From contig NZ_GL872283.1 of the NCBI RefSeq assembly GCF_000191065.1, positions 1,177,721 through 1,241,720 on the forward strand: 64,000 nucleotides of DNA, read 5' to 3'. Of this stretch, positions 1 to 64,000 are shown piece by piece. A program made the translations under genes and the position numbers. The stretch's first letter is position 1, and every line of letters starts with the position of its first letter. The stretch comes from Prevotella multiformis DSM 16608 (GTDB taxonomy: Bacteria; Bacteroidota; Bacteroidia; Bacteroidales; Bacteroidaceae). Below the pieces are notes generated by a model. The model ran no database searches and had not been told where the DNA came from. It was given only the letters and a program-made list of their open reading frames with translations.

Positions 1-291
1 TGCTTAAGAGGATAGGCTTGCAACTGGGTTTTAGGACTGACCCTCAAAAACATCCTGCCGCCTCCTTCCAGAAAGGACACGGCAGGAGCGGGCTGTGCGA
101 CCGAAAGAGAAAGCAGAAGATGCCGCGTAGAAGCGCAACAACACAAAGAGTTGACAAGATTCCTTTCAACGACAGACCAATGTGGATTTTCAGAACACGT
201 CTTCATGTATTTTCTGCAAGAGCGGGCTTTACATGGCATAATTTTTGTATCTTTGCCAGCTGAGAATCCATCACATAAAACATAGAAGAGA
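1..291. other. Intergenic region upstream of the G3E GTPase gene
   Basis: No convincing gene is seen. Bases about 20-100 share short words with the degenerate GGTTCT-type intergenic repeats found near 23.8 and 28.9 kb. The last 50 bases hold the promoter of the next gene. Confidence 0.5.
248..255 (+). promoter_or_regulatory. -7 promoter element TATCTTTG
   Basis: The sequence matches the Bacteroidetes TAnnTTTG box and ends 36 bp before the GTPase start codon. No clear TTTG is seen 19-21 bp upstream, so this is a probable rather than a certain promoter. Confidence 0.5.
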
Positions 292-1500
292 ATGAAGACA
301 AAGGAGACACCTGTCCTGCTGCTTACAGGCTATTTAGGCAGCGGTAAGACAACTTTGGTAAACAGGATACTTGCCAACGAGAAAGGAATCAAGTTCGCCG
401 TAATCGTCAACGACATCGGCGAGGTGAACATCGACGCGAATCTCATTGAGGCAGGAGGTGTCGTTGACCAGAAAGACGACTCGCTCGTCGCTTTACAGAA
501 CGGCTGCATCTGCTGTACACTGAAAATGGATCTGGTACAGCAATTGAACGATATTGTCTCACAGGGCAAGTTCGACTATATTGTAATCGAGGCAAGCGGT
601 ATCTGCGAACCGGCACCGATAGCGCAGACCATCTGTGCCTACCCGCAGATGTACCCGAATCTGGCAAAGAAAGGAAAGGCCGTACTGGACTCCATCGTGA
701 CAGTCGTGGATGCCCGGCGGATGTGCGACGAGTTCTCCGCCGGCAACGACCTGCTGAAGAAAGACCTGCAGGAAGACGACCTCGAGAACCTGCTCATCCA
801 GCAGATTGAGTTCTGCAACATCATCCTCCTCAATAAGGTTGATGACGTCAACCAGGAGGAACTGGGGCTGGTGAAGAGCATCATCCGCTCATTGCAGCCC
901 AAGGCGGAAATCATCGAGTGCAATTATGGCGATGTCAGCCTCGACAAGATCATCAATACCAAGGCGTTCAACTTCGACGAAGTGGCCACCTCCGCCTCAT
1001 GGATTGCAGAGATTGAGGGAAACGACGAGGGGCACGAAGACAGACACCACCACGACCACGAGGAGGACGGGCACCACCATCATCACCATCATCACGGACT
1101 GGAGAACGAAGAGAGCGGGGAGGCATTGGAGTATAACATCCAGACCTTCGTCTACTACGCACGGAAGCCGTTTGATATCAATTTCTTTGACGACTTTGTA
1201 GCACGTCAGTGGCCGGAGCAGGTTATCCGCTGCAAGGGGCTCTGCTATTTTTCCAATGAGAAAGACGTGTGCTATGTCTTTGAGCAGGCCGGCAAGCAGG
1301 TGAATCTCCGCAATGCCGGACAGTGGTATGCCACCATGCCGCAGTTCCAGCTGCGTGAGTTCCTGAAGAACAACCCCAAGATAAAGAAGGACTGGAAAGA
1401 GCCTTACGGCGACCGTATGCAGAAGCTGGTGTTCATCGGGCAGAACCTCGACAAAGAGGCGATCACCCGGACACTTGACAAGTGTCTGACAGACTTCTAA
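292..1500 (+). CDS. G3E-family (CobW/COG0523) P-loop GTPase, putative metallochaperone
   Basis: This 402-residue protein belongs to the G3E GTPases, which load metal ions into target proteins using GTP hydrolysis. The Walker A loop GYLGSGKTT lies at residues 13-21, the diagnostic metal-binding CxCC (CICC) at 72-75 and the guanine-specificity motif NKVD at 181-184. A histidine- and acid-rich stretch at about 248-268 separates the GTPase domain from the C-terminal CobW_C domain and probably binds zinc or a similar metal. It is a cytosolic protein. It stands alone, with a hairpin after the stop. No adjacent gene names the client, so zinc delivery is an inference from the family and the His loop. 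Confidence 0.88.
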   Translation: MKTKETPVLLLTGYLGSGKTTLVNRILANEKGIKFAVIVNDIGEVNIDANLIEAGGVVDQKDDSLVALQNGCICCTLKMDLVQQLNDIVSQGKFDYIVIEASGICEPAPIAQTICAYPQMYPNLAKKGKAVLDSIVTVVDARRMCDEFSAGNDLLKKDLQEDDLENLLIQQIEFCNIILLNKVDDVNQEELGLVKSIIRSLQPKAEIIECNYGDVSLDKIINTKAFNFDEVATSASWIAEIEGNDEGHEDRHHHDHEEDGHHHHHHHHGLENEESGEALEYNIQTFVYYARKPFDINFFDDFVARQWPEQVIRCKGLCYFSNEKDVCYVFEQAGKQVNLRNAGQWYATMPQFQLREFLKNNPKIKKDWKEPYGDRMQKLVFIGQNLDKEAITRTLDKCLTDF

Positions 1501-1523
1501 GGAGGTCGGCAAAGGAAGAAGAC

Positions 1524-1551
1524 GGGCATATCATGTTATCGTGATATGTCC
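1524..1551. terminator. Hairpin between convergent genes
   Basis: GGGCATATCA pairs with TGATATGTCC around a short loop. It lies 24 bp after the GTPase stop and 62 bp from the end of the convergent glucosaminidase gene. The minus strand continues into a pyrimidine-rich tail, so the hairpin may serve both genes. Confidence 0.5.
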
Positions 1552-1612
1552 GCCTTCGGCTTATTCTGTTCAGGAGACAGGTTTCTCCAGCTCTTTTAGA
1601 CCCTGGGGAAAA

Positions 1613-2566
1613 TCAGTACAACCGTACTTCATCTCCCATACGGAGTCCACGCTCGGCAATCTTCTCGTTCTTCTTGACAAGACTCTTCAGCCGGATGCCA
1701 TACTTCTGGGCAATATCGTACAGACTTTCCGATTTACGTACGTAATAGGGATGGTGTTTGAAATTCCTTGGAGCTTTCCGCCGTTTCTTCTTCAGCCAGA
1801 CGAACTCGCCAGCGACAAGACGGTCTTTCTTCTTCCGTTCGTTATACCTCGCCAGTTTATGACTGCTGATATCCAGTTCCTTGCCCAACGACTTGAAGGT
1901 GTCTCCCGGCCTTGCAACGACATAGTAGTTCTCATTATACTTGTGGATGGTATGTGCACCTGCCAGCTGGACGGCTGCCGGCAGACCGCTGTCCGGAACA
2001 CGGACGGCTGTATCTTCCCCACTGTGGCGGGCCATGAAATGATCGAAATGCTTCGCCTGGTCATACTCGTACAGCTTATAGAGTTCGATGATACTGATCA
2101 GGTTCTGTGCGTACGTAGGACTCGTGGCATACCCGGCGCGCTTCAATCCGTATGCCCACCCCCGGTAATCGGTCTTGTCCAGGCTGAACAGGCTCCGGTA
2201 ACGCGGACGGTCGCGGAGAAACTTGCAGTGGTCTTCGAAACTTTCCAACGCACTGTCGTATGCACGGAAACACTCTCCCAGTTCGTCGTCGTCATGGCTG
2301 ATGGTACGCCCCGTCCAGCCATGGCACTTGATGCCGAAATGGTTGTTGCCCTGAAGGACGAGTGTGCCCCGCCCTGCCCCGCTCTCCAGCAGACCTTGCG
2401 CCAGGGTGATGCTGGCCGGTACGCCGTACTTCAGCATTCCCTCGATGGCCATGTCTTTGTACTGGTCTATATACGTCTGATAGGCCTGATTCCATCGGAT
2501 CGGGCCGCCCGCCGTGGCAGACAACATCGAAAGGAATGAGAGAAGGATAAAGATATATCGCCTCAT
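1613..2566 (-). CDS. Exported glucosaminidase-type peptidoglycan hydrolase with two LysM domains
   Basis: The mature protein should cleave peptidoglycan glycan strands (GH73, mannosyl-glycoprotein endo-beta-N-acetylglucosaminidase-like fold). An N-terminal signal peptide (MRRYIFILLSFLSML) is followed by the glucosaminidase domain, with the family motif ITLAQGLLESGAG carrying the likely catalytic Glu, and then NNHFGIKCH. Two LysM repeats close the chain (VVARPGDTF and YVRKSESLYDIA). The open frame extends 13 codons further upstream. The -7 box at 2595-2602 puts transcription start near 2588, downstream of that earlier ATG, so the start at 2566 is preferred (317 aa). The protein is monocistronic and acts in the periplasm or at the envelope. 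Confidence 0.87.
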   Translation of the reverse strand: MRRYIFILLSFLSMLSATAGGPIRWNQAYQTYIDQYKDMAIEGMLKYGVPASITLAQGLLESGAGRGTLVLQGNNHFGIKCHGWTGRTISHDDDELGECFRAYDSALESFEDHCKFLRDRPRYRSLFSLDKTDYRGWAYGLKRAGYATSPTYAQNLISIIELYKLYEYDQAKHFDHFMARHSGEDTAVRVPDSGLPAAVQLAGAHTIHKYNENYYVVARPGDTFKSLGKELDISSHKLARYNERKKKDRLVAGEFVWLKKKRRKAPRNFKHHPYYVRKSESLYDIAQKYGIRLKSLVKKNEKIAERGLRMGDEVRLY

Positions 2567-2594
2567 AAAAAAGTTCTTTTGGACTATATGAATG

Positions 2595-2602
2595 CAAAAG
2601 TA
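2595..2602 (-). promoter_or_regulatory. -7 element TACTTTTG of the glucosaminidase gene
   Basis: The element reads TACTTTTG on the minus strand. It lies inside the longest possible open frame and therefore decides in favour of the downstream start at 2566. Confidence 0.65.
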
Positions 2603-2682
2603 CACGTTTTATCACATAATCCGAAACGATTTGTCTTAAATTCTCACAAACATTTCAGAACTTGTACTTAACCTTCCGTAAC

Positions 2683-2752
2683 TTTCCGCCAAAGAAAAAG
2701 CATTTTATCCCTCCGACCGGCTTATAGTTCGGGATTTTTGTCTAATTTTGTA
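2683..2752 (+). promoter_or_regulatory. Conserved ~70-bp promoter element, copy A (folK)
   Basis: The order is CCAAAGAAAAAGCATTTT, then GGCTTATAG, then the -7 box TAATTTTG (2743-2750). The GC of AAGC is 43 bp and the C of CTTATA 22 bp upstream of the -7 box. The same distances are found in copies B, C and D at 24.4, 39.0 and 52.4 kb. Confidence 0.7.
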
Positions 2753-2756
2753 TCAT

Positions 2757-3083
2757 ATGAAGATGATCATTGCTCTTGGTTCCAATCTCCATCAGGAACA
2801 GAATCTACTCAAAGCAAAGGAACTGCTGGGACACAGCTTTGACGGCATTACATTCTCTGAACCGGAATGGACAGAACCGATCGGAATAAAGTCGGACAGA
2901 TTCCTGAACTGCATAGGGACTTTCGAGGCAGAACTGTCACGCACAGCAGTAGAGAAAATACTGAAGCGGACAGAGCAGGTCATGGGCGACTCGCACCAGA
3001 ACCACCAGCTGGGGAAAGTGCTGATAGACATCGACCTCATACAGTATGGCAATGAGACGATAAGGAAAATCGCATGGCTCTGA
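2757..3083 (+). CDS. folK: Short HPPK-like 6-hydroxymethyl-dihydropterin pyrophosphokinase
   Basis: HPPK transfers pyrophosphate from ATP to 6-hydroxymethyl-7,8-dihydropterin in folate synthesis. The N-terminal ALGSN, the central RFLN and the metal-binding pair in LIDIDLIQYG (two Asp) are present. The chain is only about 108 residues against a usual length near 160, and it ends just after the Asp pair, so the C-terminal third is missing. The -7 box ends at 2750, so transcription should start near 2757, at or just before the first in-frame ATG (2757; a second ATG is at 2763). The mRNA is therefore nearly leaderless. Its last 10 bp overlap the next gene, which suggests translational coupling. 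Confidence 0.75.
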   Translation: MKMIIALGSNLHQEQNLLKAKELLGHSFDGITFSEPEWTEPIGIKSDRFLNCIGTFEAELSRTAVEKILKRTEQVMGDSHQNHQLGKVLIDIDLIQYGNETIRKIAWL

Positions 3084-3856
3084 AAGGGATTATCAAAAGA
3101 CTGGCGCTCTGCCTGCTGCTCTCCGGGATGTGCTTTCCTGTCTCCGCTCAGAAAAGCAAGGATTCGGAAGAACTGGGGAAAGCACTGGACTACTTCGCAT
3201 CCGCCAAATATCATGAAGCCCTGCTGATTTTCCAACGCCTGGACAAGGAATACAACCTCAATCCACGGTTCAAGGCTTATCTCGGTCTGTGCTATTACCA
3301 CGAATGGGACTACAAGACAGCCGCCAGACACCTTGAAGCGGCAATCCCCTATCTGGATGCCTTCGCTCCACATGAGCGGTCTGTCTATTATTTCACCACA
3401 GCGGAAAGCCTCTTCAACATGAGACAATACAGACAGGCCATCCCGTATTATGAAAAGACACTTGCAGTATGCTATGATCGTGAAAAGGGGGATGTGTACT
3501 ACCGGATGGGGCTGTGCTATATGTTCTTGCAGGTATGGCGACCGGCATACGACCTGTACATGAGCGCAGAGAAAGCCTACCAACAGTATGGGGCGAGAGA
3601 AGAAGTGCAGGCAAGACTTGCACAGACCCGTCGGATGGCAGTTGCATGCCGGGCAAATTACGAAGCCGAACAGCCGCTGGATCCTTTGTCGAAAGAATCG
3701 GACAACACGACGGAGAACGACAATGTGACGACGCAATTAAAAAGTATATCGACAATTCTCAAATCATTGACTTCTACGATGTTATTGCAGTCCCTTCAGC
3801 CTATAGCTGTAAAGGATATTATCAAGGAAGAAGAGAGAAAAATAATCCGAAAATGA
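3074..3856 (+). CDS. Secreted tetratricopeptide-repeat protein
   Basis: A signal peptide (about 1-25, ending VSAQ) is followed by at least four TPR-like helical pairs between about 30 and 190, with recurrent Ala/Tyr/Leu-rich A and B helices (FASAKYHEALLIF, YYRMGLCY). TPRs form protein-binding superhelices; the partner is unknown. The gene overlaps folK by 10 bp and is probably co-transcribed. The last 45 residues are Ser/Thr/Leu/Lys-rich and unlike the rest. Another frame from about 3735 reads IDFYDVIAVPSAYSCKGYY to 3951, so a frameshift near the A-rich bases at 3737-3742 is possible. Confidence 0.75.
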   Translation: MALKGIIKRLALCLLLSGMCFPVSAQKSKDSEELGKALDYFASAKYHEALLIFQRLDKEYNLNPRFKAYLGLCYYHEWDYKTAARHLEAAIPYLDAFAPHERSVYYFTTAESLFNMRQYRQAIPYYEKTLAVCYDREKGDVYYRMGLCYMFLQVWRPAYDLYMSAEKAYQQYGAREEVQARLAQTRRMAVACRANYEAEQPLDPLSKESDNTTENDNVTTQLKSISTILKSLTSTMLLQSLQPIAVKDIIKEEERKIIRK

Positions 3857-4167
3857 CGACTACTTTTCCTGTATTTTCTTCGTCCGTTCATTTTTTTTTA
3901 GTACTTTTGCGCCATATACTTTTAGACAAACTATTTACACTTAAAATATAACCGTCTGTCATTTCTGTTGATTGACAGTATAAGCAAATTCTCAATCCTA
4001 CGACCATCAGCATTACATTCCAATGACTCTTGCATTGAGTTGACAGATTTTGCAAACAAGATATTGCCATAATCTAGTATCTATGGGGAAACACAGGAAG
4101 GGCTGGCACCGCAGACACGAAGATCTACGACGTCAGCCCTTAAAACTGTTTTCTTTAAAGAGGAGGC
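3857..4167. other. Intergenic region between convergent transcripts
   Basis: No gene is supported. A TACTTTTG word (3902-3909, plus strand) has no good -33 partner. A small hairpin lies at 3956-3978. AAGGGCTG (4098-4105) and CAGCCCTT (4134-4141) can pair and might end the minus-strand polysaccharide transcript. Confidence 0.4.
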
Positions 4168-5526
4168 TTACTCGATAGCGCCCTTTATCGTCTCCACAAT
4201 ATACTTCACATCTTCGTCAGAGACCAGCGGGCCGCTCGGCAGACACATGCCGACCTTGAAAAGGCTCTCGCTGACACCATTGACATACGCAGGACAATCC
4301 TGATAACATGGCTGCCTGTGCATGGGCTTCCACAGAGGACGGCTTTCAATGTTCGCCTTGTCAAGAAAGACACGCATCGCCTCGACATTCGCATTCGGCT
4401 CGCAATCTGTATGGGCGTTGCCTACGGAATGGACGACACCGGCAGCACCGCCGACAGCACCCTTCACAGTCGTCTTGTAGGCACTCTCCTGCCCCTTCAC
4501 TTTAACGGAAGGGGCAAGTGTAATCGTATTCAGCCAATAATTGGAATCATATTCCGGTGAAGGATTGCCATGGAAAGTGACGCCTTCTATCTCGCTGAAA
4601 GCCTCGTCGTACAGACGGGCGATGTGCCGGTGGTGGGCGATGTGCTCGTCGAGCACCGTCATCTGTCCCCGACCGATACCCGCACAGACATTGCTCATGC
4701 GATAGTTGTAACCGATCTTCTCATGCTGATAATAAGGGTAACCCTCGCGCGCCTGTGTCGCATAGAACATCACATTATTGCGCGCTTCCTCATCAGGACA
4801 GACCAAAGCCCCGCCACCAGAAGTGGTGATCATCTTGTTGCCATTGAACGACAGGACACCATAGGCACCGAATGTTCCGCACACCTGCCCTTCATATCTT
4901 GAACCCAGTCCCTCGGCAGCATCCTCAACCAACGGAATATCGTACTTCTCCGCCACGGCAAGGATCTCCCTGATCTTTGCAGGCATCCCATAGAGATAAA
5001 CTACGATGATAGCCTTCGGCTTCCTACCGGTCTTGGCTGTTCTGTCCTTGATAGCTTCTTCCAGCAGCACAGGATCCATATTCCATGTTTCCTGCTCTGA
5101 ATCAACAAAGACAGGCGTTGCGCCCTGGTAAGTCACGGGGTGTGAGCTGGCACAGAAGGTGAAACTCTGGCAGATGACCTCGTCACCAGCCGTCACTCCC
5201 AATGCCACCAAAGCAAGATGTACGGCTGCCGTCCCCGAACAGAGTGCCACGACATGCTTCTCCGCCATCCCTTTTAAGGACTCCCTCCACAGGTTCTCCG
5301 GGTTGTTTTCATGTGGCATGATCGTCTGTGGATATACCTCCTTCACAGAGGCGTCCCCTCTCCGGGAACGACCGGAGGATGCCGCAAACCGCTTCAGATC
5401 TGCTTCAAACCCATTGACATTCGGCCCCAATGGCACCACCCAATTGGTATCAAACGCCTCTTGGATGTATCTCATCTCATTACCGCTCATGTGAGCGAGA
5501 CAAAGTAAAATACGTTTTCGTTCCAT
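4168..5526 (-). CDS. DegT/DnrJ/EryC1-family PLP-dependent sugar aminotransferase
   Basis: The family aminates nucleotide-linked 4-keto or 3-keto sugars using PLP, here presumably to make an amino sugar for the adjacent glycan locus. The Schiff-base lysine sits in SFNGNKMITTSGGG (K231), with the PLP-binding Asp in VEDAAEG (D202) and the GTAA cofactor loop near residue 98. The protein is 452 residues, longer than the usual 370-400. Two extra segments are seen: a charged Arg/Ser/Asn-rich insert at about 50-88 and a Gly/Ala/Val-rich insert at about 338-375. It is the last gene of the polysaccharide operon, 11 bp after the FemAB-like gene. A PglE-like role (bacillosamine-type sugar) is plausible because a PglC-like enzyme is encoded nearby, but the product sugar is not determined. 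Confidence 0.85.
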   Translation of the reverse strand: MERKRILLCLAHMSGNEMRYIQEAFDTNWVVPLGPNVNGFEADLKRFAASSGRSRRGDASVKEVYPQTIMPHENNPENLWRESLKGMAEKHVVALCSGTAAVHLALVALGVTAGDEVICQSFTFCASSHPVTYQGATPVFVDSEQETWNMDPVLLEEAIKDRTAKTGRKPKAIIVVYLYGMPAKIREILAVAEKYDIPLVEDAAEGLGSRYEGQVCGTFGAYGVLSFNGNKMITTSGGGALVCPDEEARNNVMFYATQAREGYPYYQHEKIGYNYRMSNVCAGIGRGQMTVLDEHIAHHRHIARLYDEAFSEIEGVTFHGNPSPEYDSNYWLNTITLAPSVKVKGQESAYKTTVKGAVGGAAGVVHSVGNAHTDCEPNANVEAMRVFLDKANIESRPLWKPMHRQPCYQDCPAYVNGVSESLFKVGMCLPSGPLVSDEDVKYIVETIKGAIE

Positions 5527-5537
5527 CTTTGTTTCTT

Positions 5538-6602
5538 TTATTTCAATCTATAAAGTGGGAAGAAGGATGCCGTCACATCAAAAGATGGCGTAGACATCTT
5601 CCGAAGCTTTATCAGATCTGAATATTTTTCCTTATCAAAACAATCCTTGGAGATACAAAAACCTAAATCCCCTTTTTTGTTAAATGTTTTTTTAAACTTA
5701 TATAACGGATCCTCACCACTCCCCACGCCACCTCCGAGATGCAAAATCTTATATCCATGTCGAGCTCCATACCTGGCAGCTTCATAAAGAATAAGATTTG
5801 TAGCATTAAGACTGCGATACTCCTGCACATTACCTGATAAGTGATAATGCATCCTGCCATTGCACATAAGAATAATACTCATGGCAATTATTTCACCTTT
5901 GAAGACAGCATAAAACATCTTCCAATTTCCAGGCAAATCCTTGGCTACAGACTCGTAGAAAGATGATCCAAAATAATAATACGGATCTGCGTTATCTTTA
6001 TCCATCGAAGCATTATAAATACTACGGAATTTATCAAATAGAGAAAAGTCTTCACTATGCTCCACCACTATCCCCATCTTTATAGCTTTTCTTATGGTTG
6101 TACGATCCTTGCTTTTCAGGTTCTGGAAAATGACCTCTTCCGAAGAACAATCTATGTAAACTGTTTTACCCAGGTTTATGACATTTGACCATCCTCTCAA
6201 AAGCTCTTGATTTTTCAACCAGGGACACCAACGGGTAAAGGCCGCAACAATATGATGCGCCCTCATGAACGTGCCTATTTCTGACCAGAAAGTTCCTACC
6301 TGTTCCTCTGAAATATTTCCATCTAAAAGCCAACCGCCATATCCGTATGGGGTAATAGCATCAAAAAGAACACCTTTCCCAATATACCTTTGTGCCCATA
6401 CCTCATCATTTAAATCCCGGAGCATAAAGGCACATACGGCTCTCAATCCCCCTCTCTGGTAATAAACCAAGATAGGCGTTCCATCACCATGAACTTTAAA
6501 AGATGCTAAATAACCACTAAGGAAATATACATCATAATCAGGGAAAGACCTGACGATTTTGTCCCATTCCGTTCTATTTTCAAAATCAATTATCCTCGTC
6601 AT
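5538..6602 (-). CDS. FemAB/GNAT-fold acyltransferase (PF13480-like)
   Basis: The 354-residue protein has the double-GNAT pattern of FemAB-like proteins: an N-terminal half ending near SKDRTTIRKAIKMGI and a C-terminal half with KMFYAVFKGEIIAMSIIL, the glycine turn HLGGGVG and YKFKKTFN. Such enzymes move amino-acyl or acyl groups from tRNA or CoA. In glycan loci they are usually thought to decorate a sugar amine. The start overlaps the preceding gene by 4 bp (ATGA), so the two are translationally coupled. The acyl donor cannot be read from the sequence. Confidence is high for the fold and low for the reaction. Confidence 0.75.
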   Translation of the reverse strand: MTRIIDFENRTEWDKIVRSFPDYDVYFLSGYLASFKVHGDGTPILVYYQRGGLRAVCAFMLRDLNDEVWAQRYIGKGVLFDAITPYGYGGWLLDGNISEEQVGTFWSEIGTFMRAHHIVAAFTRWCPWLKNQELLRGWSNVINLGKTVYIDCSSEEVIFQNLKSKDRTTIRKAIKMGIVVEHSEDFSLFDKFRSIYNASMDKDNADPYYYFGSSFYESVAKDLPGNWKMFYAVFKGEIIAMSIILMCNGRMHYHLSGNVQEYRSLNATNLILYEAARYGARHGYKILHLGGGVGSGEDPLYKFKKTFNKKGDLGFCISKDCFDKEKYSDLIKLRKMSTPSFDVTASFFPLYRLK

Positions 6603-7675
6603 TCTTCAAAAGATTTTAGCAAAGTACAGATTTGGCATCCCATTTCCCCTATTTCATCAGCACTATATCTAGCATCACAATGTATTGATAATATTCCATC
6701 CGAAACAATTCTAGACTCACGAGAACAGGTCTCCGGTATCTCCCACAAGACAGCCGGATAAATAGATTTGCTTATCAGACCTTTCCTAAACCGCTCACGC
6801 TTCATTTTATCTGGGAACAAAAGCAAAAGTGAGAAAGGGATCAAGGATTCGCTTTCCGGCACTAACAATCGAATTCCGTTTTCCTTCAGGAGGAAAGATA
6901 ATTGCTTCACCACCATCTTCCAATTTCGGTTTCTCCTCTCACTCCAGTCCTTAATGTCAATTTTTTCTAAGACCTGTCTGTCCAGAGAAGAAATACGGCT
7001 AACGGGCAGACTACCAAAACATTGTTCTGTCCGAAGAAACTTTTCTCTGTAAGAGTCTTTCAGGTCAGGGATGGAGGCTTCATTATCCTGGGAAAGATAC
7101 AGTGCCTTCTCTGCCATCGCCTGCCATCTTGTTCGAGCAACCTTTTCGTTCAACAGGGTCTCCTTTATTGTTGAACCTAGCTCTGACAAATCCTTGCTGT
7201 TACTCCAGAGTATACCGCCTTCTGCCAAGGGTAGTGTCTTCCGTAAAGACGCTATACAGAATTCCGCCTTACTTTTCCGGACCCACTCGCTGAAAATATT
7301 ATGGGAGTGGTCCTCTATGACTGGAATGGGAACGTTGATCCGTTTTATTTCTCTTAACCCGAAATAATTCATCCACAACAAAACATCCCCTTCTTGGAAG
7401 GGTAGATGACCAACAAATTGATGGTCTTTGACAACAGGGTTATCCTGATATGTTTTTACTTCAATCTCACAATGTAGGAGAATATACGCAATGATTTCCC
7501 AGCAGAAATATTCAGGTATCCAAATTCGTTTCCATTTATAGTAATTTATCAGGGATTCAATGGCCTGTCGACCATCAGCCAAGAACACAGCATTTGGGTA
7601 ATAATCAAACAGAGTTTTTCCACCAGCAACACATGGAAAGTTCAGAAAATGAAAATCAGAACCATATTCTTTCAT
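6599..7675 (-). CDS. PLP-dependent transferase-fold protein of the polysaccharide locus
   Basis: The 358-residue protein resembles fold-type I aminotransferases only distantly. It has ADGRQAIESLI in the position of the cofactor loop, IPEYFCWEI, the acidic VIEDHSHNIF and a candidate Schiff-base lysine in IASLRKTLPLAEGG. Its architecture recalls DegT-type enzymes but it is shorter and more diverged than the aminotransferase at the operon end. It overlaps both neighbours by 4 bp (PglC-like upstream, FemAB-like downstream), so it works in the same pathway. It probably modifies the lipid-linked or nucleotide sugar, but the substrate is unknown. Confidence 0.6.
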   Translation of the reverse strand: MKEYGSDFHFLNFPCVAGGKTLFDYYPNAVFLADGRQAIESLINYYKWKRIWIPEYFCWEIIAYILLHCEIEVKTYQDNPVVKDHQFVGHLPFQEGDVLLWMNYFGLREIKRINVPIPVIEDHSHNIFSEWVRKSKAEFCIASLRKTLPLAEGGILWSNSKDLSELGSTIKETLLNEKVARTRWQAMAEKALYLSQDNEASIPDLKDSYREKFLRTEQCFGSLPVSRISSLDRQVLEKIDIKDWSERRNRNWKMVVKQLSFLLKENGIRLLVPESESLIPFSLLLLFPDKMKRERFRKGLISKSIYPAVLWEIPETCSRESRIVSDGILSIHCDARYSADEIGEMGCQICTLLKSFEE

Positions 7676-8316
7676 CTACCATTCCTCCTTAACAGCCTGA
7701 GTTTTTCACCAAACCCTAAATCATCAACCATCTCGTCCTGCACTTCTCCTTCTCCTACTCCTTCTCTCTTTATGACATTAAGAAAAGTCATCCATAGAAT
7801 CTTCAAGTCAAGTGAAAAAGAGAGATTATCAACATACCATACATCGTATTCAAACTTTTTGCTGTATTTCACAAAATTCCTGCCATTTACCTGCGCCCAT
7901 CCCGTGATGCCAGGCCGCACTTCGTGCCGTCTGATCTGACAACTATCGTAGCACTTCAAAAAATCAGCATACAAAGGTCTTGGCCCGATTAATGACATAT
8001 CTCCCTTTAACACATTGAGTAATTGGGGAAACTCGTCCAAAGAAGTGCTGCGGACGAATCGGCCGACTCTCGTCAATCGCTGTCCATCAGGCAGAAGATT
8101 TCCCTCTTCATCTCTCTCATCGGTCATGGTCTTGAATTTTATGACATTAAACACCTTGTTATGCCATCCTGCCCTCGAATGCAGGAAAAACGCTCCTCCA
8201 CCTTTATTTGCGAAATGCAGCCATATCGTGACAGTCAACAACAAAGGTGAGAAAACCAGCAATGCAACAAGTGCAGCGCTGAAATCTATTGCCCGTTTGA
8301 AGAAACACCTATACAT
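7672..8316 (-). CDS. PglC-like initiating phosphoglycosyl transferase (bacterial sugar transferase, PF02397)
   Basis: This monotopic enzyme moves a phospho-sugar from a UDP-sugar to undecaprenyl phosphate and so starts the glycan repeat unit at the inner membrane. At 214 residues it is the small, PglC-type form. It has one reentrant hydrophobic segment (about 10-34), the Arg/Lys region FNVIKFKTM, the catalytic Asp-Glu pair in TSLDEFPQ (94-95), GDMSLIGPRP and RPGITGWAQVNGRN. It is packed between a GT4 gene (3 bp) and the PLP-fold gene (4-bp overlap). The sugar donor is probably a di-N-acetylbacillosamine-like or HexNAc sugar, by inference from the aminotransferase downstream. Confidence 0.9.
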   Translation of the reverse strand: MYRCFFKRAIDFSAALVALLVFSPLLLTVTIWLHFANKGGGAFFLHSRAGWHNKVFNVIKFKTMTDERDEEGNLLPDGQRLTRVGRFVRSTSLDEFPQLLNVLKGDMSLIGPRPLYADFLKCYDSCQIRRHEVRPGITGWAQVNGRNFVKYSKKFEYDVWYVDNLSFSLDLKILWMTFLNVIKREGVGEGEVQDEMVDDLGFGEKLRLLRRNGR

Positions 8317-8319
8317 ATA

Positions 8320-9525
8320 CTAATCAAGTGATGTGTACATATTTTTCAAAGCCTTCCATACATCTTTCTGCTCATATTTTTCCTGGATGATCCTACGGCT
8401 GTTCTGAGCCATCCGTGCCACATCTGAGGGGTGCGACAACGTCCATTCCATGACAGCAAGCAGAGCTTCTGGATTACGAGGAGGAACAATACGTCCGTTT
8501 ATTCCCTCTCGCACAATCTCGTTACTACCATTTATATCAGTTACGATAGACGGTAATCCCATACATCCCGCCTCAAGGACCACATTGGGAAACCCCTCTC
8601 TATAAGAAGGGAACACCAAGGCATCAGCAGTAGCAAGATAAGGGCGCACATCTTTCTGATAGTTTACAAATCGAACCGAAGGATTATGCATGAAGAAAGA
8701 TGTATCTTCAGCATCCAGTGGATCGAGTTCTGGTTCAAAGTTCCCAACCAGAAGCAGTTTCGGCCGAAGGGGGTGTTTTCCTCCAAGTAAGCCCTGCATA
8801 GCAAAAGACAGTTCCCGCATTCCTTTGTCATTGACAATTCTGCCGACAAAAACAAAAACGAAATCCTCCGACTCGAAGCCGAGTTCCCTGCGGAGGCTTT
8901 CTTTCACAGGGCTTTCCCTTGGAATATCCAAAAGTTTCCTCCCATTATCTAAGCTGCATTTTTCACGCAACCTCTCGACAGAGAAGTAAGAAGTATCCTT
9001 TCCATTAATATTACCATTCCAGATTACCTTCAGTGGCTTCTTCGTGACATGGTCTTGCTTTAAAGTTTCAAGAACCCCCTTTCCTTCCGGAATAACCTTA
9101 GACGCACAGGCACAAGTTATTTTCTCCATAGTCTGCAAGATTATTCTCAATCCCCCTGTTGCTCCCTGATACCTAAGGCCTGTAACCGTATAAATCCGAT
9201 GTGGGACACGGCAGAACCAGGCAGCCACCATAGCCAACAGAGATCCCTTGGGTGTATTGGCATGAACGCACCATGGTTTTTCTTTCTGAAAGAAAAAAAA
9301 CAGCCAGACTAAAGAAACAAGATCTTTCCATAAAGAAATTGGACGTTCTATAGGTGCATTGACTACTCTGACTCCCTCTCTACCTCTTACCTTTTGCAAC
9401 CGACCATCATCTTTTGCGACCGCAACAACATCGAAATGCTGATTAAGGTACTTCAACTGTCCTACCAAAAGGTCATCTAAACTCTCGCCTGCAGTGGTCA
9501 GTCTTACTATTTTCTTTTTTTCCAT
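8320..9525 (-). CDS. GT4-family glycosyltransferase
   Basis: The protein (401 aa) is a GT-B glycosyltransferase with the retaining GT4 signature. The C-terminal nucleotide-sugar domain holds FVFVGRIVNDKGMREL and the E-x7-E motif in YREGFPNVVLEAG. The N-terminal domain starts KKIVRLTTAGES and contains VHANTPKGSLLA. It should add the second or a later sugar to the lipid-linked unit made by the PglC-like enzyme 3 bp downstream, much as PglA does after PglC. It is cytosolic or membrane-associated. The start at 9525 follows about 700 bp of degraded sequence, so a new promoter may lie there, though none is clear. Confidence 0.88.
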   Translation of the reverse strand: MEKKKIVRLTTAGESLDDLLVGQLKYLNQHFDVVAVAKDDGRLQKVRGREGVRVVNAPIERPISLWKDLVSLVWLFFFFQKEKPWCVHANTPKGSLLAMVAAWFCRVPHRIYTVTGLRYQGATGGLRIILQTMEKITCACASKVIPEGKGVLETLKQDHVTKKPLKVIWNGNINGKDTSYFSVERLREKCSLDNGRKLLDIPRESPVKESLRRELGFESEDFVFVFVGRIVNDKGMRELSFAMQGLLGGKHPLRPKLLLVGNFEPELDPLDAEDTSFFMHNPSVRFVNYQKDVRPYLATADALVFPSYREGFPNVVLEAGCMGLPSIVTDINGSNEIVREGINGRIVPPRNPEALLAVMEWTLSHPSDVARMAQNSRRIIQEKYEQKDVWKALKNMYTSLD

Positions 9526-9643
9526 AACGGCTTATACAAATCAATATAGCACTCTTTTTAGGATGGTTCTAAAATTAAGATGTCGAAGACAATTTACATA
9601 TAAGCAACTAAGCCGACAACACTCATAAGCTTGCTTAGTAATT

Positions 9644-9856
9644 TCACAATTGAAGATGTAATCCATAAACAATAAATACTCCTGTAAGGCTGCCGGGATC
9701 TATTCGCCGCCCAAACTCTCTATCTCTGCCGAAGTCCAGAATATACCCCGCTTCCATACCGGTTGTAGTCAGGCAGCTATTAACTGAACAGAATGTTCTG
9801 CCGAAAATACTGGAAGCAGCCTTTAACCCGACAATTACTTTGTTCTCGACTGCCAT
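9644..9856 (-). other. Degenerate sequence with a 70-codon open frame
   Basis: An open frame without recognisable domain lies between a GT4 remnant and an intact GT4 gene. Its sequence (Cys, Gly and Thr rich) does not resemble the flanking enzymes. It is more likely eroded locus DNA than a gene. Confidence 0.3.
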
Positions 9857-9859
9857 ATC

Positions 9860-10112
9860 TGCTACGAAATTTCCAATATCAAGTTGCTCCTTGTTTATAA
9901 CACGCCCGTCGGATATTGCTCTTCAACGGGCAGTCCTCTTCTCCGGATCTCATATACAAAAGCACGTCCATATTACGCAGACCGTAAAAAACCAATACCA
10001 TGAGAAGTCTATACATACTCATTCAATCACCCCGCTGAAATTCAATTCTTCCCAATGTGAAGACATCTCGATAATGCGAAGCACATTCAGTATATTTTCC
10101 CACCGATAAATT
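9860..10112 (-). pseudogene. Remnant of a GT4 glycosyltransferase
   Basis: Translating the minus strand near 10100-10030 gives NVLRIIEMSSHWEELNFSGV. This lines up with NVLRAADIIVMSSHWEGLSL in the intact GT4 encoded at 12403-13518, followed by a degraded match to its VHRPF...NGLRE stretch. There are in-frame stops and small deletions and no usable start. It is the C-terminal half of an old paralogue. It shows that glycosyltransferase genes have been lost from this locus. Confidence 0.75.
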
Positions 10113-10206
10113 CAAAGTGCTGATCCAGCAACTTCAGCAGCCCTTTCAACAGACTGTCCCAAGATAGGTCTGCAGCAGTAATGCGAAACAACCTCCCCTA
10201 CCTACT

Positions 10207-11232
10207 TTAGAACTCAACACGTTCAAAACTCACATTCCCGATCCTTGCTGCATACTCAGGGAATGCACTCTTCCACATTCCTTCATGCCATAAGCTATAT
10301 ACCTTTTGCGCACCGCTGATCAAATAATAGTCTGTGAACATCTTTATATTCTCCGAATCATCAGTTTCACCGGCAGTATCTATATGCTTTACCGTTCCGG
10401 GCACTATATATACATCAGGCATTGCTTTTTTTATTTTCTCAATGAATACCATAGAATCCGAAGCTATCAGGACGTTCATACCGAAATGCTGCGAAGAGAT
10501 TTTTTTTATAGCATTGACGGCAGAAGCCACCAGCGCATTCTTCTGGCTGTCAGAATCCAGCTCCGGGTTAACTGCTGTCTCGGTCTTATCGCCCAAGAGA
10601 TTCATAAAGCGGGTATGAATTGCAATATAGCAGTCTCCTATCTCCGTCCGATAACGTTCCAGATAACGCTGAAGATAAGTCGTCGGGCGGAAGAGTTCTC
10701 TATACAACTCCCCCCACTTATAATCTGTCCCAAAATGAGCATTCACCTTGTCCAAGGAGTCATAGCCATAATAGAAATGCGTCTCCGACGAACGTTTCTT
10801 GCATAAGCGGGAAGGATTTACGATTTCCCCGTAAGCTATAATATTCTTATATGACAAAAGGCCAAAGTTCATTTGGCTTTCATCAATTATCCAATCATAC
10901 TTATTTGGCTCAAGGTATTTGCTTAATACAAACGGATAGCTCCAATTCAACCTGAACGGTTTACCTAATGCTTTGGAAACAGCAAAAACAGTGATAAGTC
11001 CTTTAAGCCTGTCGAACATCCCACCATGCGGAATCCTGCCGTCAACCATAAATACAAACGGATAAGTATTACTCGTTCTGTACAAAGAGAACCCTTTCTC
11101 CTTCATTATCCTGAACTTCATCAACGGTTCACGATAACAGCAATCTATGAGCTTGACGAAAAAATCTCTTCTTAGCATATATAGATATTCAAGTCTGACA
11201 ATTCCTCCCGAATGGATCTCTCGTCCTCGCAA
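10207..11232 (-). CDS. Putative glycosyltransferase with fucosyltransferase-like (GT-B) features
   Basis: No family is certain. The protein (341 aa) has GGMFDRLKGLITVFAVSKALGK near the N-terminus, which resembles the GG-x-x-DR-x-x-G loop of NodZ/FUT8 and related fucosyltransferases. It also has AIHTRFMNLLGD, like their HxRxGD motif, then VLIASDS and a final loop LISGAQKVYSLWHEGMW in the place of the donor-binding region. It would add a sugar, perhaps fucose, to the glycan. The true start may be an internal ATG (11178 or 11121), since the first 18 codons look non-conserved. It follows the broken acyltransferase in the same operon. Confidence 0.55.
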   Translation of the reverse strand: MRGREIHSGGIVRLEYLYMLRRDFFVKLIDCCYREPLMKFRIMKEKGFSLYRTSNTYPFVFMVDGRIPHGGMFDRLKGLITVFAVSKALGKPFRLNWSYPFVLSKYLEPNKYDWIIDESQMNFGLLSYKNIIAYGEIVNPSRLCKKRSSETHFYYGYDSLDKVNAHFGTDYKWGELYRELFRPTTYLQRYLERYRTEIGDCYIAIHTRFMNLLGDKTETAVNPELDSDSQKNALVASAVNAIKKISSQHFGMNVLIASDSMVFIEKIKKAMPDVYIVPGTVKHIDTAGETDDSENIKMFTDYYLISGAQKVYSLWHEGMWKSAFPEYAARIGNVSFERVEF

Positions 11233-11441
11233 TCTGAGGCTGAAACAAACAGTTTGGAATACTCATTCATTGACCCATCGGCTACATTCCCATGTCATTT
11301 CAGCCATAGAGACCCGACTGCAAGTAAAAATCCTCCTAAAGTCCATATAGGAAAAGGAAACATCAATGTGATTATTTTACATGTTTCTCACTCCACACCG
11401 TGCCGGACACAACTCCATAGGGGATCAGAAAGAGAAGGGCA

Positions 11442-12416
11442 TCACTTCTGTCCGCCATAAAAAAGGATGTTTATTATCTTAATGGGCTGCGTTAGTCGAA
11501 CCACATAATAACATACAAAACACATGACACTACCGATCAGAGGGATAAAAACAAAGTCTGTAAAAGCCGATGAAATAAAAACTTCATTCCATTTTACATA
11601 TTCTGTCAATGTCCGCTCTATCATAAAAGTCTGAACGACATATATGCCCAGAGTATATCTTCCAACCGTACTAAGCCCGGATAAGATATGCCTTCCTATC
11701 CGTTCATTCCCAAATATCTTATAAATCAGCTCGCAGATTCCTATGACAACTATTGAACCAGAAAAGCCTACCAGAAGTTGAATCATAAACTTCATCGGAC
11801 TGTAAACAAGTAAACTGAGATCAACCTTATCACATGGATTTGCCCAACGCATGCAGACTGCAATAACAAAAAAGAAAAGCGAAACACAGAAAAGAGCAAC
11901 CCGATAGGTTTGAAAGCCCGTCTGATATTTATGAATTTAATATCCCATACAAAAATAGAAATATAGGAAATTTATCATCAAGGTTCCACCAGATGGAATG
12001 ATTAAAAGTGCTACCCATGAAAGCAGAAATGTAATCCCTACAGGTTTTTTTAATATATTTGGCAACTCTTGCTATTAAATAGCAAGCAAAAAGAGTTTTA
12101 AGGAACCAAACACACCCAATTATTTCTCTACAAATCCCCCCCACACACATAGACAAACGGTTGCAACTGTACAGGATATAACCGGAACCAACAACTGTTT
12201 ACACTTTTTTATAAAAAGAGTTCTTATAGGGACTTCTAAGCTGCGACTGGAGAAATACCCGCACAGCAACATAAACAAAGGCATGTGGAAAGAATAAATA
12301 ACAGCTCTAACAGAACTCTCCAATGCCTGTTCCATAACATAGCAGTGACCCACACATACAAGGAGCATCGCTGTGAACTTCACCAGATCTAAGTATGCTA
12401 TTCTATCTTCTGCCAT
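11442..12416 (-). pseudogene. Acyltransferase-3 (OafA/WecH-type) gene with two frameshifts
   Basis: Three overlapping frames together spell one acyltransferase-3 protein. The first (to 12120) has YLDLVKFTAMLLVCVGHC with the family Asp and His. The second (12156-11929) and third (11942-11442) supply the later transmembrane helices, including LSTVGRYTLGIYVVQ. The first break lies at a run of seven G (minus strand; 12137-12143). One more G would join frames one and two exactly as CVWGGICREIIGCVWF. The second break is near 11935-11945 in AT-rich sequence. The enzyme would O-acylate the surface glycan if intact. The start overlaps the GT4 gene by 14 bp. Confidence 0.85.
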
Positions 12417-13518
12417 TAGAGATTACGTCGTTATAAACAAAACTGTATCCGCTCACCATTCTGTTGACATCAAACTCCAAAGCTCTATTGTAACAGCGTT
12501 CAGCTATCTCATTATAATAAGCTTCATCACTTGACAAATGATTAATTTCATCTGCCAGCACCTTAGCATCCTCATGAGGGAAAAGAAGGCCATAGCCCTT
12601 TGTCACTTCCCGCAGTCCGTTCACATCCGATGCTATGAACGGCCTGTGCACGCTCATGCCCTCCACGTTGCTGAGGCTCAGCCCTTCCCAATGGGAAGAC
12701 ATTACGATAATGTCCGCTGCCCGCAGCACATTCGGTATGTCCGTACGCAATCCAAGAAACCTCACCCTGTCTTTTACACCCAGTGAGGCAGCCAACTGCT
12801 CAACTGCATTCTGGCGTACACCGACTCCAGCAAACCACACCTCAAACAATCCTTTATCCAGCAGCCCCAAAGCCCTGACAACCGTATCCTGATCTTTGGC
12901 ATCCCTGAAACCGGCAACCATCAGAATAGATTTCCGCTGTTTCTTCAGGGATAAAAGAGCCTCATCCGGTCCGGCGCAGCTGATTGCTTCCACATCTACA
13001 CCATTGTTGATTGTAGAGATACGGCTGTACCGGGGGCTTGTCTTGTCTTGCCAGTCTCCTCCCATGTATTCCCGCAACTTTTCTTCAGCAATCCGGCTTA
13101 TGCAGATGACATGACTGTACCGGCCATACATCCAGCTCTCAACTGGAGCATACCACTTCCAGCCGCGTTTGCGATTGGAAGTGGTATGCTCGGTAGAGAC
13201 AATTCTCACTGGACAGAATACATCCGCAAGTGCCACGAACAGCTGCGGGGAGGAATTATGTGTATGGACGATATCATATCCGCGCATGATCTTTGCCAGT
13301 TTGAGAATGTAGACAGGATTATAAACACCACGTCCCAGCGAATAGATCTTCACCTCCGGGCACATGCTTCTAAGCCTCTGCATCAGCGGTGTCTCCGTAC
13401 CGTTGAAAACACACAAATCCACCGTATGTCCCAATGCCCGCAGCCGTGGTATCAGATTGACTACCAAGGTCTCTGCTCCTCCCATCTCCAAGGATGTTAT
13501 GACCTGTAATATTCTCAT
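12403..13518 (-). CDS. GT4-family glycosyltransferase
   Basis: The 371-residue protein is a typical retaining GT-B enzyme. The N-terminal glycine motif GGAETLVVNLIPRL (14-27) is followed by DIVHTHNSSPQ and ISTEHTT-like acceptor loops. The donor domain has MVAGFRDAKDQDTV, RFLGLRTDIPNVLRAADI and the E-x7-E region SSHWEGLSLSNVEGM. It adds one sugar to the lipid-linked repeat unit on the cytosolic face. Its end overlaps the start of the broken acyltransferase, and a palindrome array lies just upstream. A degraded paralogue lies at 9860-10112. Confidence 0.9.
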   Translation of the reverse strand: MRILQVITSLEMGGAETLVVNLIPRLRALGHTVDLCVFNGTETPLMQRLRSMCPEVKIYSLGRGVYNPVYILKLAKIMRGYDIVHTHNSSPQLFVALADVFCPVRIVSTEHTTSNRKRGWKWYAPVESWMYGRYSHVICISRIAEEKLREYMGGDWQDKTSPRYSRISTINNGVDVEAISCAGPDEALLSLKKQRKSILMVAGFRDAKDQDTVVRALGLLDKGLFEVWFAGVGVRQNAVEQLAASLGVKDRVRFLGLRTDIPNVLRAADIIVMSSHWEGLSLSNVEGMSVHRPFIASDVNGLREVTKGYGLLFPHEDAKVLADEINHLSSDEAYYNEIAERCYNRALEFDVNRMVSGYSFVYNDVISNGRR

Positions 13519-13568
13519 TCGCCTTTATCTTATTCCATTGACAAAAAGCCCGCCTCATGCCTGTCAAC

Positions 13569-13650
13569 GGGAACAGTGTTCCCAAGCACCGGGAATGTCA
13601 TTCCCGGACGTTGGGAATCCGATTCCCAACCGGTCGGGAACACAACTCCC
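13569..13650. repeat. Array of four 15-bp palindromes (complete copy 1)
   Basis: Four units of the form GGGAA-N5-TTCCC lie at 13569-13583, 13591-13605, 13613-13627 and 13636-13650 (the last ends CTCCC). The spacers are 7, 7 and 8 bp (AAGCACC, GGACGTT, AACCGGTC). The same arrangement with related spacers occurs at 57984-58065. The array fills the 195-bp gap between two glycosyltransferase genes of one operon. Confidence 0.85.
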
Positions 13651-13713
13651 AATGGAACTTACACACTGCAGAATCTATCATTCAGAAAGCAAACCGGTAT
13701 AAGACATGGGGGA

Positions 13714-14595
13714 CTATGCGTGAGAAACGCATGCTATCCTTAAAAGATCTGTCAAATGAGCCAACCATCCTAATGGAGCGACAAGATTCCATCTTCCCCT
13801 CAATCTCGGATACTTTTTACGGCCGTGGGAACACAATCGGAACCTCCAGTAATTAATTGCAGCTTTCATCTTATACCTCGCAGGGATGTCAAGTTCATTC
13901 AATTCGGCATAGCATATCATCGAAGCAACAGGACTATCCATCCTTATCCGGACAATCCTGGAAGTCAAACCTCCCGCTAAATAATCGCGGAAATAGATCA
14001 CCTTATCAAAAAAACGTAATTGATATTTCCTTGCGATTCTGTTCCACACCAAAGCCTCCGGACAGAACCTCTCATTGTTTACCTCCGGGAACGGATATTC
14101 TCGTAAAACCTCGGTCTTAAATACTTCACAGACATCTCCTTCGAATCCATACCTATAACGCATGTCAATGGAACTTAAATCCATAGACTCAGCTATCCTT
14201 CTTCTTCCTATGACAGTGCCGTCATGATGTGCCATGACACCACAGACTCCGCCTACGGCAGGGTTATCCTTAATCTTCAAATAGTATTTATTTATCGTTG
14301 ACAGAGCATCCTCCGGAAGACTGTCATCACTATCTACTATCAGAACCAGACTACCATTGGCTTCCTTCACACCTCTGTTCAAGGCTCTGTGCTTTCCCCC
14401 ATTGTTCTGTTTTACATAAGTAATCTTCATCTTGCCCTCACAGACGAACCTGTCCACGGTCACTCCGGTAGCATCTGTTGAGCCATCATCTACAACAACC
14501 CACTCAAAATCATTAAAGTCTTGACTCAACAGGCTTATATACAACTTCTCCAGATAGGCTGCCCTGTTATAAGAAGGGGTGAGAACTGTTATCAT
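13714..14595 (-). CDS. GT2-family glycosyltransferase
   Basis: The 293-residue protein begins with the GT-A entry ITVLTPSYNRAAYLEKLYISL and has DFEWVVVDDGSTD, the nucleotide-binding acidic motif, then VLIVDSDDSL (DxD) and an acceptor-side ED-like region (RFCPEALVWNRIARK). GT2 enzymes are inverting transferases acting at the membrane on lipid-linked glycans. The gene overlaps the polymerase gene by 4 bp. It is followed by a repeat array rather than directly by the next gene. Confidence 0.9.
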   Translation of the reverse strand: MITVLTPSYNRAAYLEKLYISLLSQDFNDFEWVVVDDGSTDATGVTVDRFVCEGKMKITYVKQNNGGKHRALNRGVKEANGSLVLIVDSDDSLPEDALSTINKYYLKIKDNPAVGGVCGVMAHHDGTVIGRRRIAESMDLSSIDMRYRYGFEGDVCEVFKTEVLREYPFPEVNNERFCPEALVWNRIARKYQLRFFDKVIYFRDYLAGGLTSRIVRIRMDSPVASMICYAELNELDIPARYKMKAAINYWRFRLCSHGRKKYPRLRGRWNLVAPLGWLAHLTDLLRIACVSHA

Positions 14596-15740
14596 TTCTT
14601 ATAGAATTTATCAACCGCATATCGACTGTCATATTCGAATCTGTCGTAGACAGGATCATAGTCGCGCACACCGTTTGTAAAGAAAGTCTTATAAGGTGAC
14701 AGCAAATAGCCCCATTGCATGACGATTCGGGCAAACAGGCCGAAACAGATTGCCAAGACAAGTATTTTCGTGCTCCTGCTTACATGCATGTCATTGCAAA
14801 TGGTTGACAGAGTGGCAATGACACCGATCAGGTAATACCATCCTAAACGCCCCCCATTCAGAGACTGCACAAAGAGCAACAGTATCGCACAAAAACCAAG
14901 CATAACATTGAGTAAAACAGAATCCTTTTCCGTATCAGGTATCCTATCATAATTCTTTATTACAATATAAAGGAAGATGAAAGCCTCGATAATATACTCA
15001 TATCTGAAGCCAACTTCCTGATCTGCATAAGAAATGGAGCGCAACTGCATATCTGCAACATCACCATATATACTGAACAAAGCAGAAGGTACTGCCGAAA
15101 GTCCCAACAACAGACAGAAAAACATAAAAACCATAATATGTCTTGTGTTAAAACGTTTCAGCGGTACGAAATATAAAGGCAACACGATAATGGCTGAGTT
15201 ATGGAAGGTGGCAGCCAGCAAGACACATCCAATGAACTTATACGGATTCCTTTTATATATGTACTGCAGCCCCAGCCAGACAATCGCGACTCCTATCATC
15301 TGCCTCAGGTAGGTAAAAGTAAAGAAGAACATAAGACCCAGGAAAAGAGCCACCGCAAAAAAGAAGTTGATGCAATATTTCTTTAATGAATAGTAATACA
15401 AGGTATAAATAACCAGGGTCGTCAATAATATAAAGACATACCTGTTGCCGGATATACTTGAAATGAGGATGTTAAAACCAGCGTATCCAAACTCAGAAGG
15501 ATACAATTTAAGAATAGTTGCATCATTATAACTGCTTCCTATATGTGTAATATAAGCAACCTCATCAAACAACTCTCCATATATATACCGGTCGTAGCCT
15601 CCAAGCATGTCAGAGACACCAACAAACACCGACAAAACAAGAAAAGAAAGGAACAATCCTTGTATCTGTCTGGTCTTATGTCTGTCAGCCAGATAATTAA
15701 CAAGAAGAATAAAAAAGAAAAGTCCTATATACAGCAACAT
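14592..15740 (-). CDS. EpsG-family O-unit/exopolysaccharide polymerase (Wzy-like)
   Basis: This 382-residue protein has about ten hydrophobic helices, starting MLLYIGLFFFILLVNYLADR. It has the EpsG-family features of a conserved periplasmic loop with TYLRQMIGVAIVWLGLQYI and AATFHNSAIIVLPLY. Proteins of this class polymerise the flipped repeat units. It is the only Wzy candidate in the locus and so pairs functionally with the Wzx encoded at 19441-21000. The start lies after about 440 bp of degraded DNA. Confidence 0.85.
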   Translation of the reverse strand: MLLYIGLFFFILLVNYLADRHKTRQIQGLFLSFLVLSVFVGVSDMLGGYDRYIYGELFDEVAYITHIGSSYNDATILKLYPSEFGYAGFNILISSISGNRYVFILLTTLVIYTLYYYSLKKYCINFFFAVALFLGLMFFFTFTYLRQMIGVAIVWLGLQYIYKRNPYKFIGCVLLAATFHNSAIIVLPLYFVPLKRFNTRHIMVFMFFCLLLGLSAVPSALFSIYGDVADMQLRSISYADQEVGFRYEYIIEAFIFLYIVIKNYDRIPDTEKDSVLLNVMLGFCAILLLFVQSLNGGRLGWYYLIGVIATLSTICNDMHVSRSTKILVLAICFGLFARIVMQWGYLLSPYKTFFTNGVRDYDPVYDRFEYDSRYAVDKFYKK

Positions 15741-16184
15741 GGATTACTTAAGATTAAAAAAACACAGACATTACCATAATATGCCGGGCGCAGCAATAAA
15801 TCCGGAAGATACTATCTATACTGGTTACCGCACATAAAATACATGGTACGCTGTCCGAAGACATTGAACGAAGCATGGTATATGATTGCATCAACGTCTT
15901 GTCTTCACATGAGAACTCATAGAGCCATGCCTTATCCAAAGATTTATCATCGTATTTCAGAATAGTACGGAAATGCGTCTACCTTGTGTCTCAGCTTACG
16001 CCTCCGGATGAATCAGCCTATCATATTTACAGTTCTGCCCCCTCGGGCTTCGCTTATAAAAAAGCGAAACAATCTCCTCCCGCACAATAGCTCATGTCTT
16101 AAAGTCAGTGCTGCACACACCTGTCGGGATACTTTTCCCACAGCTGGTTCCAACATCTTCAGAACAAGAAAACTTATTCAAGGG
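15741..16184. other. Degenerate inter-gene segment in the polysaccharide locus
   Basis: A minus-strand stretch (about 15770-15975) can be read as a 70-residue fragment (TILKYDDKSLDKAWLYEF and on) but is broken by stops in every frame further upstream. No family is recognised. It is probably the remains of a lost gene. Confidence 0.4.
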
Positions 16185-17384
16185 TTATGCTTGCAATAAA
16201 GAAAACATCTGTTGTGCGGTAAGTTCCCCATCATGAAAGCGCAGAACCGATTTCCTGCCACTTTGCGCAATTTCCTCATAATGCGAGGGACATAAATATA
16301 TTTTTCTCAACATCGAAATGACTTCATCAACAGTACGGTACTGCAGACAGGAAACACCGTGCTCCACAGCTATATTCTCCAACGCATACCAAGAGCCAAT
16401 GACCAACAATCCGTTTGCTATCGCATCAAGCACCTTTCCCTTGGTGCCCGTACCGATGCTGATCGGTGTTATCTGGATATCGTGCTTTATAATTTCCTCT
16501 ATATAGTTCGGTGCAAACCGAATATGATGTACCTCGTATCCAGCTTCCTCAAGATGCCGGACATGAGTATCCCATCCTTTCCCTAAGAACGTTATCACGT
16601 AGTGCTCTTTCAAATCTTCTGTGCATCTGGACGAACAAAGACAATTGATTAATTCATCGGCATCCTGCTGCATATACAAATTATATTGCCCTGCGATCAG
16701 CAACTTTATTTTGGAAGAAAAAGAAATAACCTTGGCAGGATTTGCCAGTTGGTAGTGAGGATGACGTAAGAAGTGAGCCTGAATTCCTGGATTTATTTCC
16801 TTAAGAAAATCCACATCTGCCTCTCCTACTAAATGATAATGAATATTTGAAGATATATCAAACAACCTCTCCATCCTTAAATACTTAGGAAACACAAATA
16901 CTGATTTCCAATATCTCATTTTGTCTCGCATAACAAAACGCTTGCCAAGCATTCTATAGTAATAAAGAGACTCGCAATCAGGCAATGTATGTACCCGCTT
17001 AAAATCCTTTAACTGGTTACTGACACAAGATAATTCTTCTCCATAAATCCATATACCGTCAGCATTCTCCTTGCCAATAATATCTAATTGTACTGTACTT
17101 AAAGAGATATAATTTCCAATAGGATTCTTCAAAAAGATTCTAAAAGGCAAAAGGAATCTAAGTACAAAATTATACCACCACGGTACTGGTAATAAATGGA
17201 TCTTTATATTCAGTTCTTTTGCGACAGAGTCTATCTGTACCTTGGATAACCTATTTAAATTATACGAATACAAAATCACCTCTATACTTTTATCTCTACC
17301 AGCCAGCAAATGGTAAGGCAATGCACTCGTACCGCGAATATTTTCCACAGCAGGCATCATCACAGATAGCATAACAATTTTCAT
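16185..17384 (-). CDS. GT-B glycosyltransferase (GT4-like)
   Basis: The 399-residue protein starts MKIVMLSVMMPAVENIRGTS, a GT-B opening. In the donor domain it has KLLIAGQYNLYMQ, ITFLGKGWDTHVRHLEEAG and ITPISIGTGTKGKVLDAIANG, which takes the place of the E-x7-E loop and binds the nucleotide sugar in related enzymes. An N-terminal hydrophobic patch (about 65-85) may attach it to the membrane. It probably extends the glycan repeat. It is flanked by an IS982 remnant upstream and degenerate sequence downstream, so its transcription may now depend on read-through. Confidence 0.8.
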   Translation of the reverse strand: MKIVMLSVMMPAVENIRGTSALPYHLLAGRDKSIEVILYSYNLNRLSKVQIDSVAKELNIKIHLLPVPWWYNFVLRFLLPFRIFLKNPIGNYISLSTVQLDIIGKENADGIWIYGEELSCVSNQLKDFKRVHTLPDCESLYYYRMLGKRFVMRDKMRYWKSVFVFPKYLRMERLFDISSNIHYHLVGEADVDFLKEINPGIQAHFLRHPHYQLANPAKVISFSSKIKLLIAGQYNLYMQQDADELINCLCSSRCTEDLKEHYVITFLGKGWDTHVRHLEEAGYEVHHIRFAPNYIEEIIKHDIQITPISIGTGTKGKVLDAIANGLLVIGSWYALENIAVEHGVSCLQYRTVDEVISMLRKIYLCPSHYEEIAQSGRKSVLRFHDGELTAQQMFSLLQA

Positions 17385-17604
17385 CTCAGTATATAATTGG
17401 CCTAAATTGTTTTATCAAAATCACATAATAAAACGAAGGATGTTAAGGTTAAATCTAATGAATATGACTTTTACAGGAATAAAGCTTCCACACATTGGAT
17501 ATAAGTTCGCTTTCCTAAGTTCAGCAATGATAGCGGAATTAATCCCTTACTACGCCAAATCTTCTTATTCTTATATAAAGAAAAAACAAACCAAATAATA
17601 CGCT

Positions 17605-18345
17605 CTAACAACGATCGAATATTCTTGCCTTGGCAAATGGAATGAATGCAGGCTTCCAATCCTTCTGATTAATCCGATACGGATATTCAAGTCTTATGTG
17701 TACCGTCTCGAATAAGTCGAGTTGTATTTCTGCGCCGATATATCCCTTATCTCCGTATATGCTGCAATCGTGATAAGTCAACTTCCCATCTTTCATGTAT
17801 TTTGGGTCAGCGACACTGGCCTTTGACAGGTCGAAAGAATGTATGATACCGGTCAACCCAAAGAGAATGTGCAACTTATACCCGAAATAACAAGGGTTAC
17901 GGAAGCACAATAGCCAAAATCAGGAGCTTGTGAAAAATCACCGGTCCTTCCCATCCTGCAACGCTTTCCCCTGGCGAAACGGCAGACTTCTATGGGTTTG
18001 GAATCCACAAAGAACAGTTCTTCCGCACCGACCATTTTCATAGCCACCCGCCTGAATATTTCTTCGCATAAGCCTGCTGTATCCTTTCTGCAATCATTGA
18101 ACTGCCTGTGTGAGATGAGGGTGAGGAGCTTGTCCTTATACTCTTGTAGCCTATAGTCAACCAACCACTTCTCGCTGTCAATGCTTTCTGACTCTACTGC
18201 CAATGACAATGCCACAACTTCCAAGACCGAGAACTTTGGAATTGGCCACGCCAAGAGATATTGCCATGTTCATTGACGAGAATTTCAGAAAACAGCTTTC
18301 ATATCTCGAGGATTTTGACGAATTTTGTGTAAAGGTTGTTTATAT
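17605..18345 (-). pseudogene. IS982-family transposase remnant
   Basis: The minus strand reads NNLYTKFVKILEI, a stop (18299-18301), KLFSEILVNEHGN, a frameshift near 18240, then IPKFSVLEVVALSLAVE...FVDSKPIEVCR...GYCAS. A second frameshift near 17895 leads to YFGYKLHILFGLTGIIHSF...YGDKGYIGAEIQLDLF...YPYRINQKDW. These are IS982 transposase blocks including two DDE acids. The C-terminal part after FAKAR is replaced by unrelated sequence at about 17615, and the start codon appears lost. The element is therefore dead and truncated on one side. Confidence 0.85.
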
Positions 18346-18376
18346 GTTGGTTTGAAATTAATGATTTATACACCAC

Positions 18377-18431
18377 TAAGTTGCTAAAAATCAAAGATAT
18401 GTGCAACTTTTTAAGCATATTTGGCAACTTA
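18377..18431. repeat. AAGTTGC repeats at the IS982 5' side
   Basis: TAAGTTGC (18377-18384) is followed by inverted copies GCAACTT (18403-18409) and GCAACTTA (18424-18431). They sit between the transposase remnant and the next GT2 gene and may mark the old element end. Confidence 0.4.
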
Positions 18432-18456
18432 ATTTAATTCCGCCAAAAGGTTATAC

Positions 18457-19407
18457 TTATAAAAAATGGCACAATAAACTTACCATAGCAAAAATAAATT
18501 TTCTATATAAAGGGACAGAACTGCGTACCATATTTAAACTACTATTTTTCAAAATTTTTCGAAGTTTTCCATTTACTTCTTTTATGAAAGAAATAGAGAA
18601 CTTATGACGTACTAATACGTAAACTAAATTGATAGACTCATTTTTGATATGCTGCTTTAATAAATATACATTATTTATATTTATCTTCTTTAAATATAAT
18701 GTTTTTTGTTCAAGAATAGTAAGATTATCAAGAACTCTTTTCTTTGATAGTGAGGAACGACTTATAGAATTCATATCACCCAGATAATAATTATAAGTCA
18801 CATGAGGACAACCTATGATATTCTCAACATAGGTTGAGATCTCAAAACTCCACAAAACATCCTCATGTGTAATTCCCTGTAAAAAAAAAGTTTTGTGCTT
18901 ACTGAATATATCTTTACGAATAAGTTTATTACATGCTATAATATTCCAACTATTATGGATATAACCTTTAAAAACATCATCATTACATCTGAAGTTTTCC
19001 GTCTTAACATCATAATAACTATCATCAGCCAAAATATGTCGAGTAATACCGGATACTATTTCTGGATAATGATATTTTTCTGCCTCATGAACAAGTTTCT
19101 CTATGGAATCGTCAGGAATACTATCATCACTATCTAAGAAAAAAATATAATCGCCTGAAGCCTTATTAATACCGGTATTTCTTGCAGCTGATAAACCCTG
19201 ATTTACAGAATGTTCACATAATACAAACTTAACAGCCCCCTTGTATGCATCAACAAATTGTTTGGCAATTCGCATACTATCATCTTGCCCCTTATCATCT
19301 ACTAAGATACATTCAATATCTGTATAGGTCTGTCTTTGCACTGATTTTAAACAACGGATAATATATTTTTTTACATTATAAATAGGAATAACTACTGACA
19401 CTCTCAT
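18457..19407 (-). CDS. GT2-family glycosyltransferase
   Basis: The protein (316 aa) shows the GT-A pattern VSVVIPIYNVKKYIIRCL, ECILVDDKGQDDS, SAARNTGINKASGDYIFFLD and the DxD site LDSDDSIPDD, with GITHEDVLWSFE as the acceptor-side ED motif. It should be an inverting transferase in repeat-unit assembly. It lies 33 bp after the flippase gene. The AT-rich coding sequence is unlike the GC-richer genes downstream, which fits horizontal acquisition together with LicD and Wzx. Confidence 0.9.
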   Translation of the reverse strand: MRVSVVIPIYNVKKYIIRCLKSVQRQTYTDIECILVDDKGQDDSMRIAKQFVDAYKGAVKFVLCEHSVNQGLSAARNTGINKASGDYIFFLDSDDSIPDDSIEKLVHEAEKYHYPEIVSGITRHILADDSYYDVKTENFRCNDDVFKGYIHNSWNIIACNKLIRKDIFSKHKTFFLQGITHEDVLWSFEISTYVENIIGCPHVTYNYYLGDMNSISRSSLSKKRVLDNLTILEQKTLYLKKININNVYLLKQHIKNESINLVYVLVRHKFSISFIKEVNGKLRKILKNSSLNMVRSSVPLYRKFIFAMVSLLCHFL

Positions 19408-19440
19408 AATTTATGTTTAATTTTTCAAAAATCATTTAAG

Positions 19441-21000
19441 TTACAATAAGTGCAATTTCTTCCTTATTAGTAGTAATGTCATTTCTCGTGTATGATGATC
19501 AAAAACCACATAAAATGACAATAGTATAACCAATACACTAGAAACGATGGTTATCATCACTAAAGCATATAGATTATCACTGACAAAAGATTTTATTCCC
19601 AAACATAAACCTAAGACGAAGCAACCTATTAAGAACATTGGAGATATTGTACGTAGGAAATATTCAGAAATATTAAATTCTTTCATTTGTTTCTTCAATA
19701 TATATATATATACAAAGCATGTACTAAAAGCCCCTGTGAAAATGCCAGCAACTGTTACAAAAATGTATGAATGAGTAAAATAAAGAATTGAATAAGTGAT
19801 TGGTAAACTGATTAGATACAGAGCTCCACAAAGTATATTCACCCATTTAACATTTCCACTGGCCGTTATAGCTGTATAGGTAAGTGGATTAAAATTATTA
19901 AAGAAATTTCTTATTAAAAGTATTTGACAAATAATAACAGCACCCTCCGGAACTTTGTCAAGCCATAAACCCATCAAATAATCCATTTTAACAAATACGG
20001 GAATAGATATTAAGAGCGTCATCAATGATGTTAATTTCGCACCCATTATTATTAGCTCATTTACTCTACGATAATTCTTTTGCGCATACTCTTTTATAAC
20101 TTGTGGATTAAATGCTGTCATTATATTACTAGCAAAAGTATTTAAAGTAGCTTGTACCATACCAGCGATTCCAGCTGCAGCTATAATAGCATTACCAAGA
20201 AACCAATTGTATAAAATATTAGTTCCTTGCTGGCAAAATGTTAAAGAAACCGAACTTAACAAATTCCATCCAGAATATGAAAGCATTCTCGGAAATAATG
20301 TTCGATCGAACGAAGAATTAAATTTAGTTTCAGCATAATGAGTGGCACAAAATCTTCTATAAGAAAACATTATACCAATAGAAACCACACCATAAAGGAT
20401 ACTATAGAAAATTAAATTATCAAACGAGTTGTTCAATAATACAATTAATGCTATTCCCAATTTTAAGAAAGAGGATAAAATATCTATATACGCATATATC
20501 TTGAAATCTTCATGTGAATTGATAGCTGCATTATATGGCGCTTGTGTAATACCCATAATAGTACTACATATAGCAACTTGATAAACCCAGTTAGCTGCTA
20601 TTAAACGATCTGCAGGAATTACTAATTGAGTATTTATGAACCACAAGCCTACTGTTTCTGCAATGATTAGAAATATTCCAGATAAAGCCAAATGTATTAC
20701 AAGAGCCGTAGAGAAGGTCTTAGACAATTCTTCGAAATCACCATCACCAAGAGCTACAGTTATATAACGTGAGGTAGCACTACTCAAGGATCCACTTAAA
20801 ACATTAACCAAAACGATTATTCCTCCAACAAGATTATAGAGTCCATAATCTTCTACACCTAAAGCCTGCAATACTATTCTTGAAGTAAAGAATTGAATTG
20901 CCATACTGATAAACATACGTATATACAGCATGGAAGCATTTTTGGCTATTAGTCGATTATTTCCTCTTTTTTCCTCCACCGGCTTACAAATTATTTCCAA
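19441..21000 (-). CDS. Wzx-type polysaccharide flippase (MOP superfamily)
   Basis: The 519-residue integral membrane protein has 12-14 predicted helices and the MOP entry region NASMLYIRMFISMAIQFFTSRIVLQALGVEDYGLYNLVGG, typical of O-antigen and capsule flippases. It should carry undecaprenyl-linked repeat units across the inner membrane, after which the EpsG-type protein polymerises them. It overlaps licD by 10 bp. The gene is strongly AT-rich. Confidence 0.9.
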   Translation of the reverse strand: MEIICKPVEEKRGNNRLIAKNASMLYIRMFISMAIQFFTSRIVLQALGVEDYGLYNLVGGIIVLVNVLSGSLSSATSRYITVALGDGDFEELSKTFSTALVIHLALSGIFLIIAETVGLWFINTQLVIPADRLIAANWVYQVAICSTIMGITQAPYNAAINSHEDFKIYAYIDILSSFLKLGIALIVLLNNSFDNLIFYSILYGVVSIGIMFSYRRFCATHYAETKFNSSFDRTLFPRMLSYSGWNLLSSVSLTFCQQGTNILYNWFLGNAIIAAAGIAGMVQATLNTFASNIMTAFNPQVIKEYAQKNYRRVNELIIMGAKLTSLMTLLISIPVFVKMDYLMGLWLDKVPEGAVIICQILLIRNFFNNFNPLTYTAITASGNVKWVNILCGALYLISLPITYSILYFTHSYIFVTVAGIFTGAFSTCFVYIYILKKQMKEFNISEYFLRTISPMFLIGCFVLGLCLGIKSFVSDNLYALVMITIVSSVLVILLSFYVVFDHHTREMTLLLIRKKLHLL

Positions 21001-21788
21001 AAAGCAGTGGATGAATGTGTCTCACGTTCATTTTCAGCAGGCAACTTCATATAATCGCCATAATGCTGCTTCAAATAGATACCATATGCAGAAATACACA
21101 TAAATTTTTTGTTTTCGAAATCAAGATTTTTATATTCCTCAAAAACATTTTTAGAATGAATCTCTTTCATTCCGTATCTTCCTGTAAGTGCACCAACAAA
21201 ACTGGATTCAGAAAAAGAATACATCGTAGTGACTTTTTCTATTACAGCAGTAATAACCTTTCTACCGATGACTTTTGCACATAGGTATTTTATTTTCGAC
21301 TTTAAATTATATCCTGAATTATTTTGCTGCCAAGATAAATAAAAAAGACTTTTTAAATAGCCAACAGCGAAAATAAAAAATTTCTGCAACCTACGATTAC
21401 TAGGAAGCCCATCTATAGGAAATATATCTATATTTATCCCATAGCAAGGGAATGGAATTCCAACTTCTGTCATAAGGGTACGTAGATCTTCTACTTTCTG
21501 CCACAAAAAATGACATTCAAATAAATCGGTTTTTACACTATTAAAACTATGTAAATTTTCGCAGAATCCATTGAAATATTTCTTAAAAAAATCATAATCT
21601 TTTCTGGGCATCATAATATCAACATCGTCATCCCATGGGATAAATCCTTGATGTCTAACTGCGCCCAACAAAGTACCTCCAGCCAAAGAATATCTAAGAT
21701 TATTCTTCTTACAAAATTCATCAACTTTACAAAGAATATTCAATAATATTTCATGCTGTTTATCTAATGTTATTAAATATGGTTGCAT
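20991..21788 (-). CDS. LicD-family phosphotransferase
   Basis: The 265-residue protein has the LicD core: YSLAGGTLLGAVRHQGFIPWDDDVDIMMPRKDY, with the nucleotidyltransferase-like GG and DDDVD metal site, then GINIDIFPIDG. LicD enzymes transfer phosphocholine or a similar phospho-group from a CDP donor to a glycan. No choline kinase or cytidylyltransferase is present in the window, so the group transferred is unknown. It is the first intact gene of the locus and overlaps wzx by 10 bp. No clear TAnnTTTG promoter is seen just upstream. Confidence 0.88.
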   Translation of the reverse strand: MQPYLITLDKQHEILLNILCKVDEFCKKNNLRYSLAGGTLLGAVRHQGFIPWDDDVDIMMPRKDYDFFKKYFNGFCENLHSFNSVKTDLFECHFLWQKVEDLRTLMTEVGIPFPCYGINIDIFPIDGLPSNRRLQKFFIFAVGYLKSLFYLSWQQNNSGYNLKSKIKYLCAKVIGRKVITAVIEKVTTMYSFSESSFVGALTGRYGMKEIHSKNVFEEYKNLDFENKKFMCISAYGIYLKQHYGDYMKLPAENERETHSSTAFWK

Positions 21789-22443
21789 AAAAAAAAGAAT
21801 TTAAATAATAACTAAACATATATGCTTTACATATTGCTTAACTAAAAATTTTAAAGACAGGAACAAGAATTCTGAGAATAACAGAATTGAAAAACAAAAC
21901 TTCCCCTACAAACAATGAACAGCTTGCAAGTTGAGACTACCACGGTTTCTCCACATAAAACGAAATGACAAATAGGCATATACGGTAACAAGCATAGCAC
22001 ACAACCAATGGACTCTGTTGATAAATTTTGTAGCTGGTTTGTTCTCTGAATCTTTTTGTTAAGTCGATTAATTTCTAGAATATCCTTAAATCCATTTGTA
22101 GAATTTTTCAATTGAAATCACATACAGCTCAGTGCCGCAAGGATAGCTCATTGCTGCTTCAATTGTTTCGTAACACAAAACGGCGTGAGACCTTAGTTTG
22201 TAACCAAAGTTTCACGCCATTGTTTTCATAAGAATATTGGTCTATTCGAAAATCCCTGGTGACAGACCGCCTGTAACCCCGAAAGTAGAGGTTGTATATA
22301 GTACGTACTATCCCAGAAAATGAAATTCACCAGATTTTTAAAGTTGCTTATATGTAGTTCTGTGAGTCCTTCTGAAGAGGTTATGGTCAGACAATCTGTA
22401 CAGCAGATTGGGATCGCAACCCCGTCAAAAAGCCCCACACACA
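21789..22443. other. Degenerate AT-rich region upstream of the polysaccharide locus
   Basis: Short minus-strand frames (about 21850-22110 and 22226-22440) overlap in two frames and show hydrophobic pieces but no recognisable family. I looked for a UpxY-type antiterminator, the usual first gene of such loci in Bacteroides, and did not find one. Two hairpins lie here (22182-22218 and 22258-22278). Confidence 0.4.
22182..22218. terminator. GGCGTGA...TCACGCC hairpin
   Basis: A seven-bp perfect outer stem with a partly paired AT-rich interior is followed by ATTGTTTT on the plus strand and GTTTTGTG on the minus strand. It may end transcription of the lipoprotein gene at 22444 or shield the glycan locus. 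Confidence 0.5.
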
Positions 22444-23439
22444 TTACATTGCTATGTGCCAGTCTACATTCTCTGTTTTCATTTCTCCAGATTCTTCTTT
22501 AAACGAGATTCCCCGCCCCTTGGAGCCTTCCACCTTGATATTGACGACAGTCATCACATTTCGTTTGACCGTCAAGGTCTTGGTTGCCTCTTCAACGCTA
22601 CCATCAGCCTTTGTCCATGTAATCTTCATGTCCAATTCCGTATGATAATCAGACTGACAGGCTCTTTCTATATCGTAAAAAGAATAGGGTGACGCATCAT
22701 CATAAGCTGCATCTCCCTTTTTCAAGCTGATGCGCCAAAAAGGATAATCAACCACCAATGTCCCCTCCTCCGGAGGCGACACTTTGAAATGCAGCCCAAA
22801 AACGGTACGTTTCAGGTCGACCGTCAGTTCCGTCTTCCCCTTGGGGCTGAAGTCTGCAAGACTTCCATAGAGCTTCACAAGGCGAGGATAATGAACAATC
22901 CGCCCGCCCTCGATCTTCGTTTCACCTTTCTTTATCTCATTGAGATTAGCCTCTTTGGAATAAACAAACGAGTTGGACACCTTCGTAAGTTCCTTTTTCC
23001 CATGCACCAACGGGAGATCAAAGCTATCCTTAACTGCGAACAGCCGCCCAGGCCCCTCTTCTATCTTCAGACATTCCACCTTGTAGAGATTCTTTTCATT
23101 CATTTTTATGGATATCTTCGATTGGAGGGTAAATAGACCGTAGGCGTACATTTGGTACTTTTCCTCACCAGGCTTCTTTTCATAGACATTGACAGCATAA
23201 ATCTTTTTCAGGTTCTTGTCCCCGGCCCTGCTCAAAGGCTGTCCCTTCGCATTCATAGGGGTCTCCATTGTCTCTACGGCCAGTTCTTCTGCCGGATGAA
23301 TCCGCACAACTCTCGTCAACTTGCTTTTAGACTTACCAATCGGCTTCACGCCGTCAGCATCTTCCAGCACAGGCTTTTCACAGGCTGCCAACAAAAGAAG
23401 ACACAGCAAAGCCCAGATCAAGGTTACTTGTTTTTTCAT
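22444..23439 (-). CDS. Fimbrillin-like surface lipoprotein
   Basis: A lipoprotein signal peptide ends in LLLAAC with the lipidated Cys near residue 20. The 331-residue chain is rich in beta strands and charged turns. The C-terminal stretch TLTVKRNVMTVVNIKVEG matches the way Bacteroidales FimA/Mfa-type fimbrillins and their relatives end (a conserved RN-x-x-T strand). It is likely exported to the outer surface as a fimbrial or fimbrillin-like anchor protein. It stands alone, with no fimbrial assembly genes nearby. Family membership is an inference from pattern. Confidence 0.6.
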   Translation of the reverse strand: MKKQVTLIWALLCLLLLAACEKPVLEDADGVKPIGKSKSKLTRVVRIHPAEELAVETMETPMNAKGQPLSRAGDKNLKKIYAVNVYEKKPGEEKYQMYAYGLFTLQSKISIKMNEKNLYKVECLKIEEGPGRLFAVKDSFDLPLVHGKKELTKVSNSFVYSKEANLNEIKKGETKIEGGRIVHYPRLVKLYGSLADFSPKGKTELTVDLKRTVFGLHFKVSPPEEGTLVVDYPFWRISLKKGDAAYDDASPYSFYDIERACQSDYHTELDMKITWTKADGSVEEATKTLTVKRNVMTVVNIKVEGSKGRGISFKEESGEMKTENVDWHIAM

Positions 23440-24384
23440 AATAAGAATGTTTTAATTGGTATATTAATTTAAATGAACATAAACGAAGAATACTATAGAA
23501 CCCGATAAACTACGGCAACGCATCCAATAAGGTGAATCATGTCGACCTCATAAGGCCTGTCTCCTCAAAACACTTCTAAATGCTTTTTCTTCTCAGATGA
23601 GCGACTCCATCTTCATGAAAGAACAGGGAGTAAAATACGGCTGAAAGAGCAAACGCAGCCTCCATATAAGGACATATTCTAAAAATTCCACATCGGTCCG
23701 TCGCTGACGGGGATATTGTCAACTCCTTGTGTCTTCGCTTTTATGCGCATCTTCAGCTCTTTCTTTCAGCCGGGAGTGCATCACATCCCCATTGCAGGAA
23801 CCGTCCCTCCCTTCCAGGAAGAAAGCAGAATCTGCTCCCTTAAAAAGCGAACATCCATCAAAGATTATTTTTAGAACCAGCCTGAAGGGAAAAGTTCTCA
23901 GATTAATAAAATCTCACACTGCAGATATGCCACCATCGACTTTTGGGCATATTTCTGTAAGGGCGAAGATGAGAAAGGAGGATACTAGAAAAGAAACCGC
24001 CTAAAGAACAGCACAGAATCACCGTCCATCTGAAAGGACAGGCGACAACCCTTCCTCCCTGCAGGATAAGGTCTTACTGCAAGTTTGGCAAACTATTAGA
24101 GGATTTTCCGCCTTAGAACGAACAACGACGGCCAACCATTCGAGGTCCTGTCATGAATCTGTCAGTTGGTTTTACGGACAGACCGATAAATCCGCTCGCA
24201 GAATATTATCTCGGTTCTATAGTTTTGTTTTTTTATGTGGCTACAAAGTTAAACAAAATCTTTGATAACGAAAATGATTTAATCGGATATTTTAACTCCG
24301 CCAATGCAAAAACAGCGTAAGTGAAAGCATAGAAGCCCTCGAAAGAAAAAGTAAATGTTGTAAAGAATTGGAGAAAATCGTAAT
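23440..24384. other. Gene-free region
   Basis: No supported gene lies in this stretch. It holds a diverged intergenic repeat at about 23790-23905 and otherwise no clear structure. Confidence 0.6.
23790..23905 (-). repeat. Diverged intergenic repeat, copy 1
   Basis: On the minus strand GGTTCTAAAAATAATC is followed by TTTGATGGAT, GATTCTGCTTTCTTCCTGG and further on CGGCTGAAAG. The plus strand at 28865-28960 gives the same blocks in the same order. Confidence 0.6.
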
Positions 24385-24455
24385 CTTCCTTCCAAAGAAA
24401 AAGCATTTTCTTTACCAGACAGGCTTATAGTTCGTGGATTTTATCTAAATTTGCA
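24385..24455 (+). promoter_or_regulatory. Conserved ~70-bp promoter element, copy B (outer-membrane protein)
   Basis: CCAAAGAAAAAGCATTTTC, GGCTTATAG and the -7 box TAAATTTG (24446-24453) have the same 43-bp and 22-bp distances as the other copies. The start codon lies 22 bp after the -7 box. Confidence 0.75.
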
Positions 24456-24475
24456 GCAAAAACCAACCACACGAT

Positions 24476-25225
24476 ATGAAAAGAACTATATTGACTGTCG
24501 TCATCTTTCTGGGCGTACTAACGAGTTCTCAAGGGCAGATATTCAACAAGAGCAACACAAAGCGCATCGGACAAAACATAAAGGAAAGCTTTCAGAACAT
24601 CAAGAAAACTCTTGTGCAAGACACCCGACCGTCGGGAGAGCACACAATATGGGACATCTATATCGCTCCTAAAATAGGATTGGATCTGTCCAATCTGCCT
24701 GGCATCGACGGGAACGTCAAGTTAGGCGTTGTGGGTGCGGCCTACGTAGAAGTATTTGTTGCAAAGAACATTGCCATAGACGCAGAAATGCAGTACAGCC
24801 GCCAGGGCTCGTCCGGTGTCTACCGCAATCTGCATACGACGGATGCCGCAGGAACCCCCACTGTCCGTGAATACGGCCCATACGACTTCAAATTAGACTA
24901 TATCAACACGAATTATCTGGTACGCTGGTATCCATGGGCCGATCTGCCTTGGAGCTTCACAACTGGTCTGCACATGGGTTACATTGTAAGTGCCCATGCG
25001 AAAATGAAACATGGGGCCGATAAAAACATTAAAAGAGATATTCACAGCGGCGACCTCGCCCTCCCGCTTGGCATCAGCTACGAATGGAAGCAATGGCAAC
25101 TGGAAGCACGCTATAATCTCTATTTCCGAAAGCTGGCACGCAGCCATGAAGCCGAAGTGCTGATGCGAAATGCACGCAACAACATGCTTGAAGTGACCCT
25201 GGGCTACAGAATCAAGATGTTCTGA
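24476..25225 (+). CDS. PorT-like outer-membrane beta-barrel protein
   Basis: The 249-residue protein has a signal peptide (about 1-20, ending SQGQ) and then alternating aromatic/hydrophobic strands of the outer-membrane beta-barrel family (PF13568-like), for example DIYIAPKIGLDL, NIAIDAEMQYSRQG and the closing strand LEVTLGYRIKMF, which ends in an aromatic residue as barrel proteins do. An extra charged helix-like stretch at about 25-50 precedes the barrel. The cargo or role is unknown. It is followed after 14 bp by a lipid A deacylase-like gene, so both may adjust the outer membrane together. Confidence 0.75.
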   Translation: MKRTILTVVIFLGVLTSSQGQIFNKSNTKRIGQNIKESFQNIKKTLVQDTRPSGEHTIWDIYIAPKIGLDLSNLPGIDGNVKLGVVGAAYVEVFVAKNIAIDAEMQYSRQGSSGVYRNLHTTDAAGTPTVREYGPYDFKLDYINTNYLVRWYPWADLPWSFTTGLHMGYIVSAHAKMKHGADKNIKRDIHSGDLALPLGISYEWKQWQLEARYNLYFRKLARSHEAEVLMRNARNNMLEVTLGYRIKMF

Positions 25226-25239
25226 CAAGTATCACATCC

Positions 25240-26514
25240 ATGCTCCTCACACTACTTGCGGCATTGTTCTTTGTGCCTGCACCGACAGCGATAGCAGAAG
25301 CCTCCGACTCCGTCACTATACAGAAGACCGGTATAGAAATACGCTATACTCCTGCCCGGACGCTCACGCCGGGCAAAGAACCTCGCATCTGGACAAAGAC
25401 GAAAGAGACACATGCGATTGCAGCACAGGTGAATGTCACTCCGACAGAGAACTGTTTTGCAGTGGAATATAATTATCCGATTTTCTCCGTCGGCCTGCGT
25501 TACAACCTGAATCATGGCACGACCATGCACCGTGACACCCCATGGGGAGAGGCCCAGCCTGTGGAGTATACAAGCAAATTAGGGAATCTTCTCACGCTCT
25601 ACGGCATTTTTAACCGTCCCATCCATCGCGGCCGCCGCTGGCAATGGGGCTATTACCTCGGTACAGGAATCGGCTACACGGCCTTAAAATACAACCGGCA
25701 GAACGATATAGACAACGAGTACATCGGTTCACATCTGAACATCTTCTTCACGGCAGGACTATACGGGCAATATCAGTTTGCAAAGGAATGGAGTGTCAAA
25801 GGCGGACTGGACTTTGCCCATCACAGCAACGGTGCAATGGAACGGCCGAACAAAGGGGCAAACTACCTGGGGCCATTCGTCGGTGTCGTGTACGAACCTG
25901 ATGCACAAACGACGAAAGCGGCAAAACGGAACACGGCTGTCACAGAACCTTTCCAAAAATACTGGTTCATGGAACTGACACTGGGAATAGGGGGAAAGAC
26001 GCTGCTTGAGGAATGGCTGCAGACACAATTCGGAACGCCACAGGGACAGCCTGATTACAGGAAAGAACGGTTTACCTTGTACGGTGCCTATTCTTTCCAT
26101 GCCCATCTGCTCTATCGCTACGCCCGACGCTGGGTATCAGGCCTCGGTTTCGGCATCTTCTATGGAGATTACGCCAGCCGGATCGCACAACTTGATGAGA
26201 CGAACGGATATATCGGAGAGAAACACAGCCCGTGGTCAGCCAGCATAGAAGCGCGCCACGAAGTCTATTACGGGAATCTGTCTGCCCGGGTCAGCCTGGG
26301 TTACTACCTTTACCGCCACATGGGGTATAAATCTCACAACGGACTGGAAAAGCCCTACCATGAGCAGGTCGGCGTTTTCTACAGCTTCCCGAAACTGAAA
26401 GGCATCACTTTGGGATTCAGCGTAAATGCGCATGCCACCAAAGCTGATTTTACAGAGCTGCAGATAACATTCCCCTTCAGACTTCGGGAACGTGGAGGGC
26501 ATGACCGTCTCTGA
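25240..26514 (+). CDS. PagL-like acyloxyacyl hydrolase (lipid A 3-O-deacylase family)
   Basis: PagL-type enzymes are outer-membrane barrels that remove an acyl chain from lipid A. The signature FAHHSNGAMERPNKGANYLGP at residues 192-212 (split here by rule: FAHHSNGA, then RPNKGAN) contains the H-x-S-N site (H194, S196). A signal peptide covers about 1-20. At 424 residues the chain is more than twice the size of proteobacterial PagL (about 150-190 aa). The second half adds further beta strands and ends in FPFRLRERGG. It follows the barrel gene at 14 bp and is probably transcribed from promoter copy B. Confidence 0.82.
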   Translation: MLLTLLAALFFVPAPTAIAEASDSVTIQKTGIEIRYTPARTLTPGKEPRIWTKTKETHAIAAQVNVTPTENCFAVEYNYPIFSVGLRYNLNHGTTMHRDTPWGEAQPVEYTSKLGNLLTLYGIFNRPIHRGRRWQWGYYLGTGIGYTALKYNRQNDIDNEYIGSHLNIFFTAGLYGQYQFAKEWSVKGGLDFAHHSNGAMERPNKGANYLGPFVGVVYEPDAQTTKAAKRNTAVTEPFQKYWFMELTLGIGGKTLLEEWLQTQFGTPQGQPDYRKERFTLYGAYSFHAHLLYRYARRWVSGLGFGIFYGDYASRIAQLDETNGYIGEKHSPWSASIEARHEVYYGNLSARVSLGYYLYRHMGYKSHNGLEKPYHEQVGVFYSFPKLKGITLGFSVNAHATKADFTELQITFPFRLRERGGHDRL

Positions 26515-27112
26515 CCATAATCCTGTCAGACCCCTGACATAGATACCTTGATTCTAAATTAGCTCTAAATTATCAGTGTCCTATAAGAAAAGAATCAATC
26601 CTTCCATAAGTCTTTCCTTATTATCGTCAGTACAGACACCCGGGCTATGGAAGCATACCTCTTCCCCCGGATAAACTCTAAAAACATCTCTGGTTTCAGC
26701 TGATAAAATGAAACCCGCCTAAATGACAAAAAAACTTCAAAGGCCTTTTTCAGAACCGGCCTATAAGGTGATGGCGGTCTTCATTGTATCGATATGCCTG
26801 TGTGGATAATCAGGACATACCGTCAAACCACTGATCCGTTTTCTTTTTCAGTTGCTGTCACTTTTAACACTTCACACAAGCAGCACATTACAAGCCACTT
26901 ACAAAGCATCAGTGCATGACGGGAATGACAGCAACCTTCAAACATCCCTCACACCGGGGGGATTACCATGAGATAAAAATTCTGATCAGACACCGACCGT
27001 AACGGACAAGGGACAGATACCCTCTCCGACCCACAGCCCGATGGCTTCATCGGACCGGCGAGGATGTCTGCCCCCTATTATTTTAGGAACCACTATTTCT
27101 CCAGGTTCTGCC
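26515..27112. other. Gene-free region
   Basis: No gene is supported. At about 26690-26765 the minus strand carries GGTTCTGAAAAAGGCC and TTTGAAG, a weaker relative of the repeats at 23.8 and 28.9 kb. A weak hairpin (AGGAACC/GGTTCT, 27087-27110) lies at the end of the M64 gene. Confidence 0.5.
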
Positions 27113-28414
27113 CTACTCTCCTGTATAGAACTTGATCAGCTTCGTCAGTCCCAGGCGACAAGCCGGACAGAACTCCGGATGCGTGTTGGTGCGCATACGG
27201 CAGTCGGGGAAAGCCCGATAGACACCGTGCTGGGAATAGCCGGCCGGTTCGTAAGCCCCCACTTTCCACTTGTCACGCCGTGCATTCGGCTTGTCCAGAT
27301 CGGAAGGCTGCGGAGTCGGCAGCGGAGTCTTCTTGTCAATGAGGTTTTCCCATTTCCCATGGAAATCAACAAGCGTGGTAAGGTTAGGCTCCCATGGCTC
27401 CACGTCTGTAGGATACATGCTGATCTGCTCCTGGTCATAGGCATATTCATCTCCCAGTCCTGCAAAGGAATGGCCGAACTCATGAACGACGACCGGCTTG
27501 AAATAAGCATGATGCGCCATGGAAAGATTATAAGAGTTCAGAATACCGCCACCGCCGTACTTCTCGGTATTCACGAGTACGATGATATGCTCATAAGGAG
27601 TCCCTGCCAGCCAGTCGTGGAGGTCTTTCAGGTGAAGTGTCGTAAGATACCGGTCACTGTAGAACGTATCGAAATGCGAGTGCAGAGCGGTATTTTTCCA
27701 GATGCCCTTAGACGGCTCGGATGTACCGCTTTCCACCGACGGAGACTTGACTGCTACGATATTGAACCGATGTCGCAGTGACTTGAATGGCTCGTGGGCA
27801 AAGAGAGCTTCCATTGCTGTACGGCAATCCTCGATAAAGGTCGGCATTTCCGTCTCCTTGTATCCCTCGGCAACATAGGCGATATGGATGCAGTGCGTAG
27901 GGTCTGCGGCTTTCTGCAGGGTCTCGTAAGGTGTCACGGACCGCTCGCCGATGTGTCGGATAAGAATATCCTTCGGCGCAACCGTATGTGTCATCGAAAC
28001 CGTTACCTCCCGCCGGTTGTTCCGCAGATCAATGGTCACATCCACCGTATCTTTTGGATATGGAACAAGAAAGACATTCTCAAAGGATTTCCCAGACGGT
28101 CTCTTTGCTTCATCATACGTCAGCCACTCCTGGAAAAGTGTTGAGAAAGAGTTCCGGTAGACAACCTTCTGTGTGCGGTGGTCGCGGACGGTCACCTGTC
28201 CGTTTCCCTCTACCGGCACTTCGGCCAGTCGGTCGTGCTTGCCATACCAGTGTGGAATGCGCGACAATTCGTCTACGGCAATCGTCTGGTGCTTCGCATT
28301 GCCGGCAAAGATGTAGTCAAGCCGGAGTGTCGCATCCTCAAAGTAGCGGTCAAAATCCTGTGCCGCAGCAGTCAGCGCAACAGCCAGGAACAGAAAAGTG
28401 ATGATTTTTCTCAT
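27113..28414 (-). CDS. M64-family (IgA peptidase-like) zinc metallopeptidase
   Basis: The 433-residue exported protein has a signal peptide (about 1-18, ending AAAQ), an N-terminal beta domain and an M64 catalytic domain with HEFGHSFAGLGDEY at 311-324. In it the two His, the Glu and a downstream Asp or Glu would bind zinc. Other family features are HIAYVAEGY and NTEKYGGGGILN. The family was named after an IgA-cleaving enzyme, but most Bacteroidetes members have unknown substrates. It has its own promoter (28532-28562) and a leader of about 110 bp. Confidence 0.88.
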   Translation of the reverse strand: MRKIITFLFLAVALTAAAQDFDRYFEDATLRLDYIFAGNAKHQTIAVDELSRIPHWYGKHDRLAEVPVEGNGQVTVRDHRTQKVVYRNSFSTLFQEWLTYDEAKRPSGKSFENVFLVPYPKDTVDVTIDLRNNRREVTVSMTHTVAPKDILIRHIGERSVTPYETLQKAADPTHCIHIAYVAEGYKETEMPTFIEDCRTAMEALFAHEPFKSLRHRFNIVAVKSPSVESGTSEPSKGIWKNTALHSHFDTFYSDRYLTTLHLKDLHDWLAGTPYEHIIVLVNTEKYGGGGILNSYNLSMAHHAYFKPVVVHEFGHSFAGLGDEYAYDQEQISMYPTDVEPWEPNLTTLVDFHGKWENLIDKKTPLPTPQPSDLDKPNARRDKWKVGAYEPAGYSQHGVYRAFPDCRMRTNTHPEFCPACRLGLTKLIKFYTGE

Positions 28415-28531
28415 AGGTTAATCATTAAATCAGGGTTATTAATTCTGTTTCTCCAAATCCATCGGTCCGGCGGCGACATTGAATCCGATTTCCGGATAAA
28501 GCGTTTCCAATCGTCACCCCCTTTTGGATTG

Positions 28532-28562
28532 CAAAGTTATCAATAATAATGGGAAAAGCAAA
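28532..28562 (-). promoter_or_regulatory. Promoter of the M64 peptidase gene
   Basis: On the minus strand TTTG (28559-28562) and TAACTTTG (28532-28539) are 19 bp apart, the Bacteroidetes consensus. Confidence 0.75.
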
Positions 28563-28596
28563 GAACAGAAGAAGATTTAATTACGTTCTGATAGAA

Positions 28597-28628
28597 AAAG
28601 AGACAACTCTGTGTGAGTCGCCTCTTTG
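28597..28628 (-). terminator. Terminator of the tRNA-Thr/tRNA-Gly transcript
   Basis: AAAGAGGCGACTC pairs with GAGTTGTCTCTTT on the minus strand and is followed by T residues, 20 bp after tRNA-Gly. Confidence 0.85.
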
Positions 28629-28647
28629 CTGAAGATAAACGATGCTG

Positions 28648-28718
28648 AGCGGAATACGGGAATCGAACCCGCCTCCCAGGCTTGGGAAGCCCGTGCACTA
28701 CCGATGTGCTAATTCCGC
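28648..28718 (-). tRNA. tRNA-Gly (CCC anticodon)
   Basis: The minus strand folds into a cloverleaf: acceptor GCGGAAT/ATTCCGC, anticodon loop TTCCCAA and T-arm GGTTCGATTC. No CCA is encoded. It follows tRNA-Thr by a few bases and is co-transcribed with it. Confidence 0.95.
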
Positions 28719-28719
28719 A

Positions 28720-28795
<76 letters not shown>

Positions 28796-28807
28796 GGTAT
28801 TGCGGTG

Positions 28808-28839
28808 CAAAGATACGGCAAAAAAAACAAACAGCCAAA
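28808..28839 (-). promoter_or_regulatory. Promoter of the tRNA-Thr/tRNA-Gly operon
   Basis: On the minus strand TTTG (28836-28839), 20 bp, TATCTTTG (28808-28815), 12 bp before the tRNA. Confidence 0.85.
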
Positions 28840-28861
28840 TTTTGAATTGTGATTTTTCAAT

Positions 28862-28960
28862 TTAAAGCAGGTTCTGAAAATCATCTTTGATGGATTTCTG
28901 CCTTTCAGACGATCCGATTCCGCCTTCTTCCTGAAAGCGCAGAGCAGGCTATACGGCTGA
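28862..28960 (+). repeat. Diverged intergenic repeat, copy 2
   Basis: GGTTCTGAAAATCATC, TTTGATGGAT, GATTCCGCCTTCTTCCTG and CGGCTGAAAG match copy 1 at 23790-23905 on the other strand. Confidence 0.6.
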
Positions 28961-29037
28961 AAGTGAAGGAAGAATATGCTGCTTCAAAGGCGAAAGACAT
29001 CAGAGATGACTTCCAGAACACACCCGATCACTCCTTT

Positions 29038-29481
29038 TTATTTCTCAACCGTATAATCAGCATACTTCCGGTCTACCACGATCAGGAAGAATGGCTGTGT
29101 GGTGAAAGAACGCTGTTCCCCCTGCTTAAGTCTGTACTTCAAGACAAGGTGCGCCCTACCTTTCACTGTGAGCGAGAGGGGGGAGAATTCCGTCTCCAGG
29201 CTGGTTTCCGGGAGGATATAGGCAATGACGAAATTCTTGCTGAAATCGATCTTCGTCGGCTGTCCGCCCTTGCCCATGTGGGTTGCCTCGCCAAACTCCT
29301 TTTCAAAAGCAGTCTGCGAAGTGATTTTTTTTACTACCGGTGCAGGCTCTCCCCCGACATGGAAATAGTTGCGTGCTTCGGTGAAACGGACACGGTTGAC
29401 ACTGTCTGATACGAATTTGTCGGTGCTGCACGATGTCAACAGCATCGTCGCCACAACGAAAGAAACAAATAGTTTTTTCAT
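29038..29481 (-). CDS. Lipoprotein, possibly PrcB-like
   Basis: The 147-residue protein has a lipobox (LLTSC, Cys near residue 18). The mature part has QTAFEKEFGEA, PTKIDFSKNFVIAYILPET and a closing hydrophobic strand FFLIVVDRKYADYTVEK, which recalls the PrcB_C/protease-complex lipoprotein fold seen in Bacteroidetes, but I am not sure of the family. It should be attached to the outer or inner membrane. A promoter (CAAAAGTA, 29619-29626, minus) is about 140 bp upstream. Confidence 0.65.
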   Translation of the reverse strand: MKKLFVSFVVATMLLTSCSTDKFVSDSVNRVRFTEARNYFHVGGEPAPVVKKITSQTAFEKEFGEATHMGKGGQPTKIDFSKNFVIAYILPETSLETEFSPLSLTVKGRAHLVLKYRLKQGEQRSFTTQPFFLIVVDRKYADYTVEK

Positions 29482-29711
29482 TGTTAATTCTCTTTATACA
29501 TAAATGTTAAGACTCTTTATATAATAAGGTGGCCTCACGCCCGCATGCCTGTTCCCCTATAATGTCGGAATGACACTTCTGTGACTGACAGAATGCCACA
29601 CCAAGACATCCTTGGAAACAAAAGTAGTCTTTCTAAATGACTTATCCAATATTCCCCATCAAAAATAAACTAAGTTAACAGATGGCACAGCATTTGTTCA
29701 TGGATAGTCCG

Positions 29712-29730
29712 GACAAAGAAATTCTTTGTC
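29712..29730. promoter_or_regulatory. Perfect 19-nt dyad upstream of the YecH-like gene
   Basis: GACAAAGAA, a central A and TTCTTTGTC form a perfect 9+1+9 inverted repeat, 29 bp before the start codon. A weak -7 word (ATTCTTTG) is inside it, so a bound regulator would block transcription. Confidence 0.5.
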
Positions 29731-29759
29731 AGACAGTACACACAAAAAAAAGAGAAAAT

Positions 29760-29990
29760 ATGGCACATGGACATGATGTCCTTCACATGATGGAGGGAAA
29801 CAGTTATGCAACAAAAGAGGAACTGGTAAAAGCGATCATCGAACATTTCGGAAAAGACGAGCGTTTCCACACCTGTTCTGCTGAGAATATGGATGCCGCC
29901 GAACTGGTCGACTTCCTCACTGCCCGCGGCAAGTTCATGCCTGCGGAAGACGGTTTTACCGTAGATGCAAGCAAAATCTGCAATCATTAA
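29760..29990 (+). CDS. YecH-family (DUF2492) small metal-binding protein
   Basis: The 76-residue protein matches the YecH family: MAHGHDVLHMM at the N-terminus with two His, then TKEELVKAIIEHFG, RFHTCSAENM with His and Cys, GKFM and a final KICNH. The conserved His and Cys residues are probably metal ligands. An open frame extends 26 codons further upstream, but family members begin at MAHGHD, so this start was chosen. A perfect dyad lies 29 bp upstream, which would fit metal-responsive control. Function in the cell is unknown. Confidence 0.82.
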   Translation: MAHGHDVLHMMEGNSYATKEELVKAIIEHFGKDERFHTCSAENMDAAELVDFLTARGKFMPAEDGFTVDASKICNH

Positions 29991-30276
29991 AGCGAAGGAA
30001 TCAGATCGGCATCTGCCACAGTCCGGGTAGAGAACGGCCAAGACCTGTAAGTTAAGTCAAGACAGGTCTCTTCCGGGCAGCTCTGGCGGATCCATGCTTC
30101 CGAGACAATCAGCCCCGGCCCCTCTCCGTGAAAGGGACAGCAGACCATACGGCAGAAAGCGTATGTCGGGCATACCGCAATCATGAGGGAAAGCACGAAG
30201 AGCCGAAGGTTCCCATCGTATCAACATAGCAGAGAAATCATTTTTTTAGAATATCTTTCAAATCCCAGTATAGATT

Positions 30277-30573
30277 ATGATCAAGATTTATGGAATGAAC
30301 ACCTGTCCCGACTGCATTGCCGTTGACAGGCAGGTTGAGGGAGATGACCGCTACGAGGTCATCGACATTGGCGCACACGTAAAGTACCTGAAAGAGTTTC
30401 TGCGCCTGCGCGACAACCATGCTGTATTTGATGATGCCAGAAAACAGGGCTATGCCGGCATTCCCTGTTTCGTGCTGGAGGACGGTACCGTAACGCTTTC
30501 CCCGGAGGAGGCAGGCATACGGCTGGATGCCACGCCGGCAGCTTCCTGCAGGCTGGACGGTTCCGGATGCTGA
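30277..30573 (+). CDS. Glutaredoxin-like protein with CPDC site
   Basis: The protein starts MIKIYGMNTCPDCIAVDRQV, a thioredoxin-fold opening with the redox pair CPDC at 10-13. It has the cis-Pro loop GIPCFVLEDG and ends in SGC. At 98 residues it is of glutaredoxin size, and the CPDC site and DIGAHVKYLKEFL helix are typical of the Bacteroidetes and Clostridia glutaredoxin-related group. It should catalyse thiol-disulphide exchange in the cytosol. A strong hairpin ends the transcript 56 bp after the stop. Confidence 0.82.
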   Translation: MIKIYGMNTCPDCIAVDRQVEGDDRYEVIDIGAHVKYLKEFLRLRDNHAVFDDARKQGYAGIPCFVLEDGTVTLSPEEAGIRLDATPAASCRLDGSGC

Positions 30574-30628
30574 CTCGTCCTGCACGTGACAGGCGTCGGA
30601 ACACACCGGCAGTGGGGAAACACGGGAA

Positions 30629-30683
30629 AGGGGACATCCCGGGAGAGCATGCAGACCGCATGCCCGTCCGGGATGTCCCCCTT
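30629..30683. terminator. Bidirectional terminator hairpin
   Basis: AAGGGGACATCCCGG pairs with CCGGGATGTCCCCCTT around a loop that itself contains GCATG/CATGC. It lies between the convergent glutaredoxin-like and sigma-factor genes. Confidence 0.75.
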
Positions 30684-30698
30684 CCTACGTATATTGCC

Positions 30699-31295
30699 CT
30701 ATGCCAGCTGCAGGCTCACCTTATGCTCCCGCACCATCCTTCTCAGATTCAGGATGGCGTAGCGCATACGTCCCAGACTGGTATTGATGCTGACCCCTGT
30801 CGTCTCGGCAATTTCCTTGAAAGACATCTCCTGGTAGAAACGCATGAACACTACCTCGCGCTGTGAGGCAGGGAGCAGGTTCATCAGCCGTTTCACATCG
30901 GAGAGCGTCTGGCTGTTGACAAACTGGCACTCAACATCGGCTATCACGGTGTCATCCCCTCTGACATTCGAAAGATCATTGTCCTTGGGGGCGTCAATCA
31001 CCTTGCCAGCACGCTGCGAACGGTACCAGTCCATAATGACATTATGGGCGATGCGCATAATCCATGCCGAAAACTTCCCTGTCGGCGAATACCTCCTCTG
31101 CTGAAGTTTTGTAATGATCTTCACAAAGGTCTCCTGAAACAGGTCGTCAGCGACATCCCTGTCACGCACAACAAAGAGGATATACGAAAAGAGCTTCGAC
31201 TGATTGCGCAATAACAACTGATCGAAAGCCTCGTTACTACCTTCTATGTATGACAATGCCAACTGCTCGTCGGTCATCTCATTCAGATTCTCCAT
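30699..31295 (-). CDS. ECF-type RNA polymerase sigma factor
   Basis: The 198-residue protein has sigma region 2 (LFSYILFVVRDRDVADDLFQETFVKI, then FSAWIMRIAHNVIMDWYR) and region 4 (LLPASQREVVFMRFYQEMSFKEIAETTGVSINTSLGRMRYAIL) with a helix-turn-helix, joined by an acidic linker. Regions 1.1 and 3 are absent, as expected of ECF sigma factors. No anti-sigma gene is adjacent and the gene has a very good housekeeping promoter. This fits a stand-alone, constitutive ECF factor of the type common in Bacteroidales. Its regulon cannot be read here. Confidence 0.92.
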   Translation of the reverse strand: MENLNEMTDEQLALSYIEGSNEAFDQLLLRNQSKLFSYILFVVRDRDVADDLFQETFVKIITKLQQRRYSPTGKFSAWIMRIAHNVIMDWYRSQRAGKVIDAPKDNDLSNVRGDDTVIADVECQFVNSQTLSDVKRLMNLLPASQREVVFMRFYQEMSFKEIAETTGVSINTSLGRMRYAILNLRRMVREHKVSLQLA

Positions 31296-31364
31296 TTCTA
31301 TTATCTTCTGATGAAGTAAAGATGTTTCGATAGGCTTTTCTAACTTTTGTTCTTATTTTGCTTG

Positions 31365-31396
31365 CAAATATAAGCATTTTTATTTTTTACCGCAAA
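31365..31396 (-). promoter_or_regulatory. Promoter of the sigma-factor gene
   Basis: On the minus strand TTTG (31393-31396), exactly 20 bp, TATATTTG (31365-31372). The leader is about 60 bp. Confidence 0.85.
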
Positions 31397-31412
31397 TGTT
31401 TCACGCAAAAAG

Positions 31413-31895
31413 TCACTCGTCCAGCCATTCACTCGCTACGACATGCTTCTTCATACCGGGGATTCCCAGATATTTCTGCTTCACACCATAAAAGGCAATC
31501 GGCCTGCCATAGTTCTCTGGATTGTCCGCCAAAGCGATCTCTCGCTTCATCTTCTTTCCCACCATCTGGATGGAGATGACTTTCTCAGGGTCTGTCTCGC
31601 CGGGACTGTCTGCCAGAAGAACGGCAGCCTCAAGCGAGAAAGGCGGCTCCCATTCAGCCTGCCTGATGCTTCTGCTGCATGCCCCTACGATGTAGCCTTG
31701 CACCCAGACATATCTTTCGCCGAACGAACCGCTGCGGAACGCTGCCACACTATACACGTCCTGTTCAGCCTCATCGTCTGTCGAAGCCGCAGGCACAGGC
31801 CCGTCCTTGTCGTCTTCCGAGGGCAAGACGGTCTTCCCGCACCCCACAAGCAGGAGGGCGGAAAAGAGAAGTACTGTCAGTTGATTTCGTTTCAT
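31413..31895 (-). CDS. Lipoprotein with DUF6359-like OB-fold domain
   Basis: A lipobox (LLLVGC, Cys near 19) leads an acidic linker and then a domain with YVWVQGYIVGAC, AAVLLADSPGETDPEKVISIQM, NPENYGRPIAFYGVKQKYLGIPGMK. That series matches the small OB-like domain (DUF6359 type) often found in Prevotella and Bacteroides surface proteins. The ligand is unknown. It has its own promoter (31921-31928) and should be exported to the cell envelope. Confidence 0.7.
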   Translation of the reverse strand: MKRNQLTVLLFSALLLVGCGKTVLPSEDDKDGPVPAASTDDEAEQDVYSVAAFRSGSFGERYVWVQGYIVGACSRSIRQAEWEPPFSLEAAVLLADSPGETDPEKVISIQMVGKKMKREIALADNPENYGRPIAFYGVKQKYLGIPGMKKHVVASEWLDE

Positions 31896-31920
31896 AGGAT
31901 AGAAATTTGATTAGGTGTTG

Positions 31921-31952
31921 CAAAGTTAGAAAAAGATTCCTGACATGTCAAG
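31921..31952 (-). promoter_or_regulatory. Promoter of the DUF6359-like lipoprotein gene
   Basis: On the minus strand CTTG (31949-31952), 20 bp, TAACTTTG (31921-31928). Confidence 0.7.
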
Positions 31953-31973
31953 TCCGACGGGAAAGAAACGGAA

Positions 31974-32045
31974 AAGAAAAGAGGTTGGTGCAGGAAGCTA
32001 CCAACCTCGAATGCGATTTAGTAAAAAATCTAAATCTTGAAAAAC
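31974..32045 (-). ncRNA. Candidate small RNA of about 72 nt with own promoter and terminator
   Basis: A consensus promoter reads leftward (TTTG at 32080-32083, 20 bp, TATATTTG at 32052-32059). It is followed within 75 bp by hairpin GATTTAG/CTAAATC (32015-32036) and then by a perfect 9-bp stem GAGGTTGGT/ACCAACCTC (31981-32008) with a T-rich tail. No open frame fits in between. The next leftward gene has its own promoter after this terminator, so the transcript would be a free-standing short RNA. Confidence 0.55.
31981..32008 (-). terminator. Intrinsic terminator of the candidate small RNA
   Basis: A nine-bp perfect stem with a 10-nt loop, followed on the minus strand by TTTTCTTTT. Confidence 0.7.
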
Positions 32046-32187
32046 ACGTCACAAATATAGGTCAAATTGAACGACAATGCAAATTTTACAGTAAGAAAAT
32101 AGCGATTTTAACATTGTAAGCGCACACAGTACGGGAGAGGATGAGGAAGTCATCCGGCTGGGATGGAAGAAAAATATACGTCATTAA

Positions 32188-32219
32188 GTTGCATACCTCA
32201 TGGGAAATACCTAATTTTG
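32188..32219 (+). promoter_or_regulatory. Promoter of the frameshifted secreted-protein gene
   Basis: GTTG (32188-32191), 20 bp, TAATTTTG (32212-32219), 30 bp before the start codon. Confidence 0.65.
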
Positions 32220-32249
32220 TACGATTATAAACCTTTAAAACAAATTATT

Positions 32250-32815
32250 ATGAACAAAATTCTACGTTTGACGTTCATTGCCATACTTGCAGCAATGAGC
32301 TCTCCTTATCTTTTGCACAGAAAACTGTGACATTCAGTGCGGAACAAGACCATGGAACAACACCACAAGCTGTTACCAAAGATGGCATTACAATTGCTAT
32401 TACAAAAGGCACTCTTAACAACAATTATGCCTACCGAATCTACAAGGGCAGCACATTGACCGTATCATCAGCCAAGGCGGATATCGTGAAGATCGTTATG
32501 ATATGCGATGATTATTCAAGCGGTGCCTATCTGGCTGATGGTTTCAAGACTGGTCATGGACAGACCATTTCCTCAGACAAGAAGACTGCAACATGGGAAG
32601 GTAATACAAAAAAGGTTGAGTTTACGACATCAATACATCAGGTACGTGTAAAAAACTTTACCATTATTTTGAAAGATGTCCCGTCAGGCATTGCGGAAAT
32701 CAGCAATGCCTCTCTGAACGGGGAGGCCCCGATTTACAACCTCGCAGGACAGCGTGTGGGCAAGGAATACAAGGGTGTCGTCATCCAGAACGGAAAGAAG
32801 TTCATCAAGAAGTGA
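32250..32815 (+). pseudogene. Secreted protein gene with a frameshift in its signal peptide
   Basis: The ATG at 32250 starts a signal peptide (NKILRLTFIAILAAMSS) that in its own frame soon reaches a stop after YLLHRKL. The +1 frame continues it naturally as LSFAQKTVTFSAEQDHG and stays open to 32815. One base is therefore missing or extra between about 32297 and 32308. The body has a beta-rich domain and ends in IYNLAGQRVGKEYKGVVIQ...KKFIKK, the C-terminal tail shared by many Prevotella exported proteins. The promoter and terminator are intact. It could be a recent pseudogene, a sequencing error or a phase-variable site. Confidence 0.8.
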
Positions 32816-32878
32816 GGTCGTTCACACAAATAAGAAGAACAGAAACAGCCCGGCAAGGTTCCGGACAATAATACTTAG

Positions 32879-32904
32879 GGCAGACAGAGATGTCTGCCTT
32901 TTTT
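32879..32904 (+). terminator. Rho-independent terminator
   Basis: GGCAGAC/GTCTGCC with a 6-nt loop followed by six T, 64 bp after the secreted-protein gene. Confidence 0.9.
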
Positions 32905-33628
32905 AGTTCCGCACGCCCGTGTGGGAGATTCACAGAGACGCATCGTGTACAAGGTGCGTCAGATTTTCAATGAGCCTCCCAATACACCTTGATTTAATAG
33001 AGAGAAAACCCGACGTACCGGGAGGAGATCCAGACGTCTTTCCGTTTTGTCTTTATTTTTTACTTCCCACTGAATTGGATAGAGTATGGGGATATATCTT
33101 CGACAAGTTCAACGAAAGTAAGCGGAATAGAAGAGAAAAGGGAAATATAGTGTAATGTTAATTTGCTTATAAACAGGAACTTGATCCTTCCATCAGAACA
33201 GGTGCTTAGTTGCGATGCAAGAGAGCGTCAGTTGGCCTGCAAGTAAGCACCGATTGACAGGCAGACAGGCACTGATTGGAACACAGACAACGGCCGTCTT
33301 GCCAGCACGACCTGCCCGACCTCTGTCCTTTGTGTGCCGGCATGGAGGAAAACCGTTATCTGACAGGCACGATATGTAAAACTATTTCATAGCTTTTCTC
33401 CCACCAGTTCCCTGCGCTTTCCGTCTTGAACCGGATGGACACGACTGGATTTAATCCGCTCTCTGCCGTCAATAACCGCATAAAATCCCGTCTTCCATGG
33501 GAACATTTTGTCTGCCGCCCGACCGGGCGATTCATCCATTGGCAGCAGTCTCCCGGACAGACGGGTGAGCCATGAGAAAGCGAAAGCCGGCAATCCGTCT
33601 GACACAAAGGGATTTTCCTTTCCTTTTT
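32905..33628. other. Gene-free region
   Basis: No gene is supported. Bases 33200-33300 contain repeated words (CTGATTGG, CAGGCA, AAGTAAGCACC) that resemble those at about 45600-45735 and may belong to the same class of interspersed spacer sequence. Confidence 0.45.
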
Positions 33629-33660
33629 CTTGGCTAATTGACAAATTAATCCTAATTTTG
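33629..33660 (+). promoter_or_regulatory. Promoter of the AGE gene
   Basis: CTTG (33629-33632), 20 bp, TAATTTTG (33653-33660). The leader would be about 97 nt. Confidence 0.75.
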
Positions 33661-33763
33661 CGGAACTTTGATGGTAAACGACATCGCTTTTTACATAAGG
33701 AAGGGCTGTCTTCCGGCGTTACCCTGCCAGAAACAAAGGATATAGTCAATATCACCTAAAAAT

Positions 33764-34951
33764 ATGGATAAGAAAGAATATCTGCGTTCATGGGCTGAGG
33801 CCTACAGGAACGACCTGACAAACAACATCATGCCGTTCTGGCTGAACCACGGATGGGACAGAGAGAACGGCGGCATCTACACCTGTCTTGACCGTGACGG
33901 ATCGCTGATGGACACCACCAAGTCGGTATGGTTCCAGGGACGATGGGCTTTCATCTGTGCCTTCGCATATAATAATGTGGAGAAGAATCCGACATGGCTC
34001 GATGCGTCCCGGTCCGCCATTGACTTCCTCGAAAGACATTGCTTCGACAAAGACGGACACATGTATTTTGAAGTAACGGCAGAAGGGAAACCGCTCCGCA
34101 AACGCCGTTACGTATTCTCAGAGACCTTTGCAGCCATCGCCTTTGCAGAATACGCACTGGCGACAGGTGACAGGCATTACGCCGAGAGGGCCCTGCAGGT
34201 CTTCCACGATGCACAGCGTTTCCTTTCCACGCCGGGTTTCCTGCCCCCGAAATACGAGGCAGGTGTGGAAATGCAGAGCCACTCTATCGTCATGATCCTT
34301 ATCAACGTGGGATCACGCCTCCGCGAGGTCATCGACGACCCGACGCTGACCCGGCAGATCGACGACTCCGTCTCGCTGCTCCGCCGTTACTTCATGCACC
34401 CGGAGTTCAAGGCACTGCTGGAGACGGTGGGGCCGAATGGCGAGTTCATCGATACCAATGCGGCACGCACCATCAACCCCGGACACTGCATAGAGACTTC
34501 ATGGTTCATCCTGGAAGAGGCGAAACTACGCAACTGGGACAAGGAGCTGCTCGATACCGCCCTCACCATCTTCGACTGGTCGTGGGACTGGGGATGGGAC
34601 AAAATGTACGGCGGCATCATCAATTTCCGCGACTGTCGCAACCTCCCTCCGCAGGACTACTCACAGGACATGAAATTCTGGTGGCCGCAGTGTGAGACGA
34701 TCATCGCTTCACTCTATGCCTATCTCGGCACGGGCGACGACGAATACCTCTACCGCCATCAGCGGATCAGCGAATGGACCTATGCCCATTTCCCCGACCC
34801 CGATTATCCGGAGTGGTATGGTTATCTCCACCGTGACGGGACCGTCGCACAGTCCGCCAAAGGAAATCTCTTCAAAGGCCCGTTCCACATTCCCCGGATG
34901 ATGATCAAGGGTTACACGCTCTGTCAGGAAATTCTGAAAACGATGGAATAG
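33764..34951 (+). CDS. N-acylglucosamine 2-epimerase (AGE family)
   Basis: The 395-residue protein is an (alpha/alpha)6-barrel AGE/RenBP-type enzyme that interconverts GlcNAc and ManNAc, or related sugars such as mannose and glucose. Conserved pieces are MPFWLNHGWDRENGGIYTC, KSVWFQGRWAF, YVFSETFAAIAFAEY, NPGHCIETSWF with the catalytic His, and KFWWPQCETI. In Bacteroidetes, enzymes of this family serve sialic acid use (the first step after NanA lyase), but no other sialic acid gene is in the window, so the physiological sugar is open. It is monocistronic between a clear promoter and a very strong terminator. It is cytosolic. Confidence 0.9.
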   Translation: MDKKEYLRSWAEAYRNDLTNNIMPFWLNHGWDRENGGIYTCLDRDGSLMDTTKSVWFQGRWAFICAFAYNNVEKNPTWLDASRSAIDFLERHCFDKDGHMYFEVTAEGKPLRKRRYVFSETFAAIAFAEYALATGDRHYAERALQVFHDAQRFLSTPGFLPPKYEAGVEMQSHSIVMILINVGSRLREVIDDPTLTRQIDDSVSLLRRYFMHPEFKALLETVGPNGEFIDTNAARTINPGHCIETSWFILEEAKLRNWDKELLDTALTIFDWSWDWGWDKMYGGIINFRDCRNLPPQDYSQDMKFWWPQCETIIASLYAYLGTGDDEYLYRHQRISEWTYAHFPDPDYPEWYGYLHRDGTVAQSAKGNLFKGPFHIPRMMIKGYTLCQEILKTME

Positions 34952-34998
34952 AAAAAGAAGACTGTCCCGTCCCCGCCTTTCCGGAATGCCGGAAACAG

Positions 34999-35043
34999 AA
35001 TCCCCCATGGCATCCTGCCGACAGGATGCCATGGGGGATTTTT
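34999..35043 (+). terminator. Very strong terminator with an 18-bp perfect stem
   Basis: ATCCCCCATGGCATCCTG (35000-35017) pairs perfectly with 35022-35039 around a 4-nt loop and is followed by T residues. It ends the AGE transcript and lies 70 bp from the end of the convergent HAD gene. Confidence 0.92.
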
Positions 35044-35109
35044 ACAGCAGACAGGATATTGGCGGACATCTTGACGGAGAGGGTGCTTCCACTGCCGCCC
35101 TGTCAAGTC

Positions 35110-35808
35110 TCACAAAAGATTCTTCAACTGCGAAAAGTCATCCAGCCTCATCAGGTGAGGATGATCATACTCTTCAACGACTTCATGCTGCCATACTGTA
35201 CGGAAAGGGATATGAGCGGCCCAGCCGCCGAGTTTCAGCACCGGTTCAATATCAGACCGGAAGGAATTCCCCACCATCAGCAGCTGTCCCACCTTTATAC
35301 CGAACTGACGGCAAAGCCGATGATAAGACGATTCCGTCTTATCCGACACCACGACAAAATCATCAAAATAAGCATGCAGTCCGGAACGCTTGAACTTGCT
35401 TTCCTGATCAAGCAGTTCTCCTTTCGTAAACACCACCAGATGATATTTGCCGGCATCATGCAACGTCTTCAGCGTCTCCTCCACCCCGTCTATCGGCTGG
35501 GCCGGCAACTGCAACAGCCCCTTTCCAAGCCTGATAATCTTCGTCACTTCGTCAGCTGTCAGCTGCTCGCCGCTCACCCGGGCGGCATTTTCCAGCAATG
35601 AAAGCATAAAAGCTTTACAGCCATAACCGAAAAGGGGCATGTTCGCCGTCTCCGTTGCAAAAAGCGCTTCCGACACCTTGTCCGCCGGTGCGTAAGGGGC
35701 AAGCAGACGGCAATACTCCTCCTCCACTTTCTCAAAATAAGACTGACATTCCCACAATGTATCATCAGCATCGAAGGCGATCAGTGATATATCTCCCATA
35801 ATCTTCAC
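35110..35808 (-). CDS. HAD-superfamily phosphatase
   Basis: Motif I is FDADDTLW (nucleophile D13, acid D15), motif II is the Thr in VVFTKGE, a motif III Lys follows in VVVSDKTESS, and motif IV is GNSFRSDIEPVLKLGG. A helical cap is inserted after motif I. The 232-residue enzyme should dephosphorylate a small metabolite in the cytosol; the substrate is not predictable. The promoter (35820-35850) puts transcription start near 35813, so the first ATG would have a leader of about 5 nt. An in-frame ATG 9 bases further in (35799) is an alternative. Confidence 0.85.
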   Translation of the reverse strand: MKIMGDISLIAFDADDTLWECQSYFEKVEEEYCRLLAPYAPADKVSEALFATETANMPLFGYGCKAFMLSLLENAARVSGEQLTADEVTKIIRLGKGLLQLPAQPIDGVEETLKTLHDAGKYHLVVFTKGELLDQESKFKRSGLHAYFDDFVVVSDKTESSYHRLCRQFGIKVGQLLMVGNSFRSDIEPVLKLGGWAAHIPFRTVWQHEVVEEYDHPHLMRLDDFSQLKNLL

Positions 35809-35819
35809 ATTTCAAACTG

Positions 35820-35850
35820 CAAAAGTACGTTTTTTAAACAGGTGTTCAAA
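35820..35850 (-). promoter_or_regulatory. Promoter of the HAD gene
   Basis: On the minus strand TTTG (35847-35850), 19 bp, TACTTTTG (35820-35827). Confidence 0.8.
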
Positions 35851-36327
35851 ATTAATTGCGCACAAATTTAATACAGCCTCTAAAAGCATCACTTCATCAA
35901 AAAAAACACGTTCCTAACAATACGACAGCTGAATGAAGCCGATGCAGAGAGAACACAGCCGGCAACACGACGGCTGGCAGAGAGCGGAATGAAAAGAGGC
36001 GGTTATACAAGGCGGCGAAACCGACGGCTTCCATCGCAGCGACATACGGCTTCGTGCGTTTTAAGGAAATTCCTTAAAGCATCTGCTGTCTCCCTATTTC
36101 GTTTAATTCCAGCGAAGGAAGCTATCGCTTGCTTCAGAACTACCATTGTGAAAATCTGCATTGAAGGCACGGATGTCATGTATCCGAGACATCTTACAGC
36201 ACACTTCGCCCACACGGAATAAAGTACAACTACAACTCTAAATCTTAAACCTTTATCTTACTGACATTTGCACATCTCGACCCTCTGAAAGAGGCGAACT
36301 TTTCAATATTTTTAAGACAGACAATAC
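35851..36327. other. Gene-free region with a perfect dyad
   Basis: A minus-strand frame of 70 codons (36003-36215) has no recognised family and its basic, Cys-containing composition looks like repeat DNA. TTTAAGGAA, A, TTCCTTAAA form a perfect 9+1+9 dyad at 36060-36078. Confidence 0.45.
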
Positions 36328-36358
36328 TTTGAAGAATGAATACTTTTATCTAACTTTG
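36328..36358 (+). promoter_or_regulatory. Promoter of nrdD
   Basis: TTTG (36328-36331), 19 bp, TAACTTTG (36351-36358). The untranslated leader would be about 195 nt. Confidence 0.75.
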
Positions 36359-36374
36359 CATCATCGAAGTTTAT

Positions 36375-36435
36375 CAAAACGGAAAACTTTTAGAGAACAG
36401 AAAACAAAAAAGTTGTCCAAAACGGATAACTTTTA
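36375..36435 (+). promoter_or_regulatory. Direct 18-bp repeats in the nrdD leader
   Basis: CAAAACGGAAAACTTTTA (36375-36392) and CAAAACGGATAACTTTTA (36418-36435) differ at one base and start 43 bp apart, about four helical turns. They lie just after the predicted transcription start. They may bind a regulator of nrdD or act in the RNA. Confidence 0.55.
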
Positions 36436-36558
36436 TCTCTACTAAAGACATCATCATGCACGCTGCGGCAAAAGTCATCCGACTCCGGCGCATTCCCCTA
36501 CTGATGCTGTCCAATGTCTACACAGTATTCACCGACGCCTAAAAATAAAAGCAAAGCA

Positions 36559-38715
36559 ATGGAAATAAAGAACTTCACAATTACCAAACGCGACGGGTCG
36601 AAGGAACGGTTCTCCCTCGACAAGATCATGAATGCCATTCTCAAGGCATTTGAGAGCGTCAACGAACCGACCGACCTGGGAACCATGTCGAAAATCCTCG
36701 CCGATCTGGACATCCAGAACGACATCAAAGTAGAGGACATCCAGAACCAGGTGGAGACGGCACTGATGAAAGAAGGCTTCTACAAGGTAGCAAAAAGCTT
36801 CATCGTCTACCGCCAGCAGCATACCGAAGACCGCGAGACACTTGAAAAGATGAAGTTCCTTTCGGACTACTGCATTGCCAAGAACGCCGCCACCGGCTCC
36901 AAGTTTGACGCCAATGCCAACGTCGAACACAAGAACATCGCGACCCTCATCGGCGAACTGCCGAAGCAGGGATTCATCCGCCTGAACCGCCGTCTGCTCG
37001 TCGACCGCATCAAGAAGATGTACGGGAAGGAACTGGCCGAGGAATATATCGACCTCCTCACCCACCACTTTATCTACAAGAACGACGAGACGAACCTCGC
37101 CAACTACTGCGCTTCGATAACGATGTACCCCTGGCTCATCGGCGGGACAACCTCCATCGGCGGCAACTCCACAGCACCGACCAACCTCAAGAGCTTCTGC
37201 GGAGGATTCATCAACATGGTGTTCATGGTCTCCTCCATGCTTGCCGGAGCCTGCGCCACACCGGAGTTCCTGATGTACATGAACTACTTCATCCAGAAAG
37301 AATACGGCAAGGACTACTGGAAGCGGGCCGACGAAGTGGTGGACCTCAGTCTCAGAAAGCGTACGATTGACAAGATCATCACCGATGACTTCGAGCAGAT
37401 TGTCTACTCGCTCAACCAGCCTACCGGGGCACGCAACTACCAGGCCGTTTTCTGGAACATCTCTTATTACGACCGTCCGTATTTCGAGTCGCTTTTCGGG
37501 AACTTCTACTTTCCCGACGGTTCACAGCCCGACTGGGAGAGCCTGTCATGGCTGCAGAAACGTTTCATGACCTGGTTCAATCAGGAACGTCTGAAGACCG
37601 TGCTCACCTTCCCGGTAGAGACCATGGCACTGCTGGCTGAAAACGGTGACTGCAAGGACAAGGAATGGGGCGACTTCGCCGCAAAGATGTACTCAGAAGG
37701 ACACAGCTTCTTCACCTATATGAGCGACAACGCCGACTCACTCAGTTCCTGCTGCCGGCTGCGCAACGAGATCCAGGATAACGGCTTCTCCTATACACTC
37801 GGGGCAGGCGGTGTCTCGACAGGTTCAAAGAGCGTACTGACCATCAATCTCAACCGCTGCATCCAGTATGCTGTCAACCACGACCTCGACTACAAGGAAT
37901 ACCTGGAGCATGTGATCGTATTGTGCCATAAAGTTCAGTTGGCGTATAACGAGAATCTCAAGGAACTGCTGCACAACCACATGCTGCCACTCTTCGATGC
38001 AGGATACATCAACATCGACCGTCAGTACCTCACCATCGGCATCAACGGACTGGTAGAGGCTGCGGAGTTCATGGGTCTGGACATAACTCCTAACGACGGC
38101 TACAAGAAGTTCGTACAGACGGTACTCGGACTGATCGAGAAGCAGAACAAGGCTTTCCGCACCAAGGAGGCGATGTTCAACTGCGAGATGATCCCGGCCG
38201 AGAACGTGGGCGTGAAACATGCGAAATGGGACCGTGAGGACGGATACTTCGTGCCGCGCGACTGCTACAACAGCTACTTCTACCGCGTAGAGGACAACTC
38301 GCTGACCATCCTCGACAAGTTCAAACTGCACGGTGCGCCCTACATCGAACACCTTACGGGTGGTTCCGCCCTCCACATGAACCTCGAGGAGCATCTCTCA
38401 GAACCACAGTACCGCCAGCTCCTGCGTGTTGCGGCACAGGAAGGCTGCAATTACTTCACCTTCAACATCCCCAACACCATCTGCAACGACTGTGGCTATA
38501 TCGACAAGCGTTATCTGCATGAGTGTCCCCGCTGTCACTCCAAGAACGTGGATTACCTCACCCGCATCATCGGCTACATGAAGCGTGTCAGCAACTTCTC
38601 CGTCCCCCGTCAGGAAGAGGCACACCGACGCTACTACATCAAGACTTCTGCCGAATCTTCCCAGAAAGGAAAGGGCGTGGAAGAACGTGAGAAAGCACCG
38701 GCCGAAGTGAAATGA
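36559..38715 (+). CDS. nrdD: Anaerobic ribonucleoside-triphosphate reductase
   Basis: NrdD reduces ribonucleoside triphosphates to deoxy forms without oxygen, using a glycyl radical. An N-terminal ATP-cone (FTITKRDGSKERFSLDKI) senses dATP/ATP. The barrel follows, with CASITMYPWLIGG and SLSSCCRLRNE. Near the C-terminus is a four-Cys zinc site (CNDCGY and CPRC) and the glycyl-radical loop TRIIGYM with Gly672. The start at 36559 (718 aa) was chosen because the cone begins there; an in-frame ATG at 36514 exists. The activase NrdG, often next to nrdD, is not in the window, and a terminator follows at once. Confidence 0.95.
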   Translation: MEIKNFTITKRDGSKERFSLDKIMNAILKAFESVNEPTDLGTMSKILADLDIQNDIKVEDIQNQVETALMKEGFYKVAKSFIVYRQQHTEDRETLEKMKFLSDYCIAKNAATGSKFDANANVEHKNIATLIGELPKQGFIRLNRRLLVDRIKKMYGKELAEEYIDLLTHHFIYKNDETNLANYCASITMYPWLIGGTTSIGGNSTAPTNLKSFCGGFINMVFMVSSMLAGACATPEFLMYMNYFIQKEYGKDYWKRADEVVDLSLRKRTIDKIITDDFEQIVYSLNQPTGARNYQAVFWNISYYDRPYFESLFGNFYFPDGSQPDWESLSWLQKRFMTWFNQERLKTVLTFPVETMALLAENGDCKDKEWGDFAAKMYSEGHSFFTYMSDNADSLSSCCRLRNEIQDNGFSYTLGAGGVSTGSKSVLTINLNRCIQYAVNHDLDYKEYLEHVIVLCHKVQLAYNENLKELLHNHMLPLFDAGYINIDRQYLTIGINGLVEAAEFMGLDITPNDGYKKFVQTVLGLIEKQNKAFRTKEAMFNCEMIPAENVGVKHAKWDREDGYFVPRDCYNSYFYRVEDNSLTILDKFKLHGAPYIEHLTGGSALHMNLEEHLSEPQYRQLLRVAAQEGCNYFTFNIPNTICNDCGYIDKRYLHECPRCHSKNVDYLTRIIGYMKRVSNFSVPRQEEAHRRYYIKTSAESSQKGKGVEEREKAPAEVK

Positions 38716-38748
38716 CATAGAGCCACATTTACTCATCACGGCCAGCGG

Positions 38749-38797
38749 AAGCCTGACAGTGTATTGTCCCGGAAGGGGCAGCACTGTCAGGCTTTTA
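38749..38797 (+). terminator. Terminator of nrdD
   Basis: AAGCCTGACAGTG (38749-38761) pairs with CACTGTCAGGCTT (38782-38794) and runs into T residues. Confidence 0.9.
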
Positions 38798-38840
38798 TAT
38801 TCGGCACACAGCATCTCATATAAATTACAGCACCGCATTT

Positions 38841-38885
38841 GTGTTCCCGGCAGCCGGGACATCTGTCCCCAACAGCCGGGAACAC
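38841..38885. repeat. Truncated palindrome array / inverted repeat
   Basis: GTGTTCCCGGC (38841-38851) and GCCGGGAACAC (38875-38885) are perfect inverted copies around the palindrome GGGACATCTGTCCC (38856-38869). The half-units and central palindrome are separated by 7 and 8 bp, the spacer lengths seen in the two full arrays. Confidence 0.6.
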
Positions 38886-39025
38886 TTCAAGATGTAGTTC
38901 AATGCTTGAGGTTGACTACCTTCCACCTTACATTCAAACCTGGTCGACGAGGATTCCTGTAGTATGACGATCCGGAAAGTTGACGATAAAAACGGTATTC
39001 AACTTCCGGCTTACGTTTTCATGGA

Positions 39026-39097
39026 CTTTCCTCTAAAGAGAAAAGCAAATTCTTTATCCCGAAGACTTAGAAATCACAGATTTTATGTAAATTTGCA
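39026..39097 (+). promoter_or_regulatory. Conserved ~70-bp promoter element, copy C (mutarotase-like gene)
   Basis: CCTCTAAAGAGAAAAGCAAA, GACTTAGA and the -7 box TAAATTTG (39088-39095) keep the 43-bp and 22-bp spacing. The upstream GTG at 39100 lies before or at the transcription start, so the ATG at 39124 is the start. Confidence 0.75.
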
Positions 39098-39123
39098 ATG
39101 TGAGGAATAAAAACAGACAAGCT

Positions 39124-40074
39124 ATGAAGCATTTACGCACAATCCTGACAGCAGCAATGCTCAGCATTGTTCTCTGTTCATATAGCCAGGAACAGAAACG
39201 GTTCCGGATCGTCAACGGGAATGGCATGGAGGCGGTCATCAGCAACTATGGAGCACGCCTCGTCTCACTGACAGCCTACAACTGGAACGGCAGACTGGAG
39301 CCAGTCGTAAAAGGTCATGCCCATGACAATGATTACCAGAACGACAAGAGCCTGGGCGCCACCCTCGTCTACTTCGGGAAGAACAATGAAGAGACGCTGT
39401 CTGGGAAGACATGGGAAGTGGTCAGCTCGGACAATCAGTCCGTCTGCCTGCGATATGTGACTTCCGAAGGAGAGAACGGACTGGACGGGAAACTGAATGT
39501 GACCGTCACCTATACCCTGTCGGATCAGAATGCACTGGACGTGGACTATCGCATCACGACGACGGCCCGGACACAACTGGAAGTGACAAACGGGATCTGC
39601 TTCAATCTGTCGGGAGACATGCACCGCTCCATCCTCAAGCAGCATCTGTGGATCGACGCTTTCCTGTCCAACGCCTACAACAAGCAAAAGCAGCTGACGG
39701 GAGTACTGCAGCGCATAAGGAACACACCGTTCGACTTTACCAAACCACGTGAGATCGGCGAGCGCATCAGGCGCACGAACAACGGATATGACAATGCCTA
39801 CCAGCTGCGCCATCCTGACAATATGCAGAAGCCGGCCGCCATCCTCTTCGACGCACAGAGCGGCCGCGCCATGACCGTCTATTCAAGCGAACCGACACTC
39901 TGCATCAACACTTACGGCAAGGCAAGCAGCAGCATCTCCCTGCAGCCCCTCCACTCAGGATACAATAGCGGCATGGAAAAGATAAGCCAAGGACTCGAGC
40001 CCGGGCAGGTCTTCCACGGTGCTACGGTGTTCTTCTTCACCACCGATCCTCCATTGCTTATGCGGACAAAATAA
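39124..40074 (+). CDS. Exported aldose-1-epimerase-like protein lacking the catalytic residues
   Basis: The fold is that of GalM: FRIVNGNGMEAVISNYGARLVSL at the start of the domain, NGLDGKLNVTVTYTLSD in the middle and LEPGQVFHGATVFFF at the end. A signal peptide covers about 1-20 (ending SYSQ). Three sites look lost. The NRIAnG...LHGG segment with the first His is deleted. TNHxYFNL is TNGICFNL here. The terminal ETQ is replaced by LQPLHSG. A working mutarotase is therefore unlikely, and a sugar-binding or other role in the envelope is more probable. It has promoter copy C and no partner gene. It is 316 residues long. Confidence 0.8.
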   Translation: MKHLRTILTAAMLSIVLCSYSQEQKRFRIVNGNGMEAVISNYGARLVSLTAYNWNGRLEPVVKGHAHDNDYQNDKSLGATLVYFGKNNEETLSGKTWEVVSSDNQSVCLRYVTSEGENGLDGKLNVTVTYTLSDQNALDVDYRITTTARTQLEVTNGICFNLSGDMHRSILKQHLWIDAFLSNAYNKQKQLTGVLQRIRNTPFDFTKPREIGERIRRTNNGYDNAYQLRHPDNMQKPAAILFDAQSGRAMTVYSSEPTLCINTYGKASSSISLQPLHSGYNSGMEKISQGLEPGQVFHGATVFFFTTDPPLLMRTK

Positions 40075-40178
40075 CACAGGACTATCCAGCTCGTCTTGCT
40101 GCTCCCTATAAGTTAGTTCCTACCTACAGGTATCCATCGCCTGTGCAACTTGAAAAAGCTCTAATTATCTTTAAAATA

Positions 40179-40210
40179 CTTGGCGGGTGACTACTGAATA
40201 CTTATATTTG
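40179..40210 (+). promoter_or_regulatory. Promoter of the 40.2-kb surface protein gene
   Basis: CTTG (40179-40182), 20 bp, TATATTTG (40203-40210). The start codon begins 8 bp after the -7 box, so the mRNA would have almost no leader. Confidence 0.8.
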
Positions 40211-40217
40211 CAAGTGA

Positions 40218-41081
40218 ATGAGAAAATATATTTTCATAATAGCAGCCGTTCTGTGTACACCGCTGTATGCACAGAACACAGAAGGGGGACACAACGGTGA
40301 CACTTCCGCTGTGGAACCCATAGAGTCGGCACGTCTGCAAGGACCACGTGAAGCCACCGAAGCGGAGAAAGCGTATGCGAGGAGACTGGCAGAAGACCGG
40401 GAACAGCAGGCACAGATAGACAACAACCTGCCTCTCATCACAGAGAACGGTCAAACCGTTACACCCGGCGGGTTCTATTATCCGGGCTGGGGATACGGCA
40501 TCGGGCTATGGAGACTGCATGAGGGACTGAATGTAAACCTCGGTGCATCGGCCTTTGCGAGCTTCGGGCATGGAGACTATCACGGTGCAGGCTTCTCGCA
40601 GGATGTCTCGCTGATGTATGTTACCAACCTGTCAAAGAAAGCGACATTGGCAGTAGGCGGATATGTGAATCATCTCACTTACCGCGGCGACAACTACTTT
40701 GTAGGCGGTGTCAATGCTGTTCTCGGCTATCAGTTCAATGAACATTGGAGCGCCTACGCATTCGTACAGAAAGCCTTTACTTCAGACAACTTCCGGAATA
40801 TCTTTGGATATGCCGGTTACGGTTCACCTTACTGGGGCGGCTATGGAACCTGGGGATACTCCTCCTTCGGCTACGGCCTGGCAGCATACGGATACGACCC
40901 GACAGGATGGGACTACGGTGCCGGCATCAGCCGCTATATGGACAGAATCGGTGGCGGCGTAACCTATCAATGGGGTTCCCACAATCAGAACTCCATCTCC
41001 GTCAATGTCGAATTTGACCATGTCCCCGCTCAACGCAACGGCTGTTACAACACCGGCAGATATGATTATCCGGTAAGATAA
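40218..41081 (+). CDS. Outer-membrane beta-barrel-like protein with Gly/Tyr-rich loop
   Basis: A signal peptide (MRKYIFIIAAVLCTPLYAQ) is followed by an acidic linker with a helical stretch (about 40-68), then beta strands such as NVNLGASAFASFG and KATLAVGGYVNHL. An unusual Gly/Tyr/Trp-rich segment (about 198-236, GYGSPYWGGYGTWGYSSF and on) sits before the last strands. This fits a small surface barrel with a large aromatic loop; I do not recognise a named family. The start codon lies at the predicted transcription start. A strong bidirectional terminator follows. Confidence 0.65.
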   Translation: MRKYIFIIAAVLCTPLYAQNTEGGHNGDTSAVEPIESARLQGPREATEAEKAYARRLAEDREQQAQIDNNLPLITENGQTVTPGGFYYPGWGYGIGLWRLHEGLNVNLGASAFASFGHGDYHGAGFSQDVSLMYVTNLSKKATLAVGGYVNHLTYRGDNYFVGGVNAVLGYQFNEHWSAYAFVQKAFTSDNFRNIFGYAGYGSPYWGGYGTWGYSSFGYGLAAYGYDPTGWDYGAGISRYMDRIGGGVTYQWGSHNQNSISVNVEFDHVPAQRNGCYNTGRYDYPVR

Positions 41082-41099
41082 AGGATCATCAACAATCAA

Positions 41100-41149
41100 C
41101 AGGAATCCTGACAGGCAGCAGACTGCCGTTTGTCAGGATTCCTGTTTTC
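41100..41149. terminator. Bidirectional terminator
   Basis: CAGGAATCCTGACA (41100-41113) pairs with TGTCAGGATTCCTG (41131-41144), with an inner GGCAG/CTGCC stem and T residues after it on the plus strand. It touches the end of the convergent ATPase gene. Confidence 0.9.
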
Positions 41150-43067
41150 ATTTCATCCACCTCAGGCGGAGGCTGTTAAGCACGACACTGACACTGGAGA
41201 ATGCCATCAGGGCACTTGCCCATGAGGGGGTAATCTGCCAGTCGATGCCGAAAGCATAGAGCAAACCGGCGGCAAGAGGGATGCAGACGATGTTATAGAC
41301 AAACGCCCAGAAAAGGTTTTCCCAAATCATGCGTACCGTATTGCGACTCAGCCGAATCGCCTCCGGAATCGCAGAAAGGTCATTCCCCATAAGCGTCATC
41401 TGGGCGACATCCATGGCGACATCCGTCCCCTTCCCGATGGCAATACTTACATCCGCCAGTGCCAGAGCCTGTGTGTCATTGATGCCGTCACCGACCATGG
41501 CGACACGCTTCCCTTCGGCCTGCAGCTGCCTGACAAGATTCTCCTTGTCCTGCGGCAGGACCCTGCTGTGGTAGTGCCTGATGCCCGCCTTGTCCGCCCA
41601 GTAGCGGGTCGCTTCCTCCTTATCACCGCTCATCATATAGACATCTATTCCGTCCTTCTGCAGGGATTCCATCGCTTCACGGGCATGGGGCTTCAATGTC
41701 TCGCGTACTTCAAGGGGAAGGTTGTCAGCCTTTGTAAAGTCGATGTTCCTGTCAGGAATGGTCAGTGTTCCGGTCTTGTCCGTTATCAAGACATTCACCT
41801 TGCGCAGGCTTTCCAGAGCCGTGGCATCCTTAATGAGTATCTGCTTCTGGGCGGCTTTTCCGATACCCACCATGAGAGCCGTCGGGGTCGCCAGCCCCAT
41901 GGCACAGGGACAGGCGGTGACCAGCACCGCCACAGCCGACATGATAGCCTGAGGAAGGAAAGCGTTTCCTCCGATAATCCACCACGACAGGAATGTGACA
42001 AAGGAAATACATGCTACGACTGGGACAAATACCAAAGCCGCCTTGTCGACAACCCGCTGCACGGGAGCTTTTGACCCCTGCGCCTCCTCCACCATACGGA
42101 TGATGTGGGCCAGAGCCGTGTCTTCACCGACCTGACAGGCACGCATACGGAACTTTCCCTGACTCGGTATCGTTCCGGCCAGTACCTTTGCCCCCTTCTT
42201 CTTCTCTGCCGGAGTCGGCTCTCCCGTAATCATGCTCTCGTCGACGTATGCGGCATCTGCCGTCATGAAGCTTTCCGCAGATATAACCTCACCGTCAACA
42301 GGCACTTTCTCGCCGGGACGTACCTCCAAGACATCCCCCACTTCTATTGTCGAGACAGGGACTTCCTCTATCTTTCCGCCCTCAACGACATGGGCGGTCT
42401 TAGGCGCCATGCCCATCATCTGGCGAATAGAGGACGCCGTACCGTCTTTGGCTTTCTCCTCCAGCAGGCGGCCTGTCAGAACAAAGGTAATGATCATTAC
42501 CGACGCATCGAAATAAGTATGCCACACAACACCTCTACCCGTCCATGCCACATCACCCCAAAACGTATTGAAGGAGCTGAACAAGAAGGCTATGCCGGTA
42601 GACAATGCCACCAAAGTATCCATGCTGGCAGCACCATGGAGCAGCTGCTTCCATGAAGAGACATAGAACTGACGGCCGCAATAAAGCATACTTGCCAGGG
42701 CTATCAGCAATGACACCTGGTTGGAAACATCATGCGAGCCAAGGTCTATCCACCGCATCGACACACACATTACGGCTATTGCAAACAGCCATGACAGCAG
42801 CGTCCTGCGCTTCAGCAAGATGTACTCATGCTTTTCTATCTCCTCTGCCGACGTCTTCCTGTCAATGACCAGATCATAACCGATTCCATTGATCTCGGCC
42901 TTCATCTTCTCAAGTGAAATCCTGTCAGGATCATAGTCTACAAGAGCCGACCGGGCCGGAAGCGACACCGAGGCAGAATCAACGCCGTCAAGTCCATTCA
43001 ATTTCTTTTCTATATTGGCCGAGCATGCCGAACATGCCATACCAATAACAGGAATGGTCTGTTTCAT
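41148..43067 (-). CDS. P1B-type copper-transporting ATPase with a very small N domain
   Basis: The protein has one heavy-metal-associated domain (GMACSACS, Cys12 and Cys15), eight membrane segments with the CPC metal site (386-388, in TACPCAMG), the actuator TGE (281-283), the phosphorylation motif DKTGT (430-434) and GDGIND (526-531). It should export Cu(I) across the inner membrane. Between DKTGT and GDGIND there are only about 95 residues, where CopA proteins have nearly 200. The SEHP and GxG parts that bind ATP are absent and LTIPDRNIDF runs almost directly into the hinge (LKPHAREAMESLQ). The total of 639 residues is correspondingly short. A CopZ-like gene lies upstream on the same strand. 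Confidence 0.88.
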   Translation of the reverse strand: MKQTIPVIGMACSACSANIEKKLNGLDGVDSASVSLPARSALVDYDPDRISLEKMKAEINGIGYDLVIDRKTSAEEIEKHEYILLKRRTLLSWLFAIAVMCVSMRWIDLGSHDVSNQVSLLIALASMLYCGRQFYVSSWKQLLHGAASMDTLVALSTGIAFLFSSFNTFWGDVAWTGRGVVWHTYFDASVMIITFVLTGRLLEEKAKDGTASSIRQMMGMAPKTAHVVEGGKIEEVPVSTIEVGDVLEVRPGEKVPVDGEVISAESFMTADAAYVDESMITGEPTPAEKKKGAKVLAGTIPSQGKFRMRACQVGEDTALAHIIRMVEEAQGSKAPVQRVVDKAALVFVPVVACISFVTFLSWWIIGGNAFLPQAIMSAVAVLVTACPCAMGLATPTALMVGIGKAAQKQILIKDATALESLRKVNVLITDKTGTLTIPDRNIDFTKADNLPLEVRETLKPHAREAMESLQKDGIDVYMMSGDKEEATRYWADKAGIRHYHSRVLPQDKENLVRQLQAEGKRVAMVGDGINDTQALALADVSIAIGKGTDVAMDVAQMTLMGNDLSAIPEAIRLSRNTVRMIWENLFWAFVYNIVCIPLAAGLLYAFGIDWQITPSWASALMAFSSVSVVLNSLRLRWMK

Positions 43068-43129
43068 AATCTATCACTTTTTATCGAATAATTCTTCTGT
43101 ACAAGGGAAAGGTTCCATTCCAGATCCCA

Positions 43130-43239
43130 AGAAAGAGACCTCTGCAAAACTCTATTTGTCTCAAAACCATATATTTGATTATCAACAAGCTGCGATTTAC
43201 GAGAGTCTCTGCAAGGGAGCTTTGCAGAGGTCTCAGAAA
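43130..43239. mobile_element. 100-bp MITE with 14-bp terminal repeats and 5-bp target duplication
   Basis: GAGACCTCTGCAAA (43135-43148) and TTTGCAGAGGTCTC (43221-43234) are perfect inverted ends of a 100-bp unit. AGAAA lies immediately outside both ends (43130-43134 and 43235-43239), as a target-site duplication would. No transposase is encoded. It sits between the CopZ-like and ATPase genes. Confidence 0.85.
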
Positions 43240-43379
43240 GTGAGCAAACACTCGGACGAGTAAAACCTCATCTGCGGATCCGCCCCCACTTTCCACGATT
43301 CCATCAGACTTAATATGTCTCTTTATACCGCATACTCCATCCAGACGAAGAACCAACTATCCGGATGAATCGCAGCGGC

Positions 43380-43592
43380 TTACAGACTCATTTCATAACG
43401 TCCACTATTGTCAACGGCCGCTTTCAGCTGATCAGGAGTCACCTTGTTCTCATCATACTCCACCGTGACATCAGCATCCTCAAGACTGGCTTCAGCAGTC
43501 CGGACACCTGCAACAGCCTTTAAGGCATTCTCCACATTGGCCTTGCAATGTACACACTTCATACCACTTACTGCAAATACTTTCTTTTTCAT
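43380..43592 (-). CDS. CopZ-like copper chaperone (heavy-metal-associated domain)
   Basis: This 70-residue protein is a single ferredoxin-like HMA domain with GMKCVHCKANVENALKAV; the two Cys of CVHC bind Cu(I). It should hand copper to the ATPase encoded 312 bp downstream on the same strand, and a MITE lies between them. The open frame begins 7 codons earlier at 43613, but homologues begin at MKKKVFAVSG, so 43592 was chosen. Two -7-type words (TATCTTTG, 43659-43666, and TACCTTTG, 43678-43685) lie upstream. Confidence 0.9.
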   Translation of the reverse strand: MKKKVFAVSGMKCVHCKANVENALKAVAGVRTAEASLEDADVTVEYDENKVTPDQLKAAVDNSGRYEMSL

Positions 43593-43658
43593 TATTCCTG
43601 TTCCTTTCTTCATTAATACAATTCATAACAATAGAGGATACTCATCCCCTATCGACTG

Positions 43659-43685
43659 CAAAGATACATATATATAACAAAGGTA
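43659..43685 (-). promoter_or_regulatory. Tandem -7 elements upstream of the CopZ-like gene
   Basis: On the minus strand TACCTTTG (43678-43685) and TATCTTTG (43659-43666) are 19 bp apart start to start. Either could be the promoter, or the upstream CCTTTG could act as the -33 part for the second. Confidence 0.55.
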
Positions 43686-43760
43686 CGTTATGGAATTATG
43701 GATAAAAATTACAAGATTCCCTCCATTATCCATAACCAAACAAACAAACACACGAAGCAC

Positions 43761-43926
43761 ACTTGACCAACAACATATTTACTTAACCACACCTGCTCGC
43801 AAATGGTTAAGTAGCAATAGGAAAAGGCGAATATATTGTTAATTTAATGTTAAAAGCAGGGTTTACTTAACCAAGAAAACTTATTTTATATACCTTTGTG
43901 GATAAGTAAGGACAAGTACTTAACCA
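43761..43926. promoter_or_regulatory. Five ACTTAACCA operator-like sites before the AlbA-domain regulator
   Basis: ACTTAACCA occurs at 43781-43789, 43865-43873 and 43918-43926, its complement at 43804-43812, and ACTTGACCA (one mismatch) at 43761-43769. The -7 box TACCTTTG (43891-43898) lies between the last two plus-strand sites, as expected of autoregulation. Confidence 0.7.
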
Positions 43927-43947
43927 AACAGAAAGTGATAAGCCCCC

Positions 43948-45414
43948 ATGGATGCAGAAGAACTAAAAACAATCATCTCATTAGGAGAGAACAGCCGCGT
44001 TGAGTTCAAAGAACACTTCAGCAAAGACATAGCCATTGCAGACGAGATTGTCGCATTTGCAAACAGCAAAGGCGGCTACCTCATCTTCGGTGTAGAAGAC
44101 AAGTCGGGTAAAGTCAAAGGATTAAGCTACGAAGAGATACAGAGAATCAGCAGCCAAGTAGGCAATACAGCCAACGAGAACATTCGCCCTACACTTTATG
44201 TAGAAAGTGAAACCGTAGCCATTGAAGGCAAGAAACTACTTGTCATACATGTCAAGGAAGGCATAAGCAAGCCTTACAAGGACATCAGCGGGAATATTTT
44301 CGTCAAACAGGGAGCAGACAAACGACGCATTACAGAGAACAATGAACTTCTGGAGCTGTTCTACGAATCTGGTACTTATCATCCTGATGAAGAAGGCGTA
44401 AAGCATACAAGCATCGCAGACCTTGACAAATGGCTGGTAGACAAGTACCTCATGGAAGTGTTCCACAAGAAAGCCTCCGACTTCAGCCTCCCTTTTGAAG
44501 CCCTGATGCGCAACATGCAGATCACGACCTTAGACGGCAGGCTGACCTTGGCCGGACTTCTCTATTTCGGCAACATACCGCAGATGTTCCGCCCGGAAAT
44601 GGTCATTAAGGCGGTTTCATTCTACGGCAACAGCATCGGAAGTACCAGCTATCGGGACAGCAGAGACATTGACGGGACGATTCCAAGGCTCTTTTCCGAA
44701 GGGATGTCGTTCCTCCGAAGCAATCTGCATGCCTTACAGGACGGACAGAACTTCAATTCCGTTGGTCACCTGGAGATTTCAGAGATCGCCTTGGAAGAAG
44801 TCTTGCAGAATGCACTCGTCCATCGCGACTATCTGAAACCAGCCGCTATCCGTCTGCTCATCTTCGACAACCGGGTGGAAATCATATCTCCCGGCAAACT
44901 GCCTGGAGGAATGGATGTAGACGACATAAAGCTCGGCAACAGCTTCATACGCAACCGTCTGATGGCAAGTTTCTGTGCGAAGACAATGCTTTACCGCGGA
45001 TTGGGTTCGGGTATCATCCGCGCCATGAACGAGTATCCGAAGATCGACTTCATCAATGACGAATCGGGAAACCAATTCAAATGTGTACTTTACCGCCCTG
45101 TTTCTTATGACATGCCGGACATGGTGTCCGAGCCCATAATGGAATACGGTCATCCGTCAAGGCGCATTTCCAGTATAGAACGATACTGTCCAGAACTTCC
45201 CAAGGAAGAAAAGGAACGTGCAGAGAAGATCCTCAGGTTCTGCATGACACCCAAATCGATACTCAACATGATGGAACTGACAGGATATAAAAGCCGGACG
45301 AGTTTCCGTCGAAGGATTCTCACACATCTGCTGGATGCACATTTACTGGAACCTACAGACAGGAAGAGTCCCAACAGTCCGAGACAGACTTATATCACAA
45401 CCTCACTTTATTGA
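43948..45414 (+). CDS. Schlafen/AlbA_2-domain ATP-binding regulator (COG2865-like)
   Basis: Domains in order: AlbA_2 (Schlafen) domain at about 10-130 (ENSRVEFKEHF, IVAFANSKGGYLIFGVED, YKDISGNIFVKQGADKR), a middle region, a GHKL-like ATPase-C4 domain at about 275-370 (ALEEVLQNALVHRDY, RLLIFDNRVEIISPGKLPGG, GLGSGI), and a C-terminal winged-helix-like region (about 420-480). This is the layout of the putative transcription regulators often mislabelled RecG-like. The repeated sites in its own promoter region support a DNA-binding, autoregulatory role. A hairpin overlaps its stop codon. No partner toxin or antitoxin gene is adjacent. Confidence 0.82.
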   Translation: MDAEELKTIISLGENSRVEFKEHFSKDIAIADEIVAFANSKGGYLIFGVEDKSGKVKGLSYEEIQRISSQVGNTANENIRPTLYVESETVAIEGKKLLVIHVKEGISKPYKDISGNIFVKQGADKRRITENNELLELFYESGTYHPDEEGVKHTSIADLDKWLVDKYLMEVFHKKASDFSLPFEALMRNMQITTLDGRLTLAGLLYFGNIPQMFRPEMVIKAVSFYGNSIGSTSYRDSRDIDGTIPRLFSEGMSFLRSNLHALQDGQNFNSVGHLEISEIALEEVLQNALVHRDYLKPAAIRLLIFDNRVEIISPGKLPGGMDVDDIKLGNSFIRNRLMASFCAKTMLYRGLGSGIIRAMNEYPKIDFINDESGNQFKCVLYRPVSYDMPDMVSEPIMEYGHPSRRISSIERYCPELPKEEKERAEKILRFCMTPKSILNMMELTGYKSRTSFRRRILTHLLDAHLLEPTDRKSPNSPRQTYITTSLY

Positions 45415-45422
45415 GGCTGTGA
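45395..45422 (+). terminator. Hairpin overlapping the stop codon of the AlbA-domain gene
   Basis: TCACA and CCTCA pair with TGAGG and TGTGA, and TATTTTC follows. The TGA stop lies in the 3' arm. Confidence 0.5.
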
Positions 45423-46417
45423 TATTTTCGGTTCTTCCATTTTAATCAGAGACATAGCCAAGACCGTCAACCGTCTGTGCTGTTATCATCCTCCGATACA
45501 AAACCATTTTCATTTTAATACGTGAAAACACAGACAAGATTTTGAAAAGTCATTACATAATTTCAAACAAATCAGCTGCAAACAAAAACAAAGCGTGCAA
45601 AAATCAGGTCTGTAACCAACAGGCAATCAATTGGTTATTAAGCCGTCCACAAAAGGTACTTGATTGGACTTCAATAGGGCGTTGGTAACACGCTAAAAGA
45701 GCACCTGTTGCAAGTCAATCAGGCATCTTTTAGAAGCCAGAAGAGCATGTGTCAGCTTTGAGCTGCATAAAAATGTTTACAAACAGCGATAGTATGGGAA
45801 TAAGTCGTTTGTAGAAGACAGAAAGACAGGCTGATGGACAGGCGTCGCATCAATTCGCCTTTCCTGCATTTTATCCTGTAGTTTATCCCCCTTTGTAAGA
45901 CCATCTGATTTTGGATAGTCATACCCTGCAAGTGCATAAGCCTTTAATTCTATTTCCAATCTATACCTTTAACGGAAAAGCCATATTTTCTCCGTTACCG
46001 CCGTCTGGTAAACCTTTTCCACACAAGCCCGTCACGGACTCTTACCTGTCTGCATTCCAGCGACAAGGCAAGTCCAGACTCACCACCTTCCGCCGATGAG
46101 CCGATGCCCGGCACATGCCGTGTCGGCGGCGAACACCGGGCGTGCTGAGGGCTAACACCTCTGCTATCTGCGGGAACGTGTGCAGCTTGTCGTGGAAGCA
46201 ACATCGTACTGCCAACCGCCAACGTAACCTTATCGGATGGAAAAGGAACGCTTCCTCCCCAGGCAATTGGGAATCCTCGTTTAATGGAACACGCATAGGA
46301 ATCTACGACTGTCAAGGTCTGCCAGACTGCAATGATTATCTGTCAATTCAGACTTCCGAATTCTTTTCTTTAACAATAAAAGACTACTTTTGCAAACGAA
46401 TAGAAACATATACAACT
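45423..46417. other. Gene-free region of about 1 kb
   Basis: No gene is supported. Bases 45600-45735 hold several related short words (AATCAATTGG, TGATTGGACTT, CAAGTCAATCAGG) and a hairpin CTAAAAGA.../...TCTTTTAG (45693-45732). A second hairpin, GCCCGG/CCGGGC with inner GCCG/CGGC, lies at 46106-46141. The -7 box TACTTTTG (46385-46392) precedes the HD gene. Confidence 0.5.
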
Positions 46418-46951
46418 ATGGATGTGAAACATGCAAAGCTCATCGCGGCTATGACCGAATACGACAAAGGAGATCCAAAGCGTATTCAGCATTTCATGAA
46501 AGTACATGACTATGCCGCTACTATCGGGACACTCGAAGGACTTGATGCCAAGACGCAGGACATCCTTGAGTCTGCTGCCATTCTCCACGACATCGGCATC
46601 CACATCAGCGAACAGAAATACGGATCCTGCAACGGCAAGTATCAGGAGATAGAGGGGCCGGAGGAAGCGCGGAAACTGATGACACAAATGAAGAACTTCA
46701 CAGAAGAAGAGACGGAACGCATCTGCTTCCTCATCGGGCATCACCATACGTACAATTCTATTGAGGGGATGGACTATCAGATTCTTGTAGAAGCAGACTT
46801 CCTCGTCAACCTCTATGAGGACAGATGTTCGGAACATGCCATCAGCTCAGCCTGCAAGCACATTTTCAGGACGGGGGCCGGTATCCGCCTGCTGAAACAG
46901 ATGTTCGACCATAACGGATACAAGACTTCATTCCACAGGGAAGACGACTGA
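46418..46951 (+). CDS. HD-domain phosphohydrolase-like protein
   Basis: The 177-residue protein has a compact HD domain: RIQHFMKVHDYA, SAAILHDIGIHISE with the metal-binding HD pair, then CFLIGHHHTYNSIEGMDYQILVEADFLVNLYED carrying the further His and Asp ligands. It is similar to small predicted HD-superfamily hydrolases of anaerobes that are annotated only as HD domain protein; the substrate is not known. The open frame runs far upstream in spacer DNA, but the -7 box at 46385-46392 sets the start at the ATG 46418. It is cytosolic. Confidence 0.85.
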   Translation: MDVKHAKLIAAMTEYDKGDPKRIQHFMKVHDYAATIGTLEGLDAKTQDILESAAILHDIGIHISEQKYGSCNGKYQEIEGPEEARKLMTQMKNFTEEETERICFLIGHHHTYNSIEGMDYQILVEADFLVNLYEDRCSEHAISSACKHIFRTGAGIRLLKQMFDHNGYKTSFHREDD

Positions 46952-47329
46952 CACAATGAAAAGAAGAAGAGGACATGTCCGAATGCAATTCTCTTTCTGA
47001 GAATCTTACAACATGAGACAAGGCAATAAAGAAAAGACCATTTCAAAACTCGATTCCGAGTAAGGAAATGGTCTTTTCTCCGTTTTTCAGAGGCTCTCCA
47101 TACAGATTAAAGGCGGTCAGACGATAGGTAATCAATATTTTGACACACCCTCTTCTAAAATCTGCAAAGATTGGACTGGAAATCCACATCCACGCCCTTT
47201 GCAAATCTATCCTCCAGCCTTGTGCTCTACCTTCCCCATCCATCACACAGCCTGCACACCTTTCTTCAAGAAGCCGGACCGACAGCGGAGCAAGGACAGA
47301 TTTACCTATAATTCACTGCATGCAGCTAC
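46952..47329. other. Intergenic region between convergent genes
   Basis: It contains the terminator at 47031-47078. Beyond this, minus-strand open frames are unconvincing. Confidence 0.5.
47031..47078. terminator. Terminator hairpin, 14-bp perfect stem
   Basis: GAAAAGACCATTTC (47031-47044) and GAAATGGTCTTTTC (47065-47078) pair, with CTCG/CGAG in the loop. T-rich sequence follows on both strands. Confidence 0.75.
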
Positions 47330-49363
47330 TTACCAGAGCTTCAGGCGATCTGCCTCCGGGATGAAGAGCTTGTCGCCCTCCTTCACACCAAAGGCCTTGT
47401 ACCATGCGTCAATATGCGGGAGAGCACCGTTCACACGCCACTCGCCCAAGGAATGTGGATCGCTCTTCACACGGCTGCGTATCTCCGCCTCGGTGATATT
47501 GTTGGCCCATACGCCAGCGTATGCAATGAAGAAGCGCTGTTCAGGCGTGAAGCCCATGAGGGTCTTTCCTTTCTTGGCTTCTGCCGTCTTTTCAAACGCA
47601 TTGAAGGCAACCTCGAGACCACCGTGGTCGGCAAGATTCTCACCTAAAGTAAGTTTCCCATTTGCATTGAGGTCCGGCAACACTTTGATGGCACTGAAGA
47701 AGTCGGCATACTTGGCCGTACGGGTCTCAAAGTTCCTGCCGTCTTCCGCAGTCCACCAGTCGGTCATATTTCCATCCTTGTCATAGTGACGTCCCTGGTC
47801 GTCAAATCCATGAGTCATTTCATGTCCGATTACCACGCCGATAGCACCATAATTGAAGGCATCATCCGCCTTGGGGTCAAAGAACGGATACTGGAGAATA
47901 CCTGCCGGGAAGCAGATCTCATTCGTCGTCGGATTATAATAGGCGTTCACCGTCTGGGGTGTCATCAGCCACAGATCCTTATCGACCAGTTTACCCGCTT
48001 TCTCCCTGACGGCATCTTCTGACCAGAATCTTTGACAGGTCTGTACATTCTCGTAATACGACCTGGCCGGGTCGATCCTGAGTCCACTCAGGTCTTTCCA
48101 CTTGTTGGGATACCCCACCTTGACATAGAAAGTCGAGAGCTTCTCGAGGGCAGCCCGCTTCGTCGGTTCACTCATCCAGTCCTGTGCCCTGATGCGTTCG
48201 GCAAGACTGATCCGGAGGTTCCCGATAAGGTCCTCCATGCGTCTCTTGCTTGCTGCGGGGAAGTAACGTTCACAATAAATTCGTCCGAGCGCTTCCCCCA
48301 TCTGCCTTTCCACCTGCTGTGTGGCACGTTTCCAGCGAGGATAGTCCTGCTTCGTCCCGCGCATCGTCTTGCTGAAGAAGTTGAAATATTCAGCACGGAC
48401 GGCATCGCTCAGATAGTTGGCTGAAGCGAGGATGGCACTCCATTCCATACGTGCACGGAGTTCATCGGCGCTCTCGGTTGAAGCCATTTTGTCGACACCT
48501 GCCAGAAAAGCCGGTTGCCCGACGACCATCGACTGGATATATTCACTCTTAATGCCTTCCGCATTCGCCAGCTGCTCAAGAGGTATTGCCGGGTACTTCG
48601 CCTTGAACTCCTCGAGTGTCATCTTGTTGTAGTTGGCTTCCACATCACGCAGCTCCGTACGGCTTTTAGAGATTAACGCCAGCATCGTCTCGTAACGCAT
48701 CACGGCATCACGTCTTGCCTGTGCCTGGCAGTCGGAGAATCCATAGAGACGGAACATATTGGCAATGAACTTCCGATAGGCATTCCGGATGTCGCTCGTC
48801 GCCTTGTCATTGTCAAGATAGTACTCTTTCTGCCCGAGGGTCAGCCCGCCCTGGGAGATGTTGAGGATATTCATTTTCGCATTCTTCTCATCGGCATCAA
48901 AGCCGTAGTCGAACGGAACACCGTAGCCAAAGACGGCATACTTCAGCTGGAGCGCACGGAGATCCGAAAGCGTCGCTGCACCTTCCATCTCGTCAAGCAA
49001 GGGTCTGACAGGATTGATCCCTTCCTTATTACGGCGTACAGAATCCATGGCGAGCCGATAGAAATCACCCAGCTTTTTCTCGACGCTTCCTGTTTCTCCC
49101 TGCTTCTTGAGCAGGTCTGTAAGGATCGTATTGATACGTTTGTTATTGTTCTCCTGTAACTGGTCGAACGATCCGAAACGTGAGAATGCGGCAGGGAGCG
49201 GATTGCGCTTCTGCCATCCTCCTGTGGCAAACGTAAAGAAGTCGTCAGCCGGACGGACGGACTTGTCAAGATTCTCGGCTCTGATACCAGCCTGGCCCTG
49301 CGCCATGCCGGCAACCGGAGCAGATGCAATGAGCATCATTGGTAAAAGTGTCTTGATTTTCAT
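47330..49363 (-). CDS. M13-family zinc endopeptidase (PepO/neprilysin-like)
   Basis: The 677-residue exported enzyme has a signal peptide (about 1-23), the N-terminal M13 lobe starting ENLDKSVRPADDFFTFATGGW, the substrate-binding NAYYNP (473-478), the zinc site VIGHEMTHGFDDQG with HEMTH at 514-518, the third ligand in GENLADHGG (E575) and a C-terminal Trp (the RLKLW end is typical). It should cleave short peptides outside the inner membrane and could support peptide feeding or host-peptide degradation. It lies 77 bp after the ABC-F gene on the same strand. Confidence 0.95.
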   Translation of the reverse strand: MKIKTLLPMMLIASAPVAGMAQGQAGIRAENLDKSVRPADDFFTFATGGWQKRNPLPAAFSRFGSFDQLQENNNKRINTILTDLLKKQGETGSVEKKLGDFYRLAMDSVRRNKEGINPVRPLLDEMEGAATLSDLRALQLKYAVFGYGVPFDYGFDADEKNAKMNILNISQGGLTLGQKEYYLDNDKATSDIRNAYRKFIANMFRLYGFSDCQAQARRDAVMRYETMLALISKSRTELRDVEANYNKMTLEEFKAKYPAIPLEQLANAEGIKSEYIQSMVVGQPAFLAGVDKMASTESADELRARMEWSAILASANYLSDAVRAEYFNFFSKTMRGTKQDYPRWKRATQQVERQMGEALGRIYCERYFPAASKRRMEDLIGNLRISLAERIRAQDWMSEPTKRAALEKLSTFYVKVGYPNKWKDLSGLRIDPARSYYENVQTCQRFWSEDAVREKAGKLVDKDLWLMTPQTVNAYYNPTTNEICFPAGILQYPFFDPKADDAFNYGAIGVVIGHEMTHGFDDQGRHYDKDGNMTDWWTAEDGRNFETRTAKYADFFSAIKVLPDLNANGKLTLGENLADHGGLEVAFNAFEKTAEAKKGKTLMGFTPEQRFFIAYAGVWANNITEAEIRSRVKSDPHSLGEWRVNGALPHIDAWYKAFGVKEGDKLFIPEADRLKLW

Positions 49364-49440
49364 ATTCTAATAAGTTAAAAGTAAAATCTTCCTTTCTACA
49401 GCCTCCCCCTTGCTTCTTCCGCAACAGGAAGCGGGACTGG

Positions 49441-51441
49441 TCAGTTCTTGAGCGTCTCCAGCTCTTCCGAAAGCACCATCCATCTGTCGTTCTCTTCATC
49501 AAGTTCCCGCTGGATATTGGTATATTCCGTTACGAGTTCCATATCCGAAGCATTTTCAGGCACCATGAGAAGTTCATCCAGTTTCCGTTTACGATCTTCC
49601 AGTTTTGCTATCTTCGCCTCCGAATCTTCCACGGCACGCTGCGCCTTACGGATCTTCTTCTGCTGGGCCTTGTGTTCAGCATAGGCAGAGGCTCCGGCAT
49701 TCCCAGTCCCTTCCTCTACCTTTCCTTTCGGAGAAGAAACTGCCGACTGGCGACCATTGCGTACCGGCAGGTCACGGCCGGTACCTCCTTTCTCTGCAGA
49801 AAAAGGGGGGAGGACGGAAAGCCTTTCAAGATAATCATAGATTCCTCCCAGATGTTCTCTCACACGTCCACCGCCGAACTCATATACTTTACTGACCAGT
49901 CCGTCGAGGAACTCACGGTCATGGCTCACGATGATCGCCGTACCGTCAAAGGCTTTGATGGCTTCCTTCAGCACTTCCTTTGAGGGAATGTCAAGGTGAT
50001 TCGTCGGCTCGTCAAGAATAAGGAGATTAACAGGTTCGAGCAGAAGTTTGATCATGGCCAGACGTGAACGCTCACCGCCCGAAAGCACCTTGACACGTTT
50101 CTCAGACGTTTCGCCGCCGAACATGAAAGCACCAAGAAGATCGTTGATCTTCAGGCGCATCTCACCTGTCGCCACCCTGTCTATCATCTCATGGACCGTA
50201 AGGTTTTCATCCAGCAGCTGCGCCTGGTTCTGTGCGAAATAACCAATCTGCACATTATGCCCGATCTTCAGTGTACCTTCAAAAGGAATCTCCCCCATGA
50301 CACACTTCACGAAAGTCGATTTTCCTTCACCGTTCTTTCCGACAAAAGCCACTTTCTCTCCTCTTCTGATTGTCAGGTTCACGTCTTCAAAAACCGTCTG
50401 TCCCGGCCCGTCGCTGTGCAGCCTGCTGGGATAAACCTTCTTGAGGTCTTCCGCAATGACAGGATAATCCCCGCTCCTCAGACAGGGAGGAAACTTCAGG
50501 TGCATTGCAGCGTTGTCCACCTCGTCCACCTCTATCGGCACGATCTTTTCCAGCTGGCGGATGCGTTGCTGTACCTGTACCGCCTTGGTAGCCTGGTAAC
50601 GGAAACGTTCGATAAACGCCTTCGTATCGGCAATTTCCTTCTGCTGGTTCTCATAGGCACGGAGCTGCTGCTCGCGGCGTTCACGGCGCAGGACGAGATA
50701 CTCGTCGTACTTCACACGGTAGTCTTCCACATGGCCGCAGGTGATCTCCAGCGTACGGTTCGTGACGTTATTGATGAAGGCACGGTCGTGACTCACGAGA
50801 ACGACAGCCTTGGCACTCTGCAAGAGAAACTGCTCAAGCCACTGGATAGACTCTATATCAAGGTGGTTCGTCGGCTCATCCAGCAGGAGCACGTCAGGAT
50901 GACGGAGAAGGATCTTTGCCAGTTCGATGCGCATACGCCATCCGCCGGAGAACTCACGTGTAGGACGTTCAAAGTCTTCCCTCGTAAAACCGAGTCCCGT
51001 CAGCGTGCGCTCAATCTCAGCCTCATAGTTCTCTCCTCCCATCATCATATACCGTTCATGCTCCGTCGTGAACCGCTCTACAAGCGCCGCATACCCGTCA
51101 CTCTCATAATCGGTACGCTCGGCCATCTCCTGCTCCATCTTCCTGATCCGCTCTTCCATCTTTGTCGTGTCGGCAAAGGCCTTGCGCGTTTCTTCCTTCA
51201 CGGTCGTATCGTCAGACAGCTTCATCACCTGCGGGAGATAGCCTACGGTCGTATCGTTGGGGACAGATACCGTCCCTCCTGTAGGTTTCTGCAGACCGCA
51301 AAGAATCTTCAGCATCGTGGATTTCCCGGCACCGTTCTTGCCTACCAGGGCTATCCTGTCGCGCTCGTTGATGACGAAAGACACATCCTTGAACAATGGC
51401 TTCACGCCGAACTCCACCGTCAAACCCTCTATTGCTATCAT
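49441..51441 (-). CDS. ABC-F family ATPase (ribosome-associated type)
   Basis: The 666-residue protein has two ABC domains. The first has Walker A GKNGAGKS (34-41), signature FSGGWRMRIELAKIL and Walker B VLLLDEPTNHLD. The linker holds the interdomain alpha-helical arm. The second domain has GKNGEGKS and LSGGERSRLAMI. There are no membrane segments. A basic C-terminal coiled-coil (about 595-665, KAQRAVEDSEAKIAKLEDRKRKL) follows a low-complexity linker. Such EF-3-like proteins act on the ribosome. Its length and C-terminal extension fit the Uup/YbiT-like group, but the subclass is not certain. The -7 box TAAATTTG lies at 51473-51480. Confidence 0.93.
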   Translation of the reverse strand: MIAIEGLTVEFGVKPLFKDVSFVINERDRIALVGKNGAGKSTMLKILCGLQKPTGGTVSVPNDTTVGYLPQVMKLSDDTTVKEETRKAFADTTKMEERIRKMEQEMAERTDYESDGYAALVERFTTEHERYMMMGGENYEAEIERTLTGLGFTREDFERPTREFSGGWRMRIELAKILLRHPDVLLLDEPTNHLDIESIQWLEQFLLQSAKAVVLVSHDRAFINNVTNRTLEITCGHVEDYRVKYDEYLVLRRERREQQLRAYENQQKEIADTKAFIERFRYQATKAVQVQQRIRQLEKIVPIEVDEVDNAAMHLKFPPCLRSGDYPVIAEDLKKVYPSRLHSDGPGQTVFEDVNLTIRRGEKVAFVGKNGEGKSTFVKCVMGEIPFEGTLKIGHNVQIGYFAQNQAQLLDENLTVHEMIDRVATGEMRLKINDLLGAFMFGGETSEKRVKVLSGGERSRLAMIKLLLEPVNLLILDEPTNHLDIPSKEVLKEAIKAFDGTAIIVSHDREFLDGLVSKVYEFGGGRVREHLGGIYDYLERLSVLPPFSAEKGGTGRDLPVRNGRQSAVSSPKGKVEEGTGNAGASAYAEHKAQQKKIRKAQRAVEDSEAKIAKLEDRKRKLDELLMVPENASDMELVTEYTNIQRELDEENDRWMVLSEELETLKN

Positions 51442-51472
51442 TTCTTCTCTTCTGTTTCTATGTATTGAAAAA

Positions 51473-51480
51473 CAAATTTA
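51473..51480 (-). promoter_or_regulatory. -7 element TAAATTTG of the ABC-F gene
   Basis: The box reads TAAATTTG on the minus strand and ends 31 bp before the start codon. Confidence 0.6.
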
Positions 51481-51554
51481 ATAATGTCCTCAGCGGGACT
51501 TCTCTGCATGCAGCTCCTGGCGCACAGACAACAAGTCTTCCTGCAGAGACCACA

Positions 51555-51606
51555 TTCTTATTTTGAATAGAAAAGCCCCATCCTTATTTTGAATAGAAAA
51601 GCGCCA
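51555..51606. repeat. Tandem duplication of a 26-bp unit
   Basis: CTTATTTTGAATAGAAAAGC occurs at 51557-51576 and 51583-51602 within a 26-bp period. The copies differ at two or three bases. It lies just after the end of the DUF1266 gene. Confidence 0.85.
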
Positions 51607-51615
51607 TCACAACCG

Positions 51616-52269
51616 TCACGGCACAGAGCCAAGAACCCGGGGAATACTTTCCCATGAGAAAATTCGCCATGGACTTGTATCTTCCTCCAGCAAAGACTGT
51701 ACGCTCTTCTTCAGGAACCGCCTCCCGATGAAGTTGTTGATGCACTCACCCTCCATGAACAGCTGTCCGAACTGCCGCCACGAATCTGCATGGATACTGA
51801 TGAAGTTGATTTTATCACGGCAGAGGGCTTCGACTTCGTGGAAAGACAGGTATCCTACTTCCACGGCAGAGGTAAGGACATAAAGGTCTATCCCTGCTAA
51901 AAACACGGAGCGTGCGAGATTGTCTTCCTCGTCATGCGCTTCTTCCAATGCGTCTAAGACATTGGAAACACCAGCGGCATCTTCCAATCCGAAATCTCTT
52001 CTGAGCAGCTTCCGCAGGCTCTCAACTTCACCACCTCCCAAGTGTCCGAACTCCATCAAACGCAGCGGGACACCAGAAGTGAGGACGGAACGGAAAGGAC
52101 AGCTTAACGCCAAGGCGAGATTCTCAACCGTCGGACTGCACTGTTCCCTTACTTTCAAAGCCGCTTCATAAGGAGCGTACTCGGCCAGCCTCTCGCTTTC
52201 GAGTTCGGATTTCCCCTCTGCAACACCTTCTTTAAAACTTTCTATGAGTTCTCTGACAAATTTGAACAT
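51616..52269 (-). CDS. DUF1266-family protein
   Basis: The 217-residue cytosolic protein has the C-terminal DUF1266 pattern: ARSVFLAGIDLYVLTSAVEVGYLSFHEVEALCRDKINFISIHADSWRQFGQLFMEGECINNFIGRR, in which a G-(F/Y)-[LI] turn precedes a helix and a W-x2-(F/Y)-x3-F-(L/M)-x-G helix. The role of the family is unknown. The open frame extends upstream to a TTG at 52377, but that codon is inside the -7 box, so the ATG at 52269 (leader about 100 nt) is the better start. It is transcribed from promoter copy D. Confidence 0.7.
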   Translation of the reverse strand: MFKFVRELIESFKEGVAEGKSELESERLAEYAPYEAALKVREQCSPTVENLALALSCPFRSVLTSGVPLRLMEFGHLGGGEVESLRKLLRRDFGLEDAAGVSNVLDALEEAHDEEDNLARSVFLAGIDLYVLTSAVEVGYLSFHEVEALCRDKINFISIHADSWRQFGQLFMEGECINNFIGRRFLKKSVQSLLEEDTSPWRIFSWESIPRVLGSVP

Positions 52270-52372
52270 AACATGATTCTTACAGTCCTTACACCTCCCG
52301 GCCACGACGGTACATTCTGATGTACAGGCATGCGGCTTCCTGCATCCCAACCATCCATGGACTTTTGCAATG

Positions 52373-52443
52373 GGCAAATATACATAAAAACTGTGATTTA
52401 TAAGCCAGCGGGATGAAGAAAATGCTTTTCCTTTAGAGGAAAG
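52373..52443 (-). promoter_or_regulatory. Conserved ~70-bp promoter element, copy D (DUF1266 gene)
   Basis: On the minus strand CCTCTAAAGGAAAAGCATTT, GGCTTATAAATC and the -7 box TATATTTG (52375-52382) keep the 43-bp and 22-bp distances of the other three copies. Confidence 0.75.
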
Positions 52444-52469
52444 GATGCAAAACTTATGCCTGAAACAAG

Positions 52470-52501
52470 GCGTGCCGGAGACTGGACAGCCTCCGGCACG
52501 C
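52470..52501. terminator. Terminator hairpin after ferritin
   Basis: GCGTGCCGGAG pairs with CTCCGGCACGC around a 10-nt loop. The tail on the minus strand is CTTGTTTC, 20 bp after the ferritin stop. Confidence 0.75.
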
Positions 52502-52521
52502 TTCCGTCTATGTCCTCCTTC

Positions 52522-53007
52522 TTACTGACGCTGGGCAAGATGGCTGTCGATATGTGCGACGGCGTGGCTTGACAAGTGTGCGAAAGAGTCGAGGATGTCC
52601 TGTACATTCCGTTCTTCCTCGACCTGCTCGTCTATGTACTTGGCGATGAAGTTCTGTGAAGCACGATCCTTCTCCTCATCGGCGACATCTGCCAGACGGT
52701 TGATGAGCCCCGTGACATTCTGCTCGTGAGCCAGCGTGTCGACAAAGGCCTCCTTGGCATCGGCCCAGCTTGTCTTGACAGCCTCAATCGCAGTAAGACA
52801 CACCTCACCTCCGCGCCGAAGAACGAACTGCGCCATGTCCATCGCATGCTGTCTCTCTTCTTCAGACTGCTTGAACATCCAACTGGAGAAACCCTTCCAG
52901 CCCTCTTTACGGAACCAGAACGCCATCTGCAGATAGAGGTTTGACGACCACATTTCGGCTGCAATCTGTGCGTTGAACGCATCCTGCATCTTCTTTGTCA
53001 TATTCAT
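52522..53007 (-). CDS. ftnA: Ferritin (non-haem, Ftn type)
   Basis: The 161-residue protein is a four-helix ferritin with the di-iron ligands in NAQIAAEMWSSNLYLQMAFWF (first Glu and a neighbouring residue), FKQSEEERQHAMDMAQF (EExxH-like ferroxidase site) and YIDEQVEEERNVQDIL. It stores iron as a 24-mer and limits oxygen damage. The start may be M1 (53007) or M3 (53001). It has its own consensus promoter (53082-53113) and terminator, so it is monocistronic. Confidence 0.95.
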   Translation of the reverse strand: MNMTKKMQDAFNAQIAAEMWSSNLYLQMAFWFRKEGWKGFSSWMFKQSEEERQHAMDMAQFVLRRGGEVCLTAIEAVKTSWADAKEAFVDTLAHEQNVTGLINRLADVADEEKDRASQNFIAKYIDEQVEEERNVQDILDSFAHLSSHAVAHIDSHLAQRQ

Positions 53008-53081
53008 TTTCTTACTCTCCTGAATTTAAATATTATTAATAGAAAAATCTTTCATCCGTTGTCAACGGACAATTTACATTG

Positions 53082-53113
53082 CAAAAGTAACAATTTACTG
53101 TCAGCAGTCCAAA
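53082..53113 (-). promoter_or_regulatory. Promoter of the ferritin gene
   Basis: On the minus strand TTTG (53110-53113), 20 bp, TACTTTTG (53082-53089). The leader is about 68 nt. Confidence 0.8.
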
Positions 53114-53142
53114 TATAGAACCATATAATCACCCTCCGGCGA

Positions 53143-54159
53143 CTACTCTATCACGACCGTAGTCCAGCCGTGCCGATCTTCGACCGTTCCGTACTGGATG
53201 CCCCGGAGCATCTCATAGAGCCGTGTCGACCATGGGCCGGGCTTGTCGCCGAAACGGTAGACCTTGCCGGTTTCCCGGTCATCGAGCCGGGAAATGGGGG
53301 AAATGACAGCCGCGGTACCGCACGCGCCGGCTTCCTCGAAGCTGGCAAGCTCTTCCTCGGGAACAGGACGACGTTCCACCTTCATGCCCAGGTCCTCTGC
53401 TATCTGCATCAGGCTCTTGTTGGTGATGGAGGGCAGGATCGAGGTCGATTCAGGCGTAATGTAGGTGTTGTCCTTGATGCCGAAGAAGTTGGCCGCACCG
53501 CACTCGTCAACATACTTCTTCTCCTTGGAGTCGAGATAGAACTCGGAGGCGTACCCTTCCTGGTGCGCACGCCGGTTGGCTCTCAACGACGCAGCGTAAT
53601 TCCCGCCCACTTTGTACATTCCCGTTCCCAGCGGCGCCGCACGGTCCGCATCACGGACAATCACATACGAATTGGTAGAGAATCCGCCTTTGAAGTAAGG
53701 ACCGACCGGTGTGACGAAGATCAGAAAACAGTATTCCTCGGCAGGACGGACCCCTACCTGTGCAGACGTACCGATCAGGAGCGGACGGATATACAGAGAG
53801 GCTCCGCTCTCATAGGGCGGTATGTAAGGCTGGTTGAGACGGACGACCTTCTTGACCATCTCGACAAACAGCTCCGTAGGGACCTCGGGCATGACAATGC
53901 CACGGCAGGTACTCTGCAGACGGGCTGCATTCTCTTCCATGCGGAAGACACGCACTTTCCCATCAGGACAGCGGTAAGCCTTCAAGCCCTCAAAGGCTTC
54001 CTGACCATAATGAAGACAGGTCGCGGCCATGTGCAGTTTCAGATATTCATCCGAACAGACTTCCACCTCTCCCCACTTTCCGTTACGGTAATAACAACGT
54101 ACGTTGTAATCAGTTGGTACATAACCGAATGTCAAGTTTGACCAATCCATATTTTTCAT
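53143..54159 (-). CDS. ilvE: Branched-chain amino acid aminotransferase
   Basis: The 338-residue PLP enzyme catalyses the last step of valine, leucine and isoleucine synthesis, or the first of their breakdown, in the cytosol. It is of fold type IV. Key features are HYGQEAFEGLKAY, the Schiff-base lysine in GTGMYKVGGNYAAS (K183), EFYLDSKEKKYVDECGAANFF and GACGTAAVISPI. The length fits the IlvE group II enzymes. It has its own promoter (54201-54232). Confidence 0.95.
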   Translation of the reverse strand: MKNMDWSNLTFGYVPTDYNVRCYYRNGKWGEVEVCSDEYLKLHMAATCLHYGQEAFEGLKAYRCPDGKVRVFRMEENAARLQSTCRGIVMPEVPTELFVEMVKKVVRLNQPYIPPYESGASLYIRPLLIGTSAQVGVRPAEEYCFLIFVTPVGPYFKGGFSTNSYVIVRDADRAAPLGTGMYKVGGNYAASLRANRRAHQEGYASEFYLDSKEKKYVDECGAANFFGIKDNTYITPESTSILPSITNKSLMQIAEDLGMKVERRPVPEEELASFEEAGACGTAAVISPISRLDDRETGKVYRFGDKPGPWSTRLYEMLRGIQYGTVEDRHGWTTVVIE

Positions 54160-54200
54160 ATTATATAAGTATTTAAATTCAACTTAATGACTCTGAAACA

Positions 54201-54232
54201 CAAAAGTACATAAAATCGGCTTACCATGCAAG
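54201..54232 (-). promoter_or_regulatory. Promoter of ilvE
   Basis: On the minus strand CTTG (54229-54232), 20 bp, TACTTTTG (54201-54208). Confidence 0.7.
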
Positions 54233-54288
54233 TCCATTTAGATTTTTATTGACTTCAGTCATGTTCTTCCTCCGTGAGCAGGGAGGTT

Positions 54289-54498
54289 CTACCGGTCGGA
54301 AAGCAGCTTCTGTATCTCGTCATCCGTATGCTTCAGCTTCTGCTTACAGAGCTTTATAAGCCCCTGCGCCTGCTTCAGCCGGGAAGCCATGGAATCCACA
54401 TCCAGTTCACCGCGTTCCATCTTCTCTACAATGTCCTCCAGCTGACGGACAGCCTCTTCGTAATTCACATCTTTCATTCTATTCGTTCTTTTTTTCAT
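54289..54498 (-). CDS. xseB: Exodeoxyribonuclease VII small subunit
   Basis: The 69-residue protein has the XseB pattern: VNYEEAVRQLEDIVEKMERGELDVDSMASRLKQAQGLIKLCKQKL. It is a helical protein that coats the large subunit XseA. The start may be 54498 (MKKRTNRMKD) or 54477 (MKDVNYEEA). The open frame goes further up into the end of xseA but has no support there. It lies about 100 bp after xseA and completes the enzyme. Confidence 0.9.
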   Translation of the reverse strand: MKKRTNRMKDVNYEEAVRQLEDIVEKMERGELDVDSMASRLKQAQGLIKLCKQKLKHTDDEIQKLLSDR

Positions 54499-54595
54499 TA
54501 TGCTTTTGCCGTTACAGGACCGCCATTGGCAAAAGAGCCCGGAATCAGGGAGCAGGGGAAAAGGACTGCATCCCGACATGCCGTTTCCACGATTC

Positions 54596-55912
54596 TCACA
54601 TTGAAGACTGTCTCCGATGCTCGATCCTGCTGTCGGCCTCTCCCGTCGCAAACCTCGTCGTAATCACCTCTCCTTCCTCCAGCTCTGCCGCGCTACGGAC
54701 CGCCCTGCCTTTGTACAGCGTAATGCTGTATCCCCGCTCCAGCAGCAGGGAAGGGTCGAGCAGATGCAGGCGCTGGTCAAGCATATCGAGCCGGTGTCCT
54801 TCGGCGGACAGACGGATCTTCAGGCCTGACCGGAGCCGCTGCCCCAGCAGATCGAGACGATAGTACGAACGATGCAGAAGTTCAGCCGTCTTTTCCGAAA
54901 GGTTCCGGGACAGTCTCTCAAGCCGTGCCTCCTCCTTCGCGCGGACTACGGAAAAGAGCACCGGAATGTGCGACTCCAGATGGCGGATGCGCATCTTCTC
55001 CGCCTCCATCTTCCTCCTGACTCCGTCGGCAATGGCCGTCTGCGCACGCTCTATGCGCCCGAGCGTCACCGACAGCTGGTCAATGAGAAACGCTGCTGCA
55101 GCCGTCGGTGTCTTCACACGCAGAAACGACACCATGTCCAGCACGCTCTCATCACGTTCGTGTCCGATACCCGTTATGACGGGAAGGGGGAAATTCGCTA
55201 CGTTCTCTGCAAGTTCCAGCGTGTCAAAGCCGCTGAGGTCGGCCGTCGCTCCCCCGCCCCGGATGATGACGACAGCATCGAACTCGGACTCACGTTCGTT
55301 GATGCTGTCCAATGCGGCTATGATGCTCTGCTCTACCTGCTCGCCCTGCATGACCGCCGGGAAAATCTCTACACGGAACCGGAATCCGTACTCGTTCGTT
55401 TCCAGCTGGCTGCAGAAGTCGCCATAACCTGCTGCCGTCTCAGAAGAAATGACGGCAATGCGCTGGGCGAACAGGGACAGACGGAGTCCCTTCTGCAGGT
55501 CGAACACCCCCTCTGCCTGCAGCCGGCGAACAATATCGCGGCGTTTACGCAGCATGTCGCCCATCGTGAACTCCGGGTTGATGTCATCGACGATCCAGGA
55601 GAAGCCATACTGAGGATGGAACTGGGCATGCACCTGCAGCATCACCTTCATCCCGGCATGTATCTGCTGTCCGGTAATGCGGACGAAATAAGGGGAAATG
55701 GCTGACCATACATTGCGCCAGCACTTGGCTGAGGCACGGGCTATGGGCACATTGCCGGTGTCGTCCTTCTCTATCAGTTCCATGTAACAGTGTCCCCGGT
55801 TCTCCCGCACCTCGGAGAGTTCGGCTTCTACCCAGTAAGCCCGTGTCAGGGCTGTGTCGATAACGTCTGCTACCAGACTGTTCAGATCGTAAAGCGTGAG
55901 TGCCTTCGTCAT
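54596..55912 (-). CDS. xseA: Exodeoxyribonuclease VII large subunit
   Basis: The 438-residue protein has the N-terminal OB fold (YWVEAELSEVRENRGHCYMEL, GMKVMLQVHAQFHPQYGFSWIV) and the XseA catalytic core (AVISSETAAGYGDF, VVIIRGGGATADLSGFD, VITGIGHERDESVLDMV), followed by a long coiled-coil that XseB binds. It degrades single-stranded DNA from both ends to short pieces in repair. It lies 86 bp after the S8 peptidase gene on the same strand. Confidence 0.96.
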   Translation of the reverse strand: MTKALTLYDLNSLVADVIDTALTRAYWVEAELSEVRENRGHCYMELIEKDDTGNVPIARASAKCWRNVWSAISPYFVRITGQQIHAGMKVMLQVHAQFHPQYGFSWIVDDINPEFTMGDMLRKRRDIVRRLQAEGVFDLQKGLRLSLFAQRIAVISSETAAGYGDFCSQLETNEYGFRFRVEIFPAVMQGEQVEQSIIAALDSINERESEFDAVVIIRGGGATADLSGFDTLELAENVANFPLPVITGIGHERDESVLDMVSFLRVKTPTAAAAFLIDQLSVTLGRIERAQTAIADGVRRKMEAEKMRIRHLESHIPVLFSVVRAKEEARLERLSRNLSEKTAELLHRSYYRLDLLGQRLRSGLKIRLSAEGHRLDMLDQRLHLLDPSLLLERGYSITLYKGRAVRSAAELEEGEVITTRFATGEADSRIEHRRQSSM

Positions 55913-55998
55913 ATTCCTTGAATCTTCCTATACATTAAGGTCTGTCTCTGAAGCGCCGTCCGTATCCTGAACCCGTCTCCTGAAGGTTCCTTCGACGG

Positions 55999-57423
55999 TC
56001 AGCCCTGTGTGCAACGTGTAGCCGACTGGTAGGCTGACCAGAAGTCCGGAACGCCATATCCCATGATATTGTCAGGATGGAGGAGGTTGCTTCCCACGCT
56101 GCGGACAAGCTCGATGATTTCCTTCGCAGACTTATGGGGCAGAGCCTGCCACAGGCAGGCCACCATGCCGGCTACAAGCGGGCAGGCAAACGACGTACCC
56201 GTGTCAGGCGTGATGTACCCCCTCCCCGACACCACATTCGTAGGACATCCATAGGCCATCACGTCGGGCTTGACACGTCCGTCGGCAGTAGGCCCGACGG
56301 ACGAGAAGGCGGCATTCACACCGTCCGGAGAGATCGCCCCCACCGTAAGGATGTCGGAAGCGTCAGCCGGGACGTTGACTTTCTTCCACGTCCCCATCCC
56401 GTCATTCCCAGCACTGTTGACCAGGATCATGCCCTTGCCTGCCATACGGGAGGCAGCCCGCGATACGGGAGCCGTCCGGCCGTCCAGGTCCGGATAATGA
56501 TAACTCGTCGACTTGTCGTCATAGCCATGGTACCCCAGGGAGGAACTGACAACATCTACTCCGACAGAATCGGAAAACTCGACAGCCGCGATCCAGAAGT
56601 CCTCTTCTGCCGAACTCTCCGTAAGATAATCCTCCGTACGCAGCAGCCAGAAGCCGGCTTTGGGAGCCGTCCCCACAAAGACCGTCGGCTGGTTCATGGC
56701 GATCGTGGACAGGGTCTTTGTCCCATGATCCATCTCTCTGAAGACATCCTCGTCGTATCCGGCCACGAAGTTACGCGTGCCACAGACATTCACGTTCTTG
56801 AAGGCCGGGAGCCTGTCCACATTCATGAAACCTGCATCCAGAACGGCAATCGTCATCCCCTGTCCCATAAAGCCAAGGTTATGCAGCCGCCTTCCGCCCA
56901 GACTCTCCAATTGTTCCTTGCCCATTCCATAGTAGTCGTGGACGGTAGAGTCCAGCACCTGCAGGTCCGCGCGGTAACGGACACGCTGGGACAGAGGACG
57001 GAGCGAGTCGGGAGAGACAAATACCAGTCTGCTTTCCTTCACAAACGGCAGCCTCCTCAAGTCCTCCAGGGCCTTCCGGTCGCTGCCTCGGACAAGGACA
57101 GAATTGTTCCACTTGCTCACGGCCACGACCTTTCCACCAGCCTTCCTGATCCGCTGGACATAGGCGGGCGTCACGGGAAGGTCGGTAGAGTCAAGTTTCA
57201 GCCCCTGCCGCTGCCGCCGGAAGATGGAGGCTTTCGAGAGAAACTGTTCCGGCTTATCCAGCGTATAGGGTGTACCGGCCTTGTCTGCCAGCGTGATGCG
57301 GAACATGTAACATTTTCCACCGGGATAGGCTATCAGACCGCCGTTGCCCTTGCCCGCCCACGCAAGAGACGTGACGAACGAGAGCAGGAACAGAATATGT
57401 ATCCTTAGGTTATCTTGCTTCAT
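55999..57423 (-). CDS. Secreted S8 (subtilisin-like) serine peptidase
   Basis: The 474-residue exported protein has a signal peptide (about 1-23, ending LAWA), a propeptide-like beta region (about 35-145) and the S8 domain. In it the triad is D196 (TIAVLDAGF), H233 (EMDHGTKTLST) and S411 (DTGTSFACPLVAGM), with the oxyanion Asn at 340 (NSAGND). It ends soon after the catalytic domain, without a sorting domain. The -7 box TAATTTTG (57430-57437) overlaps the upstream TTG start of the open frame, so the ATG at 57423 is the start and the mRNA is nearly leaderless. Confidence 0.93.
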   Translation of the reverse strand: MKQDNLRIHILFLLSFVTSLAWAGKGNGGLIAYPGGKCYMFRITLADKAGTPYTLDKPEQFLSKASIFRRQRQGLKLDSTDLPVTPAYVQRIRKAGGKVVAVSKWNNSVLVRGSDRKALEDLRRLPFVKESRLVFVSPDSLRPLSQRVRYRADLQVLDSTVHDYYGMGKEQLESLGGRRLHNLGFMGQGMTIAVLDAGFMNVDRLPAFKNVNVCGTRNFVAGYDEDVFREMDHGTKTLSTIAMNQPTVFVGTAPKAGFWLLRTEDYLTESSAEEDFWIAAVEFSDSVGVDVVSSSLGYHGYDDKSTSYHYPDLDGRTAPVSRAASRMAGKGMILVNSAGNDGMGTWKKVNVPADASDILTVGAISPDGVNAAFSSVGPTADGRVKPDVMAYGCPTNVVSGRGYITPDTGTSFACPLVAGMVACLWQALPHKSAKEIIELVRSVGSNLLHPDNIMGYGVPDFWSAYQSATRCTQG

Positions 57424-57429
57424 ACCCTG

Positions 57430-57437
57430 CAAAATTA
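57430..57437 (-). promoter_or_regulatory. -7 element TAATTTTG of the S8 peptidase gene
   Basis: The box ends 6 bp before the ATG at 57423. No clear TTTG is found 20 bp upstream. Confidence 0.6.
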
Positions 57438-57481
57438 CACAAAAAATATTGGATTACCTATTGGAAAAGCGGGAAAATAAA

Positions 57482-57508
57482 AAGGATTCCCGCCGAACGG
57501 GAATCCTT
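57482..57508 (-). terminator. Terminator of the tRNA-Lys transcript
   Basis: AAGGATTCCCG pairs perfectly with CGGGAATCCTT around a 5-nt loop. The minus strand then runs into TTTTTATTTT. Confidence 0.9.
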
Positions 57509-57513
57509 CTCTG

Positions 57514-57586
57514 TGCGCCCTTAGGGACTCGAACCCTAGACCCACTGATTAAGAGTCAGTTGCTCTACCAGCTGAGCTAAGGGCGC
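57514..57586 (-). tRNA. tRNA-Lys (CTT anticodon), copy 2
   Basis: Acceptor GCGCCCT/AGGGCGC, anticodon loop CTCTTAA within CTGA/TCAG and T-arm GGTTCGAGTCC form a full cloverleaf. No CCA is encoded. It is identical over its length to the copy 40 bp upstream. Confidence 0.95.
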
Positions 57587-57625
57587 CTGCCGAACGAAAA
57601 AGGCTGGGTCAAAAGCCTGTCTGTG

Positions 57626-57698
57626 TGCGCCCTTAGGGACTCGAACCCTAGACCCACTGATTAAGAGTCAGTTGCTCTACCAGCTGAGCTAAGGGCGC
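57626..57698 (-). tRNA. tRNA-Lys (CTT anticodon), copy 1
   Basis: It has the same sequence as the copy at 57514-57586 and lies nearer the promoter. The two form one transcript. Confidence 0.95.
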
Positions 57699-57718
57699 TC
57701 ATTTTCGTTTTGCGAGTG

Positions 57719-57750
57719 CAAAGGTATAACTTTTCCGTGAACCAGCCAAA
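57719..57750 (-). promoter_or_regulatory. Promoter of the tRNA-Lys pair
   Basis: On the minus strand TTTG (57747-57750), 20 bp, TACCTTTG (57719-57726), about 20 bp before the first tRNA. Confidence 0.85.
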
Positions 57751-58368
57751 CTTTTCCGCTTTTTTTTAGTCAGAAACACCTCCCGGGTACAATCCCGGTT
57801 ACAATCATTGCCCTCCTCAAGCACTCCCCCATGGCGGATTTCCGGTGGAACTCTCCCCTGTGTCTGTCCTTAGCCGGCTCTCTCCCTGAAAGCTGTACAA
57901 CAGCCCATTCGGATGAAAGAAAGGGCAGAGAAAGATGTATCCAGGTATGCCCAGGGACAGACTACACACCGCCCTCATACGCCGGGAATACTGTTCCCAG
58001 TGCCTGGGAAGCTCATTCCCAGACGTTGGGAACAGGATTCCCAAGCGGTCGGGAATATCATTCCCATGTAGCCGCTTGCAGGATATATTGTACAGTCTCA
58101 TGTCTTTGGCTGGCTGCTTTTCGTCTTACTTCTAAACCGGATGGCGGGGCAAGAACTTGTTTTTAAACGTCGTCTGCCGCATCTTGTTTCAATCATGTTA
58201 GAAGTTTACACTTTCTTTCCGATGACATGGAAAGATGGCATGAACAACATTTCCACCGTATGAATCAATGTTCGGGAAGTACATGGAAAAAGGTCTGGAA
58301 GAATTAGGAGAATCAAAAATAAAACATTATTTTTGCAGTAGAATCTATTTACTGAAATTCTGTTCATT
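57751..58368. other. Gene-free region holding a palindrome array
   Basis: Apart from the array at 57984-58065 and the promoter of the ADP-ribosylglycohydrolase gene (TATTTTTG, 58328-58335), nothing is supported. Open frames that run through the array are repeat artefacts. Confidence 0.6.
57984..58065. repeat. Array of four 15-bp palindromes (complete copy 2)
   Basis: GGGAA-N5-TTCCC units lie at 57984-57998, 58006-58020, 58028-58042 and 58051-58065 with spacers of 7, 7 and 8 bp (AGTGCCT, AGACGTT, AAGCGGTC). Spacers two and three agree closely with copy 1 at 13569-13650, and the flanks share short words (CTCAT, TGCAG, AAACCGG). Confidence 0.88.
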
Positions 58369-59586
58369 ATGCTGGGAGCAATCATTGGTGATATTATCGG
58401 TTCCGTGTACGAGTTCCATAATACGAAACGGAAAGACTTTCATCTGTTCACGCCGAAAAGCAGGTTTACGGATGATACTGTGATGACGTTGGCTGTGGCC
58501 GAATGGCTGACGGAAGACAGAAGTCACGGCAAAGAAGAACTCGTGCGCCGGATGCAGACATTAGGCAGACAGTATCCGACTGCCGGTTATGGCGGGAAGT
58601 TCATGCGGTGGCTGTACAATCCGAAGCCGGAACCTTATTACAGTTACGGGAACGGATCAGGCATGAGGGTAAGCCCGGTTGCCTTCTACGCACACAGTCT
58701 TGACGAGACGCTGCATCTGGCCGAACTGTCTGCGGAAGTCACGCACAATCATCCCGAGGGCATTAAAGGGGCAAAGGCCATCGCATCGGCGATTTACCTT
58801 GCCCGCACAGAGGCGACGAAGGAAGAGATCAGGTCCTATGTGGAAGAGAACTTCCTGTATGATCTGCACCGGTCTCTGGACGATTTACGCCCCGCCTACA
58901 CTTACGATATGTCCTGCCAGAAGACCGTTCCTCCGGCTATTCTGGCGTTCTTGGAGGGTCATGACTTTGAGGAAGTAATCCGCCTTGCGGTCTCCCTGGG
59001 AGGTGATTCCGACACGATAGCGGCCATGGCAGGCGGTATCGCACAGGCTTTCTATGGTGTTCCGCGAAAACTCGCCACCTATTGCTATGCCCTCCTGACA
59101 CCCCCTCTCCGCACTATCCTTGACAACTTCGAGGAGATGCTGGGCTGCCGTGAAAGCGATCCTTTCTGTCTTGAACGGTTCGTGGAGGCACAGGAGACAA
59201 ACGGCAAATACCAGCAGGCTCTTGTAGAACTGGAGCATGGGCATAAAACGACGCATTGGATATGGTATGTCTTCCCGCAGCTGAAAGGTCTCGGGCACAG
59301 TGCCTATGCCCAGTACTACGGTATAGCTGATGCCGACGAGGCATCCGCCTACCTTGCTCATCCCCTTCTGGGCAGCCGGCTGCGCGAGGCTGCCCATGCC
59401 GTACTGACACATGGCGGAAAGGATATTGAAGCGGTGATGGGCGGCCATATTGACACGCTGAAGCTCAGGTCGTCCATGACGCTCTTTGATGCTGTCTGTC
59501 CAAACGATGTCTTCGGAAAAGTCCTGGACACTTTCTACAAAGGAAACAAGGATGAGTTGACGATAGAAAGAATGAAGAAAAGATGA
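58369..59586 (+). CDS. ADP-ribosylglycohydrolase fused to a DUF1810 domain
   Basis: Residues 1-260 form a DraG/ARH-type ADP-ribosylglycohydrolase with MLGAIIGDIIGSVYEF, the metal ligands in FTDDTVMT (T34, D35, D36) and VSLGGDSDTIAAMAGGIA (D213, D215, T216), so it should remove ADP-ribose from a substrate with two Mg ions. Residues about 264-405 form a DUF1810 domain: DPFCLERFVEAQ, GHKTTHWIWYVFPQLKGLGHSAYAQYY, YLAHPLLGSRL and KLRSSMTLFDAV. DUF1810 usually occurs alone. The join suggests related substrates. The protein is cytosolic. A weak TTAG (58304-58307) lies 20 bp before its -7 box. Confidence 0.88.
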   Translation: MLGAIIGDIIGSVYEFHNTKRKDFHLFTPKSRFTDDTVMTLAVAEWLTEDRSHGKEELVRRMQTLGRQYPTAGYGGKFMRWLYNPKPEPYYSYGNGSGMRVSPVAFYAHSLDETLHLAELSAEVTHNHPEGIKGAKAIASAIYLARTEATKEEIRSYVEENFLYDLHRSLDDLRPAYTYDMSCQKTVPPAILAFLEGHDFEEVIRLAVSLGGDSDTIAAMAGGIAQAFYGVPRKLATYCYALLTPPLRTILDNFEEMLGCRESDPFCLERFVEAQETNGKYQQALVELEHGHKTTHWIWYVFPQLKGLGHSAYAQYYGIADADEASAYLAHPLLGSRLREAAHAVLTHGGKDIEAVMGGHIDTLKLRSSMTLFDAVCPNDVFGKVLDTFYKGNKDELTIERMKKR

Positions 59587-60208
59587 GGAAGAACGTCTGC
59601 CGGGGTGCGCTGACACAAGCGTCCACTGCTGCCTGCCCCTAAAGGAACGGCTCTGACGGCCTCTATAACAAATCGCATCCTCCTCATTCCTTCTATGTTC
59701 CTCCACGGCAGACTACGTCTGAAACCGTATGTATGCTTGAGCCTGAAAAAGGCATGATTCCAGCTGTTCTGCTACGGAGGTGGACGAGGAAAACTGATGG
59801 AACAAATGGCAGGGCTGAATCGGGCAGGACATTCAGGTGTCAAATACAACACTTGAATATCCTGCAGATGATTTGAAAACCGAACTGTGTGTGGAGATAC
59901 AGTGGACGATAAAAGACCTCTATTGAAACAAACGGACAATAAAAAAAGAAGCCTCTTATGCCGAAGAACATAAAGGGCGTGTCTGGAGGAATAAAGGCTG
60001 TTATGCAAATTGCTGTCAAGTGGCGGAAACAAAAAAGTCTTCGGAAGAAGACTCCGCACACGAAATTCCGGCCGGACGTGGATAAACCGTTTAATTAGGG
60101 AATGTGGCAGAAGCTCTTTTTTATGTGAAAGAGATCCTTGCCTGTGTTACATAGGCTCTTATATTGAAAAACCAAACAGCTTGCCTATCGGCTTGACGGG
60201 GAAAATGA
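59587..60208. other. Gene-free region
   Basis: No gene is supported. Open frames on the minus strand have no recognised family and unusual composition. No good promoter was found for the next gene. Confidence 0.5.
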
Positions 60209-60892
60209 ATGAAAAGAACAGTCTTTTTAGTATTATCGATTGCAGCAGCACTGACGGCAATGGCACAGGGAAAAGCAGGAACATGGTCGGTGATGCCTCG
60301 GGCAGGAGTGTCAATCGCTTCCCTGACCAACAGTTCTATAATCTACGAAAATGCAGACGGAGAATCTCTGGAGACAAAGCCCCGCACCCTGCTGGGGTTT
60401 ACCGGCGGGCTGGAAGTGATGTATCAGACTTCGGATCTGGTCGGGCTGTCAGCCGGCATATCCTATGTACAAGGCGGCTGCAAGTACAAAGACATGATGA
60501 TGAAGGGTGACATACTTCACGATTATTATGTCCGCATGGATTATATCGCAGTACCCTTGTTGTTCCACAGTCACGTGACTTCTGGACTCTCCGTCAAAGT
60601 CGGCGTAGAGCCATCCTGTCTGGTCAGGGGGAAATCACATGAAGAGCATCTGTTCTTCGACGAAGATGCAGAGGGGAAAAAATCCAATGCCCATGAGATT
60701 AAAATGAACGAGAACATCAGGAGTGGATTGCGTACCTTTGCGCTCTCGCTTCCTGTCGGAATCAGCTACGAGTATGAACATGTAGTGCTGGATGCCCGCT
60801 ATCATGTGGGACTGACCAACACTTTCAAGGGCAATGCGAGCAGACGGAGCAATGTCCTGGAAGTAGCAGTAGCTTACAAGTTTGATCTTTAG
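60209..60892 (+). CDS. PorT-like outer-membrane beta-barrel protein
   Basis: The 227-residue protein has a signal peptide (about 1-20, ending TAMAQ) and barrel strands of the PF13568 type: TWSVMPRAGVSIASLTN, LLGFTGGLEVMYQTSDLVGLSAGISYVQGG, MDYIAVPLLFHSHVTSGLSVKVGVEPSCLV, and a closing strand VLEVAVAYKFDL. It resembles the 249-residue protein encoded at 24476-25225 in fold and size. It should lie in the outer membrane; the function is unknown. No partner gene is adjacent. Confidence 0.78.
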   Translation: MKRTVFLVLSIAAALTAMAQGKAGTWSVMPRAGVSIASLTNSSIIYENADGESLETKPRTLLGFTGGLEVMYQTSDLVGLSAGISYVQGGCKYKDMMMKGDILHDYYVRMDYIAVPLLFHSHVTSGLSVKVGVEPSCLVRGKSHEEHLFFDEDAEGKKSNAHEIKMNENIRSGLRTFALSLPVGISYEYEHVVLDARYHVGLTNTFKGNASRRSNVLEVAVAYKFDL

Positions 60893-61220
60893 CCGAATAC
60901 CGGAAGAACCGGGCCGGTACACCGTATAGACAGACAAGATAAGCCAAGAAGGAGAAGGCACTATCCCAACAGAGACGCCCGTCCTCACTATCCATCGTCT
61001 GGCAGGATGGTGTCTCCCATTCCCGAACAGCCCGGCTGCCGAGGAGGATTCCTTGCGGGCTGGTGGGAAAATGAGAGCACTAGAGCAAATCAGTAGAAGT
61101 AACCTGGCCTTGCCTCATCTTAGACTTGCCGAGACTGCAAAGAGCCGTCATCCCTGGAACAGAAAGGCATGGGGCATCATTCTCGCGCCTTACCTTTTGG
61201 AATGCAAAGGCAAGGAATAT
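60893..61220. other. Intergenic region between convergent genes
   Basis: No gene, terminator or repeat stands out. A small ACCGG/CCGGT hairpin follows the barrel gene stop. Confidence 0.45.
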
Positions 61221-64000
61221 CTATTTCAGCACCTTGGCGAGGAAACGGGAAGTGTAACTTTCCTTGTTCTTCGCCACAGTTTCCGGTGTTCCACAGACCA
61301 TCAGGCGGCCACCTCCACGACCACCTTCCGGCCCCATGTCGATTATGTAATCAGCAAGTTTGATGACATCAAGGTTATGCTCGATGATAAGAACGGTATT
61401 GCCCCTGTCGACAAGTTTCTCCAGTACATCCATAAGGATCCGAATATCCTCAAAATGCAAGCCGGTTGTCGGTTCATCAAGGATATAAAGGGTCTTCCCC
61501 GTATCTCGCTTTGCGAGTTCCGTCGCCAGCTTGACACGCTGGCTCTCGCCGCCGGAAAGCGTGGTAGAACTCTGCCCGAGCTTGATGTATCCCAGACCCA
61601 CATCCTGCAAAGCCTTGATCTTCGGAAGAATCTGCGGTACGTTCTCAAAGAACTCCACCGCCATATTGACCGTCATGTCCAGAACATCAGCAATAGACTT
61701 GCCCTTGAAGCGTACCTCAAGTGTCTCGCGGTTGTAACGCCTGCCATGACAGACCTCGCAGGGAACCATCACATCAGGCAGGAAGTTCATCTCAATGGTC
61801 TTATAGCCGTTCCCTCCACAGGCTTCACAGCGTCCACCTTTTACATTGAAGGAGAAACGCCCGGGCTTATACCCCCGTATCTTAGCCTCGGGAAGATTAA
61901 CGAAAAGCTGACGGATATCAGAGAACACACCTGTATAGGTCGCAGGGTTGCTGCGGGGCGTACGTCCGATAGGGCTCTGGTCTACATTCACCACCTTGTC
62001 AATATTGTCGATGCCTTCGATTTTCTCGTACGGCATCGGGCGCTTGAGGGAACGGTAAAAATGCTGCGAAAGGATGGGCTGGAGGGTCTCATTGATCAGC
62101 GTACTCTTGCCCGAACCCGATACACCTGTAACGACGACCAGCTCGCCCAAAGGGAACGTCACGTCTACATCCTGAAGATTGTTCCCCCTGCAGCCGACAA
62201 GCCGGATCGTCTTTCCGTTTCCCTCCCTACGCTTCTTGGGAATTTCAATAGCCCGTTCACCATTCAGATACTGGGCGGTAAGGGTATGCGTCTTGAGCAT
62301 GTCAGAAGGTTTACCTTGAAATACGACCTCTCCCCCCTTGCGCCCGGCCTTCGGTCCGATATCTACGATCCAGTCCGCAGCACGCATCATATCCTCGTCA
62401 TGTTCTACCACAATCACCGTGTTGCCCATATCGCGCAGCTCTTTCAGCGAATTGATGAGACGTTCGTTGTCGCGCTGGTGCAGCCCGATGGACGGTTCGT
62501 CAAGAATATACAGGACATTGACAAGCTGAGAACCGATCTGCGTGGCAAGTCGGATACGCTGGCTCTCACCGCCGGACAGCGTGGCACTCTGCCGGTTCAG
62601 GGAAAGATAGTCAAGTCCCACGTCGAGCAGGAAGTCGATGCGCTTGCGGATTTCCTTCACGATCTCGGAAGCGATTACACGCTGTTTCTCGTTCATGGAC
62701 TCCTCGACATGACCGATCCACTCCTTCAAGTCAGCAATGTCCATCTCCGCCAGTTCGGCGATATTCTTTCCTGCAATCCGATAGGACAGTGCTTCACGGT
62801 TCAAACGATGTCCATGACATTCCGGGCAGGGAGCTTCGGCAATGAACTTATCCGCCCATTTCTTTCCGGCAGTCGAAGCATCGTTCTCCATGACCGTACG
62901 GAGGTACTTGACAATGCCGTCGAAAGATACAAAATAATCTGATGTCGTATGAACCAGCTCCTTCGGGATCTTCAGTTTCTCCAGTGAACCATATAGAATC
63001 TCCTCCATTCCCTCCTTGGGAATATCCTTGACGGGGGTTTTGAGATTACAGTCGTATCTTTTCAACAAGGCATCAATCTGCCAGAAAATCATCTGGTTCT
63101 TGTACTTCCCAAGAGGGACAACGCCCCCCGCATGGATGCTCAAATTGTCATCGGGGATCACCTTCTTCAAGTCTATCTCGTCAATGACCCCAAGCCCTTT
63201 GCATCGTGGACACGCTCCTTCCGGAGAGTTGAAAGAAAAAATATTGGGAGCCGGATCCTTATAGGCGATCCCCGTCACTGGATCCATAAGCCGTCTGGAG
63301 AAATACTTGCCCTCCCCGCTTTCACTGTCAAGGATCATAATCAGACCGTCTCCCTGTTTCATGGCAGTCGACACCGTCTTTGCCAGCCGTTCCCGAAGTG
63401 TCTCTTCCTCAGTACTGCCAAGCTTCATCTTGTCTATAACAACCTCGATGTTATGGTTCTTGTAGCGGTCGACCTTCATGCCCCGTACCAGTTCCTGCAC
63501 CTCTCCGTCTATACGGACATACAGGTAGCCCTTGCGCCGCATCTGCTCGAAAAGTTCACGGTAATGCCCTTTTCTGTTGCGTACAATCGGGGAGAGGATA
63601 TAGATCTTACGACCCTGATAATCTGACAGGATCATATCGACGACTTTCTCTTCCGTGTATTTCACCATCTTCTCACCACTCATATAGGAGTAGGCCTCTC
63701 CGGCCCGGGCATAGAGCAGACGGAGATAATCGTAAATCTCCGTCGTCGTACCGACCGTAGAGCGCGGGTTCTTGTTTGTGGTTTTCTGCTCGATGGAGAT
63801 GACCGGAGACAATCCGGTGATTTTGTCTACGTCGGGACGCTCCATGTTACCGAGAAAGTTGCGGGCGTACGCCGAGAAAGTCTCGATGTACCTGCGCTGC
63901 CCTTCAGCAAAGATGGTGTCGAAAGCAAGTGAACTCTTCCCCGAACCCGACAGTCCCGTGAAGACAGTAAGGGAGTTGCGGGGAATGGTTATATCAACAT
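61221..64000 (-). CDS. uvrA: Excinuclease ABC subunit A (5' end outside the window)
   Basis: UvrA finds DNA lesions with UvrB in nucleotide excision repair. The part present (about 926 residues) has the first Walker A (GLSGSGKSS, near 63945), FAEGQRRYIETFSAYARNFLG, the UvrB-binding region, two zinc-finger Cys pairs (CPRCKGLG and CEACGGNGYKTIE, the latter followed by CEVCHG), two ABC signatures (LSGGESQRIRLATQ and LSGGESQRVKLATEL) and EHNLDVIKLADYIIDMGPEGG at the end. It stops at 61221. The start codon and the first residues lie beyond 64000. Confidence 0.97.
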   Translation of the reverse strand, partial: VDITIPRNSLTVFTGLSGSGKSSLAFDTIFAEGQRRYIETFSAYARNFLGNMERPDVDKITGLSPVISIEQKTTNKNPRSTVGTTTEIYDYLRLLYARAGEAYSYMSGEKMVKYTEEKVVDMILSDYQGRKIYILSPIVRNRKGHYRELFEQMRRKGYLYVRIDGEVQELVRGMKVDRYKNHNIEVVIDKMKLGSTEEETLRERLAKTVSTAMKQGDGLIMILDSESGEGKYFSRRLMDPVTGIAYKDPAPNIFSFNSPEGACPRCKGLGVIDEIDLKKVIPDDNLSIHAGGVVPLGKYKNQMIFWQIDALLKRYDCNLKTPVKDIPKEGMEEILYGSLEKLKIPKELVHTTSDYFVSFDGIVKYLRTVMENDASTAGKKWADKFIAEAPCPECHGHRLNREALSYRIAGKNIAELAEMDIADLKEWIGHVEESMNEKQRVIASEIVKEIRKRIDFLLDVGLDYLSLNRQSATLSGGESQRIRLATQIGSQLVNVLYILDEPSIGLHQRDNERLINSLKELRDMGNTVIVVEHDEDMMRAADWIVDIGPKAGRKGGEVVFQGKPSDMLKTHTLTAQYLNGERAIEIPKKRREGNGKTIRLVGCRGNNLQDVDVTFPLGELVVVTGVSGSGKSTLINETLQPILSQHFYRSLKRPMPYEKIEGIDNIDKVVNVDQSPIGRTPRSNPATYTGVFSDIRQLFVNLPEAKIRGYKPGRFSFNVKGGRCEACGGNGYKTIEMNFLPDVMVPCEVCHGRRYNRETLEVRFKGKSIADVLDMTVNMAVEFFENVPQILPKIKALQDVGLGYIKLGQSSTTLSGGESQRVKLATELAKRDTGKTLYILDEPTTGLHFEDIRILMDVLEKLVDRGNTVLIIEHNLDVIKLADYIIDMGPEGGRGGGRLMVCGTPETVAKNKESYTSRFLAKVLK

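What the first reader, a model, noticed from the sequence alone, without database searches (positions are those of the whole stretch)
2683..2752. A 70-bp promoter element repeated four times with invariant spacing
Sites at 2683-2752, 24385-24455, 39026-39097 (plus strand) and 52373-52443 (minus strand) share AAAG...AAAAGCATTTT, then (G)GCTTATA or a near match, then TAnnTTTG. In all four the G of the AAGC word is exactly 43 bp, and the C of CTTA 22 bp, upstream of the -7 box. The CTTA word takes the place of the usual TTTG -33 box, and the AT-rich part upstream is also kept. Fixed spacing over four unrelated genes (folK, a barrel protein, a mutarotase-like protein, DUF1266) suggests a regulon with its own activator or sigma factor, or a mobile promoter cassette. 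I know of no described element of this form, but I cannot search.
Basis: seen in the sequence. Interest (0 to 1): 0.75.

Follow-up and report, generated by a model that had tools for sequence, protein, structure and literature searches.

The report
Mobile promoter inserted into -7 boxes
The repeated 70-bp element looks like a tiny transposon relic that jumped into the core promoters of unrelated genes in a Prevotella-type bacterium and brought a ready-made replacement promoter with it, so that one mobile element seems to have re-wired more than twenty genes.

Summary
The same ~72-bp element occurs at 23 strong and 36 total places in this 3.06-Mb draft genome; 22 of the 23 point at a same-strand ATG within 122 nt. 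It does not look like an inherited regulon. The closest genome found (G003; UvrB 93%) has no detected element and shows empty sites. Fourteen of 17 orthologous upstream regions there have a native -7 box, TA[TAC]CTTTG. With box letters removed, at least one G000 flank ends within 1 nt of that box in 10 of 14, against 10 of 224 mismatched pairs. Example, miaA: GGCAGGGATTTTTTTGTTATCTTTG-TGACATG (empty), GGCAGGGATTTTTCTGTTATCTT-[element..TAAATTTG]-CGACATG. So the element enters the -7 box, rebuilds one at its far end and brings a new upstream promoter. Both ends match those of a ~1.6-kb IS110/IS1111-type element, multicopy in rumen Prevotella, whose noncoding region carries TTATCTTTG. No such transposase was found in G000. 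Best reading: orphan miniature copies of an RNA-guided IS that targets host promoters and replaces them. Transcription and transposition were not tested.

The parts
2679..2750 (+). Element before folK: relic native -7 box TAACTTT 2679-2685, element body, new -7 box TAATTTTG 2743-2750; folK ATG at 2757
   Evidence: G003 ortholog has native TAACTTTG 6 nt before its ATG
24382..24453 (+). Element before an outer-membrane beta-barrel-like gene (ATG 24476): decayed relic box AATCTTC 24382-24388, new -7 box TAAATTTG 24446-24453
   Evidence: G003 native TATCTTTG
39023..39095 (+). Element before an aldose 1-epimerase gene (ATG 39124): decayed relic GGACTTT 39023-39029, new -7 box TAAATTTG 39088-39095
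   Evidence: G003 has a native TAACTTTG before the ortholog, but neither flank aligned to it
52375..52446 (-). Element before a DUF1266-like gene (ATG 52269, minus strand): decayed relic ATCCTTT 52446-52440, new -7 box TATATTTG 52382-52375
   Evidence: no ortholog found in G003, so no empty site for this one
2757..3083 (+). folK (HPPK domain), downstream of the first site; ATG 6 nt after TTTG
24476..25225 (+). outer-membrane beta-barrel-like gene downstream of the second site
   Evidence: 26.5 bits, cut-off 27
39124..40074 (+). aldose 1-epimerase gene downstream of the third site
51616..52269 (-). DUF1266-like gene downstream of the fourth site
   Evidence: 20.5 bits, cut-off 27

Best explanation
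The 72-bp unit is a miniature, non-autonomous mobile element derived from an IS110/IS1111-type insertion sequence. SHOWN from sequence: (1) at genes with a readable empty site in G003, it lies inside a native -7 box (TA[TAC]CTTTG), with remains of TANCTTT at its left and a rebuilt TAAATTTG at its right. (2) Its left tip (TAnCTTTCCTCTA) and right end (ACTGGCTTATAA..TTTTATnTAAATTTG) match the outer ends of a DEDD-transposase IS that is multicopy in rumen Prevotella. (3) 22 of 23 strong copies point at a same-strand gene start within 122 nt. INFERRED: the palindromic middle (AAAGAAAA-AGCA-TTTTCTTT) is the IS's two subterminal repeats fused when the interior was lost; a guide RNA from the IS noncoding region, which carries TTATCTTTG, chose the target; because the target is directional, copies land promoter-first; the IS left end supplies a whole promoter, so the target gene stays expressed; the old box then decays and the gene depends on the new promoter. 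No transposase was found in G000, so its copies are probably fixed relics serving as promoters.
For: Copy number and edges. Empty sites: G003 has no R2 match at 1e-5 and no R3 match at 1e-3. Of 17 G003 ortholog upstreams, 14 have TANNTTTG within 160 nt of the start. With full flanks, left or right ends within 1 nt of the native G in 12 of 14 (control 35 of 224 mismatched pairs) and both within 3 nt in 5 of 14 (2 of 224); with the box letters removed, 10 of 14 (10 of 224) and 5 of 14 (0 of 224). IS link: three IS copies from three genomes become homologous at, or 1 nt before, the G of TTTG; 18 of 25 IS matches in relatives start at query base 1; right tips read TA[TC]CTTT[CT]CTCTATAAA in 28 of 28 distinct junctions read, one being the query's own; the 23 G000 elements carry that tip 69-73 nt before the final G, mean 9.96/13 vs 6.04 in 414 control windows, 0 of 2000 shuffled tips reaching it. 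R2, trained only on G000 sites, finds IS left ends in other genomes at E 7e-9 to 9e-6. Transposase: PF01548 and PF02371 above cut-off. TTATCTTTG in 3 of 3 noncoding regions examined (shuffle P 0.002-0.004 each, related sequences), facing GCAAAUU in the predicted fold. New box intact in 23 of 23, old box in 5 of 23.
Against: No transposase or IS DNA was found in G000, a draft in 25 contigs, so mobility is inferred from the past. Of 15 IS-left-end loci examined, only 3 have an intact transposase; a few have fragments and the rest none or too little sequence. The right-tip match is 13 bp and pyrimidine-rich. IS1111 terminal extensions are normally 7 and 3 bp (PMC11187229, passages), here about 52 and 17-24 bp. 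In G003, 3 of 17 upstreams have no recognisable native box (L037, L042, L052); L056 aligns on neither side; several single-flank alignments score no better than mismatched ones. The second guide word is not significant alone. Five of 76 sites in relatives clearly precede a gene that also has a G000 site, which needs parallel insertion, or older insertions lost in G003. No transcription data. The search model contains the -7 box, which favours copies with an intact new box.
Confidence: 0.82

Rival explanations
1. An inherited regulon: a dedicated activator (palindrome AAAGAAAA-N4-TTTTCTTT) or alternative sigma factor (CTTA in place of the -33 TTTG) binds a conserved site at many genes.
For: Long, position-specific conservation with some freely varying columns (-32, -35) and others nearly fixed; two spacer subtypes; five of 76 sites in relatives precede the same genes.
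Against: The closest relative has no detected element and has ordinary boxes at 14 of 17 of the genes. Genes are functionally unrelated (dnaG, uvrB, miaA, purH-like, folK, asparaginase, peptidases). The conserved block runs from an old -7 box to a new one and matches IS ends.
Confidence: 0.06
2. The 72-bp element is an independent miniature element, mobilised by something else, and the IS110/IS1111-type IS is a later arrival that inserts into it, as IS1111 inserts into QMITE2 in Coxiella (PMC5896051, passages read).
For: IS1111 extensions beyond the subterminal repeats are normally 7 and 3 bp, so the longer shared ends could be target, not IS. Several IS-type left ends have no transposase near them.
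Against: Within a genome IS copies are identical through TTTG in 6 of 6 (CAJONO) and 3 of 3 (JAFWQE), though CADBLU and JAEEQB copies vary at one or two bases, while solo copies differ much more. G032 holds solo elements whose sequence differs from its IS ends. The noncoding region matches the -7 box in 9 letters and the element's interior in at most 6.
Confidence: 0.12
3. Promoter spread by homologous recombination or gene conversion between promoters, without a transposon.
For: Promoter-sized unit with sharp edges before non-homologous genes, as in reported mobile promoters.
Against: The unit adds about 65 bp at a defined point and keeps the native flank and box on the left (miaA, dnaG, folK); its ends match an IS.
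Confidence: 0.03

Closest known systems
IS1111/IS110-type insertion sequences guided by seekRNA / bridge RNA (PMC11187229, passages read; PMC11208158 seen in a search listing only)
   Same: DEDD transposase (PF01548 + PF02371), 12-bp subterminal inverted repeat, noncoding region downstream of tnpA with a word matching the target, one orientation at a defined target
   Different: The target is the host core-promoter -7 box; the terminal extensions are far longer (about 52 and 17-24 bp) and the left one looks like a complete outward promoter; G000 has only miniature copies
Promoter-bearing MITEs: MITEAba12 (PMC6382973, passages read), Correia elements (reference title only), a P. gingivalis MITE (PMC4596501, search listing only)
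   Same: Short, non-autonomous, multicopy, carries outward promoters that can drive neighbours
   Different: No terminal inverted repeats or longer target duplication seen; lands inside the native -7 box in one orientation, so it replaces the promoter rather than happening to lie near a gene
Mobile promoters / promoter propagation in prokaryotes (Matus-Garcia, Nijveen, van Passel; seen as reference titles in PMC9208149; content recalled)
   Same: Near-identical promoters before non-homologous genes
   Different: Here an insertion point, empty sites and a likely parent element are visible
Second promoter motif PM2 of Bacteroides thetaiotaomicron (PMC7366714, passages read)
   Same: Non-canonical promoter class in Bacteroidales
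   Different: PM2 has boxes at -10 and -30 and is near-palindromic; the present element keeps the standard TAnnTTTG -7 box

Membership tests
IS110 superfamily (the IS in relatives) | DEDD transposase with IS110 N- and C-terminal domains | tested here: met
   L217 tnpA: PF01548 E 4.6e-18, PF02371 E 3e-21, both above cut-off; one copy scanned
IS1111 group (the IS in relatives) | Subterminal inverted repeats of 11-13 bp | tested here: met
   CAAATTGCCCCG or a near form at both ends, read by eye
IS1111 group (the IS in relatives) | Long noncoding region downstream of tnpA | tested here: met
   about 260 nt between tnpA stop and right end in L183 and L217
IS1111 group (the IS in relatives) | Terminal extensions of 7 and 3 bp beyond the repeats | tested here: not met
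   about 52 and 17-24 bp; so called IS1111-like, not filed as an IS1111 member
IS1111 group (the IS in relatives) | RNA with one word complementary to each target strand | tested here: inconclusive
   TTATCTTTG in 3 of 3 noncoding regions; GCAAA opposite it is not significant alone
IS1111 group (the IS in relatives) | Circular intermediate with abutted ends | not testable with these tools
   needs DNA from cells
MITE (the 72-bp element) | Short, multicopy, no transposase gene, ends shared with an autonomous element | tested here: met
   the IS lies in other genomes, not in G000
MITE (the 72-bp element) | Terminal inverted repeats and target duplication | tested here: not met
   ends are asymmetric (CCTCTA / TAAATTT); only the TTT of the box appears on both sides, read by eye; hence 'MITE-like'
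Host regulon | Site retained before orthologous genes in close relatives | tested here: not met
   0 elements detected in G003; 14 of 17 orthologs have native boxes; but five of 76 sites in other relatives precede the same genes
Sigma-ABfr promoter (the new promoter) | TAnnTTTG -7 box with TTTG near -33 | tested here: inconclusive
   -7 box in 23 of 23; CTTATAA instead of TTTG at the -33 position

The most novel reading that the evidence does not exclude
An RNA-guided insertion sequence whose guide is programmed to the host's own core-promoter -7 box, and which pays for its landing by supplying a complete substitute promoter. Its miniature copies have spread through a Prevotella genome and put more than twenty unrelated genes (dnaG, uvrB, miaA, purH-like, folK and others) under one shared promoter type: a regulon built by a transposon.
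Probability: 0.35. Interest if true: 0.88.

Novelty: new variant of a known kind. Interest (0 to 1): 0.74.

Why it matters
Mobile promoters have been proposed mainly from sequence similarity (recalled). Here an insertion point, empty sites and a likely parent are visible together, so the process can be tested. A transposon that targets core promoters yet restores transcription would explain how an element can insert upstream of essential genes without killing the cell, and it gives a natural system for asking whether many genes can be re-wired to one promoter in a short evolutionary time. It also suggests that RNA-guided IS110-type elements can use a host consensus element as a genome-wide target.

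Tried and rejected
Dedicated sigma factor or activator: considered first; dropped as an inherited regulon after the empty sites. UP element or palindromic activator site: the palindrome fits fused subterminal repeats, but a functional site is not excluded. Known RNA family: Rfam at gathering thresholds finds four tRNAs in the window and nothing else. An exact pattern for the full element found nothing in the named genomes (the window's own genome may be left out there); the shorter core found 76 stretches, which led to the IS. Twelve loci of IS110-type transposases in relatives were checked for these ends; only L249 (G058) showed them. The 3'-half-only sites L060 and L061 in G000 have no recognisable IS110 transposase upstream among the long ORFs printed (judged by eye, not scanned). 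Tandem pairs: a perfect 2 x 65-bp pair in G032 can be slippage or insertion and is not used as proof. The purH-like gene carries the element in both G029 and G000 but not in G003: parallel insertion at the same box or loss in G003, not resolved.

Rows dropped or limits before counts: one search drops BLAST hits ending before query base 85 and repeated junctions, which favours junctions that keep TATC, and only part of the matches had loci; one search drops two loci without a readable -7 box (L059, L098), neither among the 23; searches use 17 of 21 orthologs sought in G003 (not found or too weak: L039, L048, L050, L058), and two of the 23 strong sites (L043, L054) were not sought. G003 is closest by UvrB among the 35 other genomes, which held 21 of the 35 same-genus genomes; G022-G035 were not compared. 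G010 was read by eye only. In one search the relic box was placed by best match to TANCTTTCCTCTA, which weights CTTT.

Full report
WHAT IS THERE. The four sites are real and share the spacing claimed. The whole genome (G000, 3,057,407 bases in 25 contigs; window = C2:1177721-1241720) holds many more. Model R1 from six sites gives 33 places at E<1e-5; model R2 from 23 sites gives 23 places at E<=1.2e-15, the next at 1.3e-11, and 36 at E<=1e-5. Anchored on the final G of TAnnTTTG, conservation runs from about -69 to +2 and stops sharply. Consensus: CTTTCCTCTAAAGAAAAAGCATTTTCTTTATCCnACnGGCTTATA, then GTTCGGGAATTTTATC or near forms (9 of the 23) or AAATCACAGTTTTTATG or near forms (14 of 23), then TAAATTTGCA.

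WHERE IT SITS. 22 of the 23 strong copies have a same-strand ATG opening a long frame 4-122 nt after TTTG; the 23rd (L043) has one at 279 nt and a short ORF nearer. Genes with Pfam matches include nucleoside-recognition Gate, AICARFT (purH-like), IPP transferase (miaA), asparaginase, an APH-fold kinase, peptidases M16 and C1, a Na/H exchanger, primase (dnaG), uvrB, a ribosome-binding GTPase, GH25, HPPK (folK), aldose epimerase and DNA alkylation repair; five of 23 had no match above Pfam's cut-off (L037, L039, L041, L053, L054). I see no common function.

DISTRIBUTION. With R2, 17 of 60 genomes (G000 included) have a match at 1e-5, unevenly: G009 17, G029 13, G032 10, G006 8, G034 6, many complete ones none. 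These counts include IS ends. Five of 76 sites in relatives clearly precede a gene that also has a site in G000. A shorter core (ACTGGCTTATAA N9-11 TTTTATNTAAATTTG) hits 76 stretches of named genomes, all titled Prevotella, Prevotellaceae, Bacteroidaceae or Bacteroidales, mostly ruminant-gut MAGs by their names. 51 of 76 lie within 110 nt of a contig end and copies of one genome are identical or nearly so up to TTTG, then unique: the mark of the end of a longer multicopy repeat.

THE PARENT. In 3 of 15 such loci with more upstream sequence (L183, L217, L220) an intact IS110-type transposase reads away from the repeat end; fragments occur in L186, L224 and L236 and the rest show none or have too little sequence (remnants also in L153). 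PF01548 and PF02371 both pass their cut-offs (one copy). IS copies from three genomes are 79-81% identical and become homologous at, or 1 nt before, the G of TTTG. In relatives, 18 of 25 listed IS matches start at query base 1, in 8 of the 9 genomes that match at all. The other end, read inward, is TA[TC]CTTT[CT]CTCTATAAA in 28 of 28 distinct junctions read, followed in nearly all by CAAATTGCCCCG. The 23 G000 elements carry that tip 69-73 nt before the final G: mean 9.96 of 13 matches, against 6.04 in 414 control windows; none of 2000 shuffled tips reaches it (best 9.26). So the short element has the right tip and left end of the IS and lacks the interior. The middle palindrome AAAGAAAA-AGCA-TTTTCTTT is where the subterminal repeats would meet; that reading is inference. 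In G000 no PF01548 or PF02371 match and no IS DNA match was found; a repeat missing from a draft cannot be excluded.

EMPTY SITES. UvrB showed G003 to be the closest of the 35 other genomes searched (93% over 490 aa). G003 has no detected element. I sought 20 downstream genes with one joined protein query plus uvrB. Of 17 usable G003 upstreams, 14 have a TANNTTTG box within 160 nt of the start, TA[TAC]CTTTG in all 14. With whole flanks, the left or right G000 flank ends within 1 nt of the native G in 12 of 14, against 35 of 224 mismatched gene pairs. Because the flanks carry box letters, I repeated this without them: 10 of 14 against 10 of 224; both flanks within 3 nt, 5 of 14 (L036, L040, L041, L046, L047) against 0 of 224. 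Mean alignment scores were 41.6 right and 36.8 left against 20.4 (max 36) and 20.8 (max 37) for mismatched pairs; right flanks include some coding DNA. L056 aligns on neither side; L037, L042 and L052 have no recognisable native box. miaA is the clearest by eye: G003 CTGGCAGGGATTTTTTTGTTATCTTTG-TGACATGAATCATGAA, G000 CCGGCAGGGATTTTTCTGTTATCTT-[CCTTCTAAAG...CTAAATTTG]-CGACATGAAGCATGAA. The element therefore entered the -7 box and rebuilt the box at its far end. This explains the fixed spacing, the single orientation, the unrelated genes and the sharp edges.

AFTER INSERTION. The new box is TAnnTTTG in 23 of 23 copies; the old one is TAnnTTT in 5 of 23, as expected if the new promoter does the work. 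The search model favours intact new boxes, so this is support, not proof.

HOW IT LIKELY WORKED. IS1111/IS110-type elements find targets with an RNA from their noncoding region and insert in one orientation (PMC11187229, passages read). The noncoding region downstream of tnpA contains TTATCTTTG in 3 of 3 copies examined (shuffle P 0.002-0.004 each, related sequences), facing GCAAAUU in the predicted consensus fold of three sequences. The same word is the -7 box seen in G003. The second word is not significant alone. I infer a guide aimed at the host -7 box. The long left extension (about 52 bp against the usual 7) is then the replacement promoter.

RIVALS. A later IS inserting into an older promoter element has a precedent in Coxiella (PMC5896051). 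Against it: IS copies of one genome are identical or nearly so through the promoter while solo copies differ, and the RNA word matches the box, not the element's interior. An inherited regulon is opposed by the empty sites, but shared regulation after insertion is open.

LITERATURE. Answered searches. The rows listed name no paper on a promoter-targeting IS or MITE of Prevotella; only the top rows were seen and the library lacks most subscription papers. B. thetaiotaomicron work (PMC7366714, passages) gives TAnnTTTG/TTTG and PM2, neither of which is this element; it also reports only about 3.7% of 5' leaders under 10 nt.

CHANGE AFTER RE-CHECK. One search was added as a control; it supports the reading, and I left the odds as they were.

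Noticed in passing
L040, L047, L052, L055 (the last = window 2750-2757): In four of 23 copies the ATG begins 4-10 nt after TTTG, so the mRNA should be leaderless or nearly so.
   Followed up: partly
23 strong sites, columns -23 to -8: Two discrete spacer subtypes, GTTCGGGAATTTTATC (9) and AAATCACAGTTTTTATG (14), linked over about ten columns; similar pairs occur in G029. They may be two source lineages.
   Followed up: partly
left ends of the 23 strong sites: The TA of the relic box is lost in 16 of 23 while CTTT is kept in 16 of 23; this may be selection to silence the old box, or partly an effect of how the box was placed. Unexplained.
   Followed up: no
L116 (G032), L059 (G000:C1:739842-739985), L097 (G000:C2:55705-55793): Head-to-tail pairs of the element; the G032 pair is a perfect 2 x 65 bp whose left end reads TATCTTTCCTCTA, the IS right tip.
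   Followed up: partly
L076 and L092 (G058, another family of the order): Two IS110-type copies end in the same kind of promoter core (GCACGCTTATAAATCGCTATTTTTATCTAAGTTTG), so the arrangement may be wider than one genus.
   Followed up: partly
L243 (G027), L247 (G029): Contigs carrying a different IS110-type element begin with CTCTAAGTTTGC just before it, which also looks like a -7 box; other members may target promoters too.
   Followed up: no
L187, L226, L228: Three named records from different assemblies share the same DNA just after the IS left end, which may be one shared insertion or a repeat.
   Followed up: no
window 57513-57586 and 57625-57698 (-): Two tRNA-Lys(CTT) genes close together with the same score.
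   Followed up: no
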